This document shows, in pieces, positions 1 to 64,000 of a stretch of DNA of 64,000 bases. The notes beneath the pieces were generated by a model. It was not told where the DNA came from and did no database searches. It saw only the letters and a program-made list of their open reading frames with translations. The stretch spans positions 48,628 through 112,627 of the forward strand of contig JAFLJS010000055.1 of the NCBI GenBank assembly GCA_022712895.1, read 5' to 3'. The DNA is from Desulfocapsa sp. Lineage in GTDB: Bacteria > Desulfobacterota > Desulfobulbia > Desulfobulbales > Desulfocapsaceae. The translations under genes were made by a program, and so were the position numbers. The number at the start of each line of letters is the position of its first letter. Within the stretch, counting starts at the first letter, position 1.

Positions 1-583
1 TGCCACCAAACTTTCGAATTGTTGACGAATCGGCCTGGCTGAAACTGGAAAATATTAATTTCTGTTTATCTGCTGGGATTCCAATGACTGTATCGCTCAC
101 TGTAAAATGGAGTTTTACCCCTTTTTTTCTCTCTCACATCAAGGACAACTTTGACAGTCACAGCCCCCTGTTCGCTAAACTTGATACTGTTGCCAATGAG
201 ATTCACCAAAATCTGCCGTAAGCGCAGTGTATCGCCCTTAACATACTCGGGCAGGCCGGGAGTATCTCTGTGAGTGATCAACTACAGTCCCTTCTCCTGG
301 GCGGAAAAAAACATTATGGAATGGACATTACCCAGCATTTTAAACAGGTTGAAGTCATGCTTTTCTATAAGTAACTGCCCGGCTTCAATCTTGGAAAAAC
401 GAGAATATCATTGAGCAGACCGAGAAGACCATCTGCCGATTTTTTCACACTTCCAGCTCCGGTCTTTCACCGAGTACTGTGAGAACATCCTCACGCATAA
501 GAGTAATGAGCATACTATCAATAGCCACTGCTGACACCATTACCGGTAAAAAAAGCAGGAAAAGAAAGAAAGCTATTCTCATG
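1..583 (-). pseudogene. Decayed sensor histidine kinase (HisKA/HATPase remnants)
   Basis: Minus-strand reading gives MRIAFFLFLLFLPVMVSA..., then KSADGLLGLLNDIL / KIEAGQLLIEKHDFNLFKMLGNVHSIMFFSAQEKGL*LITHRDTPGLPEYVKGDTLRLRQILVNLIGNSIKF / [36 protein letters not shown] in different frames, with an in-frame TAG. Confidence 0.8.
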
Positions 584-599
584 GTCACTTGCATTAATT

Positions 600-645
600 T
601 TGATGGACTCGTAAAAACCCAGATTTTAGATGGTTAAGTAAAAAA
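600..645 (-). repeat. Short dispersed repeat TTTTTTACTTAACCATCTAAAATCTGGGTTTTTACGAGTCCATCAA
   Basis: Reverse complement nearly identical to 7913-7958 over about 40 nt. Confidence 0.8.
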
Positions 646-793
646 CTTTATATCCGAGGCGCAAATATTTTCTATTATTTCGGCGTACTAAGGCACGTCG
701 TAATGATAGGAAATGTGCAGCAACGAAGGAGATGGAGAGTTTTCACCCTAACTACGGGCATAAACACGACGACATCACTTTTGACAGAGCATA

Positions 794-2323
794 TTAATGA
801 TCGACAGTATCCACCACGGGGAAATAGAGATGAACAGTGGTTCCCTGTCCCATTTTTGAATCCAGCTCAATCACGCCATGATGCTTCTGCATAATGGAAC
901 TGCAGATAGTCATGCCAAGTCCCATTCCTTTGACGATTCCACGTTCTTTGGTGGAAAAATAAGGGTCAAATATTTTCTTTTTTTGTTCCACAGAAATCCC
1001 CCATCCCTGATCTTGAATGGAAATCTGCAGATAGTTACCTTTACTCAGAATGGGATGACTCGTTCCACAATCCGGGTAATTTTTGGCTCTTATTGTTATT
1101 TCTCCTCCATCAGGCATAGCTTCCTGGGCATTAGCTATAAGATTTTTAAGGAGTTGTAAAAATTGTACCTCCTCTACCTCCAGAGCCCAGATATCTTCAG
1201 AAATAATGACATCACAGTCAATATTATTATTCACAGGAAGCAAGGTTGTTACTTTGTAAACGGATTCTTTTATATCAATAATACTTGTGGCCGAGTAGCC
1301 GCCCTTCGCTATCACAAAAAACTTTCCGGCAAGATCCGCAGCCGCCAAAGCAGCGTCCCTACAGGGAAGAATATACTCTTTTAGTTCAGCATCAATTTTG
1401 TCTTGCCACAATGCCATATCAAGATGACCGCTGATGACCGTGAGCAAATTATTGAAATCATGGGAAATACCACCGGCGAAAACCTGAAATGCTTTCATTT
1501 TATCCGCTTTATACAGCTCCTGCTCCAGTTGCTGTTGTCTGCTAATATCTTTAAAAACGATAACAGCACCGACTATGGCATCGTTTTTAAAAGCCGGTGC
1601 AACACTAAAAGCGACTGGAAAGGATACGCCATCCTGCCTCCAGTAAAGATCTTGATGTATTTCCAGAGTTTCTTCTGTAAATATTGCCTGACAGGCAAGA
1701 CATTCTGTTGGAGACCGTTTACTCCCGTCTTGTTTTGTGTGGTGCATAATGGAGCAGGAGTTCTTCCCCAGCACCTCCTCCTCCAGATATCCTATCATTG
1801 CCAGAGCGGCAGGATTCATAAATGTAATATTGCACTGTTTGTCTATACCAAAAATTCCTTCCGATGCGGTCTCCAGAATCATCCTGTTGAGTTGATACGA
1901 GCTGTCTAGCTCCTGCTGCTGTTTCAGGAGTTGATCTCGCTGACTCTTCAAATGCATCTGGGTCTTCACCCGCGACCTGACAATTGAATTGTTGAAAGGT
2001 TTACTTATGTAATCTACGGCTCCGAGCCCCAACCCCTTATTTTCATCTGCCACACCAGTCAAGGCAGTAATAAAAATAATTGGAATATCACAGGTTCGCT
2101 GGTCAGCCTGCAAAATTCTGCACACTTCATAACCATCCATTTCCGGCATCATGATATCAAGAAGAATTAAATCAGGGGGAGGCACAGCACTGGCAATCCT
2201 GATCCCGTTCTTACCGGTATTGGCAATCAGAACCGTGTAAGAAGATTCGAGTAGATTCCACAGGATCGTTATATTTACCGGTTCATCATCGATAATCAGA
2301 ATTCTTTGTAGGTGCTTATCCAT
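794..2323 (-). CDS. Hybrid response regulator/PAS/histidine kinase
   Basis: REC (ILIIDDEPVNI...LILLDIMMPEMDGYEV), PAS, HisKA (ISHDFNNLLTVISGH), HATPase (GLGMTICSSIMQKHHG). Start placed at MDKHLQR. Confidence 0.9.
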   Translation of the reverse strand: MDKHLQRILIIDDEPVNITILWNLLESSYTVLIANTGKNGIRIASAVPPPDLILLDIMMPEMDGYEVCRILQADQRTCDIPIIFITALTGVADENKGLGLGAVDYISKPFNNSIVRSRVKTQMHLKSQRDQLLKQQQELDSSYQLNRMILETASEGIFGIDKQCNITFMNPAALAMIGYLEEEVLGKNSCSIMHHTKQDGSKRSPTECLACQAIFTEETLEIHQDLYWRQDGVSFPVAFSVAPAFKNDAIVGAVIVFKDISRQQQLEQELYKADKMKAFQVFAGGISHDFNNLLTVISGHLDMALWQDKIDAELKEYILPCRDAALAAADLAGKFFVIAKGGYSATSIIDIKESVYKVTTLLPVNNNIDCDVIISEDIWALEVEEVQFLQLLKNLIANAQEAMPDGGEITIRAKNYPDCGTSHPILSKGNYLQISIQDQGWGISVEQKKKIFDPYFSTKERGIVKGMGLGMTICSSIMQKHHGVIELDSKMGQGTTVHLYFPVVDTVDH

Positions 2324-2336
2324 AGGCTCTGCCTCT

Positions 2337-3431
2337 TTACTCCAGCGCGCCGTCTTCATCTGAATATTTCAAAGCAATTTCTCTAAAAACTTCCTGAATT
2401 TTGACAAAAGCATCTACAAGATCAGGATCAAAATGCGTGCCTCTTCCTTTGCTAATAATAGCCACAGCCTTTTCATGGGAAAAAGCCTCCTTGTAAACCC
2501 GTTTTGAAATCAATGCGTCATACACATCAGCAACAGCCATAAGCCGACCAGACAGCGGAATTTCTTCTCCGCTGAGCCCTTCAGGGTAGCCTTTGCCATC
2601 CCACATTTCATGGTGACTATAGGCTATCTCACAGGCCAAAGTCAGAAAAGTGGTGGTACTTTTCCCGCCCAGGGCCTGCTCTGATTTGACAATGGCATCA
2701 CGGCCGTAGGTGGTATGTTTTTTCATCTCAGTAAACTCTTCAACCGTCAGTTTCCCGGGCTTCAAGAGGATACTGTCTGCTATCCCGACCTTACCAATAT
2801 CATGCAGGGGGGCTGATTTAAAGAGGAGGTTAATTCGGGACACATCCAGATAATCACGATACTTCTCACTTTCCATCAGATGTTCAGCCAGAGCCTTTAC
2901 GTAATGCTGGGTACGCATAATATGCTTCCCAGTCTCATTGTCACGTGTTTCGGCAAGGACAGCCATACCATAAATAGTCACATCCTGGGTGTGAACTATT
3001 TCACGGGTCCGTTCTGCTGCCTTTTTCTCCAGTTCCCGGTTCTGGTCATAGAGTGCAAGGTGCGTCTGTACCCTGGCCCGTACAATTATGGGACTGATCG
3101 GTTTGGTGATATAATCGACACCGCCAACCTCAAATCCTTTGGCCTCATTTTCATTCTCACCCATGGCAGTGACGAAAATGACCGGGATCTTTTTCGTAAC
3201 AACACTATTCTTCAGGCGTCTACAAACCTCATAGCCATCTAAACCCGGCATCATAATGTCGAGCAGAATTAGATCTGGAGTTGGAGACTCCTGAGCTAGT
3301 CGTAAGGCATCGTAACCATTAGTGGCCACAAGAAGGTCATAATTATCCTGTAGCGACTCTCCCAAAAGGTTAATATTAACCGGGGTGTCGTCAACGATCA
3401 GGATTTTTTGTTTAATCCATGACACTGCCAT
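2337..3431 (-). CDS. Response regulator with HD-GYP c-di-GMP phosphodiesterase domain
   Basis: REC domain then HDIGKVGI and HHEMWDGKGYPEGLSGEEIP motifs. Confidence 0.93.
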   Translation of the reverse strand: MAVSWIKQKILIVDDTPVNINLLGESLQDNYDLLVATNGYDALRLAQESPTPDLILLDIMMPGLDGYEVCRRLKNSVVTKKIPVIFVTAMGENENEAKGFEVGGVDYITKPISPIIVRARVQTHLALYDQNRELEKKAAERTREIVHTQDVTIYGMAVLAETRDNETGKHIMRTQHYVKALAEHLMESEKYRDYLDVSRINLLFKSAPLHDIGKVGIADSILLKPGKLTVEEFTEMKKHTTYGRDAIVKSEQALGGKSTTTFLTLACEIAYSHHEMWDGKGYPEGLSGEEIPLSGRLMAVADVYDALISKRVYKEAFSHEKAVAIISKGRGTHFDPDLVDAFVKIQEVFREIALKYSDEDGALE

Positions 3432-3782
3432 CTCTTTGCCTCCTTCAAAAAAAGATCACACTAATGTACCTGGCACACAAACAGGTAATCAATTATTCTA
3501 AAAATAATATCTGTTTTTTTTCTAAAGTGAACAGAATAAAGCACTTCAAGTCTTTTTTCAGAGTGGCGTTTCATGTAACGACGATCGGCAAACGACTGGA
3601 CCCAAGCTATTACAAATATAAAAACAAATACTTACGCCACAAACAAAGCAACTAATTATCTTCGTACTCCTTATAAACCCATTCCACTTTGAAACACGAT
3701 ACAGTGCTGAAAACCCGCGTATCTCTGGTGAAAATTATAGTTTGGCAATATACAGGAGACAGACAAGTTGAGTCAAGAGCTG

Positions 3783-3821
3783 GTTACGTATCGTAACACG
3801 TATGGTACATACGTATGTAAC
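3783..3821. promoter_or_regulatory. Cluster of overlapping perfect palindromes, candidate operator
   Basis: GTTACG-TAT-CGTAAC (3783-3797), ACGTATG-GTA-CATACGT (3798-3814), TACATACGTATGTA (3806-3819). Confidence 0.5.
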
Positions 3822-3961
3822 TACCCATACCGCACACAACTGGCAGTAATCACAAGAGTTTTACGAAAACAGATGAAAGTTATTACGGTAACAAAACAAC
3901 AAGATCTATTATCACTACCTTGCTGAATTCAGGAAAATACTGAAGGCGCTGAAGCAGAATC

Positions 3962-4849
3962 TTACAGATGAGAAAGAAGATAATTGCGGAGGTTTGCGGT
4001 TCTTTTTTTAAGTCCTAATTTTTTTCTGATATGGCTACGCTGAGTTTCTATGGTGCGAAGAGAAAGACCAAGGAAAGAGGCTATTTCCTGTGAGCTTTTA
4101 CCCATTTTGATAAAATTAGCCACCTGCATTTCTGCGGGTGACAGTTTCGCAAGGCTGGCCAGATGCCCACGGGCAAAGGGATCTACGATCTCATTAAGGT
4201 TGATAATGGCGGCTTGGAGCATGACCTTATACTTTTCATTTTCAATAACAGGTTCAAGCTTTTCGAGATAGGGACGCACCAGTTTGTTGACATTGACCAT
4301 AATCTCACTTTCAAGCTCAAACTTTTCCTGATCCCTCCGTCGCAAGAGAACCTCCAAGGCAGTATTGGCCTCCTCCAGGCTTTTCGTTTTATTTTCCAGG
4401 CTCTTGTGGGTTCGTAAGAGTTCGGCTGTTCGTTCAGCAACAAGTAGTTCCGCATTCTCTCGGGCCAATTTTAGAGAGAGATGGGTGTCAACTCTGTTTT
4501 TCACTATGGCAAGATTGATTGGTTTTTTGATGTAATCGACAGCCCCCAGCTCCAGCCCCTTCGATTCATCTTCCATACTTGCTTTGGCACTGATAAATAT
4601 TACTGGGATATCCCTGGTATTTTTTGCTCTTTTCAACCTTCTACAGACTTCGTAACCGTCCATAACAGGCATCATAACGTCAAGAAGGATGATATCAGGT
4701 AACACTTCGGCAACACGTTTTAAAGCGTCCTTGCCACTGGTCGCAATATAAACATTGTATTTCCCGGATAAACAACCACCCAACACGTTGAGACTTGTCG
4801 GTGTATCATCCACAATGAGAACATTCTGTTTTGATGGGGACACAATCAT
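3962..4849 (-). CDS. Response regulator, REC plus LuxR-type HTH
   Basis: VLIVDDTPTSLNVLGG...IILLDVMMPVMDGYEV; C-terminal LSPAEMQVANFIKMGKSSQEIASFLGLSLRTIETQRSHIRKKLGL. Confidence 0.9.
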   Translation of the reverse strand: MIVSPSKQNVLIVDDTPTSLNVLGGCLSGKYNVYIATSGKDALKRVAEVLPDIILLDVMMPVMDGYEVCRRLKRAKNTRDIPVIFISAKASMEDESKGLELGAVDYIKKPINLAIVKNRVDTHLSLKLARENAELLVAERTAELLRTHKSLENKTKSLEEANTALEVLLRRRDQEKFELESEIMVNVNKLVRPYLEKLEPVIENEKYKVMLQAAIINLNEIVDPFARGHLASLAKLSPAEMQVANFIKMGKSSQEIASFLGLSLRTIETQRSHIRKKLGLKKRTANLRNYLLSHL

Positions 4850-4924
4850 AACCTACGCAATCTCACTACAGTACGTGTTATATTGAAAAGAGAGCGGTTT
4901 AGCATCTTTCCGTTATCGACCTAA

Positions 4925-4961
4925 CAAAAAAAGCGCTTAACTCCACAAGGGCTAAGCGCTT
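4925..4961 (-). terminator. Intrinsic terminator downstream of tRNA-Arg
   Basis: Perfect 9-bp stem AAGCGCTTA/TAAGCGCTT with U tract on the minus strand. Confidence 0.85.
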
Positions 4962-4968
4962 ACTTTTC

Positions 4969-5045
4969 TGGTGATCCCGGCGCGATTCGAACGCGCGACA
5001 CCCAGATTAGGAATCTGGTGCTCTATCCTACTGAGCTACGGGACC
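4969..5045 (-). tRNA. tRNA-Arg (anticodon CCT)
   Basis: Cloverleaf GGTCCCGTAGCTCAGTAGGATAGAGCACCAGATTCCTAATCTGGGTGTCGCGCGTTCGAATCGCGCCGGGATCACCA; encoded CCA. Confidence 0.96.
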
Positions 5046-5148
5046 GATATGATGGCTAGCATATACCACTTAAGCGGTACAACTGCCAGCCATTTCAGCA
5101 TAGCCGAACCAAGCCTCATGGTTCTTTCTCTAACAGCCTTCGCCGTGC

Positions 5149-6414
5149 TTAGACAGTACAACCATCCTCAACTTCCTTTCCGGGGAACCCAGCTCCGCTT
5201 GTCATCGAATTGATTATACAATTTCTACCAACACTGACCCCGGAAGGGATACACGCATCCTTTCCAACCAGACTGATTCCGGTATAGAGATGTTTGGGGT
5301 TCTCAATATTGGGCACAGTATGGTTGGTACCTACTCCCACACTGGCATCACCATCAACCTGCACCCGTTTATCAAAGATAGCAAGATCGACCACACTGTT
5401 TTTTCCTACAACACAATCGGCAAAAAGGATTGAATCCCGAACAACCGCACCCTCTTCAACAACAACACCAGGTGCCAGAACCGAGTTTTCCACCGTCCCC
5501 CGGATAATACAGCCAGCAGATATCATCGACGAACGAACGCGCGCATTATTCCCGTATCTGGCTGGTGCCCGATCGGCAGGACGGCCGTCTGCCTCAACAT
5601 TTGTGCGAATGCCCCAGGCTTCCGGTGAAATGGGACTATTTTTACGGATCACATCCATATTGGCTTCCCAATAAGATTGTATAGTTCCCACATCACGCCA
5701 ATATCCGTAGAAAGGATAGGCAAAAACATTGTCTTCGGCAATGGCTCGCGGTAAAATATGTAATCCAAAATCAACTTCTTCCCTGTCTTTATAGAGGGAA
5801 TTAAGGAGATACTTATAATCAAAGACATAAATCCCCATGGATGCAAGATTTGTCTTGGGGTTTTCAGGCTTTTCTTCCCAATCAATGATACGATTTTCAT
5901 CGTCAATGATTCCTGCCCCAAACTGATGAATCTCGCTCATGGGAACCACCATCATACCAATGGTCACATCCGCCTTTTTGAAACGATGGCATTCGAGCAT
6001 CGCATCAAAATCCATATTATAAATATGATCGCCGGAGAGAAGAATGACCTCGTCGGCTGGATTTTTTTCCAGGAAATCAATATTTTGACGAACGGCGTCA
6101 GCCGTACCTTTATACCAGTCCGAATCCTGAAAACCCGTATGGGGCGGCAGGATCTTCAGTCCCCGACTCCGCCCGGTAAAATCCCAGGCTTCACCGGTTC
6201 CCAGGTGACGCATAAGGGAAAGCGGCTTATATTGAGTAAGTACTCCCACTTTTGTAAGCCCGGAATTCATCACGTTGCTGAGACTGAAATCAATAATCCT
6301 ATACATTCCGGCAAAGGGCACTGCCGGTTTTGCCCGACTCTGAACCAGAATATTTAAACGGCTGCCGACGCCACCGGCAAGGAGCAGAACCAATGCCTCT
6401 TTCTTATTTCTCAT
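5149..6414 (-). CDS. glgC: Glucose-1-phosphate adenylyltransferase
   Basis: LAGGVGSRLNILVQSRAKPAVPFAG, GTADAVRQNIDFL, LSGDHIYNMDF; C-terminal beta-helix repeats. Confidence 0.92.
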   Translation of the reverse strand: MRNKKEALVLLLAGGVGSRLNILVQSRAKPAVPFAGMYRIIDFSLSNVMNSGLTKVGVLTQYKPLSLMRHLGTGEAWDFTGRSRGLKILPPHTGFQDSDWYKGTADAVRQNIDFLEKNPADEVILLSGDHIYNMDFDAMLECHRFKKADVTIGMMVVPMSEIHQFGAGIIDDENRIIDWEEKPENPKTNLASMGIYVFDYKYLLNSLYKDREEVDFGLHILPRAIAEDNVFAYPFYGYWRDVGTIQSYWEANMDVIRKNSPISPEAWGIRTNVEADGRPADRAPARYGNNARVRSSMISAGCIIRGTVENSVLAPGVVVEEGAVVRDSILFADCVVGKNSVVDLAIFDKRVQVDGDASVGVGTNHTVPNIENPKHLYTGISLVGKDACIPSGVSVGRNCIINSMTSGAGFPGKEVEDGCTV

Positions 6415-7682
6415 TTCAGCACCTCCCCGGCAGCAACAACATTATTTTTCGGCCACTTATCATGCTCCTGATGGGGATATATTGTTGCACCTTCACCAAT
6501 GACCATGGCCTCCGGTACATGATTATCCCAGCCGACAACGGTTACCAGTCCACTGGTATCTCCAACAGCTCCCCCTATGGAGACAGACTCACCGAAACTC
6601 GAATTCACATCTGTAATGACTTTATTAAATGAGCAGTTTTCACCAATTTTATTATTGAAAAAAAGGACAGAATTCTCAATAACCGCGCCTTTCGCAACAT
6701 GAACACCAGGGAACAGGATGGAATTTAAAACCGTTCCTTCCACGACACAACCGTTATACACCAGGCTATTATGCACGGTGGCATTCTCCCTGATAAGGGC
6801 TGGTTGCGCATCCCGGATTCCACGATGCTCCATATTGGTACGCAATCCCCAGGCTTCCATATCTATGGGAGGATTTTCCCCCAAGAGATCCATATTTGAC
6901 TGCCAGTACTCTTCCACCGTACGGGTATACCCCCAATATCCCTTGTATTTATAACCGTACACTTTCTTACCAGCGGCCAGCAGGAGGGGAATAATATCTT
7001 TTCCAAATTCAAACGAATCGGCGTCTTGATTCTCCGCCAACGCCCCATACAAAACGTCAGGCTTGAAAACAAGGACCGTCAGAGATGCCCAATCTGCCTC
7101 TGGTTTTTCAGGTTTTTCCCAATAGGCTGTCACCCGCCCGCCCAGTTCCCCATCCTCATCATCAATGGCTGCCACACCAAAACGCTTAGCCTTCTCCCGT
7201 GCAACTTTTAGAAAAGCAATGGTGACATCGGCATCTTTCTGATGATGATAGGCGATGATATCCTGGTAATCCATTTTGTAGATGTGATCCCCCGAGAGAA
7301 TCAGAATCTCTTCCGGCTCATGATAACGTACAAAATCCAGATTTTTGTAAACGGCATCTGCCGTGCCACGATACCAGTCAGTACAGGCTTTCAGCTCACT
7401 ATTACCCTTTACCGGCGGTAGAATAGACACGCCGCGATTACGGCCAATCATGTCCCAGGCGGCTCCTGTGCCGATATGATTTAGAAGAGAATAACTTCGA
7501 TACTGCGAGAGAATGGCAACCTGTTCTATTCCAGAATGGAGTAGATTGCTTAAGGGGAAATCAATTACTCTGGCAAAGCCACCAAAAGGAACTGCTGACT
7601 TGGGACGATAATACGTAAGGACGTCCAGTTCATCAACACGGCCGCCAGCCAGGATCATTGCAAGGGTAGAAGGCTTCAACAT
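6411..7682 (-). CDS. Glucose-1-phosphate adenylyltransferase paralog (GlgD-like divergent nucleotide loop)
   Basis: LAGGRVDELDVLTYYRPKSAVPFGG, RGTADAVYKNLDF, LSGDHIYKMDY. Confidence 0.85.
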   Translation of the reverse strand: MLKPSTLAMILAGGRVDELDVLTYYRPKSAVPFGGFARVIDFPLSNLLHSGIEQVAILSQYRSYSLLNHIGTGAAWDMIGRNRGVSILPPVKGNSELKACTDWYRGTADAVYKNLDFVRYHEPEEILILSGDHIYKMDYQDIIAYHHQKDADVTIAFLKVAREKAKRFGVAAIDDEDGELGGRVTAYWEKPEKPEADWASLTVLVFKPDVLYGALAENQDADSFEFGKDIIPLLLAAGKKVYGYKYKGYWGYTRTVEEYWQSNMDLLGENPPIDMEAWGLRTNMEHRGIRDAQPALIRENATVHNSLVYNGCVVEGTVLNSILFPGVHVAKGAVIENSVLFFNNKIGENCSFNKVITDVNSSFGESVSIGGAVGDTSGLVTVVGWDNHVPEAMVIGEGATIYPHQEHDKWPKNNVVAAGEVLK

Positions 7683-7807
7683 TAACCACCAATAGGGCCG
7701 TGCAAAAGCTCTCCATCTGCCTCGTTGCTAGTAATTCCCTGTCATAACGACCTATCTCAACACGCCGATATGATCAAAAAATAAAGCGCCTGCATATGGA
7801 GATTCTC

Positions 7808-7830
7808 ACTTAGCCATCTGAAATTTTAGT
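7808..7830 (+). repeat. Partial copy of the ACTTAACCATCTAAA repeat
   Basis: CACTTAGCCATCTGAAATTTTAG versus TACTTAACCATCTAAATTCTGGG. Confidence 0.5.
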
Positions 7831-7912
7831 ATCTTATAACTTTCTTTCGCATTGTTTGGAAAGAAGCTGGTGAAGGTACTTACACCGGCTATTATTCGTT
7901 ACCGGTGCTAGT
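7828..7912 (+). repeat. Double-hairpin dispersed element, copy A
   Basis: AGTATCTTATAACTTTCTTTC...GAAAGAAGCTGGTGAAGGTACT, then ACACCGGCTATTATTCGTTACCGGTGCTAGT. Confidence 0.75.
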
Positions 7913-7958
7913 TTTTTACTTAACCATCTAAATTCTGGGTTTTTACGAGTTTATCAAT
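7913..7958 (+). repeat. Short dispersed repeat TTTTTTACTTAACCATCTAAATTCTGGGTTTTTACGAG
   Basis: Matches reverse complement of 600-645. Confidence 0.8.
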
Positions 7959-7974
7959 GTTACAAAAAAAACTG

Positions 7975-9096
7975 TTATTTCATGTGTCTTGTCGCCAAAC
8001 GTTTTAAAGCAAGTGTTGTAAATTCTTTATCGCCAAGCTCTAGATTCTCCAAAGGAACTTCAGCACGGGCAGCTTCCTTATGTCCTCCTGCCGAACCTAC
8101 AGCACCAAATATTCGTTCTGCCAGTTTTCCGGCACTCTTTCGATAACCATCACAGCGAAAGATCACCACCAGTTTGCCCTTGTGGGTTCCCGAAACCAGA
8201 ACCCAGTCGATTTTATCCACGTGGTTGAGGAAATCAGCAATATTTACCAGAATATCAGGGCTCCTCACACTCCCCAGATGGCTGTAATATCGACCTTTTG
8301 AGTATCTGAGCTTATTCAACGCCACATTGAAATATTTGAGTTCTGAACGTCTGAGATCCGTCAGCTCGAATTTTTTCACCAGGTTACGGTTTGCAACGTT
8401 AAACAGGTACCGAAAAGAGATACCATCAGCCAAAACTGAATGTTTAGAAAAATCCTGGGTATCAACTTTGATGGCATAAAAAAGAGCCGTTGCCAGGGCG
8501 GCTGACGGTTTCATGTTGGCCGCCCGCAAATACTCCACCAGCATAGTGGAGCACGCACCATATTGCGGTCTAATATCTACAAAAGGCACCTCATATCCGC
8601 ATTTCAGTGGATGATGGTCAATGATGGCATCAAACGCTATCCGCTCAAACACTGGCAGATGCTTTGGCTGTGAATCAACCAGCACCTTTTTAGAAAATTC
8701 ACTGACTTTAACACTGCCAAGACGTTCAAGCGGGATCTTCAAACGATCCACCATTGCCACATTATTCAAGCGCCTGATTTCGTTGGGATGGGCAATTGTC
8801 ACCGACTTTACCCGGTAACGCAAAAGACGTTTAATCGCCATTGAACAAGCTAAAGCGTCAGGATCAGCATTTATGCAGATAAGCACCTCATCCTCTTTTT
8901 CAAAAACTGCCCAAAATCTTTCTAGACGTTCTTTGGCACTTGTTCTTGCCGCTACGTGACAACCGTGATTCTGTTTTTTTCGAGCCATGCACAGTTCAGC
9001 AGTAGAGTAACCAATACTGCTTTCCCCTTCTATTTTGTTTTTTAGGTTCAGTATAGCAAATTCCAAAGCGATAGCTGAACAAGTTGTTTGCTCCAC
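7975..9096 (-). CDS. DHH/DHHA1 family phosphoesterase (NrnA-like)
   Basis: INADPDALACSMAIKRLL, AIIDHHPL, GSAGGHKEAARA motifs. Confidence 0.88.
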   Translation of the reverse strand: MEQTTCSAIALEFAILNLKNKIEGESSIGYSTAELCMARKKQNHGCHVAARTSAKERLERFWAVFEKEDEVLICINADPDALACSMAIKRLLRYRVKSVTIAHPNEIRRLNNVAMVDRLKIPLERLGSVKVSEFSKKVLVDSQPKHLPVFERIAFDAIIDHHPLKCGYEVPFVDIRPQYGACSTMLVEYLRAANMKPSAALATALFYAIKVDTQDFSKHSVLADGISFRYLFNVANRNLVKKFELTDLRRSELKYFNVALNKLRYSKGRYYSHLGSVRSPDILVNIADFLNHVDKIDWVLVSGTHKGKLVVIFRCDGYRKSAGKLAERIFGAVGSAGGHKEAARAEVPLENLELGDKEFTTLALKRLATRHMK

Positions 9097-9195
9097 GGGA
9101 CACGCTTTTAGCGAATTCCACGAAACAACAACTGGAACTATAGCACATCATTTCATTAAAGTGCAAGTCCACCGGCCACGCAATGCAACTCATTC

Positions 9196-10818
9196 TCAAC
9201 TGTCTGATTGACTAAATATGGGGACTGAGGGAAAAAGAGAGGGATCGGTATGCGGAATAAAACGTGCCCCGGAAAAACGAATCATAAACTCCTGATTCAC
9301 GTTGAGCTCGAGATAAGTGATGCTTGATACAATTTGTTCACACTCCAAACGTGCTTTTTCATCAAGCAATACCATTTCGGCCCCTTGCAGAGAACTGTTA
9401 CCAATAGGACGAAATGTCGACAGGGGAAGGTCCGGCAGCATGCCCAGGGTTATGGCGCATTCCGGGTTAATATGACGACCAAATGCTCCCGCCACTATAA
9501 CTTCCTCAAGCTCCTCAAAGTGAATACCCACCTGACTCACAAGGGTTCTAAGAACTGCATACATGGCTGCTTTAGAACGAATCATAGCATCCAGATCAAT
9601 CTGCTCAAGAACCACGTCTTCAGCCCCATCCCTGTCACTGGTGAAGGCGAGTATAAAACACATGTCATCTCCTCGTAACTGAAGATGCTTTTTCATAAAT
9701 GCCAGACGCTTTGGATCTTTTTCTGTGGATGGTTCCCTGAACTTCCCCCGGATATCGATCACCTGCGTCAGGTAGAGTGCTGCCACAAGATCAATAAGGC
9801 CCGACCCACATAGACCAATGGGTGCGACATCTCCTATGGTTCTGTACTCTATTACAAATGTTTGCGAATCGATGGCAACATATTCGATGGCACCAGGCCC
9901 CGCTCGCATGCCCATACGGGCAACACCTCCCTCAAGGGCCGGCCCTGCAGCTCCGGCACAGGCAATGAGCCATTCAGAGTTACCAAGCACCACCTCAGCG
10001 TTGGTACCGACATCAATAAGCATTCGTGTTTTTTCCGATCGGGCCATGCCAGACGCCAGAATACCTGAGATCAGATCACCACCAAAATAACTACCAATTG
10101 ATGGCATGATAAAAAGGGGGGCCACAGGGCTGATAGCAAGGTTTAATTGCCCGGCTTCTATCCCACGGGCACGGTTAAAAAGGGGAATATAAGGTTCTCT
10201 GCAGAGTGTGTAAGGATCAACCCCCAAAAACAAATGAGTCATGGTGGTATTGCCTGATACTGACAGTGCCCGAATTTCCAGCACAGGAATGTTCGCCTTT
10301 TGAGCCAGCTCTTCAGCAAGCTCATTAATGGAGGTGAGTATGGCCTGTTGTAATTCGTCCAGCCCTGCATCCTGAAAATCAGCAGCTATTATTTTTTGCT
10401 GACGACGTACAGCGGTTCCATGGTGAATACGGCTGAGGATATCAGAACCGAAACGAATCTGTGCATTTTCAAGATTCGCGACAGCCAGTGTTTTCCCGTT
10501 TTGCAGGTTTACTAAAGTAGCTTCCAGATGAGTAGTCCCAAGGTCCAGGGCCATGGCTGCAACCACGGATGGCTCCTCTGCCAAAAAGCCCACGACTGAC
10601 CAACCGTTCTCCAGATCATTGAGAAGGGCAAATCCTGTATACCCTGCATCACGAAACCCTCGAGCCACAGAAGTCATGCAGCTGTATGGCACCGACAAGG
10701 GCTGTCCATCCTGAAGCGTACCAGCAAGGGCCTGCAGCAAACGATCAAGATCAGCAGTATTATCACTGAGCCGGGGAGGACTGGCCTCCACATGTACAAC
10801 AGAAACTATTGCTTTCAT
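9196..10818 (-). CDS. ASKHA-domain (DUF4445/RACo-type) corrinoid activation-like protein lacking an evident N-terminal Fe-S domain
   Basis: ALDLGTTHLEATLV, LSVSGNTTMTHLFLGVDP, MLIDVGTNAEVVLG, GLCGSGLIDLVAALY, EVIVAGAFGRHINPE. Confidence 0.82.
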   Translation of the reverse strand: MKAIVSVVHVEASPPRLSDNTADLDRLLQALAGTLQDGQPLSVPYSCMTSVARGFRDAGYTGFALLNDLENGWSVVGFLAEEPSVVAAMALDLGTTHLEATLVNLQNGKTLAVANLENAQIRFGSDILSRIHHGTAVRRQQKIIAADFQDAGLDELQQAILTSINELAEELAQKANIPVLEIRALSVSGNTTMTHLFLGVDPYTLCREPYIPLFNRARGIEAGQLNLAISPVAPLFIMPSIGSYFGGDLISGILASGMARSEKTRMLIDVGTNAEVVLGNSEWLIACAGAAGPALEGGVARMGMRAGPGAIEYVAIDSQTFVIEYRTIGDVAPIGLCGSGLIDLVAALYLTQVIDIRGKFREPSTEKDPKRLAFMKKHLQLRGDDMCFILAFTSDRDGAEDVVLEQIDLDAMIRSKAAMYAVLRTLVSQVGIHFEELEEVIVAGAFGRHINPECAITLGMLPDLPLSTFRPIGNSSLQGAEMVLLDEKARLECEQIVSSITYLELNVNQEFMIRFSGARFIPHTDPSLFPSVPIFSQSDS

Positions 10819-10953
10819 TTTCCTCTCTATTACGCAGTTTTCTTGACGTTGGGAACGTATGATGTTACCTACAGACAGTGCTCGTATGAAACGTTATATA
10901 CGTTATACAAATTTTCCCAAAACATACCTTATTTCATTTAATTCTCAAACAAT

Positions 10954-11334
10954 ATGGAAAAAATTATTGGTATTGCTCTTGGTGGAAGCCTTGGCGCCGT
11001 GGGAAGATATCTTATCATGCTGGTGGCAGGGGAATACCACACCGAATCACTGCCCCTTGGGACCCTCGTGGCCAATCTTATCGGTTGTCTGCTTATCGGG
11101 ATATTCTGGTCACTGTTTGATCGAATCCAGATTAGCAACGAGTTTCGCTTATTCCTCTTCACCGGATTTTTAGGCGGATTCACTACATTTTCCACCTTTG
11201 CCCGAGAAACCATACAACTCTTCAAAACGGGCGAACATGTTCAGGCTTTCAGTTATCTGATACTCTCTAATTTTCTGGGGCTGTGCATGGTTGCTGCTGG
11301 TTTCCTGCTAACCCACAAATTGCTGCGCGGATAA
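10954..11334 (+). CDS. crcB: Fluoride exporter CrcB/FEX
   Basis: IALGGSLGAVGRYL, GTLVANLIGCLLIGIF, FRLFLFTGFLGGFTTFSTF. Confidence 0.95.
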   Translation: MEKIIGIALGGSLGAVGRYLIMLVAGEYHTESLPLGTLVANLIGCLLIGIFWSLFDRIQISNEFRLFLFTGFLGGFTTFSTFARETIQLFKTGEHVQAFSYLILSNFLGLCMVAAGFLLTHKLLRG

Positions 11335-11340
11335 TGTTAC

Positions 11341-12426
11341 GTGAATCTTCTTAACCGCTATATACTTACACAATTTCTTCGCAACTTCCTGGTTGTCGCC
11401 GCTGCCTTTGTGTCCATATATATCCTCGTGGATTTCTTTGAAAAAATTGATAAATTCTTGGAAACAGGGCAATCCATCCTCCTTGTTTTTCAATTTTTCA
11501 TGCTTTCAGTTCCCTTTATCGTTGATATGCTGGGACCGGTTCTGATCCTGCTGGCCGGCGTAATCAGTCTGGGCGTCCTCAGTCACAATAATGAACTCAC
11601 AGCAATGATGGCCGGCGGCATTCACCTGCGCACCATTATCAATCCGATTCTCATTGGCGCCCTGCTTCTGACCATGCTTTTTCTGGCTATGGCACAGTGG
11701 GTATTACCCCGTACCATTGAAGCCACTAATACCATCTGGTACGAGAACGTAAAAGGTATGGTCCCTCTTGGGATCTTTCGCAACGGACGCTACTATTACA
11801 AAGGCAAAGAAGGTTTTTATTCCTTCGTCAGACCCTGGCCCAAAAAAAATACTTTCCTGGATTTCTCCTATTCCAGTTGGAACCCTGACCACAAGCTTGA
11901 GACGCTGGTCTCTTCCAAATCTGCGAAATGGACACCAAAACATGGCTGGCTTCTGAAAAAAGGACAGATTCAGGAGAATCTTACCCCTGACGATTTTCGT
12001 ACCACCCTGTTTGATGAGCAAAAATTCTCCTTCCCTGAAAGTCCAGAGTTCTTTTTCGTACCCAAACACCAATCGGCCGAACTGTCTTTAACCGAACTTT
12101 TCCAGGACATGCATAACCAGGAAAGCAAAAATAAGACAATTGTTGCCCAGACGAACTTTTACAGCCGCATTTCCTATACCCTGCTGGGGATTCCTCTACT
12201 CTTTATGGGACTCCCTATGCTTATGCTTTCCTACCGCAAGTGGGGGAAAGACCTGGCTGTTGCCATCCCTGTGAGTTGTGGTATGGCCTTTGTCGCCTGG
12301 GGAATCTGGGGGGCATTGCAGTCGCTTGCCAAGGCTGGATACCTTTCACCACTTCTTGCAGCAATGCTCATTCACCTGTTCTTCGGGATCACCGGCTTCC
12401 TCTTCCTGCATAAACAGAGTACCTGA
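11341..12426 (+). CDS. lptG: LPS export permease LptF/LptG family (LptG-like)
   Basis: MNLLNRYILTQFLRNFLVV N-terminus and C-terminal permease helices; GTG start. Confidence 0.85.
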   Translation: MNLLNRYILTQFLRNFLVVAAAFVSIYILVDFFEKIDKFLETGQSILLVFQFFMLSVPFIVDMLGPVLILLAGVISLGVLSHNNELTAMMAGGIHLRTIINPILIGALLLTMLFLAMAQWVLPRTIEATNTIWYENVKGMVPLGIFRNGRYYYKGKEGFYSFVRPWPKKNTFLDFSYSSWNPDHKLETLVSSKSAKWTPKHGWLLKKGQIQENLTPDDFRTTLFDEQKFSFPESPEFFFVPKHQSAELSLTELFQDMHNQESKNKTIVAQTNFYSRISYTLLGIPLLFMGLPMLMLSYRKWGKDLAVAIPVSCGMAFVAWGIWGALQSLAKAGYLSPLLAAMLIHLFFGITGFLFLHKQST

Positions 12427-13178
12427 TGGAACGAACCCAAAAGCAACTGTTTGGAATTGTAGGCGTTCCACCTCTCGCTGTTATGGAGGAACTTGCAGCC
12501 AACAGGAGTGATATTGTTGATCTGGATGAACCACAGGGACGAATTGACCTGGAAACAGCATCTCCTTTCCTGCCACGCGTCTATTGCGGAATTTTACGAA
12601 CCGTTATCGCCAATTGCCTTGCTGTAAAACCGGATGTGATCTATATCGATACCGGAGCTGGCAAATGTGATTGCGCCGTCCACACAGCAACGGTGCTCGA
12701 GGATATCCTGCCACAAACTACAATCATCAGAACCAAAAACCAGGATTCCTGTGATTTTGGCATTCCACTTTGCAAGGCACGTATGAATCTGGTGGAGAAG
12801 ATGTCAGCTATAACCTCTGGGGTTCAGCTGATAGCAGTAGAGCAAGAGATTATCCCCTGCCAGCCCACCGCCGGATTCTGGGGTGTGCCACCACGGGACT
12901 TCTCCCTACTCAGTCTCTTCCCTGACACCACCCACATCTATGGCTGGGCACGTTGTATGGAAAACAAAACGCCAGACAATACCGAGATGGAATGCCATTA
13001 CAATTCAGATATCCCCACCGTCTTTTTTGCCCAGTCTTTCTGTGCAAAAACAGCCCTTGCCAGACATCTCGCAGGCAAACACCCCCATGGGCTTTACCTC
13101 GATTGTGATGTGACAGCAGGCAACAGTGCTAAATCCAAGATCCAGGCATTTCTTGAGCTTTCAGGAGTTACGATCTAA
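12426..13178 (+). CDS. Cys-rich conserved protein, putative partner of the adjacent BcrA-like ATPase
   Basis: Many cysteines (GAGKCDCAVHTA, QDSCDFGIPLC, RCMENK); 1-nt overlaps with genes on both sides. Confidence 0.6.
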   Translation: MERTQKQLFGIVGVPPLAVMEELAANRSDIVDLDEPQGRIDLETASPFLPRVYCGILRTVIANCLAVKPDVIYIDTGAGKCDCAVHTATVLEDILPQTTIIRTKNQDSCDFGIPLCKARMNLVEKMSAITSGVQLIAVEQEIIPCQPTAGFWGVPPRDFSLLSLFPDTTHIYGWARCMENKTPDNTEMECHYNSDIPTVFFAQSFCAKTALARHLAGKHPHGLYLDCDVTAGNSAKSKIQAFLELSGVTI

Positions 13179-13825
13179 TGCTGCTGGCAGATTTTGGAAC
13201 ATCCTACTGCAAACTTCTGGACACAGAATCAGACAAGCCACCAACCCTCATCCCCACCAGAGACCTTGACCGAAAAAACATTCAGGTAGATATCGCCACA
13301 GGCCATAACGGAAAACGTTATGCCACACAATATGTAAATGAACTGACGGCACTTGCCAGAGGTGGTCTCAGCTTGATTGATGAGCCATCTTTCACACTAC
13401 TAGACTGTGGAAGCCGTGATATCAAATATGTTATTTACGAAGAGGGGATAATTAAAGATATGGGATGGAATGCAGAATGCGGTGCATCCATGGGCTTTAC
13501 CATAGAACTTCTTGAAAAGTACTACACCATAGATTTTGCAAACCTTGAGATCCCCAAAAGTTCCTTCTCAATCACCTGCGGAGTTCTGGGCATGAGCCAT
13601 ATCTTTGATGCGGTGGTGACGGGAGAAAGTGAAGCAAAAGCAGTGGCTAAATTTGTGAAAGGGATTGCTCTCAACGCCTATAACTTTGCAAAACATCCAG
13701 AAAAAATATATCTCTCTGGAGGGCTTTGCGACAATCCCCTTTTTGTTGGATCCTTTCCCTGTTCTGTTGTACCCCTAGGGCGCTTTGTACTTCTGGAAGG
13801 TTTACAGACTCCTAGCGCCAGGTAA
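13178..13825 (+). CDS. BadF/BadG/BcrA/BcrD-type ASKHA ATPase
   Basis: MLLADFGTSYCKLLD, FTLLDCGSRDIKYV, NAECGASMGFTIE, IYLSGGLCDNPL. Confidence 0.75.
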   Translation: MLLADFGTSYCKLLDTESDKPPTLIPTRDLDRKNIQVDIATGHNGKRYATQYVNELTALARGGLSLIDEPSFTLLDCGSRDIKYVIYEEGIIKDMGWNAECGASMGFTIELLEKYYTIDFANLEIPKSSFSITCGVLGMSHIFDAVVTGESEAKAVAKFVKGIALNAYNFAKHPEKIYLSGGLCDNPLFVGSFPCSVVPLGRFVLLEGLQTPSAR

Positions 13826-14609
13826 CTTTTAAGTCATCACGCTGGGGGATATGTCTGTATTTGAATTTTGGATAACCCAGCATCAACGCCGTATACACAA
13901 CATGGTTTTCCGGCAGAGCAAGTGCTTCAACAAGGGGCTTATGTTTGTAAAAAGCCTGTACCAGAAATCCTGCCCAGCAGCTACCAAGCCCAAAACTGCT
14001 GGCACTGAGATCAAGATAGGCAGTGGACAGGGTACAATCTTCCACGGGATGTTCGCTTTTGCCCGGATCTGCGTGACAAATAGCAAGATGCGGAGCACCG
14101 CGTAAAACCTTATCTTCCCCCTGGTCCCAGGCACGAATCAGCCCTGGAAACACCTTTATCTCCCGCATATAATCAACAACCAGACCAGCAAGCTTTTGCA
14201 CTTCAAGAGGATCTTCCACCATGAGCCAGTGCGCTGACTGACAATTGTGGGCACTGGGAGAATAGCGACTGACTTCAAGAATAGCAGCCAGAGTATCGTG
14301 GTCTGCCACTCGTTTTTTATAAGTTCTGATTGATCGTCGACTTTTTAAAAGATGTTCAACAGACTGTGGTGTTGGCAGCATCCTTTTATCAACCGCAGTA
14401 ATACCTGCCAGTGGTGATACGGTTATATCCAATGCATCATTACCGCACACTGCCATACAGTGTCCGCAACGAATACATCGTCGCAACGCCGCTTTTCGCA
14501 GTTGAGGAAAACCTTCTTTGTCCGGATTAATCAAGTCAAAGGGGCACTCTGCAATGCAGGAATAACATTTTATACATTTCTCTTGATCTATAGAGAGACT
14601 GATTTTCAT
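13812..14609 (-). CDS. Nitroreductase family protein with N-terminal 2[4Fe-4S] ferredoxin domain
   Basis: CIKCYSCIAECP and CIRCGHCMAVCG; RRSIRTYKKRVAD nitroreductase motif. Confidence 0.93.
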   Translation of the reverse strand: MKISLSIDQEKCIKCYSCIAECPFDLINPDKEGFPQLRKAALRRCIRCGHCMAVCGNDALDITVSPLAGITAVDKRMLPTPQSVEHLLKSRRSIRTYKKRVADHDTLAAILEVSRYSPSAHNCQSAHWLMVEDPLEVQKLAGLVVDYMREIKVFPGLIRAWDQGEDKVLRGAPHLAICHADPGKSEHPVEDCTLSTAYLDLSASSFGLGSCWAGFLVQAFYKHKPLVEALALPENHVVYTALMLGYPKFKYRHIPQRDDLKVTWR

Positions 14610-14790
14610 TGGAGCTCCAACTAAAATTAAATCAACTTAAAAGATACCTTGCTAGCTACGGTGTTCTTTATATTATAGTACCAAATTTCTGTAAAGGGAG
14701 TAAATACCATACGCATTCGAAATTCCTACAAAAGACACGAACCTATGCCCCACCCGAAACTCTGTTCAGCTGACATCTCAAGCCGTGAAA

Positions 14791-14952
14791 ATGTCTTCCC
14801 CCCATCAGCATCCCGGCCATCTTCTTAGACCTCTTATTGACGACCTTCTTGAAAGAAAAGAAAACCTGTGCATACTTATCGGGGAAGGCATTGCAAGCCA
14901 CTGGTTAACAAACTGGCCGACACAATTCTGGGATCTACAACAGAACCTGTAG
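14791..14952 (+). CDS. Possible 53-aa small ORF or gene remnant
   Basis: MSSPHQHPGHLLRPLIDDLLERKENLCILIGEGIASHWLTNWPTQFWDLQQNL; protein-like composition but no clear RBS. Confidence 0.25.
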   Translation: MSSPHQHPGHLLRPLIDDLLERKENLCILIGEGIASHWLTNWPTQFWDLQQNL

Positions 14953-15100
14953 AATTCATCCTCTCCTAACATACCCTTTTAGCCAGTTAGTATAATTTCC
15001 TATTCGCACCGACAAGAGTATGGTAACGTGCCTGCAACAAATGAGGATTACCACAGATCCTTATTACAATTTAAACAATAATAACTGCAAGAGGATCTCT

Positions 15101-15364
15101 ATGAAACACACAATAAAACTATTCACTCTACTCTTTTTCGCTAGCCTTGCCGGTTGTGCCAGTAATAGCGATATCGATGCGCTGCGAGCAGATGTTCAAC
15201 AAGCCAACGCAAATGCCAGTAAAGCCTTACAAACAGCAAATGCTGCCAAAGTTGAAGCCAGAAATGCCAGTGAAACAGCGCAAGAAGCAAAAGCAACTGC
15301 CGATACCACAGAAAATAAAATTGAGTACCTGATTAAAAAGAACCAGGCCCCCAAGCATAAGTAA
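15101..15364 (+). CDS. Lpp-like alanine-zipper lipoprotein
   Basis: Lipobox LAGC after signal peptide; Ala-rich heptad region; RBS GAGGA. Confidence 0.88.
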   Translation: MKHTIKLFTLLFFASLAGCASNSDIDALRADVQQANANASKALQTANAAKVEARNASETAQEAKATADTTENKIEYLIKKNQAPKHK

Positions 15365-15390
15365 ATCTGGCCACGACACCCAAATTAAGA

Positions 15391-15424
15391 AAGGCTCCGA
15401 AGCTTATGCTCCGGAGCCTTTCTC
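15391..15424. terminator. Bidirectional terminator between convergent genes
   Basis: AAGGCTCCGaAGC..GCTcCGGAGCCTT stem. Confidence 0.85.
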
Positions 15425-15432
15425 AATGAGAG

Positions 15433-15582
15433 TTATTTCTTCGATTTTTTCTTTTTGTTCTTCTGCTTTTTCTTTGCATTTTTCTTTATCTGTGAGTCAA
15501 TTTCTACAAAAAGAGGACAACGCTTACAACATTTCCCCTTCTTCTGAACCTTGTCACAGCAGTTTTTTTTCGTTTTTGCCAT
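15433..15582 (-). CDS. 49-aa Cys/Lys-rich small protein
   Basis: MAKTKKNCCDKVQKKGKCCKRCPLFVEIDSQIKKNAKKKQKNKKKKSKK; upstream AGGAG RBS; shares bidirectional terminator. Confidence 0.65.
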   Translation of the reverse strand: MAKTKKNCCDKVQKKGKCCKRCPLFVEIDSQIKKNAKKKQKNKKKKSKK

Positions 15583-15595
15583 ATCGAGCTCCTTG

Positions 15596-15672
15596 TGAGT
15601 ACCTTACAAAAAAATATCTTTTAAAATCCATTTCGAAAAACACTTATTCCCGTTTACCATGTTTCTTCGGTA
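15596..15672 (+). repeat. Double-hairpin dispersed element, degraded copy E (tentative)
   Basis: GAGTACCTTACAAA...ACACTTATTCCCGTTTACCATGTTTCTTCGGTATCAG resembles copy B. Confidence 0.4.
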
Positions 15673-15677
15673 TCAGA

Positions 15678-16400
15678 CTACTTTTCAACAGGTTTAGCAC
15701 TCTCTGCTGGAGCAATGGAAACCAACTCCACCTCAAAGACAAGAACAGAATTTGGTTCAATCATTGGGGGCACACCACGCTCGCCATACGCAAGAGTTGG
15801 TGGTATAACAACTTTATATTTGGCCCCTTCCTTCATCAGCAGCAACACTTCAGTCCAGCCGGGAATTACCTGGTTAACACCAAAAACCGCTGGCTCGCCA
15901 CGTTGGCTGGAATCATCAAACACTGTTCCGTCGATGGTTGTTCCTTTGTAATGCACTGTTACCTTATCACTTGCTTGAGGAGCGTTACCTGTTCCTGCGG
16001 TAACAACTTCGTACTGTAGGCCACTCTCAGTGACCGTTACACCCTCTTTTTTTCTGTTTGTAGCCAGGAATTCATCACCGATTTTCTTATTGGCCTCTTG
16101 CATTTCCAGCATCTCCGCTTCCTGCTTTACCTTCATCCTTTGCGCAAATTCCTGCTGCACTGTCTGCATCTCTTCTGTGGGAAGGATAGACTTGCCCCCA
16201 TCGTATCCAGTTTTCAACCCCTGAATCAGGCGATTATAGTCCAGCTCATCGCCAATCCCGTTGAGATACGTCCCCATGTCGAGCCCCATGCTGTAGCTCA
16301 GTTTGTCCTTAAATGTTTTGAGTTCACTGCTCTCTGCTGCCTGGATCGTGCCAGGGGCAGCCAGACATGCCAGTAATGCAATTCCTACAATACGCTTCAT
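15678..16400 (-). CDS. FKBP-type peptidyl-prolyl cis-trans isomerase
   Basis: KVTVHYKGTTIDGTVFDDSSQRGEPAVFGVNQVIPGWTEVLLLMKEG; signal peptide. Confidence 0.96.
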   Translation of the reverse strand: MKRIVGIALLACLAAPGTIQAAESSELKTFKDKLSYSMGLDMGTYLNGIGDELDYNRLIQGLKTGYDGGKSILPTEEMQTVQQEFAQRMKVKQEAEMLEMQEANKKIGDEFLATNRKKEGVTVTESGLQYEVVTAGTGNAPQASDKVTVHYKGTTIDGTVFDDSSQRGEPAVFGVNQVIPGWTEVLLLMKEGAKYKVVIPPTLAYGERGVPPMIEPNSVLVFEVELVSIAPAESAKPVEK

Positions 16401-16537
16401 TGGTATATACTCCTAATTCTTTAATTGTTTATCACCGCAAACTCACCACAATAGTGGTTGATTCGGCTCTGCTTATATTTTATTTAGTAAACACTCTTTT
16501 TTCCTTAAGCAAGTTACAATCGTGTAATGAAGGTATA

Positions 16538-16993
16538 TTAATACATCTGAATCAAAGTGATCCCCTTGTTATTATAGTTCAAATGGGGATGGTGAGTAAG
16601 CTCATGAAAGCGACTGAGAAGATGTTTTGTGGAGCCACGGCGACGGTTAAAATCTTCTCCATGGATAACGGTATGTATTTCACCAAGACTGGTCAGGTAA
16701 GCAAGCATTTTACGGCATTCCAAACGAATGGCACCACCTTTGCCAGTGGACCCATACCCATGGATAAGGGTCAAGATACGTATTCTTTCGTGTCTCGCAC
16801 TATCTAGTTCCTGCTTCAGGCGGCTAAGGGCACGTTCAACGGTGGGCAGTCCCTGTTCAAGATTGACCGTTTTCTGAGAGAATTTCGTTTTAGAACCCAA
16901 CGTTTTCCCACTGGACTCCTGTTTACTATTACAATATGGACAACGTAAGGAATGCGTATCAATGGAATTCCCGCAAATCTGACACAACGCCAT
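16538..16993 (-). CDS. Zinc-ribbon plus Smr domain protein
   Basis: CQICGN...CPYCNS; ILTLIHGYGSTGKGGAIR Smr motif. Confidence 0.8.
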   Translation of the reverse strand: MALCQICGNSIDTHSLRCPYCNSKQESSGKTLGSKTKFSQKTVNLEQGLPTVERALSRLKQELDSARHERIRILTLIHGYGSTGKGGAIRLECRKMLAYLTSLGEIHTVIHGEDFNRRRGSTKHLLSRFHELTHHPHLNYNNKGITLIQMY

Positions 16994-17007
16994 GGGATAA
17001 CTAAGCC

Positions 17008-17277
17008 TTAGAGTTGCTCTACAGCAGCTCTCGCCTCAGCAATGGCTTTGGTCAGTTTTTTGGATTTTTCACCCTTAATTCTTTTGATCAATTTTTCCAG
17101 AGCATCCTGCATATTATTGGCCGCAGACTCACTCACCTGCGCATCATCAATTGAAACCAGAGCAGCCATGGGACGGCCAGCTCGTTCAATAATATGGGTA
17201 GTACCAAGAAGTGCTGTTTTGTCTAACAAACGTCCAAAATTTTTTCTGGCATACATTGCAGTAATATTCTCTTTCAC
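17008..17277 (-). CDS. Phd/YefM-family antitoxin-like protein
   Basis: VKENITAMYARKNFGRLLDKTALLGTTHIIERAGRPMAALVSIDD; GTG start preceded by GGGAGG. Confidence 0.75.
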   Translation of the reverse strand: MKENITAMYARKNFGRLLDKTALLGTTHIIERAGRPMAALVSIDDAQVSESAANNMQDALEKLIKRIKGEKSKKLTKAIAEARAAVEQL

Positions 17278-17297
17278 ATTTCCCTCCCTGCATATTG

Positions 17298-17400
17298 AGT
17301 GTCTTACAAATTCTTTAAAAGTCCACGCAGATCTCGTGTTCTTCATTAAGAAATTGCTGAAGACACTTATGCCGGCTTAGCGTTCATCACCGGTATTAGT
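17298..17400 (+). repeat. Double-hairpin dispersed element, copy B
   Basis: AGTGTCTTACAAATTCTTTAA...TTAAGAAATTGCTGAAGACACT, then ATGCCGGCTTAGCGTTCATCACCGGTATTAGT. Confidence 0.75.
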
Positions 17401-17401
17401 C

Positions 17402-19570
17402 TCAAGCCCTTCTTGCCATAATAACCTGCTCCATCTGACGTAAATGCTGTAAAATCTGCTCCAGATGTTGGAGGCTACTCACTTCAAGTGCAATATTAAA
17501 ATCAGCGGTATTGGTGGGTGTTACATGGGCAGATATTTCAAGAATACTTGCTTCATCGCTACTGATTGATCCACTAATTGCGACAAAGATATTATTATCA
17601 TTCTCAGCACTCACCTGAATCTCGACCCGATGTTTGCTTTCACTGCTTCCCGACCATTCCACATCGATCCAACGCTGTGGATCAGTGGCTCGCAAGTTCA
17701 CACAATTTTCTTTATGTACAGAAATTCCGCGACCACTGGTGATAAATCCTAAAATAGCATCTCCCGGTACTGGATTGCAGCAACGGCTTATCTTCACCAG
17801 CATATCATCCATACCCTCGATAATAATACCAGGTCCTGATGACGGCCTGCGTTTCTCTGCCGTAGGCAAAGATGCGGCAGCACTCTCCTTCTGTTCTTTT
17901 TCTTTTCGTATTTCTGGCGGCTCGAGGGTTTTCACCAGATGGGGAATGGTAATCGTACCACTACCAACCTTGGCCAACATATCATCTAAGGAATTGCAGT
18001 GCAGGTCTTTCAAAAAATGTTTAACGTGACCACTTTTCACCATCTTTTTCAAAGTGGTATCGTAGCGTTTCAACTCTCTTTCACAAATCTCTCTACCGAG
18101 ATTCAGCGCCTTCTCCCTCTCTTCCTTACGCAACCATGAGCGAATACGAGATCGGGCACGCCCCGTTTTTACAAGCTCAAGCCAGCCTCTTCGCGGACGC
18201 TGTTTACGGGATGTAACAATTTCTAGAATATCACCATTCTGAATTTCGTATTTTAAAGGCACCAGCTTATCATTAACTTTCGCCCCCACACAGTGATCAC
18301 CAACCTCTGTGTGAATTGCATAGGCAAAATCGATGGGACTGGCGTTTTCAGGGAGCTCTTTTACTTCTCCCGCTGGTGTTAGAGCATACACCTCATGGGC
18401 ATAGAGTTCACCATGGACAGAATCCAAAAATTCCCTTGGATCTTCAACATCCTGAAGGTTTTTGACAAGACTCTTCAACCGTTTAAAAAGCCGGCTGTCG
18501 TTATCTGACGCACGTTGTCCTTCCTTATAGGCCCAGTGTGCGGCAACACCTTCCTGAGCGATTCGATCCATCTGCTCCGTACGGATCTGAATCTCAATAA
18601 AATGGCCTCTGGGGCCCACCACAGTAGTGTGCATGGACTGATAGTTATTAGCCTTGGGAACAGAGATAAAATCTTTAATGCGGCCAGGAACTGGTGCCCA
18701 GTTAGAATGGATCACACCAAGTGCCTCATAACACTCATTCACCGTGTTCACAATAATACGAAAAGCTACTTTATCGTAAACACGCTCAAGGGGAATCTGC
18801 TGCGCAACCAGCTTTTTGTAAATGGAATACAAATGCTTGGGTCGACCTATGATACGTGTGGGTTTGATATTATTGCTGCCCAATTTTTTATGAAGGATGG
18901 AAATTACTTCATCAACATAAAACTGTCTTTCTGCTAGCGAGCTTTCAAGTTTTAATACAAGTTCTGAATATTCTTCAGGATGAAGATGCTGAAAGGAGAG
19001 ATCTTCAAGCTCACGTTTCAGCCAGTCAATACCCAGGCGAGAGGCCAGAGGAGCATACAGATCTTTAGTCTCACGAGCTATTTCCCTTCTACGAGTTAAT
19101 TCCACAGTGTCAAGCAAACACATATCCTGCAATCTATCTGCAAGTTTTACTAACAAAACACGTACATCACTGGCTATGGCCAGCAACATTTTGCGGACGT
19201 TCTCTGCCTGATGGGTCAGTTTGGAATTGTAATGGACGTTGGCGATACGGGTGGAACCATCTACAATGTTGGCGACACTCTCTCCAAAATCTTTACGCAA
19301 ATCCTTTAACGGAATGCCTTCCTTGAGAACTCCATGGAGTAAACCTGCAACTACGGTATCCAGGTCAAGGTGCATGGAAGCAAGGGTAGATGCCACCTGT
19401 AGCGTATGATCCAGATAGGGAGTACCGGAGAAATGTTTTTTGTCTGCATGAGCGGAGACGACGACTTCCCAGGCACGGTCAATTGCCCCGAGATCAGCTC
19501 CATTCAAATAACTCCGGGTCAGGATTTTTAATCCATCCGGGTTCAGCATGGTGTTAAGTTCAGTATCCAT
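17402..19570 (-). CDS. RelA/SpoT (RSH) family (p)ppGpp synthetase with degenerate hydrolase motif
   Basis: Synthetase motif VYDKVAFRIIVNTVNECYEALGVIH...RIKDFISVPKANNYQSMHTTV; TGS and ACT domains. Confidence 0.93.
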   Translation of the reverse strand: MDTELNTMLNPDGLKILTRSYLNGADLGAIDRAWEVVVSAHADKKHFSGTPYLDHTLQVASTLASMHLDLDTVVAGLLHGVLKEGIPLKDLRKDFGESVANIVDGSTRIANVHYNSKLTHQAENVRKMLLAIASDVRVLLVKLADRLQDMCLLDTVELTRRREIARETKDLYAPLASRLGIDWLKRELEDLSFQHLHPEEYSELVLKLESSLAERQFYVDEVISILHKKLGSNNIKPTRIIGRPKHLYSIYKKLVAQQIPLERVYDKVAFRIIVNTVNECYEALGVIHSNWAPVPGRIKDFISVPKANNYQSMHTTVVGPRGHFIEIQIRTEQMDRIAQEGVAAHWAYKEGQRASDNDSRLFKRLKSLVKNLQDVEDPREFLDSVHGELYAHEVYALTPAGEVKELPENASPIDFAYAIHTEVGDHCVGAKVNDKLVPLKYEIQNGDILEIVTSRKQRPRRGWLELVKTGRARSRIRSWLRKEEREKALNLGREICERELKRYDTTLKKMVKSGHVKHFLKDLHCNSLDDMLAKVGSGTITIPHLVKTLEPPEIRKEKEQKESAAASLPTAEKRRPSSGPGIIIEGMDDMLVKISRCCNPVPGDAILGFITSGRGISVHKENCVNLRATDPQRWIDVEWSGSSESKHRVEIQVSAENDNNIFVAISGSISSDEASILEISAHVTPTNTADFNIALEVSSLQHLEQILQHLRQMEQVIMARRA

Positions 19571-21279
19571 CAGCCATTTATTGCAGATTGGATTATCTCA
19601 AGCACTCTTGCCGTAACGTTTTCGGGTGCTAGTTCTTCCGTTATTCCGTCTTTTCTGTGGCGCAGCTCAACAACTCCATTTTTGGTTAAACTTTTGCCTA
19701 CTGTAATTCGTAAAGGGATGCCCAAAAGGTCAGCATCCTTAAACTTAAATCCTGGCCGTTCATCACGGTCATCAATCAACACCTCAACACCTTTTTCCTG
19801 CATTTCTTTGTACAGGGACTCAGCGACGTCTGTTATCTGCTGATCTTTCAATCCCAGATTGAGCAAAACAACCTGTACGGGTGCCAGCGGCATGGGGAAA
19901 ATCATTCCATTTTCATCATGATTCTGCTCTATGGCTGCAGCAACAATGCGACTGATACCGATACCATAAGTACCCATGACCATGTGCTGGTCTTTCCCAT
20001 CCTTTGTCTGATAAACAGCATTCATGGATTTGGAGTATCCGGTGCCGAGCTTAAACACGTGTCCAATTTCTATTCCTTCTTTGAGGTTCAGCTTTCCACC
20101 ACAAATCGGACATGGATCTTCCGGACTAATCTGACGCAAATCAGCAACCTCTGCTGCTTCAAAGTCACGCCCTATATTCACATTTATCATATGGAAGTTC
20201 TTTTCATTACCACCAACTACAAAGTTTTTCATGGCGGCAACCTCCTGATCAACAAGTAGCTTTACAGTAATGCCAACAGGCCCGAGATAGCCAGTGGGAA
20301 CGCCGGTAGCATCAAAAACCTCTTTATCATCGGCCATATCCACATCGGCGACGCCTAACAGGTTTTTCAGTTTCACTTCCTGTACTTCACGGTCTCCACG
20401 AACAAGAACAGCAACAGTTTCATCATCGGTTTTAAAAACCATGGTTTTCACGAGTTCACTGGGCTTAATAGCCATAAACTCACAAACTGCAGAAACCTTC
20501 CGTTTACCGGGTGTCTCTACCTTTTCCAGGGGTAACATTTCGCTTTCGTCAATGGCTGCTGCCGCAACTGATGCTTTTTCGCTGTTTGCGGCATAGTCAC
20601 ACGCGGAACAGATCACCAGAGTATCTTCACCGGTATCAGCAAGCACCATAAACTCATGTGAGGAACTGCCGCCAATTGATCCGGAATCTGCTTCAACAGC
20701 ACGAAATTCAAGACCACAACGAGTAAAAATACTTTTGTAGGCCTCATACATAATCTCATAAGACTTTGTTGCCGCAATATCATCAACATCAAATGAATAG
20801 GCATCTTTCATTATAAATTCACGGCCTCGCATCAAACCAAAGCGGGGACGAATCTCATCACGGAATTTTGTCTGGATCTGATATAGGTTGATGGGCAAAT
20901 CCCGATAAGATCTGATTTCTCTTCGAGCAAGATCGGTGATTACTTCTTCATGGGTTGGACCAAGACAGGATTCTCTGTTATGCCGGTCGTGGAAACGTAG
21001 CAATTCAGGGCCATACTTCTCATATCGTCCGGTCTCACGCCACAGATCTGTTGGCTGTACCATCGGCATAAGCAGTTCCTGGGCACCAGCCTTATTCATT
21101 TCTTCCCGGACAATCTGTTCAACTTTTCGAACAGCAGCCAGTCCCATAGGCAAATAAGTATAGATACCTGCTGTAAGTTTTCTGATAAAACCGGCACGCA
21201 ACAAGAGGCGATGACTGGCTACTTCTGCTTCAGCAGGAGTTTCTTTCAATGTTGGGATAAGTGTTTTTGAATATCTCAT
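19570..21279 (-). CDS. proS: Prolyl-tRNA synthetase
   Basis: MRYSKTLIPTLKETPAEAEVASHRLLLRAGFIRKLTAGIYTYLPMG. Confidence 0.97.
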   Translation of the reverse strand: MRYSKTLIPTLKETPAEAEVASHRLLLRAGFIRKLTAGIYTYLPMGLAAVRKVEQIVREEMNKAGAQELLMPMVQPTDLWRETGRYEKYGPELLRFHDRHNRESCLGPTHEEVITDLARREIRSYRDLPINLYQIQTKFRDEIRPRFGLMRGREFIMKDAYSFDVDDIAATKSYEIMYEAYKSIFTRCGLEFRAVEADSGSIGGSSSHEFMVLADTGEDTLVICSACDYAANSEKASVAAAAIDESEMLPLEKVETPGKRKVSAVCEFMAIKPSELVKTMVFKTDDETVAVLVRGDREVQEVKLKNLLGVADVDMADDKEVFDATGVPTGYLGPVGITVKLLVDQEVAAMKNFVVGGNEKNFHMINVNIGRDFEAAEVADLRQISPEDPCPICGGKLNLKEGIEIGHVFKLGTGYSKSMNAVYQTKDGKDQHMVMGTYGIGISRIVAAAIEQNHDENGMIFPMPLAPVQVVLLNLGLKDQQITDVAESLYKEMQEKGVEVLIDDRDERPGFKFKDADLLGIPLRITVGKSLTKNGVVELRHRKDGITEELAPENVTARVLEIIQSAING

Positions 21280-21419
21280 AATATATGTTTTTAAAGTTTC
21301 TCAGTTTTTGATAACGGACAAGCGCATATTTATTGTCACGGGATATGTTACTGCTTTACAGATAAGCAGATGGAATCTCAATTAAATTTCGCCCCCAGCC
21401 CCAACAAGAATCCAAAAAA

Positions 21420-22490
21420 TTAGGAAGCTTCAATCTTCTTCAACTCATTAAGAAAAGTCTCAAGCAAATCCTCTTCTTTGACCTTCTTATACAACACGCC
21501 TTTCTTAAAAATGATACCTACACCGTTACCACCGGCGAGGCCAATATCAGCTTCTTTTGCTTCACCAGGACCATTAACCACACACCCCATAACCGCAACT
21601 TTGATCTTCTTCTGCATGGTCTGCACATAGCGCTCTACTTCTTCTGCAATGGAGAAAAGATCAATCTGCGTACGCCCACAAGTCGGACAGGAGATTAGTT
21701 CAGGCCCTCGTTCACGAATTTTCAAGGATCTGAGCAGCTCAAAACCAACCCGAATCTCTTCCACAGGATCACGGGTAAGGGAGATTCGAAAGGTATCTCC
21801 AATTCCCTGATGAAGTAAAATACCAAGGGCTACACTAGACTTTACCGTTCCCGCAATCAGTCCACCAGCCTCTGTGACACCAATATGCAGAGGATAATCT
21901 GTCAGTTTCGAGAGCTGTTGATACCCGGTGATACAAGTCAGAGTATCAGATGATTTTATGGAAATTTTAATCTCTTCAAAACCCTGTTTTTCAAGGAGTC
22001 GCACATTTCTGAGGGCACTTTCAATAAGAGCTTTGGGATTATCTTCGGTGGGGTAGCCAAACTCTTTCAGAAGATCTTTTTCGATTGATCCTGAATTTAC
22101 TCCAACTCGAATGGGTACCCTATGGGCCTTCGCAGCATCTACAACCTTACTGAGTTTTTCAGGGCCACCAAGATTCCCAGGATTAATTCGAATGCCCTGT
22201 GCTCCATTTTCCATGGCAGCAACAGCCAGGCGATGATCAAAGTGGATGTCAGCAATAAGGGGAATTAGAATTTTTTCGCGTATTTTTTTTATGGCAAGGG
22301 CTGCTTCCTGATCCAAAACAGCCACTCGGATAATTTCACAGCCTGCATCCTGCAACTCTGTTATCTGAGCAAGTGTTGCATCGACATCCCTTGTATCAGT
22401 ATTGGTCATAGACTGCACGGAAATGGGGCTATTCCCACCGACCGCCACATCACCAATATATATTGTCCGGGTCTGACGTCTAAGAATCAT
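21420..22490 (-). CDS. ispG: 4-hydroxy-3-methylbut-2-enyl diphosphate synthase
   Basis: VQSMTNTDTRDVDATLAQI; CPTCGRTQ; MGCVVNGPGEA. Confidence 0.97.
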   Translation of the reverse strand: MILRRQTRTIYIGDVAVGGNSPISVQSMTNTDTRDVDATLAQITELQDAGCEIIRVAVLDQEAALAIKKIREKILIPLIADIHFDHRLAVAAMENGAQGIRINPGNLGGPEKLSKVVDAAKAHRVPIRVGVNSGSIEKDLLKEFGYPTEDNPKALIESALRNVRLLEKQGFEEIKISIKSSDTLTCITGYQQLSKLTDYPLHIGVTEAGGLIAGTVKSSVALGILLHQGIGDTFRISLTRDPVEEIRVGFELLRSLKIRERGPELISCPTCGRTQIDLFSIAEEVERYVQTMQKKIKVAVMGCVVNGPGEAKEADIGLAGGNGVGIIFKKGVLYKKVKEEDLLETFLNELKKIEAS

Positions 22491-23215
22491 GCTTGTATAC
22501 TCTCTTTTTTCTTCAAACTGAGTTCTGCATCGGATGCCCGTACATAGAGTGGAACAGCTGCCTCAAGATCCATAATTTCATTCTTCTGTAGCTGTTCACA
22601 ACACAAAAAGCCAATTGAAGCAGCATTGATATAGTGCAAGGGAAGTGGTGCTACTGTTACGAGATCCATCGCAGACGCAGGAAAGTCATCCCCTAAAACA
22701 AACACTCCATCGCCAACTAATAGACATTTTTCTGATATCTCACCTGCAAAAGCGTCAGGACTGAGTGCAGCAATGGGGCCATCTTCCCGATAAACACCAT
22801 TACTATCTTTTACATACCACCTGCGATACACTTCCTGTTTTCTGGCATCCAGTAGAGCACATAAGGGTGCACTACCTGAACAGCTAAAAGCCAAACCATC
22901 AAGAGTTGAAACCCCAAGAAGCGGTTTGTCCATGGCGGTGGCCAGACCCTTCATAGTAGCCATTCCGATGCGCAAGCCTGTGAAAGAACCTGGGCCAAGT
23001 CCAACTCCTAGACCATCAACATCAGCCAGTTGCACACCATTTTCTCGCAGGAGCCAGTCGATACCGGAGAGCAGACGACGGGAATGAGTAAGCTTCGAAT
23101 TTAAACTAAGCGATGCCAACAGGGTGCCATCATGTGCATTTCCTATGGTCAACGCCACAGAGCTGCAGGAGCTAGCAGTATCGACGGCAAGGATAAGAGG
23201 AGTTTCTTCACTCAC
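22487..23215 (-). CDS. tsaB: tRNA t6A37 modification protein TsaB
   Basis: LAVDTASSCSSVAL; GLGVGLGPGSFTGLRIGMATMKGLA. Confidence 0.94.
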   Translation of the reverse strand: MSEETPLILAVDTASSCSSVALTIGNAHDGTLLASLSLNSKLTHSRRLLSGIDWLLRENGVQLADVDGLGVGLGPGSFTGLRIGMATMKGLATAMDKPLLGVSTLDGLAFSCSGSAPLCALLDARKQEVYRRWYVKDSNGVYREDGPIAALSPDAFAGEISEKCLLVGDGVFVLGDDFPASAMDLVTVAPLPLHYINAASIGFLCCEQLQKNEIMDLEAAVPLYVRASDAELSLKKKESIQA

Positions 23216-24288
23216 TAGCTAAAAATCCTGAGCAGATCATTATAAAAAACAAAGACCATTGCTACCCCAAGAAATGCCATGCCCATCTGCTGCGCCACAA
23301 TCTGTAGCTTTTCAGTAAGTGGTTTACGGCGAATGGCTTCAATACTTAGAAACATCAAATGTCCACCATCCAATACGGGAATAGGGAGTAAATTTAGCAG
23401 CCCAAGATTGACGCTGAGTAGTCCCATAAAAAAAAGATAGTTTATCCACCCGGCCTGCATCTGTTTACCTGCTATCTGTGCTATCAGAATGGGGCCACCG
23501 AGCTCTGACACAGGTACTACCTGTTGTGCCAGTTTTACAAAACCAAGAGCGGTAAGACTGATATACATCCATGTCTGGGAGAAAGCGGCCTGTGTAGCTC
23601 CGACAATTCCGGTTGGAGAGTAAAAAAGTTCCTCAGCTTTGACGATACCGATCATAAACCGCTGTTCAACTTCTTCACCAAATATATTTTTTACTGGCAA
23701 CTGTTTAGGAGTCACCACAATTTTTATATCTTCGCTTCCTCTGGCAACGGTGAACTCTAACGTCTCACCACCTGAATCTTTCACCATATTCAGAACATCC
23801 ATCCATTCCATTGTGGGGGTTCCATTAATGGCAAGAATGGTGTCATCCACCTGCACCCCAGCGAGCGCAGCCGGAGAATCGGAATTTACTTGCCCAATGC
23901 GTGTTGTCTCACGACTGTCAGGAAGCCCAACAAAGAAGAATATCATAAAAAAGAGAAGGACAGTGAACAGCAGATTAAACAGAGGGCCTGCAAAAACAAT
24001 GAGGAAACGCTGCCACACTTTTTTATGGGCAAAGGATGCTTCTCGGTCTGTTGCCGCACCTTCCTGTTCATCCGGATTTTCTCCGAACATTTTTACGTAT
24101 CCACCAAGGGGGAAAGCACTGATCAGATACTCGGTATCACCAATAGTTTTCCCAAACATCTTCGGACCAAACCCCAAGGAAAACTTAAGAACCCTCACTT
24201 TGAACAATTTAGCGAACAGAAAATGTCCGAGTTCATGAACAAAGATCAGGATACCAAGAACAACTATAAATGAGACTATTGTATTCAT
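23215..24288 (-). CDS. rseP: Site-2 metalloprotease RseP
   Basis: HELGHFLFAKLF, PDZ domain, LLNLLPIPVLDGGHL. Confidence 0.96.
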   Translation of the reverse strand: MNTIVSFIVVLGILIFVHELGHFLFAKLFKVRVLKFSLGFGPKMFGKTIGDTEYLISAFPLGGYVKMFGENPDEQEGAATDREASFAHKKVWQRFLIVFAGPLFNLLFTVLLFFMIFFFVGLPDSRETTRIGQVNSDSPAALAGVQVDDTILAINGTPTMEWMDVLNMVKDSGGETLEFTVARGSEDIKIVVTPKQLPVKNIFGEEVEQRFMIGIVKAEELFYSPTGIVGATQAAFSQTWMYISLTALGFVKLAQQVVPVSELGGPILIAQIAGKQMQAGWINYLFFMGLLSVNLGLLNLLPIPVLDGGHLMFLSIEAIRRKPLTEKLQIVAQQMGMAFLGVAMVFVFYNDLLRIFS

Positions 24289-24320
24289 AAAAAAAACCTT
24301 AACGGTTTGAGAGTTTAAGC

Positions 24321-25481
24321 TTATGATTTATTGCGGATAATGTCCCGGGCAACGTTCCGGGCCCGGTTATCAGCTTGTAAAATATCATCAATGGAATCTT
24401 CGCTGCCAGAGGCAACCTTTTCCATAACAGTAGCCACGGTATCGGCAATATCAAGGAAAGAAATTTCTTCATCGAGGAATGCAGCTACAGCCACTTCATT
24501 TGCAGCATTCAAGACTGCGGGCTGCACACCACCATGTTCTATGGCTTGAAAGGCTAAAGAAAGAGCTGGAAAGCGTTTATAGTCAGGGTCGTGGAATTCA
24601 AGTGTTGAACACTTCGCAAGATTTAAGCCGGGCAGATCCATGGCAAGGCGTCTTGGATAGGACAACGCATACGCTATGGGAATACGCATATCTGGAATAC
24701 CAAGCTGGGCAATTACCGATCCATCCTGAAACTCAACAAGAGAGTGGACAATTGATTGTGGATGTACAACCACATCAATGGTATCAACGGACATCTCAAA
24801 GAGCCATTTAGCCTCAATGACTTCCAGGCCTTTATTCATCAGGGTTGCAGAATCTATGGAAATTTTATCGCCCATATCCCAGTTGGGGTGATTCAGCGCC
24901 TGAGCCGGACTTACTCCCTTGAGTTCGTCATAACTCTTCGTACGAAACGGACCGCCTGATGCTGTTAAGATAATTTTAGAAACGTCCTGCCTGTGCCCGG
25001 CTTCCAGCGATTGAAAGATCGCACTGTGTTCAGAATCAACAGGCAGGAGCTTTACATTTTTACGCTGACAGGCATCCATAACAAGTTTGCCAGCCATGAC
25101 CAGAGTCTCTTTATTGGCAAGACCAATATCTTTGCCAGCTTCAATGGCAGCAAGCGTTGGAAGCAACCCGGCAGCACCGACAATTGCCGATATAGTCATA
25201 TCTGCATGCGATAACGCCGCAACCTCTTCACTGCCCTGGGTACCATACAGAATACGATCACTATATTTAGCGGGCAACTCTCGTTTCAGCTCTTCGGCAC
25301 CACTCTCGTCGGCCACTGAAATACATTCAGGATCAAACTCGAGTACCTGTTCACAGAGTTTAGTAATGTTTTTTCCTGCTGCAAGACCACAGATCTGATA
25401 TTGGTCAGGAAAGCTGCGTATAACGTCGAGTACATTACATCCGATGGACCCTGTCGAACCAAGGAGTGAAAGTGTTTTCAT
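24321..25481 (-). CDS. dxr: 1-deoxy-D-xylulose 5-phosphate reductoisomerase
   Basis: [39 protein letters not shown]. Confidence 0.97.
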
Positions 25482-25484
25482 ATG

Positions 25485-26285
25485 TCAGACCAATGGGAAA
25501 CAGATCAGTAGAAGATAATAGAGAACGGGAGCAGCAAAGAGCATGGAATCAGCACGGTCAAGAATTCCACCATGACCGCAAAGTATGGCCCCTGAATCTT
25601 TTGTGCCAGTTGCTCGTTTAATAACAGACTCAGTAAGGTCTCCACAGATACCTATGATTCCAAGAACAATAGCAGTGATCACCACAAACAGCCAGGGAAC
25701 AGAGACGAGCAGCAACTGAGCAAGTGTACCTGCCACGAGAATTCCGACAATGATTCCACCAACGGCACCTTCCACAGTTTTATTAGGACTGATAAGCTTA
25801 CTGAGTTTGTGTCTGCCAACAGCACGTCCTACATAGTAGGCTCCTGAATCAGATCCGGCAGTAATCCCCGTCAGAATCAACAGCCATGCATTACCTTCTG
25901 GCAGGCAGCGAATGAGGTACAGATGTGATCCCATAAAACCGATCCAAACCAGAGCAAAGGTACTACGAGCCAGAAAGCCATAACTGTCAAACCCCTCGCG
26001 GTAGATGGTAAGTGTCCACAATGCTAGTAGCATAAAGCCAAGGACAAAACCAGCACCGAGACCAAATTCTGGATAGAAAATCTGAAAAATAAGTGGAAAA
26101 GCAGAAAGAAGTGCTAAAAACGCAGATTGCTTAAACGAATCCTCTGCAAGAAACATTCTACCATACTCATAGGCGCCTATGGCAAGGATTGGCAGTAACA
26201 CCATTGCAAACAGTGCAGTGGAGCCCTTCAAGAGAAGAAGAAGCCAGCAGATGGCAAGAGCAATACCTGGAAGAACGCGATTCAT
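25485..26285 (-). CDS. cdsA: Phosphatidate cytidylyltransferase
   Basis: SDSGAYYVGRAVGRHKLSKLISPNKTVEGAVGG; DLTESVIKRATGTKDSG. Confidence 0.95.
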   Translation of the reverse strand: MNRVLPGIALAICWLLLLLKGSTALFAMVLLPILAIGAYEYGRMFLAEDSFKQSAFLALLSAFPLIFQIFYPEFGLGAGFVLGFMLLALWTLTIYREGFDSYGFLARSTFALVWIGFMGSHLYLIRCLPEGNAWLLILTGITAGSDSGAYYVGRAVGRHKLSKLISPNKTVEGAVGGIIVGILVAGTLAQLLLVSVPWLFVVITAIVLGIIGICGDLTESVIKRATGTKDSGAILCGHGGILDRADSMLFAAPVLYYLLLICFPLV

Positions 26286-26289
26286 TTAT

Positions 26290-27051
26290 TCACCCGCTCT
26301 CAACCTGTGCACTGGTTTTACCAAAGCGTCGTTCACGACTTTGAAACTCCTCAATGGCAGCGCAGAAGGCATCTCGACGAAAGTCAGGCCACATTGTATC
26401 GGTGAAATATATTTCGGCATAGGACGCCTGCCACAAAAGAAAATTTGAAAGACGCGCCTCTCCACCCGTTCTAATTAACAGATCAGGGTCAGGAAGTTCC
26501 GCAGTATAAAGATGGGAATCAATCAAAGTTTCATCGATGGCAGATACTTCCAGATCACCGTTACATACTTCTTCAGAAATTTGACGTATAGCCCGAACCA
26601 TCTCTGCACGACCACCATAACTAAGAGCCAGGTTCAATGTCAGTTTGGTATTGGTCGCCGTTTGACGCATGGTATTTTCAAGCACCTCGCGAACATCTTT
26701 CGGAAGTTTTGCAATATTCCCAATACAGGTTAAACGAATGGAATTTTTAACCATCTTGGTTAGTTCTTTCTGGAGATAAATCTTTAAGAGTCCCATCAGT
26801 CCGCCGACTTCATCGGCTGGACGTTTCCAGTTTTCAGTGGAAAAAGCATAGAGAGTGAGTACTTCAACTCCTAAATCACCGGCACACTCCACTACTTCCT
26901 GAACAGAGTTGACACCATTTTTGTGGCCAAACAGGCGTGGTTTTCCCTGTCGTTTTGCCCAACGCCCATTACCATCCATAATAATGGCAACATGACGGGG
27001 AATACTTTCAGGATCTATCGAATCGGGGATTGGCATAGTAGAATACAACAA
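26290..27051 (-). CDS. uppS: Undecaprenyl diphosphate synthase
   Basis: HVAIIMDGNGRWAKRQG; RTGGEARLSNFLLWQASYAEIYFTD. Confidence 0.96.
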   Translation of the reverse strand: MLYSTMPIPDSIDPESIPRHVAIIMDGNGRWAKRQGKPRLFGHKNGVNSVQEVVECAGDLGVEVLTLYAFSTENWKRPADEVGGLMGLLKIYLQKELTKMVKNSIRLTCIGNIAKLPKDVREVLENTMRQTATNTKLTLNLALSYGGRAEMVRAIRQISEEVCNGDLEVSAIDETLIDSHLYTAELPDPDLLIRTGGEARLSNFLLWQASYAEIYFTDTMWPDFRRDAFCAAIEEFQSRERRFGKTSAQVESG

Positions 27052-27215
27052 ATTGTGAAAAATGACTTTTTTTACAACTCTACAGGCAAAGATGGGGTTA
27101 CAAAAAACTTCAGATTCAAGATTTCTAAAACAAATATCATTTCAGCGTACCGTAAGCACCTTGAAACAGAATACATTTTCAGCAACCAAGGGGATGAAGA
27201 TTTTCTATAATTCCA

Positions 27216-27770
27216 TCATACTTCCATCATTTCTGTTTCTTTATTCTCTGTAATTCCATCAATCAGTTTGACGTGTTTATCAGTCTCAACCTGAACAGCT
27301 TCCTGAAACTTAAAAAGATCATCTTCCGAAATCTCTTTATCATTTTTCTGCTTCTTCATGATATCAATAGCATCACGACGAACATTACGAACAGCAACTC
27401 GAAACTCTTCAGCAGTTTTACGAGACTGCTTAACAAGCTCTTTTCTGCGCTCTTCAGTAAGTTGTGGAATATTTAAACGAATAACTTTGCCATCGTTGGC
27501 AGGAGCCAGGCCAAGATTAGATTTCATAATAGCCTTCTCAATGGCAGGTATCATCTGCGGATCCCAAGGCTGTATGGCAATCATTCGGCTCTCAGGAATA
27601 GTCATGGTGGCCACCTGATTCATAGGCAGCATAGAGCCATAGGCATCGACGGAAATCCCATCAAGGAGTGATATAGAGGCACGACCAGTTCGTATTTTTG
27701 ACAGCTCATTTTTAAATGATTCCACGCTTTTCTGCATTTTATCAGCTGCATCTTTCAGCACTTCACTCAT
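27216..27770 (-). CDS. frr: Ribosome recycling factor
   Basis: KNELSKIRTGRASISLLDGISVDAYGS; start at MSEVLKD. Confidence 0.97.
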   Translation of the reverse strand: MSEVLKDAADKMQKSVESFKNELSKIRTGRASISLLDGISVDAYGSMLPMNQVATMTIPESRMIAIQPWDPQMIPAIEKAIMKSNLGLAPANDGKVIRLNIPQLTEERRKELVKQSRKTAEEFRVAVRNVRRDAIDIMKKQKNDKEISEDDLFKFQEAVQVETDKHVKLIDGITENKETEMMEV

Positions 27771-27838
27771 ATTCTGATCTCCATCAGGGGGGGGATGTAA
27801 AAGAGAACAGCAATAAATAACCAATCTCTTTTTTTATA

Positions 27839-28549
27839 CTAGTTAATTACAGTTCCTATTTTTTCACCAATCACAGCACGTTTAATATTGCCTGAAACTG
27901 TCATGTTTAAAACCATAATAGGTTTTGAGTCCTCTTTGGCGAGGGCTATACCGGCAGCATCCATCACACGCAAATTTTTAGAGAGCACATCATCATAAGC
28001 CAAGGTATCAAATTTGACAGCATCAGCATGCACGACAGGATCCTTGTCATAGACACCATCGACCTTGGTGGCTTTAATGATAACATCTGCATCGATTTCG
28101 AGGGCACGAAGAACTCCAGCGGAATCCGTTGTAAAATACGGGTTCCCAGTGCCAGCCGCAAAAATTACAGCACGTCCTTTTTCCAAATGCCTGGTTGCAC
28201 GGCGTCGAATATAAGGTTCACAAACAAGACGCATGGGAATAGCAGACATAACCCGGGTAACTACACCATTTCTTTCAAGTGCGTCCTGGAGTGCAAGTGA
28301 GTTGATCACAGTAGCGAGCATGCCCATATTATCTGCCGCCGTTCTGTCCATGCCTTGACTGGCACCTTTAACACCCCGAAAGATATTTCCGGCACCAATG
28401 ACAATTCCGGTCTCCACACCCAAATCCATAATCTCCTTGATCTCTGCAGAAATTCCATCAAGAACATCGGTATTGATACCAAAGGAGTCATTACCCATGA
28501 GGGCCTCACCGCTTAACTTCAAGAGTATTCTATTATATTTCAACCCCAC
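27839..28549 (-). CDS. pyrH: UMP kinase
   Basis: [24 protein letters not shown]. Confidence 0.97.
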
Positions 28550-28606
28550 AACGACTCCTTTAAGTGGTTATCTAATTTCATTTTTCAGCTTGTCAGATTG
28601 TGAGAC

Positions 28607-29200
28607 TCAGGCTCCAACCTGAAAACGGGAAAATCGTTTAATGGAGATAGACTCACCCATTTTTCCGATAAGATTAGTGATCATTTCCTGGATGGTGAAA
28701 TCTGGATCTTTCACAAAAGGCTGATCCAGAAGACAAATCTCCTTGAGAAACTTATCCATCTTACCACCAACCATTTTTTCCACTATGTTCTCGGGCTTAC
28801 CAGAGTCTATAGCCTGTTGTATATATATTTCTTTTTCACGAGCAATAACATCTTCTGGTACATCTTCTCTAGAAAGTGCAACAGGGTTTACAGCAGCGAC
28901 ATGGAGAGCAAGCTCACGAGCAAACTCCTTGAAGCCATCAGTCTTAGCTACAAAATCACTCTCGCAGGAAAGTTCAACCATTGCAGCAATTTTTCCACCT
29001 GCATGAATATAGCATTCGATGGTACCCTCACTGGTCTCACGACCGGCACGTTTGGCAGCGACAGCAAGACCCTTTTGACGGAGTAGATCAACTGCTTTGT
29101 CAAAATCACCGTCTGTATCACCAAGAGCCCGCTTACAATCCATCATGCCTGCAGCAGTTGTATCCCGCAGATCTTTTACCATTTTGGCTGTAATCTTCAT
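28607..29200 (-). CDS. tsf: Elongation factor Ts
   Basis: MKITAKMVKDLRDTTAAGMMDCKRAL. Confidence 0.97.
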   Translation of the reverse strand: MKITAKMVKDLRDTTAAGMMDCKRALGDTDGDFDKAVDLLRQKGLAVAAKRAGRETSEGTIECYIHAGGKIAAMVELSCESDFVAKTDGFKEFARELALHVAAVNPVALSREDVPEDVIAREKEIYIQQAIDSGKPENIVEKMVGGKMDKFLKEICLLDQPFVKDPDFTIQEMITNLIGKMGESISIKRFSRFQVGA

Positions 29201-29277
29201 ACCATCCTCTAATAATTCGTATTTAATATTTTGATCCCCTTTGCCAAGGTTTTGATCACATAGGGGCAGACATGACA

Positions 29278-29335
29278 AAGGGGCTTATACAGCCCCCTTG
29301 CTTTCATTTTAGACTGACGACGCAAATCTTGCGTC
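29278..29335 (-). other. Two consecutive hairpins in the rpsB-tsf spacer
   Basis: GACGCAA-ATC-TTGCGTC and AAGGGGGC..GCCCCTT. Confidence 0.6.
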
Positions 29336-29343
29336 AGGACAGA

Positions 29344-30165
29344 TTATGCATCAGTGCCTTCGACAGGAGCAGCAGCTGCTGTATCAGTGGCTTCGGCTGG
29401 AGCTACAGTTTCTACAGCTTGCTCATCTCCAGCATCGGACATGGCGGCCATCATAGCTTCGTCAGAAGCGTCGTCTCCGTCTTTTGCAGCCTGCCCAGCA
29501 AGTACACTCTCGCACATCTGACCACAGATCAGACGAATAGAGCGAATAGCATCATCGTTTCCTGGGATAAGGTAATCTATTCCGTCAGGATCACAGTTTG
29601 TATCTGTAAGTGCAATTATTGGAATATGTAATTTCTGCGCTTCATTAATAGCAATTGCTTCATTTTTAGGATCAATTACAAGAATAGCTGTTGGTGGATT
29701 ACGCATATGTTTGATTCCACCGACATTACGCTCAAGCTTGATACGCTCTTTCTCCATAAGCAGGATTTCTTTCTTGGGGAAACGGTTAATTGAACCGTCT
29801 TCCTGCATGGATTCAATAGATTTTAGACGCTCTATGGAATTCTTGATGGTTTGAAAATTTGTCATCATACCGCCAAGCCAGCGATGGTTGACATATGGCA
29901 TACCACAGCGCATAGCTTCTTCTTTAACAATATTTCCTGCCTGACGCTTGGTTCCAACGAAAAGGATATTACCGCCATTTGCAATTTCGGAATTAACGAA
30001 ATCTGCTGCAACATCAAACATCTTCTTACTGCGATCAAGGTTAATGATGTAAATACCATTGCGAGGCCCATAGATGTAAGGTTTCATCTTTGGATTCCAG
30101 CGACGGGTCTGATGACCAAAATGAAGGCCAGCCTTCAACATGTCTTTTACTGTAACTTTTGCCAT
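29344..30165 (-). CDS. rpsB: Ribosomal protein S2
   Basis: [36 protein letters not shown]. Confidence 0.98.
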
Positions 30166-30383
30166 ACTATTCTCCTGATCCGGTTAAACCTCCATCCCTC
30201 CTTCATTATGCAATGATATTAGTATCATAACAATAACACCGGAATACGGTGGGATGTGTGTATTGTGTCCACTCCCGCGCATTGCGGTTCTGGACTGTTA
30301 AACTACTAAACAAACATTTTTAATTACCATAGCCTCGTGTTTTTCGCAAGTTTTTGCGCAAGGCAATCGCTAAAAATGACTTT

Positions 30384-31163
30384 TTATTTTGGGCTAAGTG
30401 ACGAAGGTTTACCAAGGAAATATTTTAACCACTCAAAACCAAACTTCAAGAGCTCTGTATCAGAGTCTTTGATTCGTCGTTTTTGATTTTTAGGTATTAC
30501 AAAACGATCAAGAAGTGAGTGCTTGGCAACCATTAATCTGAAATTGTCAATATCGTAGCAAACAGTAAAGGCAACCTGTTGTTTAGAACCACCACTTCCT
30601 TCGCCAGCCCATGGGTTACTACTGAAAACGGTATCTACCTCAGCCCATAGATCGTTCATCATGTTGTAATCATCAAGGCGTTGATCCCGAGTCCATTTTT
30701 TTATGGTAAATTCTTTAGTTTCCTTATGCCCGTGACAGTAATCGTTATCTGTCATAAAATAGAATTCATTACACATACCTTTTTCAGGGGATCGATCAAC
30801 TCCACGTTCCAGTGGATATGTACGACAAGAAGAAGGCCTGTCAGCATAAACACCACAACCATCTTCCATAAGAAACGGACAAGCCTTCTGTTCATCATCA
30901 GCTAGTCGCAACATAACTGCCGGAAAATATGGATGGCTTTGCCCTTGTACCACTTGCGAATAATTCTCCATAAATTCCTGGGAACTTATATTCAGGCAGG
31001 TTTTCAAACGCAGGATATCGTAGGGAAACAAAAACATATCCACTTTTTTACAGCAAACCATATAGCAATCAATATCTTTATGGCACCGAAACGTAAACTT
31101 TTCTTTTTTTCCTAAAGGTTGCATCCCCTCAGGGAAATCTTTTTGAGTTTTCATATATTCCAA
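30384..31163 (-). CDS. YkgJ-family cysteine cluster protein
   Basis: FRCHKDIDCYMVCCKK...CPFLMEDGCGVYADRPSSCRTYPLERG. Confidence 0.85.
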   Translation of the reverse strand: MEYMKTQKDFPEGMQPLGKKEKFTFRCHKDIDCYMVCCKKVDMFLFPYDILRLKTCLNISSQEFMENYSQVVQGQSHPYFPAVMLRLADDEQKACPFLMEDGCGVYADRPSSCRTYPLERGVDRSPEKGMCNEFYFMTDNDYCHGHKETKEFTIKKWTRDQRLDDYNMMNDLWAEVDTVFSSNPWAGEGSGGSKQQVAFTVCYDIDNFRLMVAKHSLLDRFVIPKNQKRRIKDSDTELLKFGFEWLKYFLGKPSSLSPK

Positions 31164-31401
31164 ACAAATAGAATTGTAGCGCTTATTATAATTCTAAAAT
31201 CCATAGAACCTGCAAAAGGATTAAAGGCTTGCTCCAGAGATTGTCACCCTGGAAATGTATTAGCATTTTTTGTTCATTCGATTTATGTCAATCTTTGCGA
31301 TAACCATACATGATACAAATTGAATGAATAAAAGAGTGTAAAAATCAATAAAGTGGCTGTTAGAAATGATGCCACATGAAAACCGTCTGTTTTCAGAAAG
31401 C

Positions 31402-31438
31402 AAAAAAAAAGCTGATATGAATAAATTCATACCAGCTT
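31402..31438 (-). terminator. Terminator of the ribosomal superoperon, downstream of rplQ
   Basis: AAGCTGGTATGAAT/ATTCATATCAGCTT 14-bp stem (one wobble) followed by U tract. Confidence 0.9.
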
Positions 31439-31462
31439 AAGATTCTATGGACCTAAGAATTT

Positions 31463-31855
31463 TTAGTTTTCACTCTCTTCTTCAGTCTCAATCTCCTCAG
31501 AGTATCCCACAAGCTCAAGGATAGCCATGTGAGCTGCATCACCTCGGCGTTGACCTGTCTTGATGATACGGGTGTAGCCACCATTGCGATCAGCATACTG
31601 AACGGAAATCACGTCGAAAAGTTTAGCAACAACATCCTTGCTCTGGATAAAGCTAAAAGCCTGACGTTTAGCATGTAAATCACCACGCTTTGCAAGTGTG
31701 ATCATTTTATCTGCAATTTTCCTAACTTCTTTGGCTTTTGGAGTTGTGGTAACAATGCGTTCATGCTCGAAAAGAGAAGTAACCATATTGCGAACCATAG
31801 CCTTCTTGTGAGAGCCTGTACGGCCTAGTCTTTTTCCTGCTTTTCCATGTCTCAT
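31463..31855 (-). CDS. rplQ: Ribosomal protein L17
   Basis: [24 protein letters not shown]. Confidence 0.98.
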
Positions 31856-31909
31856 AATTCTATCCTCATCTCAGTATTCTTCAGAAAACTGATATAATGT
31901 AAAACGTTT

Positions 31910-32965
31910 TTATTCTGTTTCTTCTTCAGCTTCTGCGACTTCAGGTGGAGTCCAGTTATCAATCTTCATACCAAGAGTCAGATCCATATCAGCAAGAAGT
32001 GCTTTGATCTCATTCAAGGATTTACGACCGAAGTTTTTGGTCTTCAGCATTTCCTGATCTGTTCTGTGAGCAAGCTCACCAATGAAATTAATATCGGCAT
32101 TCTTTAAACAATTTGCAGAGCGAACTGAAAGCTCAAGATCCTCAACAGGTTTGTTCAGATTGGGATTAAGAGGGGGCAGATCCTCGCCCTCATCTTCTTT
32201 CACTTCAGGTTCAACGGCTTTCTCATCAAAGTTAATGAAAGTTGTTAATTGAGACTTAAGAATTTTTGCAGCATAGGCAAGCGCATTTTCGGGCTTGACA
32301 CTCCCATCTGTCTCAATTTCAATTGTCAATTTGTCGTAATCTGTCTGCATACCGACACGGGCATTAGACACTTTAAATTGAATCTGACGAACAGGCGTGA
32401 AAATCGCATCAATTGGAATCTGACCAATAGCCAGTTCTTCTTTGTCTTGTTTTTCAGCGGTTTGATAGCCTTTGCCCCATTCAACAGTAAGTTCTGCATG
32501 AAATTCGACATCATTGGTGAGGGTACAAATAAGCTGTTCACCATTCATGACTTCTACTGCTGAACCACCAGAGATATCGGCAGCTGTGATAGGACCTGCG
32601 CCTTTTTTATCAATAGTAACAACTTGTTTCTCATCAGAGTTCAACTGAAGACGCACTTGCTTGAGATTAATGATAATCTCACTAACGTCTTCTTTTACAT
32701 CTTCCATTGCTGTGAACTCGTGGAGAGCACCTTCAATCTTTACAGATGTAATTGCAGTACCCTGAATGGATGAAAGCAGAATACGTCTTAAAGAGTTTCC
32801 AATAGTCGCAGCAAAACCTCTTTCCAGTGGCTGACAGACAAACTTCCCATATGTATTAGTATGATTTGCCTTATCCACCTCTAATGCTTCAGGTTGGATA
32901 AGTGCGTGCCAATTACGATAAATAGGGAGAGTCTCTTCTACAGTCTCTTCTACAGTTTCAGTCAT
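31910..32965 (-). CDS. rpoA: RNA polymerase alpha subunit
   Basis: [29 protein letters not shown]-terminal alpha-CTD. Confidence 0.98.
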
Positions 32966-33023
32966 GGGTTTCCTACATTCAAGTTTGAAATAACGGTATT
33001 GCGTAACCGATATTCAATGATAA

Positions 33024-33653
33024 TTACTTGGAATAAAGCTCAACAATGAGCTGTTCCTGAATTGGCATTGTAATTTCTTCACGGTTAGGAAGTGCTTTAA
33101 CGGTTGCCTTGAAGGCATCCTTATCAAGCTCAAGCCAACTTGGAATTCCACGACGGGCAACGGCCTCCATGGATTCGACAAGAAAACTGTTTGTTCTACT
33201 CTTTTCCTTAACAGTGATCACATCATTTACAGAGATGAAAAAAGAGGGAATGTTAACCTTCTTTCCATTTACCTGGATGTGATTATGAAGAACGAGTTGA
33301 CGAGCCTGTTTTCTTGAGGAAGCAAAACCTAGGCGAAAGATGGTATTGTCAAGTCTTCTTTCAAGCATAATCATCAGATTTACACCAGTGATGCCTTTCT
33401 GAAGATCAGCTTTATGAAAATAAATACGGAATTGCCCTTCAAGCATACCATAAATATTTTTAACTTTTTGTTTCTCTCTGAGCTGAATAGCATAATCTGA
33501 AACTTTTCTAAAACGTGCCTGACCATGCTGACCAGGACCGAAAGCTCTTCTCTCAAATGAACATTTGTCAGAATAACAACGATCACCTTTGAGATACAAC
33601 TTCAGATTCTCTCGTCTGCAACGACGACATGCAGGACCTGTATATCTAGCCAC
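33024..33653 (-). CDS. rpsD: Ribosomal protein S4
   Basis: [23 protein letters not shown]. Confidence 0.98.
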
Positions 33654-33716
33654 TTCGTTCTCCGATTAATAAATATATATTTCTAATAAATAGATAGATT
33701 CGTAAGACAAGATAAT

Positions 33717-34109
33717 TTATACCCGGCGACGCTTAGGCGGCTTACAACCGTTGTGCGGTACAGGTGTCACGTCAACAATTTTGCTGACTTCAAATCTTGT
33801 GTTGATAAGCGCTCTAAGGGCTGCCTCTCTACCGGGTCCTGGTCCTTTTACACGAACCTCAACCTTCCTCATCCCCATATCCATTGCTTTATCAGCCGCT
33901 TCAGCCATAGCTTTCTGCGCCGCAAATGGAGTGGATTTACGAGATCCCTTAAAACCAAGTACTCCTGAAGAACACCAGGCAACAGCGTTACCCTGCTTAT
34001 CAGAAATAGTTACAATTGTATTATTAAATGTGGAGTAAATATAAACTATTCCCTCAGGAACGTTCTTTTTCACTCTTCGCTTAGACGAACCACGCTTTGC
34101 TCCAGCCAT
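33717..34109 (-). CDS. rpsK: Ribosomal protein S11
   Basis: [22 protein letters not shown]. Confidence 0.98.
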
Positions 34110-34130
34110 TCTTTACACCATTTTAAAAAT

Positions 34131-34496
34131 TTATTTACGGCCAGCAGGACCGCGACGAGGCCCCTTTCGGGTCCTTGAATTATTCTTGGTATTTTGCCCA
34201 CGGCATGGGAGTCCCATGCGGTGACGACGACCACGATAGCATCCAGAGTCAGTCAGACGCTTGATATCCATGGCTACCTCGCGACGGCGATCACCTTCAA
34301 CGGTATACTCGCCCTCAATAACCTTTCTAATGCGTGTAATATCTTCGCCAGCAAGATCATTACTGTTCATTGTATATGGCAGATCTACTTTATCAAGAAT
34401 CTGCCGAGCCGATGTGAGTCCGATACCATGAATGTAGGTAAGCGAACGATCCATATGTTTGTTTTTTGGAAGATCTACTCCCGCTATACGTGCCAA
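34131..34496 (-). CDS. rpsM: Ribosomal protein S13
   Basis: [26 protein letters not shown]. Confidence 0.98.
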
Positions 34497-34553
34497 AATA
34501 CGTACTCCTTTAAAGATGACAGAGTGCTTGCACTCGATGTCTGTATGAGATGG

Positions 34554-34667
34554 TTATCCCTGACGCTGTTTATGCTTCTTTACTTTACAGCTTACCCGAA
34601 CAACACCTTTGCGTTTATAGATTTTACAATCACTACACATTTTTTTGACAGATGATCTGACTTTCAT
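34554..34667 (-). CDS. rpmJ: Ribosomal protein L36
   Basis: [37 protein letters not shown]; too short for the ORF track; zinc-binding C+ form. Confidence 0.97.
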
Positions 34668-34679
34668 GTGATTACTCTC

Positions 34680-34919
34680 TTATTTTTTCTTTTTACTGTT
34701 ATTCTTTGCCCGGAATGTAACCCGTCCCCTGGTCAAATCATAGGGAGAAAGTTCGATGGTAACACGATCACCGGGCAGAATTTTAATAAAATGCATCCGC
34801 ATCTTACCGGAAATATGGGCCAGAACTTTATGACCATTATCAAGTTCAACGCGAAACATCGCATTGGGTAATGGTTCAACTATGGTTCCTTCAACTTCAA
34901 TGGCTTCTTCTTTGGCCAT
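34680..34919 (-). CDS. infA: Translation initiation factor IF-1
   Basis: [41 protein letters not shown]. Confidence 0.97.
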
Positions 34920-35003
34920 AAATATACTCCTGAGACGAATACTATCAGATTACGAATCGGACGAATATAATATATCTCAGCAGAAAAGAGAAGTATTATT
35001 TTG

Positions 35004-35804
35004 CTATTTGTCCGTGAAATTATCTCGGGCACTCAATACTAAAGGCCCATTTGCTGTGACAGCAACAGAATGCTCAAAATGGGCAGACACTTTTTTGTCT
35101 GCTGTAATCACAGTCCAACCATCACGAAGTACCTGTACCTTATGTGTTCCAAGATTTACCATGGGTTCTATGGCAACAACCATTCCTTCAATTAGTCTGG
35201 GTGTCTGACCCTTGCTTACAAAATTCGGTACTTCTGGCCCTTCATGTAAAGACGCTCCAATACCGTGTCCTACAAACTGTCGGACAATTGAAAACCCGTG
35301 CTTTTCAGCATGGTTCTGAACTGCCCTTGAAATATCGGCGATCCTGTTTCCAGGAACGACTTGTTCTATCGCAAGCATAAGAGATTCTTTGGTCACACGT
35401 AACAAATCTTGAACCGGTTTCTTTATGTTGCCAACGGGTATGGTAACAGCTGAATCCCCGTAAAAGCCTTTGTAACGAACACCAAAATCTACAGAGAGGA
35501 TATCCCCTTTTTTAAGCTTTCGTTTACGACTTGGTATACCATGAACAACTTCTTCATTAATAGAAACACAAAGGCTGCTGGGAAAGCCGTGATATCCTTT
35601 GAAGGCTGGAACTGAATTTCTCTTCAAACAGAGCTCTTCAGCCATTTTATCCAGTTCAAAGGTGGTTATCCCAGGCTCTGTAATGTCCAGTAGCATAGAA
35701 AGTGTTTCAGCAACTATCTGATTGGCATCCTGCATGATTTTAATTTCATCAGCAGTCTTCACCAATATGGATTTTGCGGATTGTTGCCCGCCAGCACCTG
35801 TCAT
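35004..35804 (-). CDS. map: Methionine aminopeptidase type I
   Basis: VDFGVRYKGFYGDSAVT; GHGIGASLHEGPEVPN. Confidence 0.97.
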   Translation of the reverse strand: MTGAGGQQSAKSILVKTADEIKIMQDANQIVAETLSMLLDITEPGITTFELDKMAEELCLKRNSVPAFKGYHGFPSSLCVSINEEVVHGIPSRKRKLKKGDILSVDFGVRYKGFYGDSAVTIPVGNIKKPVQDLLRVTKESLMLAIEQVVPGNRIADISRAVQNHAEKHGFSIVRQFVGHGIGASLHEGPEVPNFVSKGQTPRLIEGMVVAIEPMVNLGTHKVQVLRDGWTVITADKKVSAHFEHSVAVTANGPLVLSARDNFTDK

Positions 35805-35816
35805 GTAGTTACCCTT

Positions 35817-37112
35817 TTACTTCTTAGCACCTGACTTCATAAACCCTTCATAGTTAGTCATCACCATCTGCGATTGTGCTTTTGAAATGGTATCGATGGC
35901 TACACCTACGATGATTAGTAGTGCTGTTCCGCCAAAATAAAATGGCAGGTTAAATTTAGAGATAAGAATAGTTGGCAATACACAAACTGCACTGAGATAT
36001 ATTGCGCCAACAACCGTAAGTCTTGTCAGCACTTTATCGATAAAGTCTGCGGTTTTTCGGCCAGGACGAATACCTGGGACAAATCCACCATTCTTTTTCA
36101 GATTTTCTGCAACATCATCAGGCTTGAAGGTCACTGCCGTATAAAAGAAACAGAAGAAAACGATCATGGCGATGTATAAAGCATAGTAATAAACAGTACC
36201 TGGTGACATCGCAGCAGATACCTGCTGCACCCAGTCGATCTGAATAAACCCACCAATTGTCGCGGGAAACATCATAATCGAGGATGCGAAAATGGGAGGA
36301 ATTACACCGGCTATATTAATTTTAAGGGGAAGGTGTGAACTCTGTCCACCGTAAACCTTCCTTCCAACCACACGTTTAGCGTATTGGATGGGGATACGTC
36401 TCTGTGCAGTTTCAAAGAAAACTATGACTGCAACAACAGCGACCATAAAGGCACAGATCAGTGGAACAAAAAAGAGTGTAATTTCTCCGGCCTTAACTAA
36501 TTGAATGGAGTTTACAAGTGCAGAAGGCCCTCGGGAAACGATACCAGCAAAAATGATCAATGAGATACCGTTACCGATGCCTCGCTCAGTCATCTGTTCC
36601 CCAAGCCACATAATAAAAGACGTCCCTGCTGTGAGGGTAATCATCGTCATTACAATAAAAGGTGTACCTGGATTAAGGACAATGGGTTCACCACCGGGTC
36701 CAACCATGCTTTGCAGACCAGTTGCTATAAACGTACCCTGAATGATACTCAGGCCGACAGTTCCATAGCGCGTGTACTGAGTAATCTTTCTTTGACCAGC
36801 CTCACCCTCTTTCTTCAATGCCTCAAGCTGTGGAATAACAACAGTGAGTAATTGAATAATAATGGATGCGGAGATGTATGGCATGATACCAAGGGCGAAA
36901 ATGGAGAAATTCTCCAAGGCGCCACCGGAAAACATATTAAACATCCCAAAGATATTACCAGCATTTTTGGCAAAGAATGCGGCAAGGGCCTCTCCATTAA
37001 TACCGGGAGTTGGAACCTGCACGCCCATTCGATACACTGCAAGCATTGCCAGTGTAAAAAGTATCTTTTTCCTTAAATCTGGTGATTTCGCAGCATTCTG
37101 CAGTCCGCTCAT
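35817..37112 (-). CDS. secY: Protein translocase SecY
   Basis: MAVYRMGVQVPTPGIN; GIMPYISASIIIQLLT. Confidence 0.98.
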   Translation of the reverse strand: MSGLQNAAKSPDLRKKILFTLAMLAVYRMGVQVPTPGINGEALAAFFAKNAGNIFGMFNMFSGGALENFSIFALGIMPYISASIIIQLLTVVIPQLEALKKEGEAGQRKITQYTRYGTVGLSIIQGTFIATGLQSMVGPGGEPIVLNPGTPFIVMTMITLTAGTSFIMWLGEQMTERGIGNGISLIIFAGIVSRGPSALVNSIQLVKAGEITLFFVPLICAFMVAVVAVIVFFETAQRRIPIQYAKRVVGRKVYGGQSSHLPLKINIAGVIPPIFASSIMMFPATIGGFIQIDWVQQVSAAMSPGTVYYYALYIAMIVFFCFFYTAVTFKPDDVAENLKKNGGFVPGIRPGRKTADFIDKVLTRLTVVGAIYLSAVCVLPTILISKFNLPFYFGGTALLIIVGVAIDTISKAQSQMVMTNYEGFMKSGAKK

Positions 37113-37118
37113 AATGAA

Positions 37119-37568
37119 TTATTCCGCAGTAGCGCTGACGACTTTGCCGCCTGCAGCTTCAATCTTTGCTTTTGCACCAGCACTTACCTTGTCGACTGTA
37201 ACAGTGACAGCTTTGGTAATTTCGCCATTAGCAAGAATTTTTACAGGTAATCCTTTATTGGCAACACCAAGCTCAATAAGAGATGTAGTTGTCACATCAG
37301 ATGTATCTTCAAGCTTATCAAGTGTGCTTAAGGACACGAGGCTGAATTTTATTTTATTGATATTTGTAAAGCCACGCTTAGGGAGACGACGCTGTAATGG
37401 CATCTGTCCACCTTCAAATCCAGGTTTAATACCAGAACCGGAGCGCGATTTAAAACCCTTGTGTCCACGACCTGCGGTTTTTCCGTGGCCACTTCCGGGA
37501 CCTCGACCGAGACGTTTACGTTGTTTCCTAGCTCCTTTAACAGGAGAAAGATTTCCTAAATTAATCAT
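37119..37568 (-). CDS. rplO: Ribosomal protein L15
   Basis: MINLGNLSPVKGARKQRKRLGRGPGSGHGKTAGRGHKG. Confidence 0.97.
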   Translation of the reverse strand: MINLGNLSPVKGARKQRKRLGRGPGSGHGKTAGRGHKGFKSRSGSGIKPGFEGGQMPLQRRLPKRGFTNINKIKFSLVSLSTLDKLEDTSDVTTTSLIELGVANKGLPVKILANGEITKAVTVTVDKVSAGAKAKIEAAGGKVVSATAE

Positions 37569-37569
37569 G

Positions 37570-37752
37570 TTAAGCCTCCTCGACGCGGACAAGATGTGCA
37601 ACTTTATTAAGCATCCCGCGCATTTCGGGGGTATCCTTACGAGTTACAGTCTTTTGCATTTTTGTCAGTCCAAGACCGATCAGTGTTGCCTGGATCTTTT
37701 TGGTACTGTCGATTCCGCTCTTGACGAGAGTAAATGTGATTGTATCCGACAT
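37570..37752 (-). CDS. rpmD: Ribosomal protein L30
   Basis: [32 protein letters not shown]. Confidence 0.95.
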
Positions 37753-37782
37753 TTGACTACCCTTTACTCAATATAAATAGAT

Positions 37783-37828
37783 AAAAAAGCATAGCGTTTC
37801 CCACTAACAGTGGTTGAGGCCATGCTTT
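37783..37828 (-). terminator. Terminator-like hairpin inside the spc operon (rpsE-rpmD)
   Basis: AAAGCATGGC..CCACTgttAGTGG..GCTATGCTTTTTTAT. Confidence 0.6.
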
Positions 37829-37833
37829 AAAAA

Positions 37834-38346
37834 TTAAGCCTGAATCTCTTCGACGGTTTTACCGCGCATTTCTGCAATTTTCTGTGCAGAACGAAGAGAA
37901 TGAAGACCTTCAATTGTAGCCTTAACCATATTATGCGGGTTGTGAGAACCTAAACATTTGGTGAGTACATTCTTTACACCAACTGCTTCAAGAACTGCAC
38001 GAACAGGACCACCAGCAATAAGGCCAGTACCTTCTGAGGCTGGTTTCAACAGAACCTTACCAGCACCATATCGACCTATAACCTGATGAGGAATTGATGC
38101 ATCGGTAAGCGATATAGAAGACATATCTTTTCTTGCCCTCTCAACACCCTTACGGATTGCCTCGGGTACAAGATTTGCTTTACCAAGACCGTAACCAACT
38201 TTACCTTTTCCGTCACCAACAACAACTATGGCACTAAAGCTGAACCGACGTCCACCTTTTACTACTTTGGCGACACGGTTAATAAATACGATTTTTTCAA
38301 TAAATTCGTCGGAACCTTCGTTCCTCGAACGTTTAAAATCTGCCAA
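37834..38346 (-). CDS. rpsE: Ribosomal protein S5
   Basis: [32 protein letters not shown]. Confidence 0.98.
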
Positions 38347-38367
38347 GGGACACCCCCTAAATTAACG

Positions 38368-38730
38368 TTAAAATTGAAGACCGCCTTCCCGAGCTCCATC
38401 GGAAAGTGCTTTTACTCTACCGTGATAAATATAACCGCCACGATCAAAGGTAACTTTGCTGACACCTGCACTTTTGGCAGCTTCAGCAATCAATAATCCT
38501 ACCTTCTTTGCACTTCCGGTTTTATCAGTTTTCTCGCCTTCAAAAGCTTTATCTATTGTTGACATGGAAGCAAGAGTTCTGCCTACGGAGTCATCAATGA
38601 TTTGAGCATAAATATGTTTGTTACTTTTAAAGACTCTAAGACGCGGTTGATCACTGGTTCCAGTAATCTTTTTGCGAATGCGTCGGACACGTTTTGCCCT
38701 GGCTGTTGTCTTAGGATTCGTCTTAGCCAT
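38368..38730 (-). CDS. rplR: Ribosomal protein L18
   Basis: [42 protein letters not shown]. Confidence 0.97.
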
Positions 38731-38748
38731 TTTTCCTTACCATATTTT

Positions 38749-38831
38749 TAGTACCCTATTGAATTTGATTTTAATAAAAATAAAATTCAATAAGGTATTT
38801 ATACCGGCTAACCTCTCAACACCGGTGTTAG
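38749..38831 (+). repeat. Double-hairpin dispersed element, copy C (rplF-rplR spacer)
   Basis: AGTACCCTATTGAATTT...AAATTCAATAAGGTATTT, then ATACCGGCTAACCTCTCAACACCGGTGTTAG. Confidence 0.75.
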
Positions 38832-38860
38832 AATTACAATCTATTATCGACAGTAATTGT

Positions 38861-39403
38861 TTAAGCAGCGGCTCCAGCCTTACCAACCTTGCGTACAATA
38901 TGTTCATCTTCGTATCGTATTCCTTTTCCTTTATAAGGTTCAGGTTTACGAACTTCGCGAATTTTTGCACTGGTCAGACCAAGCAGTTCCTTGTCGTTTG
39001 ATTCAACGATTATTTTAGTGTTTCCGTCGACAGTTACCTGTACACCTTCGGGAACGGGAAACTCTACCGGATTAGAATATCCAACATTCAATGTTAGAGT
39101 CTTGCCGGCCATGTTAACTTTATATCCTACGCCTTCAACAACAAGTGTCTTTTTAAATCCATTGCTAACACCAATAACCATATTGTTGATAAGACTTCTA
39201 GTCATTCCACGGAAAGCATTGGTACGCTTACTGTTATCCCTGTTCTCTACAATTATTTCCTGATCTTTCACAGAAACTTCGAGTTCAGGTAAAACTTTAC
39301 GTTCAAGTTTTCCGTTTTTACCACTTATTGATATAACCTGACCTTTGATATCAACCTTAATATCAGCAGGCACAGGAATAGGCATTTTTCCAATACGAGA
39401 CAT
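38861..39403 (-). CDS. rplF: Ribosomal protein L6
   Basis: MSRIGKMPIPVPADIKV; PEPYKGKGIRYEDEHI. Confidence 0.98.
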   Translation of the reverse strand: MSRIGKMPIPVPADIKVDIKGQVISISGKNGKLERKVLPELEVSVKDQEIIVENRDNSKRTNAFRGMTRSLINNMVIGVSNGFKKTLVVEGVGYKVNMAGKTLTLNVGYSNPVEFPVPEGVQVTVDGNTKIIVESNDKELLGLTSAKIREVRKPEPYKGKGIRYEDEHIVRKVGKAGAAA

Positions 39404-39427
39404 GATTACCTCCGTTATTTGCTGGTC

Positions 39428-39826
39428 TTACCAGACCTCGCAAAGTATTTCACCGCCTACATTACTGGCCCTTGCGGTTCTATCAGTAATAACGCCCTTT
39501 GAACTTGAAAGGATGGCGATACCAAGACCGTTAAGTACTTTAGGTATACCATCAGCACCGGAATACTTACGTAACCCAGGCTTGCTAACACGTTTAATTC
39601 CGGTGATAACCGGTGTGTTATCCGCGTCGTATTTCAGTTCAATACTCAAAGTTCCCTGAGAACCATCGTTTTTAACTGAAAATGCGTTGATATAGCCTTC
39701 CTCTTTAAGGACCTTGGCAATATTAGCTTTTGTGTTGGATGATGGCATTTCAACTGTGTTAAACTTTGCCTTCAAACCATTTCGTATCCTGGTCAGCATA
39801 TCTGCCAGGGGATCGCTCATAGACAT
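39428..39826 (-). CDS. rpsH: Ribosomal protein S8
   Basis: [19 protein letters not shown]. Confidence 0.97.
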
Positions 39827-39876
39827 GGCGAACTCTCCTATCTTATAAAAATATTATGTTCTAGCGACATTAACGG

Positions 39877-40062
39877 TTACCAGGATGACTTCGTCACACC
39901 GGTTACCAAACCACTAGATGCCAACTTACGAAAACAGATCCGGCACATGCCGAACTTACGAATAAATGCTTTCGGGCGTCCACAAAGAGGACATCTGTTA
40001 TACTTCCGAACCGCAAATTTTGGCGTTCTTTTTGCTTTCGCAATGAGAGATTTCTTAGCCAA
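39877..40062 (-). CDS. rpsN: Ribosomal protein S14, zinc-binding type
   Basis: [25 protein letters not shown]. Confidence 0.97.
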
Positions 40063-40105
40063 ACCGACCTCCAGTTACTTAAATCTAAAGTTAATTACTA
40101 ATGAA

Positions 40106-40645
40106 TCAGCGTTTGAACGGCATACCAAGATGTTTGAGAAGGCTTCTAGCCTCATCATCACTTCCAGCCGTTGTTACAATGCTAATATTTAATCCTTTAA
40201 TTTTATCAATTTTGTCGAAATCAATCTCAGGAAAAATAATTTGCTCCTTAACACCCATTGAAAAATTTCCACGTCCATCAAATGACTTGGGAGAAACTCC
40301 GCGGAAATCACGTACCCGGGGAAGAGCAATATTTACAAGCTTACTGTAAAAGTCATACATCGCATCGGCTCGCAATGTAACACGACAGCCGATAGGCATT
40401 CCTTCTCTCAGTTTAAATCCTGCTATAGACTTTTTTGCTTTGGTGACGACAGCTTTACGTCCAGCAATACGAGTCAGTTCTTCAACTGCTCCATCAATAA
40501 TTTTTGGATTTTGAACTGCCTCACCTAGTCCCATGTTAAGGACTATTTTCTCAAGCTTCGGAATCTGCATGACATTGGTGTAGCCAAATTCCTTCTGCAG
40601 AGCCGGTTTACATTCATTATTATAATGGTCTTTCAGCGTACCCAT
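40106..40645 (-). CDS. rplE: Ribosomal protein L5
   Basis: [25 protein letters not shown]. Confidence 0.97.
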
Positions 40646-40672
40646 TTGATACTCCTGGCGATTGCCTGGTTA

Positions 40673-41005
40673 CTATTTGCTCTCGATGGATTCGCCGCAG
40701 CTTTTACAAAAGCGAACTTTTGTTCCATCTTCTAAGAATTTTTTGCCAACCTTTCCGGTTTTGGTACACTCTGGACATATTAACTGCAGATTGGAAATGT
40801 GAATACTTGCTTCACGATTGACTATCTGTCCCTGCTGGTTCATCTCGGTAGGCTTGGTATGACGTTTGATCATATTAATGCGTTCAACCAGTACTCTGTC
40901 TTTCTCAGGAAATACCTGGAGAATTTTACCAACGCGTCCCTTGTCCTTTCCTGCTATTACTTCTACCTGATCATCTTTCTTCAGGTATGTTATTCCCTTT
41001 GCCAT
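40673..41005 (-). CDS. rplX: Ribosomal protein L24
   Basis: [30 protein letters not shown]. Confidence 0.96.
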
Positions 41006-41061
41006 TTTCAGCACCTTTTATTAAAACCGCCAGTACGGCGAGTTTACTTGCTTAACTCGTT

Positions 41062-41430
41062 TTATAACGCCTCGGGCGCAAGAGATATTATTTTCATAAA
41101 TCCCTGATTACGTAACTCTCTAGCAACAGGGCCAAAAATTCGTGTACCAACTGGCTCACCGTTAGCAGCAAGAATAACGGCTGCATTATCGTCAAATTTG
41201 ACCCAGGTATCATCCATACGTCTCATCTCTTTAACAGTACGAACAACCACTGCTTTCAAGACGTCACCTTTTTTCACTTTCGCATTGGGCAGGGCTTCTT
41301 TCACGGTTACCACGATAACATCACCAATACCGGCATAACGTCGTCTGGTTCCGCCGAGTACTCTAATGCAGAGTACCTTTTTTGCACCTGAATTGTCTGC
41401 GACATTCAGTACTGTTTCACTTTGTATCAT
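41062..41430 (-). CDS. rplN: Ribosomal protein L14
   Basis: [27 protein letters not shown]. Confidence 0.98.
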
Positions 41431-41483
41431 AATTTCACCTGATAAATAATCAGTTGCTAATCAAAAATAGTGGAGTTTATCGG

Positions 41484-41747
41484 TTAAACAATCGCCTGAC
41501 GAACGATTTCGCGTAGACGCCATCTCTTTTTCTTGCTCAAGGGACGACACTCTTCAATGTTAACGATATCTCCAATGTTACAGGTATTTTCAGGATCATC
41601 AGCGAGATACTTGACACTTGTTTTAACATATTTGCCGTAGAACTTATGCTTTACAGTTCTTTCAACACGGACAACAATGCTTTTTTCCATTTTATTGCTG
41701 ACAACAGTTCCGGTCCTGCTCTTCTTATTTTTTTTTGTCTCACTCAT
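41484..41747 (-). CDS. rpsQ: Ribosomal protein S17
   Basis: GTVVSNKMEKSIVVRVERTVKHKFYGKYV. Confidence 0.96.
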   Translation of the reverse strand: MSETKKNKKSRTGTVVSNKMEKSIVVRVERTVKHKFYGKYVKTSVKYLADDPENTCNIGDIVNIEECRPLSKKKRWRLREIVRQAIV

Positions 41748-41809
41748 AATTCACTCAATTTGAGTAATAATAACTCTATACTACGTTATTGTTTTTTGTA
41801 TTGTACTCT

Positions 41810-41992
41810 TCAATTCTCATTAAAAAGAGTATTGATACGGGCAACATCTTTTCGAAGTTTCTTAATACTGGATGTATTCTCAAGGGGACGAATTTTATGT
41901 TGAAAGCTAAGATTGGAAATCTCATCTTTCAGGTCAACCAGCTTTTTCTGGAGATCATCGTTGGACATTGAGCGCAATTCAGTCATGTTCAT
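41810..41992 (-). CDS. rpmC: Ribosomal protein L29
   Basis: [29 protein letters not shown]. Confidence 0.95.
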
Positions 41993-42405
41993 AATGTGCT
42001 CCTTTTCGTGATCACCTTCGTTCTAAAAGGAAGTTTTGCTCCGGCAAGGGTCAAAGCCTTAATAGCAAGCTCTTCTTCAACACCAGCAAGTTCATAAATG
42101 ATTTTCCCTGGTTTGGTAACAGCGACCCAATGGTCTGGTGCTCCTTTACCTTTACCCATTCGTGTTTCAGCAGGTTTGGAAGTAACTGGCTTGTCGGGAA
42201 ATACCCGAATCCATACCTGACCGCCACGCTTAATTTTTCTGTTAATAGCAATACGAGCAGCTTCAATTTGCTGAGAAGTAAGTTTACCCTGCTCCACAGC
42301 TTTCAAGGCATATTCGCCAAAGGAGATTGTGGAACCACGGTAAGCCTTACCGCGGTTCTTCCCCTTAAAGACTTTTCTATGTTTGACCTTTTTAGGACTT
42401 AACAT
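41989..42405 (-). CDS. rplP: Ribosomal protein L16
   Basis: [32 protein letters not shown]. Confidence 0.98.
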
Positions 42406-42459
42406 GATTAAACTCCGATATAATTAAAGAATTTTCAAAAGATGAAACGTAATCAGATT

Positions 42460-43107
42460 TTATGTGTCCTGAACTTCGTTCTTTTTCAGAACTTCACCTT
42501 TGAAGATCCATACTTTAATTCCAATGATACCATATGTTGTATTGGCCTCGGCAAGCGCATAGTCAACATCTGCACGAAGAGTGTGCAGTGGAACTCTACC
42601 TTCACGAACCCATTCACAACGAGACATCTCAGCTCCACCCAAACGTCCGGAACAGGAAATTTTGATTCCCTTAACACCGAAACGTTGAGCTGAAGTAACA
42701 GCTTTTTTCATGGCACGTCGAAACGCTACCCTTCTTACAAGCTGTTGAGCGATGTTATCAGCGACTAGCTGTGCATCAGCTTCTGGACGTCGAACTTCCT
42801 GGATATCTATAACAACCTTACGATTGATCAGTTGTTCTAGATCTTTTTTCAGTAGTTCAATCTCTGATCCCTTCTTTCCAATCACAATTCCTGGACGAGC
42901 AGTGAAGAGTTTCACACGAACCTTCTCTCCAGTACGCTCAAGAATAATTTTGGAGAGACTCGCATGTGAAAGACGACTCTTCAGGAATTTTCTGATTTTC
43001 TGATCTTCTATGAGATTTCTCGAGTAGTCCTTATCGGCATACCAGATTGAGTCCCATGTACGAGTAATATTAAGTCTGATCCCTAACGGGTTAACTTTTT
43101 GCCCCAA
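42460..43107 (-). CDS. rpsC: Ribosomal protein S3
   Basis: [27 protein letters not shown]; probable TTG start after GGAGG. Confidence 0.96.
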
Positions 43108-43188
43108 AATAATCCTCCAGCAAATCGCTTGTTCTATATAAATGAAAAAAATGTGAGTCATACCCTTTACAGTGATTCTTGTAAAGGA

Positions 43189-43521
43189 TTATTCTTCATC
43201 AAGAATAACTGTAATATGACTTGTACGTTTAATAATTGATGTGGCACGTCCCATAGCACGAGGTCGGATTCTCTTAAAAGAGGGTCCTCCATCGATGAAA
43301 ACTGTTTTCACATACAGGTTATCAACATCGATCTGGTCATCCTGAGTCGCATTGGCAACTGCAGATTCAATGACCTTACGTAAAATTGATGCACCTTTTT
43401 TCGGCATAAAGCGAAGGGTGGTGATTGCCTTATCAGCGCTCATACCCCGAACTACGTCCGCAACAAGTCTTGCTTTTTGGGGGGAGATTCTGATACGTCT
43501 CCCAACTGCGCGAGCTTCCAT
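43189..43521 (-). CDS. rplV: Ribosomal protein L22
   Basis: RISPQKARLVADVVRGMSADKA. Confidence 0.97.
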   Translation of the reverse strand: MEARAVGRRIRISPQKARLVADVVRGMSADKAITTLRFMPKKGASILRKVIESAVANATQDDQIDVDNLYVKTVFIDGGPSFKRIRPRAMGRATSIIKRTSHITVILDEE

Positions 43522-43551
43522 AATTATACACTCCTGCTGATTCTTATTGCT

Positions 43552-43827
43552 TTATTTACGAGATTTCCTATCAGAGGCATGGCCGTAAAATGTTCTGGTG
43601 GGTGAAAACTCACCAAGCTTGTGGCCAACCATATTCTCTGAAACAAATACCGGGATAAATTTTCTCCCGTTATGTACTGCGAAGGTCAAACCAACCATCT
43701 CTGGAGAGATGTCAGATCGCCTGGACCAGGTTTTAATAACCTTGCGAGATCCATTTTCAATTGCAGAGTCTACTTTGTTCTGCAGATGATCATCGATAAA
43801 AGGTCCTTTCTTGACTGAACGAGCCAT
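43552..43827 (-). CDS. rpsS: Ribosomal protein S19
   Basis: [19 protein letters not shown]. Confidence 0.98.
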
Positions 43828-43842
43828 AGTCTAATCCTCTAA

Positions 43843-44667
43843 TTAACGTCTTTTCTTAATGATATATTTATCGGACTGAGTGTTCTTTCTAGTCTTGTAA
43901 CCCTTCGTTGGGTAACCCCATGGAGTACATGGATGACGACCACCTGAACTCTTTCCTTCACCACCACCCATCGGATGATCAACGGGATTCATGGCAACAC
44001 CACGGACATGAGGACGTTTACCCAACCAGCGTTTACGACCGGCTTTACCGAGCTTTTGGCTCTCATGTTCACGGTTACCAACCTGTCCGATACATGCCCG
44101 GCACAGTTTGTGAAATTTGCGAACTTCACCGGATGGCAGACGAACCATAACATAGGTTCCTTCTTTGGCCATAAGCTGCGCAGAAACACCGGCACTTCGT
44201 ACCAGTTGACCGCCCTTACCAATCTTCATTTCAATATTATGAAGAAGGGTACCGAGGGGGATATTTTCCAGCGGCAGACAGTTACCGGGTTTTATATCGG
44301 CATTTTCGCCTGCAATTACCTGATCGCCAACAGCAATTCCGGCAGGTGCAAGGATATAAGTTTTTTCACCATCAATATAGGAGAGAAGTGCAATATTTGC
44401 GCTTCTGTTTGGATCATATTCAATGGAGATAACCTTAGCAGTGATATCAGTCTTGTTACGCTTGAAATCAATGATACGGTATTTCCGTTTATGACCACCA
44501 CCGATATGACGGGAAGTGATTCGTCCGTAATTATTACGTCCACCTGTTTTTGACAGCGGTGCAAGGAGAGACTTTTCAGGTCCCTGCTTTGACAATTCAG
44601 TATTCTGAATTGACACATGATGTCGTTTACCCGGTGACGTGGGTCTATATTTCTTAATTGTAATCAT
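43843..44667 (-). CDS. rplB: Ribosomal protein L2
   Basis: [31 protein letters not shown]. Confidence 0.98.
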
Positions 44668-44747
44668 TATCTAATCGCTCCATCAAGGCTAATTGGATTG
44701 ATAGCTCTACTAAATTCATATACTGGTAGCAGCTGCTTTATTGTTTA

Positions 44748-45035
44748 CTACAGTTCATCAACAAAGCTGATGTTACCTTCAGACAGGGTTACATAGGCTT
44801 TTTTCCAATCATTGGTAAAGCCTGTAGATTTACCCACACGTTTTTGTTTGCCGTGCATGTTTGCTGTGTGAACATGCTTAACTTTCACATCAAACATTTT
44901 CTCAACGGCTTTCTTAATATCGATTTTGTTAGCCTGAGGATCAACTTTGAAAACAACTTTATTTTCAACTTCTAGTTGAATATTTGCTTTCTCAGTGAGA
45001 CAAGGACCTCTCAAAATTCTATGATCACTTTTCAT
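44748..45035 (-). CDS. rplW: Ribosomal protein L23
   Basis: ILRGPCLTEKANIQLE; VDPQANKIDIKKAVEKMFDVKV. Confidence 0.96.
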   Translation of the reverse strand: MKSDHRILRGPCLTEKANIQLEVENKVVFKVDPQANKIDIKKAVEKMFDVKVKHVHTANMHGKQKRVGKSTGFTNDWKKAYVTLSEGNISFVDEL

Positions 45036-45655
45036 GCTTCCAACCTCTTCTCAATACTCTCAACAGCAGGTTTAACCAGCATTAGTTTCTTGTGCAAGAG
45101 AATATCATAAACGTTCAGACCTTCGGCGCTCATGATCTTAAAACCATTAACGTTTCGAGCTGATTTGTTCAGATTTTCATTTTTCCCTTCGGTGATCAGC
45201 AGGCAATTCTCAAAATCAAAACCTTTCATGATATTCACGAAATCTTTTGTTTTGATAGCATCCATAACAAATTCATCAACCACAATAAGATTTCCTTCCT
45301 GTAGTCTTGCGCTCATTGCCATGGCGAGAGCTTGCTTTCTCACTTTCCGATTAAGCTTAAAGCTATAATCACGAGGCTTAGGGCCAAAAGTTACACCACC
45401 ACCTCTCCAGATAGGAGAGTTGTTGGTACCGGCACGAGCCCGTCCTGTACCTTTCTGACGCCACGGTTTTGCACCGCCACCACGTACTTCTACACGTGTT
45501 TTGGTACAGGCATTACCTGCGCGCTTTGCCGCACGCTGCTGGCGTACAACGTCGTGGAGCAGATGCTCTTTGACATCAAGATCGAAAACTTTCGCAGAAA
45601 GTTCAATCTCGCCAACTTTTTCGTTACTAGTATTTACTATATCTACGGTAGACAT
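45032..45655 (-). CDS. rplD: Ribosomal protein L4
   Basis: GGGAKPWRQKGTGRARAGTNNSPIWRGGGVTFGP. Confidence 0.97.
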   Translation of the reverse strand: MSTVDIVNTSNEKVGEIELSAKVFDLDVKEHLLHDVVRQQRAAKRAGNACTKTRVEVRGGGAKPWRQKGTGRARAGTNNSPIWRGGGVTFGPKPRDYSFKLNRKVRKQALAMAMSARLQEGNLIVVDEFVMDAIKTKDFVNIMKGFDFENCLLITEGKNENLNKSARNVNGFKIMSAEGLNVYDILLHKKLMLVKPAVESIEKRLEA

Positions 45656-45703
45656 TTTATAATTTCACTCCTTGAACCGCTGACTTCGTGTTCTTTAGAC
45701 TAA

Positions 45704-46333
45704 TTACTTAGTGTAAAGTTTAAGAAGAGACTGTTTGGATCCTGGTATCGGTCCTTTAACAAGGATAATATTATCATCCTCACGAACATCGACAACAAGT
45801 ACGTTTTTCCTGAGGACTGTATCAGTACCCATTCTTCCTGGAAGCTTCTTGCCTTTAACGACCCTACCAGGCCAGGCGCTCATCCCAATAGATCCTGGAC
45901 GACGGTGAAATTTGGATCCATGTCCACTAGGTCCACCTTTGAATCCATGACGTTTCATAACGCCCTGGAAACCTTTACCTTGAGAAACACCCTGAACATC
46001 AATGATGTCTCCGGTTTTGAAAAGATCTACAAGGTTTATTTCCTGCCCTGCCTGATACTCTTCTGGATTCTCAACTCTAAATTCTCGAATATGATAATAT
46101 CCATCAGTGTCAGCCTTTTTAAAATGACCAGCAGCAGGTTTGTTTACACGCTGCGCCTTTTTGTCACCAAAACCGACCTGAATTGCATTGTATCCTTCTT
46201 TGGCCTGCGACTTCACCTGAAGCACCTTGCAGGGACCAGCCTCTATAACGGTGACGGGGATTACGGCTCCCATCTCGTTATACACACGAGTCATACCAAT
46301 TTTTTTTCCTAATAAGCCCATTGTCTTTGGCAT
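45704..46333 (-). CDS. rplC: Ribosomal protein L3
   Basis: MGLLGKKIGMTRVYNEMGAVIPVTVIEAGPC. Confidence 0.98.
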   Translation of the reverse strand: MPKTMGLLGKKIGMTRVYNEMGAVIPVTVIEAGPCKVLQVKSQAKEGYNAIQVGFGDKKAQRVNKPAAGHFKKADTDGYYHIREFRVENPEEYQAGQEINLVDLFKTGDIIDVQGVSQGKGFQGVMKRHGFKGGPSGHGSKFHRRPGSIGMSAWPGRVVKGKKLPGRMGTDTVLRKNVLVVDVREDDNIILVKGPIPGSKQSLLKLYTK

Positions 46334-46374
46334 AATCTTACCTATACTTCTCTAGTAAAGCGAAAAACTCTTCG

Positions 46375-46689
46375 CTATGGCAGTTTAATCTCCACATCAA
46401 CACCAGCAGACAACTCAAGTTTCATCAGCATATCTATGGTCTGCTGAGTAGGCTCAAGAATGTCAATCAAGCGACGATGTGTTCTCATCTCAAATTGCTC
46501 ACGAGATTTCTTATCCACATGGGGTGAACGCAATACACAAAACTTCTTAATAGAGGTTGGCAGAGGAATTGGGCCTGCAACTGCAGCACCAGTTCTTCTT
46601 GCGGTCTCTACAATTTCATGTGTGGACAGATCAAGGAGTTTATGATCATACGCCTTAAGGCGAATACGAATTTTATCTGTAGGTATCAT
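46375..46689 (-). CDS. rpsJ: Ribosomal protein S10
   Basis: [29 protein letters not shown]. Confidence 0.98.
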
Positions 46690-46698
46690 GTTCCTTCC

Positions 46699-47889
46699 TT
46701 ATTCGGAGATCTCACTAATTACGCCAGCACCAACAGTACGTCCACCTTCGCGAATTGCAAAACGAAGACCAACATCCATGGCAATTGGAGTAATAAGCTC
46801 AGCATCAACATGCAGGTTATCACCGGGCATTACCATCTCTACCCCTTCTGGAAGAGTGATAACTCCGGTCACATCTGTTGTTCTGAAGTAGAACTGGGGA
46901 CGATATCCGTTGAAGAATGGAGTGTGACGTCCACCCTCATCTTTTCCAAGGATATAGCACTCAGCTTTAAATTTTGTGTGCGGTAAGATGGAGCCTGGAG
47001 CTGCAAGAACCTGACCACGCTCAATATCTTCACGCTTGGTACCACGAAGTAATGCACCGATATTGTCACCAGCCTGACCTTCGTCAAGGAGCTTACGGAA
47101 CATCTCTACACCAGTACAAGTTGTCTTGGTTGTCTCTTTAATTCCAACAATTTCGATCTCATCACCAACGTGAACAACTCCACGCTCTACACGACCGGTT
47201 GCAACCGTTCCACGGCCAGAGATTGAGAAGACATCCTCAATTGGCATAAGAAAAGGCTGGTCAACGTCACGTTCTGGTTCTGGTATGTACGAATCGATAG
47301 CAGCCATCAGTTCATTGATGCATTTTGCTGCTTCTGGATCTTCTGGATTCTCAAGGGCTTTCAAAGCAGAACCGTGGATGATAGGAATATCATCGCCAGG
47401 AAACCCATACTTATCAAGGAGCTCACGAAGTTCCATCTCTACAAGTTCGATGAGTTCATCGTCATCAACCATATCGCATTTGTTGAGGAATACAACGATT
47501 GCGGGAACACCAACCTGACGAGCAAGCAGAATATGCTCACGGGTCTGAGGCATAGCACCATCATCTGCACCAACAACAAGAATAGCGCCATCCATCTGGG
47601 CAGCACCTGTGATCATGTTTTTGATGTAATCAGCATGGCCAGGACAATCCACGTGAGCGTAGTGACGATTTTCGGTCTCATACTCAACATGTGCGGTAGC
47701 GATGGTAATTCCACGCTCTTTTTCTTCAGGAGCTTTGTCGATGTTACTGAAATCAGTAAACTCGGCAAGTCCTTTAGTAGCCTGTACAGCAGTGATAGCA
47801 GCGGTCAAAGTAGTTTTACCGTGATCAATATGACCTACAGTACCTACATTGACATGCGGTTTTGTCCTTTGAAATTTTTCTTTTGACAT
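46699..47889 (-). CDS. tuf: Elongation factor Tu (copy 1)
   Basis: [33 protein letters not shown]. Confidence 0.98.
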
Positions 47890-47912
47890 AGTCTTACCTC
47901 AAAATGAATGTG

Positions 47913-49991
47913 CTATATTCCTCTTATTTTTCGAATGATTTCGTCTGCCCTGTTCTTGGGCACAACGTCATATTTTTCAAACTGCATTGTGAAATTAGCT
48001 CTACCCTGTGTTGCTGACCTGAGTGATGTTGAATAACCAAACATTTCCGCCAGCGGGGCGTGAGCTTTAATCACCTGCAAAGAATCTTCGGCGCCTACGC
48101 CTACAACCTTTGCACGCTTGGAGTTGAGATCATTCATCACATCTCCAAGATATTCTTCAGGACTTATAACTTCCAAATTCATAACTGGTTCGAGTAACAA
48201 TGCTTTTGCATCTGCTGTCGCTCGCCTGATAGCCATAGATGATGCAACTCCAAAGGCCATCTCAGTCGATTCTTCTTCGCTGTAAGATCCACCAACCAGT
48301 GTAACTTTAATATCTGTTACTGGATATCCGATGAGTGGGCCTGCATCAAGACTGTCTCTAATTCCTTTTTCAATTGCTCCAAGAAACATATCAGGGATTG
48401 TATCGTCTTTTACAACTGACTCAAACACAACGCCTTCTGAGCGACCAAGCGGTTCTATTTCAATTATGACATGGCCATACATCCCTTTGGCTCCAGTCTG
48501 CTGGTCAAATTTCCCTTCAGCCTCAGCATGCGCTGAGATGGTTTCTTTATAGGAAACCTGTGGCGTACCAACGTTTGCATTTGCTTTAAACTCATGAAGT
48601 AAACGATGAACAATTATTTCCAGGTGAAGCTCTCCCATGCCGGAAATAATTGTTTGTCCAGTCTCTTCGTTCTTTGCAATGCGAAAGGAAGGGTCTTCCA
48701 TGGCAATTTTGCCTAGGGTCTCCTCCAGTTTCTTTTCGTCCGCCTTACTTTTTGCTTCAATGGCGACACCAATAACTGGTTCCGGAAAATCCATACTTTC
48801 CAGTACTATATAGTCACCACTTGCGCATAGGGTATCTCCTGTTGTGGAGAATTTGAGTCCGATAACTGCACCGATATCACCAGCGCTAAGTTCACCGACC
48901 TCTTCCCTTTTATTGGCGTGTAATCTTATCAGCTTGCCAATTTTTTCTTTCTTCTTTTTGACAGGATTAAATACTTTGTCTCCAACCTTTACTGTTCCGG
49001 AATAAATCCGAATAAAGGCAAGATTCTCTACGTATGAATCGCTCATCAGTTTAAAAATAAGTGCAGACAGTTTTTCTTTACTGTCCGTCTTGCGACTGAT
49101 GATCTCGTCATTCTTCCCGTGTCCCTCAACAGGTGGTACATCAAGGGGTGATGGTAAAAAATGAACGATGCTGTCAAGCAAAGGCTGTATGCCTTTATTC
49201 TTAAACGCACTACCACACAAGACTGGAACCAAGTTCAGGTCGAGGGTAGCAATTCTAAGCGCACGATAAAGCGTATCCGCAGATACAGGTGTATCTTCAA
49301 GGAAATTTTCCATGATCTCATCATCGAAGTCGGCCAACTTCTCGATGAGCACCATATGTGCGGCCGTGAATCTGTCCCGATATGCTTCCGGGATATCTTT
49401 TTCTACAACTTCCCGCCCTAAAGATTCCTCATCGAATGAATACATCTTTTCTTCGATGAGGTCGATAACGCCTTCAAATTCGGTCTCTTTACCGACAGGA
49501 ATCTGAACGATAACGGGGTTTGCCCCAAGTCGTTCTTCCATCATTGTTACTACCCTTTCAAAGTCGGCTCCTATACGATCCATCTTATTGATGAATGCAA
49601 TTCGTGGGATGCAGTACTTTTCAGCCTGTCGCCATACCGTTTCTGATTGGGGCTCAACTCCTCCTACTGCACAAAAGACAGCAACAACGCCATCTAAAAC
49701 TCGTAGGCTTCGTTCAACCTCAACGGTGAAGTCAACATGACCGGGTGTATCAATAATGTTAATATCTGTGGATTTCCAGGTACAGCTTGTTGCGGCAGAG
49801 GTTATGGTAATACCTCTGTCCTGCTCCTGCTCCATCCAGTCCATGACGGTATTACCATCGTGAACTTCGCCGATCTTATAAGATCGACCTGTGTAATACA
49901 AAATTCTCTCTGTTGTGGTTGTCTTACCTGCATCAATATGGGCCATTATGCCTATATTACGTACAGTAGACAGATCCTTACTTCCAGTCAT
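47913..49991 (-). CDS. fusA: Elongation factor G
   Basis: [26 protein letters not shown]. Confidence 0.98.
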
Positions 49992-50062
49992 CAGCTTAAC
50001 TCGGTTAACAGGTTACAGGCTGATGAATACTCAACAGAGTAAAGACGCCCTTCGCAATGTTC

Positions 50063-50536
50063 CTACCAACGGTAGTGAGCGAAAGCCTTATTAGCCTCAG
50101 CCATACGATGGGTATCGTCACGTTTCTTTACGGCAGCGCCACGATCATTATATGCATCGAGAAGTTCAGCCGCTAGCTTTTCAGACATACACTTTCCTGA
50201 TCTGGATTTCGCATATGAAATAATCCAGCGAATGGCCAATGCATTCCTTCTTACCTGACGAACTTCCATGGGTACCTGGTAGGTAGCGCCACCGACACGT
50301 CGGGATTTAACTTCAACTTTTGGACGAACCTTCTCCATCGCTTCTTCAAAGATAACAAGTGGATCTTCGTCTGTCACCTTGCTGGCAACGATATCCATGG
50401 CGTCATAAAATATCCGACGAGCAATGGATTTTTTACCCTGCTCCATGATTCCATTAGTGAACTTGGCGACAAGTACGGAGTTGAATCGTGGATCTGGATT
50501 AATCTTTCTTTTTTCTGCAACTTTTCTACGTGGCAT
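50063..50536 (-). CDS. rpsG: Ribosomal protein S7
   Basis: [26 protein letters not shown]. Confidence 0.98.
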
Positions 50537-50561
50537 ATTATTCCTCTTTTACAACAGTAGA

Positions 50562-50933
50562 CTATTTAGGACGCTTGGCACCATACTTCGAACGCCCGTT
50601 ACGTCTATCAGAGACGCCAAGAGTATCAAGAGTACCACGAACAATATGATAACGAACACCTGGAAGATCCTTTACACGACCGCCACGAATCAAAACAACT
50701 GAATGTTCTTGAAGATTATGGCCAATACCAGGAATATAAGAGGTTACCTCTTTTCCATTGGTCAAACGAACCCTAGCGACCTTACGAAGCGCAGAGTTTG
50801 GTTTCTTTGGTGTAGTCGTATATACCCTAACACAGACGCCACGCTTTTGCGGACAGCCTTCAAGGGAGGGAGTATCTTTTTTCTTAACGATCTTCTTTCT
50901 GCCCTGCCGAATGAGCTGGTTAATTGTTGGCAT
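50562..50933 (-). CDS. rpsL: Ribosomal protein S12
   Basis: [52 protein letters not shown]. Confidence 0.98.
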
Positions 50934-51088
50934 TATCTTTACTGCTCCTGTTCACGTATATAATAAATGACGCTATAATTGATATCATACGGGCGGAATG
51001 CTTGTGAGCCCGGCACGAAAGGAAGAATATTTACTCTATCGCCTTCATACTGTCAAGCATAAAACGAAAGCCCAAAGTCGAAAGTTAT

Positions 51089-51125
51089 AAAGTTTAAAGT
51101 GAAATTACACATCACTTTGAACTTT
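51089..51125 (-). terminator. Terminator/attenuator-like hairpin between rpoC and rpsL
   Basis: AAAGTTCAAAGTGA/TCACTTTAAACTTT, one mismatch. Confidence 0.5.
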
Positions 51126-51139
51126 AATCACTTGAAACC

Positions 51140-54100
51140 TTAGAATTTTTTCCCGAGTCCGGTACCAGCTGAAATCAATCGTCCCATAATAACATTTTCT
51201 TTTAAGCCAACCAAATTATCTACCTTTCCTGCCATGGAAGCATTGGTTAAGACCTTCGTTGTCTCCTGGAAAGAGGCCGCTGAGATAAAACTCTCGGTAG
51301 AGAGTGATGCTTTGGTCACACCTAAGAGCAGCGGTTCAGCCATTCCTGGCTGTTTGCCTTCTGCAAAGAGACGATCCCGTTCATCTTCAAAATCCCACCA
51401 CACAACCTGCTCACCAATCATAAATTTAGAATCACCAGCATTCGTAATCTGAATCCTGCGCAGCATCTGACGAACGATAACTTCAATATGTTTATCGTTA
51501 ATCTTAACACCCTGCAAACGATACACTTCCTGCACTTCGTTCACCAGGAACTTGGCCAGTTCTTTGACACCAAGAACCTTGAGAATATCGTTTGGAACGA
51601 TGGTTCCTTCAATCAATGGTTCACCAGCAGCAACATAATCACCCTCATGGACGATGGTATGCTTAACTTTGGGCAACAAGTATTCCTGAGGCTCTCCAAA
51701 CTCTGGAGTTACTACGCAACGTAGTTTTCCTTTAAGTTCTTTTCCGAAACTTACGCGACCATCAATCTCAGTGATAATTGCAGGCTCTTTTGGTTTTCGA
51801 ACTTCAAAAAGCTCAGCTACACGTGGTAAACCACCAGTAATATCCTTCGTTTTACTGGACTCACGTGGAATTCGACCAACGACGGTACCAGGCTCTATTG
51901 TCTCGCCTTCTTCTACAGAGATAATTGAACCTACAGGCAGACTGTAACGTGCAAAGGCCTCAGAATCTGGAATCTTCAGCGTCTTGCCACGATCACCTTT
52001 AATAGAGATACGTGGTGACAACTGGGCACCAGCGGGAGTAGGAACAATAACCTTACTGGCTTTACCAGTTACACCATCAACCTTCTCCTGCATGGTGGAA
52101 CCTTCGAGAATATCTCCATACTTGACAATACCACCAACTTCAGAAACAATTGGAATTGTATAGGCATCCCACTCTGATAAGATTGTATTTGGCTCTACAT
52201 CTGCTCCTTCATCAACAAGTATCTGAGCGCCATAGGTAACCTTATGTTTCTCACGTTCGTGACCGAGCTCATCAAGTATTGAAATCTCTGCGTTACGGTT
52301 CATGACAATTTTAATACCATCTGCATTCTTAACAGAATGAAGATTATTAAATTGAATTTTACCGGCACGCTGACTAACAATTTCGGCCTGGTCCACGGAA
52401 CGTGATGCAGTACCACCAACATGAAAGGTACGCATGGTTAGCTGGGTTCCAGGTTCTCCAATGGACTGAGCTGCGATAATACCAACAGCCTCACCACGGT
52501 TAACCATATGACCACGGCCAAGATCACGTCCATAGCACTGGGCACAAACGCCTCGTCTAGCACGACAAGTAAGAACAGAGCGAATGGCAACTTTATCAAT
52601 TCCGGCGGCATCGATATCCTTTACAAGAGCTTCTGTTATCTCCTGTCCGCCTTCAATAATTATTTTTTCTTCATCGTATGGATCGTATACATCTTCCTGC
52701 GTAACACGACCTAAAATTCGATCTCCCAGTGGTACGATAATTTCACCACCATCCAGCAGAGGCTCAGCAACGATACCATCAAGTGTTTCGCAATCGTCCA
52801 TTACGATTGTTGAATCCTGTGCAACATCAACAAGACGTCTGGTCAAATATCCTGAGTTAGCAGTTTTGAGCGCCGTATCAGCAAGACCTTTACGAGCACC
52901 ATGTGTTGAAATAAAATATTCGAGAACACCAAGACCTTCACGAAAGTTTGCCTTAATGGGGGTCTCAATAATAGCACCCGATGGTTTGGCCATAAGACCA
53001 CGCATTCCAGCAAGTTGACGAATCTGATCACGTGATCCACGAGCACCGGAATCGGCCATCAGGTAAATGGCATTAAATCCAGGCTCAGCAATAATATTGC
53101 CATCCTTGTCTTTATCAACCTTGATTTCTTCCATCATCTTGTTGGCGACATCTTCTGTTACTTTTGACCAGATATCGACAACCTTATTGTATTTCTCACC
53201 TGAAGTAATCAATCCATCTGAGTACTGCTGACTCACATCAGCAACTTCACCCTCAGCTTTGGCAACAAGCTTTTCTTTGTCTGCAGGAATCTTCATATCA
53301 TTTATACAGATAGAGATGCCAGCACGAGTTGCAAATTCATAGCCGATATCTTTCAAACGATCTGCAAGAATTACTGTCTCCTTAGTTCCAGCATGGCGGT
53401 ATGTGTAATCAATAAGACCACCCAAGGCTTTTTTGCTCATGACCTTGTTTACTTCGGCATATGGTACATTCTCAGGTAACAGATCACCAAGGAGAACACG
53501 ACCCATCGTGGTTTCAACCATTTTACCTTCAATACGAACCGTTATTTTTGCCTGCAGATCAACGGCTTCATAATCAAATGCAATGCGAGCCTCAGCAGCA
53601 TCGGAAAAGATTTTCCCCTCTCCAGTCACACCTTCTCGCTCACGAGTCATATAGTAGAGACCAAGTACAATGTCCTGGGATGGAATAATAATCGGATCAC
53701 CATTAGCGGGTGACAAAATATTATTTGTAGACATCATCAATACGCGGCATTCAACCTGGGCCTCAACGGATAGGGGCACATGAACCGCCATCTGATCACC
53801 ATCAAAGTCAGCATTAAATGCTGCACAAACCAGGGGATGCAGCTGAATGGCTTTGCCTTCAATAAGGACAGCCTCGAAAGCCTGCATGCCGAGACGATGG
53901 AGAGTCGGAGCACGGTTAAGGATAACAGAACGTTCAGTTACAACTTCATCGAGTACATCCCATACTTCCTTGGCACCCTTCTCAACCATTTTCCGGGCTG
54001 ATTTTATGGTGGTTACAAAACCACGCCCTTCAAGTTTATTATAGATAAATGGCTTAAAGAGTTCTAAGGCCATTTTCTTTGGTATACCACATTGATGCAG

Positions 54101-55186
54101 ACGAAGATGTGGGCCAACCACAATTACGGAACGTCCAGAATAATCCACTCGCTTACCGAGCAGGTTCTGACGAAAACGTCCTTGCTTTCCTTTGAGCATA
54201 TCAGAAAGGGATTTCAGCGGACGCTTGTTAGCTCCGGTGATGACTCGGCCACGTCGGCCATTATCAAAGAGTACATCAACCGCTTCCTGTAACATTCTTT
54301 TCTCATTACGAATGATAATATCAGGCGCATCGAGTTCAAGAAGTCGCTTCAAACGGTTATTACGGTTGATGACACGACGATACAGGTCATTAAGATCACT
54401 TGTTGCAAAACGTCCACCTTCAAGTGGAACAAGAGGACGAAGATCCGGAGGAAGAACTGGAATTACCTGGAGAACCATCCATTCTGGACGGTTACCGGAA
54501 TCACGGAAAGCTTCTATAACATGCAAACGTTTACCGTACTTCTGACGTTTGGTCTTGGAGTTGGTCGCTGCCATCTCTTCTCGAAGTGTTCTGGATAGTT
54601 CCACAAGATCCTGTGATTCGAGAAGTGTATGAATGGCCTCTGCACCAATACCTACCTCAAATTCACCAGGATGCTCTTCACGCATCTGACGATACTGCTC
54701 TTCAGTGAGAAGCGTACAAGCCGGAACTGCTTCAGTTTCAGAGTACGTTACAGCGTATTGCTCAAAATAGAGTACCTTTTCCAGCTGCTTCAGAGTGAGG
54801 TCAAGCACAGCACCAATCTTTGAAGGAAGACTTTTCAGGAACCAGATATGAGCAACAGGAGCAGCGAGGGTGATATGGCCAAGACGTTCACGACGAACCT
54901 TGGATTGAATAACTTCAACACCACATTTTTCGCAGACAACACCACGGTGCTTCATGCGTTTATATTTTCCGCAGTTACACTCAAAATCCTTAACCGGTCC
55001 GAAGATCTTGGCACAAAACAGACCATCACGTTCCGGTTTAAAGGTACGGTAGTTGATAGTTTCAGGTTTCTTCACTTCACCATGAGACCAGTCCATGATC
55101 TTTTCTGGGGATGCTAGTGAAATCTGTACTTTATTAAACTTTACAGGTCCTTTCGGTTTTTGAAAAAAATTAAATAGTTCTTCCAC
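51140..55186 (-). CDS. rpoC: RNA polymerase beta' subunit
   Basis: [17 protein letters not shown]-terminal zinc finger [20 protein letters not shown]. Confidence 0.99.
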
Positions 55187-55398
55187 GAAAGTATACTCCT
55201 TATATAAAGAGAAAATTTTAAAGTGCTTTAAATCAGATCGATTAAGAACACTTTATAAATTTGAATTCATAAATCTATTTTGTAAACAGTGTCAGGCACC
55301 GTAAGTTCGTTCCATTGGTTCAATTCGCAATAGTTTTTTCCATGCAAACAGAAATAATTGAACAGAGATTTGGTACCTAGGTTCGTTTACCGAGCCAT

Positions 55399-58300
55399 TT
55401 ACCCTTCAATCAACTCCATATCAAGACACAACCCCTGAAGTTCCTTGACTAATACATGGAAAGATTCGGGTAAACCCGTTGTCAGGAAGTTATTCCCCTT
55501 GACGATACGCTCATACATAGTTGTACGTCCCTCAACGTCATCAGACTTAGCAGTTAAAAATTCTTTCAACGTGTAAGCAGCACCGTATGCTTCCATTGCC
55601 CAGACTTCCATTTCACCAAGTCGCTGACCACCAAACTGGGCCTTACCACCAAGCGGCTGCTGAGTAACAAGAGAGTATGGTCCAGTTGAACGGGCATGTA
55701 TCTTATTGTCTACCAGATGATGGAGTTTCAACATATACATAACACCAACTGTCACTTTATTGGCAAATGGGTCGCCTGTAAGTCCATCGTACAGTTGACT
55801 CTGTCCGGCTTCTTCAACGCCAGCTTCCACAAGCATGGCACGAATTTTTTCTTCCTCGGCACCATCGAAAACAGGAGTGGCTACGTGAATACCGCGATAA
55901 TGCTTTCTACACCAGTCAAAGAGATCAGCGTCACTCATACCATCTGTAATCTTTTTATATTCCTCTTTGGAATAAACAGCCTGCATCTTATCCTTGATAG
56001 CTGAAATCTCCTCAGCCTGTGCAAGATCAGATAGCTGCTTACCAATTCGTTTTGCAGCAAAACCAAGATGCACCTCAAGTACCTGACCGACATTCATACG
56101 AGAAGGAACACCCAGGGGATTGAGAACAATATCAACGGTGGTTCCGTCTTCAAAAAATGGCATATCTTCTTCAGGTAATAATCTTGAAACAACACCTTTA
56201 TTACCATGTCGTCCGGCCATTTTATCACCAACGGAAAGTTTACGTTTGGTGGCCACATATACTTTTACCATTTTGACAACGCCCGGAGGCAAATCGTCGC
56301 CTTTTTTCATGCGTTCGATAATACCATCATAACGGTTGGCAATGAGATCTTTCTGGCTGTTATAACGCTCGTAGGCTGCCTGAATTTCACCTTCAAATTT
56401 TGCTTTTTCAGAAAAATCTATCTTTGCAAGGGCGGCAAAACCAATCAGTTCTGCAAACTCTGCCTTCATCTTCTTACCAAGCTTAACGATAACGCTACCC
56501 TGTTTATCTTCAACATCCTGTTTAACAGTTTTGCCATCCATGATTTCACCGATTTCGCGGCAAACTCCATGTTTAAGGCTGGCAAGTTCATCAAGCTTAT
56601 CCTTATTGAGGCGTTCGATCTCCATATCTTCAATCATGAGAGAACGTTCGTCTTTATCTACTCCCTTTCTGGAAAATACCTTGGCATCAATGACGACACC
56701 TTCAACGCCGGGTGGAACACGAAGGGAGGAATCTTTTACATCCTGTGCTTTTTCACCAAAGATTGCACGGAGCAGTTTCTCCTCTGGAGAAAGCATTGTT
56801 TCTCCCTTGGGTGTGACCTTACCAACCAGTGTATCACCAGCATGAACGTCTGCACCAATCCGTACAATTCCAGAATCATCAAGATTCCGTAGCGTTTCCT
56901 CGCTCACGTTTGGAATATCACGGGTAATTTCTTCTTTACCAAGCTTAGTATCACGTGCCATGGTCTCAAAGACTTCAATATGCACGGAAGTAAAGGTATC
57001 TTCCTTCAGAAGTCGCTCATTAATAAGAATGGAATCCTCAAAGTTGAATCCACGCCAAGGCATAAAAGCGATGGTCACGTTCTTTCCAAGAGCAAGTTCT
57101 CCAAATTCACATGATGGTCCGTCAGCAAGTACTGTTCCTTTAGTAACTTTATCGCCTGGCAGGACAAGAGGATTTTGGGTAAAACATGTATTCTGGTTCG
57201 ATTTTTTATATTTGGAAAGACGGTACACGCCAACGCCAGTATCAAAGCCATCTACACCGGGTTTGTTATATCGAACAACAACACGGTTTGAATCAACTTC
57301 TTCAACGACACCTTCGCCACCGGAAAGCAGACATGCACCAGAATCCCTGGCTACATAACGCTCCATACCGGTCCCAACAAAAGGTGAATGACAGATCATC
57401 AACGGTACTGCTTGACGCTGCATATTTGATCCCATCAATGCACGGTTGGCATCATCATTTTCCAGAAAGGGAATAAGAGATGCGGCAACACTTACTAACT
57501 GATTAGGAGCGATATCCATATAGCTGACATCATATGCATTTGCTGTAACAACCTCACCCTCATCACGAACAATGAGAGTCTCAGCAACAATTTTCTTATT
57601 CTTATCCAGTATAGTTCTGGCAGGAGCAATAAGTTGCTTTTGTTCCTGCAATGCACTCAAGTATTTTATCTCATCCAGAACAATTGAATCTTTAACTTTA
57701 TGGTACGGTGTTTCAATAAATCCATAGGGATTAATTCTGGCATAGGTCGCTAAGGATACGATGAGACCGATGTTTGGCCCTTCAGGAGTCTCTACCGGAC
57801 AAATTCGTCCATAATGAGTTGGATGAACATCTCGTACTTCAAAACCGGCACGTTCACGAGAAAGTCCACCTGGTCCTAAAGCAGAAAGACGCCTCTTATG
57901 GGTCACTTCCGAAAGTGGATTGGTTTGATCCATAAACTGAGAAAGCTGCGAGGTGCCAAAAAATTCTTTGATTGCTGCCGAAATTGGTTTTGGATTAACC
58001 AGATCATGGGGCATCATGGTCTCAACTTCCTGCAATGTCATCCGCTCTTTAATTGCACGTTCCATACGGATAAGGCCCATGCGATACTGATTTTCTACCA
58101 GTTCACCAACTGTGCGTACCCGACGGTTTCCAAGGTGATCGATATCATCAACATCTCCCTGACTGTCTTTTAGACGAACAAGAAAAAGGACAGATTCGAG
58201 AATATCGGCTTTGGTGAGAGCACGATGCTCTATATCAGTATCAAGGTTCAGTCGTGCGTTAATTTTATAACGGCCTACTTCTGAAAGATCGTATAAATCC

Positions 58301-59508
58301 TTATTGAAGAAGAGGTTATTAAAAAATGTTTGAGCGACCTCTACAGTGGGCGGACTTGAAGGACGAAGTCTGCGGTAAATTTCAAGCATCGCATCTTCAG
58401 CAGTCTGCACCTTATCAAGGGCAAGGGTTTTTCTGAAAGCATCTGAATAAACAATGCCATCAATATGAAGAACCTCAAATTCTTTAATCTTAGCTTCTGC
58501 AAAAGCATCAAGCATAGTCTCTGTGAGTTCAGAATTACCAGCTGCCAGGATTTCTCCAGTTTTAGGCTCGACAATATCCGTAACAAGAATTTTCTCAAGA
58601 AGACGTTCACGTGAAATTTTAAGAAACTCTACTCCAGCCTTTTCAATACGTTTGCAAAGAGCTTTACCAATTTTCTTTCCTTCTTTTCCAAGAACATCAC
58701 CTGTTGTTGGATCAACTAAATCATATTCAAGACGTTGGCCCTGAATAGTGTTTGGATTAAAGGCTATTAAATAGTTACCTTTTTTCTCAACAACCTGCTG
58801 AGTTATGTAAAATTTGCGAAGAAGTTTTTCAGCATTATGTGATGGCTCAACACCTTCCTCAAGATCGAAATCCAGTGCTTTTAAAAGGGTCGTTATCGGA
58901 AATTTGCGACGACGATCAATACGAACATGGAGGATATCTTTGATATCAAATTCAAGATCAATCCATGATCCACGTACGGGGATGATTCTTGCAGAGTAAA
59001 GTAATTTACCGCTGGTATGTTTTTTGCCGTTATCGTGGGTAAAAAACAACCCTGGAGAACGTTGCAGCTGTGAAACAATAGCCCGTTCGGTTCCATTAAC
59101 AACGAATACGCCATCACCAGTCATGAGGGGGAGAGCACCAAGAAAAACTTCTTGTTCCTTGATATCACGAATAGTTTGTACTTCGGTCTCTTCGTCTACG
59201 TCAAAAGTGATAAGCCGAACAGTAATTTTGACAGGAATATCATATGTCATTCCTCGCTGCTGACATTCAGCAATGGTGTACTTTGGAACACCAAAAGAAT
59301 AACTAACAAATTCTAGGGAACAATGGCCATTAAAGTCATTGATTGGAAAGACATTTTTAAAAATAGCCTGCAAACCGTAATCTTCACGTTCACTGGGATC
59401 TACATCAATTTGCAAAAATTTGTCATAGGAGATACGCTGCATTGAAATTAAATGCGGCGGATCCAGCAAAGATGCAGCTGTGGCAAAGTTTTTTCTTACT
59501 CTTTCCAT
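55399..59508 (-). CDS. rpoB: RNA polymerase beta subunit
   Basis: FFGTSQLSQFMDQTNPLSEVTHKRRLSALGPGGLSRERAG. Confidence 0.99.
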   Translation of the reverse strand: MERVRKNFATAASLLDPPHLISMQRISYDKFLQIDVDPSEREDYGLQAIFKNVFPINDFNGHCSLEFVSYSFGVPKYTIAECQQRGMTYDIPVKITVRLITFDVDEETEVQTIRDIKEQEVFLGALPLMTGDGVFVVNGTERAIVSQLQRSPGLFFTHDNGKKHTSGKLLYSARIIPVRGSWIDLEFDIKDILHVRIDRRRKFPITTLLKALDFDLEEGVEPSHNAEKLLRKFYITQQVVEKKGNYLIAFNPNTIQGQRLEYDLVDPTTGDVLGKEGKKIGKALCKRIEKAGVEFLKISRERLLEKILVTDIVEPKTGEILAAGNSELTETMLDAFAEAKIKEFEVLHIDGIVYSDAFRKTLALDKVQTAEDAMLEIYRRLRPSSPPTVEVAQTFFNNLFFNKDLYDLSEVGRYKINARLNLDTDIEHRALTKADILESVLFLVRLKDSQGDVDDIDHLGNRRVRTVGELVENQYRMGLIRMERAIKERMTLQEVETMMPHDLVNPKPISAAIKEFFGTSQLSQFMDQTNPLSEVTHKRRLSALGPGGLSRERAGFEVRDVHPTHYGRICPVETPEGPNIGLIVSLATYARINPYGFIETPYHKVKDSIVLDEIKYLSALQEQKQLIAPARTILDKNKKIVAETLIVRDEGEVVTANAYDVSYMDIAPNQLVSVAASLIPFLENDDANRALMGSNMQRQAVPLMICHSPFVGTGMERYVARDSGACLLSGGEGVVEEVDSNRVVVRYNKPGVDGFDTGVGVYRLSKYKKSNQNTCFTQNPLVLPGDKVTKGTVLADGPSCEFGELALGKNVTIAFMPWRGFNFEDSILINERLLKEDTFTSVHIEVFETMARDTKLGKEEITRDIPNVSEETLRNLDDSGIVRIGADVHAGDTLVGKVTPKGETMLSPEEKLLRAIFGEKAQDVKDSSLRVPPGVEGVVIDAKVFSRKGVDKDERSLMIEDMEIERLNKDKLDELASLKHGVCREIGEIMDGKTVKQDVEDKQGSVIVKLGKKMKAEFAELIGFAALAKIDFSEKAKFEGEIQAAYERYNSQKDLIANRYDGIIERMKKGDDLPPGVVKMVKVYVATKRKLSVGDKMAGRHGNKGVVSRLLPEEDMPFFEDGTTVDIVLNPLGVPSRMNVGQVLEVHLGFAAKRIGKQLSDLAQAEEISAIKDKMQAVYSKEEYKKITDGMSDADLFDWCRKHYRGIHVATPVFDGAEEEKIRAMLVEAGVEEAGQSQLYDGLTGDPFANKVTVGVMYMLKLHHLVDNKIHARSTGPYSLVTQQPLGGKAQFGGQRLGEMEVWAMEAYGAAYTLKEFLTAKSDDVEGRTTMYERIVKGNNFLTTGLPESFHVLVKELQGLCLDMELIEG

Positions 59509-59843
59509 AATTTACCTCGTGGGATGCCTTTAACAGATAATCATTGTATACCAGTGCTGAGGAAACAGCCCTAACACTAGATTAAACAGCTTTGCAGGGC
59601 GATTGCAAAGCCCGGAAATTCAACATTTGGGGTACAACGGATACGCGGAGATACTGTTTAGATAATAACAGGAAGCCTGATAACGGCTTAAGATCGAAAA
59701 ATGATCATTGATTTCATTTATTTTCATAGCTATACACACTTATAAGTACATTAAACCTGGAAAACAAAGGAACGGAGCAACAAGCTTAACTCACTGTATT
59801 TCCGACATTTTCAAACACCAATTAGTTTTCATTCTATAAAGCA

Positions 59844-59879
59844 CGATACGCTATCGGACTTTTAGCCCGTAGCGTATCG
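59844..59879 (-). other. Strong hairpin in the rplL-rpoB spacer, attenuator/processing site candidate
   Basis: CGATACGCTA/TAGCGTATCG 10-bp perfect stem. Confidence 0.65.
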
Positions 59880-59930
59880 CCTAAATCAAGACACCAGTAA
59901 AATATACCAACATCCATATGCAGAAGTGAA

Positions 59931-60311
59931 TTATTTAATTTCTGCCTGAGCACCAACTTCTTCAATCTGCTTCTTAACTGCTTCAGCTTCATCTTTGGAT
60001 ACGCCTTCCTTAAGAGGAGTAGGACAAGATTCAACCAGAGTTTTAGCTTCTTTAAGTCCGAGAGAAGTGATAGCTCGAACTTCTTTAATTACCTTGATTT
60101 TGGCTTCGCCAAAAGAGGTAAGGATAACATCAAATTCAGTTTGCTCAGCAGCAGCGTCTCCACCTTCAGCAGGCGCACCAGCAACAGCAACTGCAGCAGG
60201 AGCAGCAGCGGAAACACCGAATTTCTCTTCGAGATCTTTGATGAGCACAGAAAGCTCAAGTACAGACATATTGGACAAAAATTCAATTACATCATCTTTA
60301 GTTACAGCCAT
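59931..60311 (-). CDS. rplL: Ribosomal protein L7/L12
   Basis: [39 protein letters not shown]-type C-terminal domain. Confidence 0.98.
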
Positions 60312-60352
60312 TGGATAGTACCTCGTATTTTAATCGTTAAATAATCATTTTT

Positions 60353-60389
60353 AAGATACGCAACAGGTGAATCCTGTCAGCAGTATCTT
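60353..60389 (-). other. Hairpin in the rplJ-rplL spacer
   Basis: AAGATACtGC..ACAGG..CCTGT..GC.GTATCTT. Confidence 0.6.
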
Positions 60390-60402
60390 GTGTTCATCAG
60401 AA

Positions 60403-60930
60403 CTACGCTTCTTGTTGTTCTTTCTGTTCTTTAACAGCTTGCAGTCCATAAAGAAATGTTCGTGGAACTCCTGAAAGTACTTGAACAAGTCCAGTGGGTA
60501 TACTGTTGAGAACGGAAAGGAACTGTCCAAGCAATACTTCCTTGGAAGGAAGTTTGGACAGAGCGATCAGCTCTTCTGAAGAAATTTTCTCTCCTTCAAG
60601 GACAGCAGCTCGAATCTGCAGTTTATCATGCTCCTCTGCAAATTTAGCTAGTGCCTTAGCGGGACCGACCGGATCATCATAAGCCATTACAACGGCTGTA
60701 GTGCCAGCGAAATCATCAATAAGTGAATCGCTTGCTGTATCCGATACTGCCCGTTTTAGAAGAGTGTTCTTTGCAATTCGAATTTCTGAATCACAGCCAC
60801 GTAATTGAATACGAAGCTCTTGCAACTCAGAAACCGTTAATCCACAATAGTCTGTTACCACTGTAAACTTGGCTCGGCTGAATGAATCATTCAACTCAGA
60901 AACTATCGCTGATTTATCATCACGGTTCAA
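60403..60930 (-). CDS. rplJ: Ribosomal protein L10
   Basis: FTVVTDYCGLTVSELQELRIQLRGCDSEIRIAKNTLLKRA. Confidence 0.97.
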   Translation of the reverse strand: MNRDDKSAIVSELNDSFSRAKFTVVTDYCGLTVSELQELRIQLRGCDSEIRIAKNTLLKRAVSDTASDSLIDDFAGTTAVVMAYDDPVGPAKALAKFAEEHDKLQIRAAVLEGEKISSEELIALSKLPSKEVLLGQFLSVLNSIPTGLVQVLSGVPRTFLYGLQAVKEQKEQQEA

Positions 60931-61052
60931 AGTGCTCCTCCTTAGTCGGTTTAGGTTTATTCTTATGCCTTAGGCAGCAGTGACGGTCAAAATACAAAAT
61001 ACTTCAGCAAATTTACTCTCTATAAATTACTGGAGGTTAAGAATTTTTTCCA

Positions 61053-61114
61053 TAGCCTCGGCAGGACACAATCTGTGATTAAACCGCGAGCGGTACCTGC
61101 TGTCTTCGACGTTA
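61053..61114 (-). ncRNA. L10 leader autoregulatory RNA
   Basis: GACGTCGAAGACAGCAGGTACCGC...GTGTCCTGCCGAGGC-type signature upstream of rplJ. Confidence 0.75.
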
Positions 61115-61137
61115 ATCTGTCTTTTAAAACTATATAT

Positions 61138-61220
61138 CTACCAAATCTCAGAGAGATATCGGTATAAGTACCTTTATAAAATTTTCCCTACAAAATGAGA
61201 AAACAATTAATAAGGTACTT
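61138..61220 (-). repeat. Double-hairpin dispersed element, copy D (rplA-rplJ spacer)
   Basis: AAGTACCTTATTAATTG...ATAAAGGTACTT, then ATACCGATATCTCTCTGAGATTTGGT. Confidence 0.65.
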
Positions 61221-61230
61221 AAAATCGAAC

Positions 61231-61935
61231 CTACTTTACAGCAGCAGCAAGTACGATGGGGTCGAGCTTAACACCTGGTCCCATGGTGGAGCTAATGGTT
61301 ACAGAGCGTAAATAAATTCCTTTGGCAGATGAAGGCTTGAGTTGAATAACTTTTGCTACAAAAGTTTTCAGGTTTTCAAGAATATTCTCTGCTCCAAAAG
61401 ATACTTTACCAAGACCAGCGTGGATGATTCCGGTTTTTTCAACACGAAAATCAACTTTACCGGATTTGATTTCTTTGACGATATTGGCTACATCAAAAGT
61501 GACAGTTCCAAGCTTGGCATTTGGCATAAGATTTCTAGGTCCTAAAATACGACCAATCTTACCTACCGTACCCATCATGTCGGGAGTGGCAACAGTTTTA
61601 TCGAAATCTGTCCATCCTTCTTTAATCTTTGCAACCAAGTCATCACCACCAACAAAATCAGCACCAGCCTCTTTGGCCTCTGCTTCTTTATCGCCTTTGG
61701 CAAAAACCAGTACTCTGATTTCTTTTCCAGTTCCGTGGGGAAGTACAACTGAGGAACGAATCATCTGATCAGCGTGGCGTGGATCAACACCAAGCTTCAT
61801 TGCAATATCAATAGTCTCATCAAATTTGGCGTAACTGCCGTCAACCAAATGCTTTACGGCGTCTTCAAGACTATATTGGACAGTATGATCTAAATTTTCA
61901 AAACTATTACGGTAATTCTTGCCATGCTTCGGCAT
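61231..61935 (-). CDS. rplA: Ribosomal protein L1
   Basis: [11 protein letters not shown]...[22 protein letters not shown]. Confidence 0.98.
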
Positions 61936-62003
61936 ATCAGCCTCCTACTCTCGCAGACCGTTTTCTTCCAAAGTTCGGTCACAGCAGTATGTTAAATTAA
62001 TAT

Positions 62004-62432
62004 TTATGCACTAACTACAGTGATTCCCATACTTTTTGCAGTTCCAGCAATGATTTTGCTGGCAGCATCAAGGTCATAGGCATTGAGATCAGGCATTTTA
62101 ATTTCAGCAATCTCACGTATTTTATCCATTCCAATTTCAGCAACACGATCAGCTTTAGGATTGGAAGAAGCTTTTTTCAAACCAACAGCCTTCATCAAAA
62201 GAATAGACGCAGGTGCGGTTTTAGTGATATAGCTAAATGATCTGTCGGCATAAACAGTAATTACAACAGGAACAATGGTATCACCCAAGTCCTGAGTCCT
62301 GGCGTTGAATGCCTTACAAAATTCCATGATGTTCACACCATGCTGACCAAGTGCAGGTCCAACAGGAGGTGAAGGATTGGCTTTTCCGGCCGGAATCTGT
62401 AATTTAATATACGCCGAAATTTTCTTTGCCAT
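62004..62432 (-). CDS. rplK: Ribosomal protein L11
   Basis: [36 protein letters not shown]. Confidence 0.98.
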
Positions 62433-62544
62433 TTCGAACTCCTACTCTACATTAGAGTTTGTCATTAAATTTTCTAATCGTCTACATACAACGATTTTTT
62501 TTATTACAATAAACACTCAGTCAAACTGCAACTAAACGTTATTT

Positions 62545-63078
62545 CTAACTATTTGATACCTGGATATATTCAAGCTCAACCGGTGTTTCACGACCGAAGA
62601 TAGATACCATAACCTTAACTCTGCCTTTCTCAGGGTACACTTCGTCAACAATACCTTGAAAGTTTGCAAATGGTCCATCTGTCACCCGCACGGACTCACC
62701 AATCTCAAATATAACTTTAGGTCTTGGTGTTTCTGAACCGTCCTGAATACGACTGATAATCTTTTGAGCATCCTCTTCTGGCAGTGGTGTGGGATTTTCA
62801 TCATCACCTACAAAGCCGATAACACGAGGCATATTCTCATGCAGTATATGCCAGGTAGCATCGGTTAGATCCATAGAGATAAGCATATAGCCTGGGAAAA
62901 ATTTTCGAGATGAAGTTTTTCGTTCACCCTTCACCATCTCCACAACCTGTTCTTCAGGAACAAGGATTTCTCCAAATGAATCTTGAAGGCCGGCTCTATT
63001 GATTCTATCCTCAAGGGTCAGTTTAACCTTCTCCTCAAATCCGGAATGCACCTGCAATATGTACCAGTTTATTGCCAT
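62545..63078 (-). CDS. nusG: Transcription antitermination factor NusG
   Basis: WYILQVHSGFEEKVKLTLEDRI; GESVRVTDGPFANFQGIVDEV. Confidence 0.98.
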   Translation of the reverse strand: MAINWYILQVHSGFEEKVKLTLEDRINRAGLQDSFGEILVPEEQVVEMVKGERKTSSRKFFPGYMLISMDLTDATWHILHENMPRVIGFVGDDENPTPLPEEDAQKIISRIQDGSETPRPKVIFEIGESVRVTDGPFANFQGIVDEVYPEKGRVKVMVSIFGRETPVELEYIQVSNS

Positions 63079-63104
63079 AAGTTTTTCACAGTAAGAGGTT
63101 TAGT

Positions 63105-63356
63105 TTAACGAAGAACTGAATCAATCAGTTTTCCAAGAATTAGATCTACTGATCCAAGATACGCTGAGGCTAAAATAGAGAACACAATGACAATTCCGGT
63201 CAAACTCATGGTTGTCTTCCTGTCGGGCCAGACAATTTTTGTGAATTCGATCTTAACTTCGTCAACAAACTTTTTAATTTCAGCAGGCGAGAAGGCAGAT
63301 TTCTTTTCTTCTGCAATCTGCTTATTTTTGCTGCCGCTTTTTGTCTTTTTTGCCAT
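63105..63356 (-). CDS. secE: Protein translocase SecE
   Basis: FVDEVKIEFTKIVWPDRKTTMSLTGIVIVF. Confidence 0.95.
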   Translation of the reverse strand: MAKKTKSGSKNKQIAEEKKSAFSPAEIKKFVDEVKIEFTKIVWPDRKTTMSLTGIVIVFSILASAYLGSVDLILGKLIDSVLR

Positions 63357-63417
63357 GTTCGTCAACCATTTCTGCTAAGAGTTAAACACGTTCTGTCGTA
63401 ATATCCACAAACACAAA

Positions 63418-63494
63418 TGGCAGGCCAGGAGGGAGTCGAACCCCCAAGATACGGATTTGGAGTCCGGCGCTCTACCAATTAGAGCTACTGGCCT
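63418..63494 (-). tRNA. tRNA-Trp (anticodon CCA)
   Basis: AGGCCAGTAGCTCTAATTGGTAGAGCGCCGGACTCCAAATCCGTATCTTGGGGGTTCGACTCCCTCCTGGCCTGCCA. Confidence 0.97.
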
Positions 63495-63501
63495 ACAGAA
63501 A

Positions 63502-63651
63502 CTATTTCGTTTCTTTATGCGGTGTATGTGTTCTGCAGAATGGGCAGTACTTTTTTAGCTCCAATTTTCCTGGAGTATTTCTTTTGTTTTTTGTAGTGGT
63601 GTAGTTACGGTTTTTGCAAGTACCACACGCAAGGGTTACAATTTCTCTCAT
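63502..63651 (-). CDS. rpmG: Ribosomal protein L33
   Basis: [49 protein letters not shown]; absent from ORF track because short. Confidence 0.97.
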
Positions 63652-63668
63652 GATAATTCCTAATAGCA

Positions 63669-63704
63669 AAAACACCCCTCTAGCTTACGCCGGAGAAGTG
63701 TTTT
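63669..63704 (-). terminator. Intrinsic terminator between tuf copy 2 and rpmG
   Basis: AAAACACTTCTC/GAGGGGTGTTTT 12-bp stem with two wobbles, then T tract. Confidence 0.85.
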
Positions 63705-63715
63705 GATATGGTTAT

Positions 63716-64000
63716 TTATTCGCTAATCTCACTAATTACGCCAGCACCAACAGTACGTCCACCTTCGCGAATTGCAAAACGAAGACCAACATCCATGGCA
63801 ATTGGAGTAATAAGCTCAGCATCAACATGCAGGTTATCACCGGGCATTACCATCTCTACACCTTCTGGAAGAGTGATAACTCCGGTCACATCTGTTGTTC
63901 TGAAGTAGAACTGGGGACGATATCCGTTGAAGAATGGAGTGTGACGTCCACCCTCATCTTTTCCAAGGATATAGCACTCAGCTTTAAATTTTGTGTGCGG
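63716..64000 (-). CDS. tuf: Elongation factor Tu (copy 2), C-terminal part; continues beyond window
   Basis: Almost identical to the 3' end of tuf copy 1; ends EISE*. Confidence 0.97.

Follow-up and report, generated by a model that had tools for sequence, protein, structure and literature searches.

A probable MITE-like family of palindromic elements inserted at TTA in Desulfocapsa and its relatives

Two kinds of small bacterial repeat come closest to the element reported here: the TA-type MITEs, among them ERIC, RUP and Correia (PMC2229807), and the REP sequences, which are defined by a GTAG tag and a linked RAYT (PMC3733652). Here, we describe an element that occurs four times in a window of 64,000 nt from a Desulfocapsa sp. 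contig (JAFLJS010000055.1; positions refer to this window unless another locus is named) and many times in related genomes. It is about 80–130 bp long, non-coding and present in many dispersed copies, which have inserted at TTA, carry TA at both borders, occur in tandem and differ in their interiors. Its dispersal, the empty orthologous sites, the near-identical young copies and the tandems identify it as a mobile element, not an RNA family. We consider it probable that these copies form a non-autonomous, MITE-like family of Desulfocapsa and its relatives, which is moved in trans by an enzyme encoded elsewhere and inserts at TTA.

The original prediction had placed four double-hairpin copies, A to D, in the window, and all four exist at these places with the stems described, although their true borders lie a few nucleotides inside the coordinates first given. 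They score 73–91 bits (A 91.2, B 77.2, C 75.0 and D 73.4 bits) with a covariance model whose training set consisted of seven copies from the own genome, A–D and three others. Copy A (7829–7908, + strand) consists of stem I (7829–7879) and hairpin II (7883–7908), with TA to its left (7827–7828) and right (7909–7910), and lies between a nucleotidyltransferase gene (6411–7682, −) and a DHH-family gene (7975–9096, −). Copy B (17299–17396, +), which has the compensatory variant AGTGTCTT/AAGACACT and an enlarged interior, directly follows the stop of a RelA/SpoT-type gene (17402–19570, −). The other two stand between ribosomal protein genes: copy C (38751–38828, +) between those for L18 (38368–38730, −) and L6 (38861–39403, −), to which it is antisense, and copy D (61140–61218, −) between those for L1 (61231–61935, −) and L10 (60403–60930, −), in sense orientation. 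A fifth, degraded copy, E (15599–15673, +), had also been proposed; it scores 17.7 bits with the seven-copy model, at an E-value of 0.14 within the window, and it may be a decayed copy, a relic at most.

Two other repeats are present in the window. The dispersed repeat ACTTAACCATCTAAATTCTGGGTTTTTACGAGTTTATCA lies at 7918–7956 (+) and 601–639 (−), and copy A sits between these two versions of it; the genome contains about 29 23-mer matches to it, exact or nearly so, relatives occur in other Desulfocapsa genomes (L268, L269, L270), and it lies close to the ends of several contigs. Two direct copies of a 285-nt repeat, 99% identical and 17 kb apart, occupy 46699–46983 and 63716–64000; the first begins at the 3′ end of a 396-aa ORF (46699–47889, −), the second reaches the end of the window, and a duplicated tuf gene beside the ribosomal genes is a likely cause.

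Copies outside the training set, in the own genome and in relatives, confirm the family, which is far beyond chance. The search for further copies that the original prediction had called for yields 40 matches at E ≤ 0.01 in the 3.68-Mb genome of the window with the covariance model, and 33 of 58 genomes are positive, the own genome included (32 of 57 relatives), the highest copy numbers among the relatives being 62, 52 and 40, while in many genomes from the same order the count is 0. An exact pattern of the conserved right end retrieves 49 loci from the genome collection, belonging to Desulfocapsa sp., Desulfobulbaceae and two MAGs named only Proteobacteria/Pseudomonadota. The viral contigs, plasmids and phages that we searched hold no match to the element, and the literature searched, which was covered in part, gave no description of such an element in Desulfocapsa. 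As the original prediction had it, we found no named family that matches. Within the own genome, 35 of 39 copies are intergenic, in DNA that a simple ORF caller finds to be 87% coding; several start at the stop codon of the preceding gene, and both orientations relative to genes occur. Copies persist chiefly between genes, often at stop codons. In the sister genome G016, a 6S RNA gene (L044 1255–1427, −) adjoins a copy of the element.

Clean insertions are evident from sister species in which the orthologous sites are empty. In G016, a close sister genome with 86–95% identity in the stretches compared, the site of copy C is empty and reads CATATTTTTTAGAATAAC, where the own genome reads CATATTTTTA, the element and then TAGAATTAC. 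The site of copy D is empty in G016 and G019, and G001 has a double hairpin of different sequence at the same TTTTA; the place corresponding to copy B in G016 holds no element, and loci L034 and L038 are empty there as well. At L032 (C41:24184), the empty sites read GTTAATGGACAATATTACC in G016 and AATTAATGGACAATATCACC in G001, and the filled site of the own genome reads GAATTA-(GTACC...GTGC)-TAACGGACAATATC, with TA on both sides of the element. The targets are AATTAATGG at L032, TTTTTACT at L034 and TTTTAAGG on the left side of copy A, and since three targets (TTAA, TTAC, TTTTAA) have no G after TTA, the G behind the left TTA is element DNA. For this reason, and because targets vary, integron attC sites and tetranucleotide insertion of the IS608 type were dropped as candidates.

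On the left, TTA/G (the slash marking the border) is present in 55 of the 69 copies for which a left arm was found, with T favoured further upstream; on the right, TA follows GGTGY in 68 of 81 distinct right ends and is altered in the remaining 13. The base after this TA is G in 57 ends, A in 6, T in 3 and C in 2. The early observation that most copies end in TAG holds (GGTGY is followed by TAG in 57 of 81 distinct right ends), but all or most of this right-end TA(G) comes from the target and not from the element. The target is a T-rich TTA, usually TTTTAG, and not a fixed tetranucleotide. Formally, the insertion is a 2-bp duplication of TA, and an element that brings its own A on the left and its own T on the right into T^A looks the same.

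The family consensus is TTTTA/GTRCCTTA-interior-TAAGGYACTTATRCCGGCTTACCGTTCATCACCGGTGY/TAG, with a short terminal inverted repeat, GYACC, of about 5 bp. Borders are conserved while interiors differ between copies. The interior is AAATTCTTTTC/GAAAAGAATTT in subfamily 1 and CAGAATATTTTC/GAAAATATTCTG in subfamily 2, of which 2b carries a 19-nt insert, and it is not palindromic in subfamily 3, whose whole copy measures about 125 nt. The loop of subfamily 2 contains, in reverse complement, the 15-nt AAAAAACAAGAAAAT of subfamily 3, and both are interrupted by the same insert. In some copies, module I is separated from the terminal hairpin by an extra CCCC/GGGG hairpin, a type that in G004 also forms the terminal hairpin. 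At L023, the own genome holds a subfamily 2 copy and G016 a subfamily 1 copy between identical flanks. Together, the interior groups, the extra hairpins and this difference show the element to be mosaic: its borders are conserved, and it is made up of short palindromic modules. Subfamily 3 left ends without the usual right end were considered as long elements and rejected, as they either decay or are closed, some 200 bp away at most, by another hairpin. A mosaic system in which an unrecognised kind of enzyme assembles, swaps and stacks TA-bounded palindromic modules, such that the element arose by modular assembly and not as the deletion product of one insertion sequence, seems to us an unlikely explanation.

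In G008, many subfamily 3 copies are mostly 94–98% identical to one another and many contigs end inside one, which indicates recent spread. Head-to-tail tandems occur as well, 9 of 81 right ends passing straight into the next copy with one TA shared. What produces these arrays? Circular intermediates integrated by a site-specific recombinase (a serine recombinase or an IS110-like one) with a TA core would make the array junction, GGTGYTAGTRCC, the circle junction; tandem junctions indeed hold exactly one TA, the ends have no long inverted repeats, and a 2-nt core would mimic the TA duplication. However, the targets are scattered and degenerate, and a mere preference for the right-end TTAG as a target would also produce tandems, so that we regard circle integration as very unlikely. 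In the MITE-like reading that we prefer, the right end of an older copy would itself be a good target, giving rise to head-to-tail arrays.

The double hairpin could alternatively be conserved as a structured RNA, that is, a riboregulator or an mRNA-processing element. Compared with dinucleotide shuffles, copies A–D have folding-energy z-scores of −3.3, −3.3, −5.8 and −5.9, and these together with the subfamily 1 and 2 copies tried range from −3.3 to about −8; two copies of the young and abundant subfamily 3, by contrast, fold no better than shuffles (z −0.3 and −0.2). The compensatory changes that the original prediction had read from four copies are borne out in the outer part of stem I and not convincingly in stem II. 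For the outer 8 bp of stem I in 53 distinct copies, 94.6% of cells are paired and 21 double-change cells are observed against 5.3 ± 1.8 expected, a number reached by 0 of 1000 shuffles, whose significance is overstated as the shuffles ignore the relatedness of the copies. Most of these changes are A–T to G–C at one pair; elsewhere C–G to T–A, C–G to A–T and T–A to C–G occur. In stem II, whose 3′ arm is conserved in sequence, three double changes against 0.8 expected (46 of 1000 shuffles reach 3) are not convincing. G–T wobbles in stem I (9 cells) are no commoner than A–C mismatches (12 cells), so that nothing here suggests selection for an RNA strand; hairpin-templated repair or gene conversion could be the source of the covariation. 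The Rfam comparison that had been proposed returned no match to any curated covariance model. As, in addition, copies lie in either orientation, copy C is antisense within a ribosomal protein gene cluster and orthologous sites are often empty, we judge a structured RNA family highly improbable.

Which enzyme moves the element? An HUH (Y1) transposase of the REP/RAYT or IS200/IS605 type would move a single strand via hairpins and attach it on the 3′ side of a short target, which is not duplicated. The hairpin beside the 3′ end, the fixed left border, the unequal ends and the head-to-tail arrays would suit such an enzyme, Y1_Tnp genes are present in the own genome and most relatives, and the empty sites are compatible with insertion after TTA without duplication. 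However, none of 30 Y1 loci inspected has a copy within about 1.5 kb, no Y1 match was obtained in the carrier G061 (genome of L092) and only fragments in another, G008/G058, both being incomplete MAGs, and one Y1 gene of the own genome is flanked by other repeats. The target, moreover, is not a fixed tetranucleotide, and orientation shows no bias relative to GC skew (21 of 39 copies in the own genome). We therefore hold an HUH transposase to be rather unlikely. The Y1_Tnp (RAYT-like) gene of 312 aa in question (L009, G000:C47:23522-26854) has GGGGGTCAGGCTTGACA repeats on both sides and seems to be part of a separate repeat system that possesses a transposase of its own.

A search for IS630-type DDE_3 (PF13358) genes gave no match in five carriers (G000, G002, G008, G016 and G004), and no insertion sequence sharing the element's ends was found, IS630-type ones having been looked for in these carriers. 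Among the copies, none was seen to enclose a long open reading frame, and we found no autonomous element. An inverted pair of copies in G031:C169 (L230, about 1290–1470 and 2220–2420) was rejected as one, as the intervening gene resembles a universal stress protein, judged by its sequence alone, with no transposase seen; a larger inverted repeat flanks this gene and encloses both copies.

We propose that a copy is built, as a mosaic, from palindromic modules bounded by TA. The first of these, module I (GTRCCTT ... AAGGYAC), with its outer 8 bp paired and its interior replaceable, would be followed in some copies by a CCCC/GGGG hairpin and then by the terminal hairpin TRCCGGCTTACCGTTCATCACCGGTGY or its CCCC/GGGG version. 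An enzyme encoded elsewhere, most likely a trans-acting transposase of the TA-duplicating kind, with DDE favoured, would recognise the ends and insert the element into T-rich TTA sites in such a way that TA flanks it on the left and on the right. The paired ends may matter as DNA for end recognition, or may be kept alike by hairpin-templated repair. Against a MITE-like family stand the search for an autonomous element or dedicated transposase, which found none, the inverted repeat of only about 5 bp, the right TA altered in 13 of 81 ends, and locus L023, where different subfamilies at one place in two species require conversion or repeated insertion. The element represents a MITE-like family of the sulfur-cycling Desulfocapsa that is abundant, recently active and apparently undescribed, and it accounts for some of the assembly breaks in Desulfocapsa MAGs. 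It also illustrates that compensatory changes can make a mobile DNA palindrome resemble a structured RNA.

How does the element compare with the systems already described? With TA-type MITEs it shares a size below 200 bp, the non-coding and dispersed nature of its many copies, and TA at both borders with empty sites, where duplication and element-borne A and T are inseparable; it has no long terminal inverted repeats (TIRs) and no known IS parent. ERIC (RU-1) of enterobacteria is likewise small, intergenic and highly structured, with TA at both ends, a short TIR and a copy number that varies between relatives (PMC2229807, PMC10969869), but there is no known sequence relation, and the Desulfocapsa element has freely differing modules and interiors, tandem arrays and another host. 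RUP of Streptococcus pneumoniae, of about 107 bp, is similarly non-autonomous with a TA target (PMC2229807), but its own 9-bp TIRs match IS630-Spn1, whereas the search of five carriers of the Desulfocapsa element found no IS630-type gene. Correia/NEMIS elements of Neisseria are TA-bounded MITEs with size variants through internal sequence and with hairpin transcripts (PMC2229807); they have 24-bp TIRs, unlike the roughly 5 bp and unequal ends found here. REP sequences with RAYT are also palindromic, intergenic and arranged in mosaic clusters (PMC3733652), but the present element is longer, has TA at both borders and shows neither a GTAG-type tetranucleotide at the hairpin foot nor a linked RAYT, that is, a Y1 gene flanked by its copies. 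The mobile palindromic element foreseen in the original prediction is thus upheld as MITE-like, by its empty sites and tandems, and not as a strict REP. In conclusion, this is a new family of a kind already well known, distinguished by an unusual degree of module exchange.
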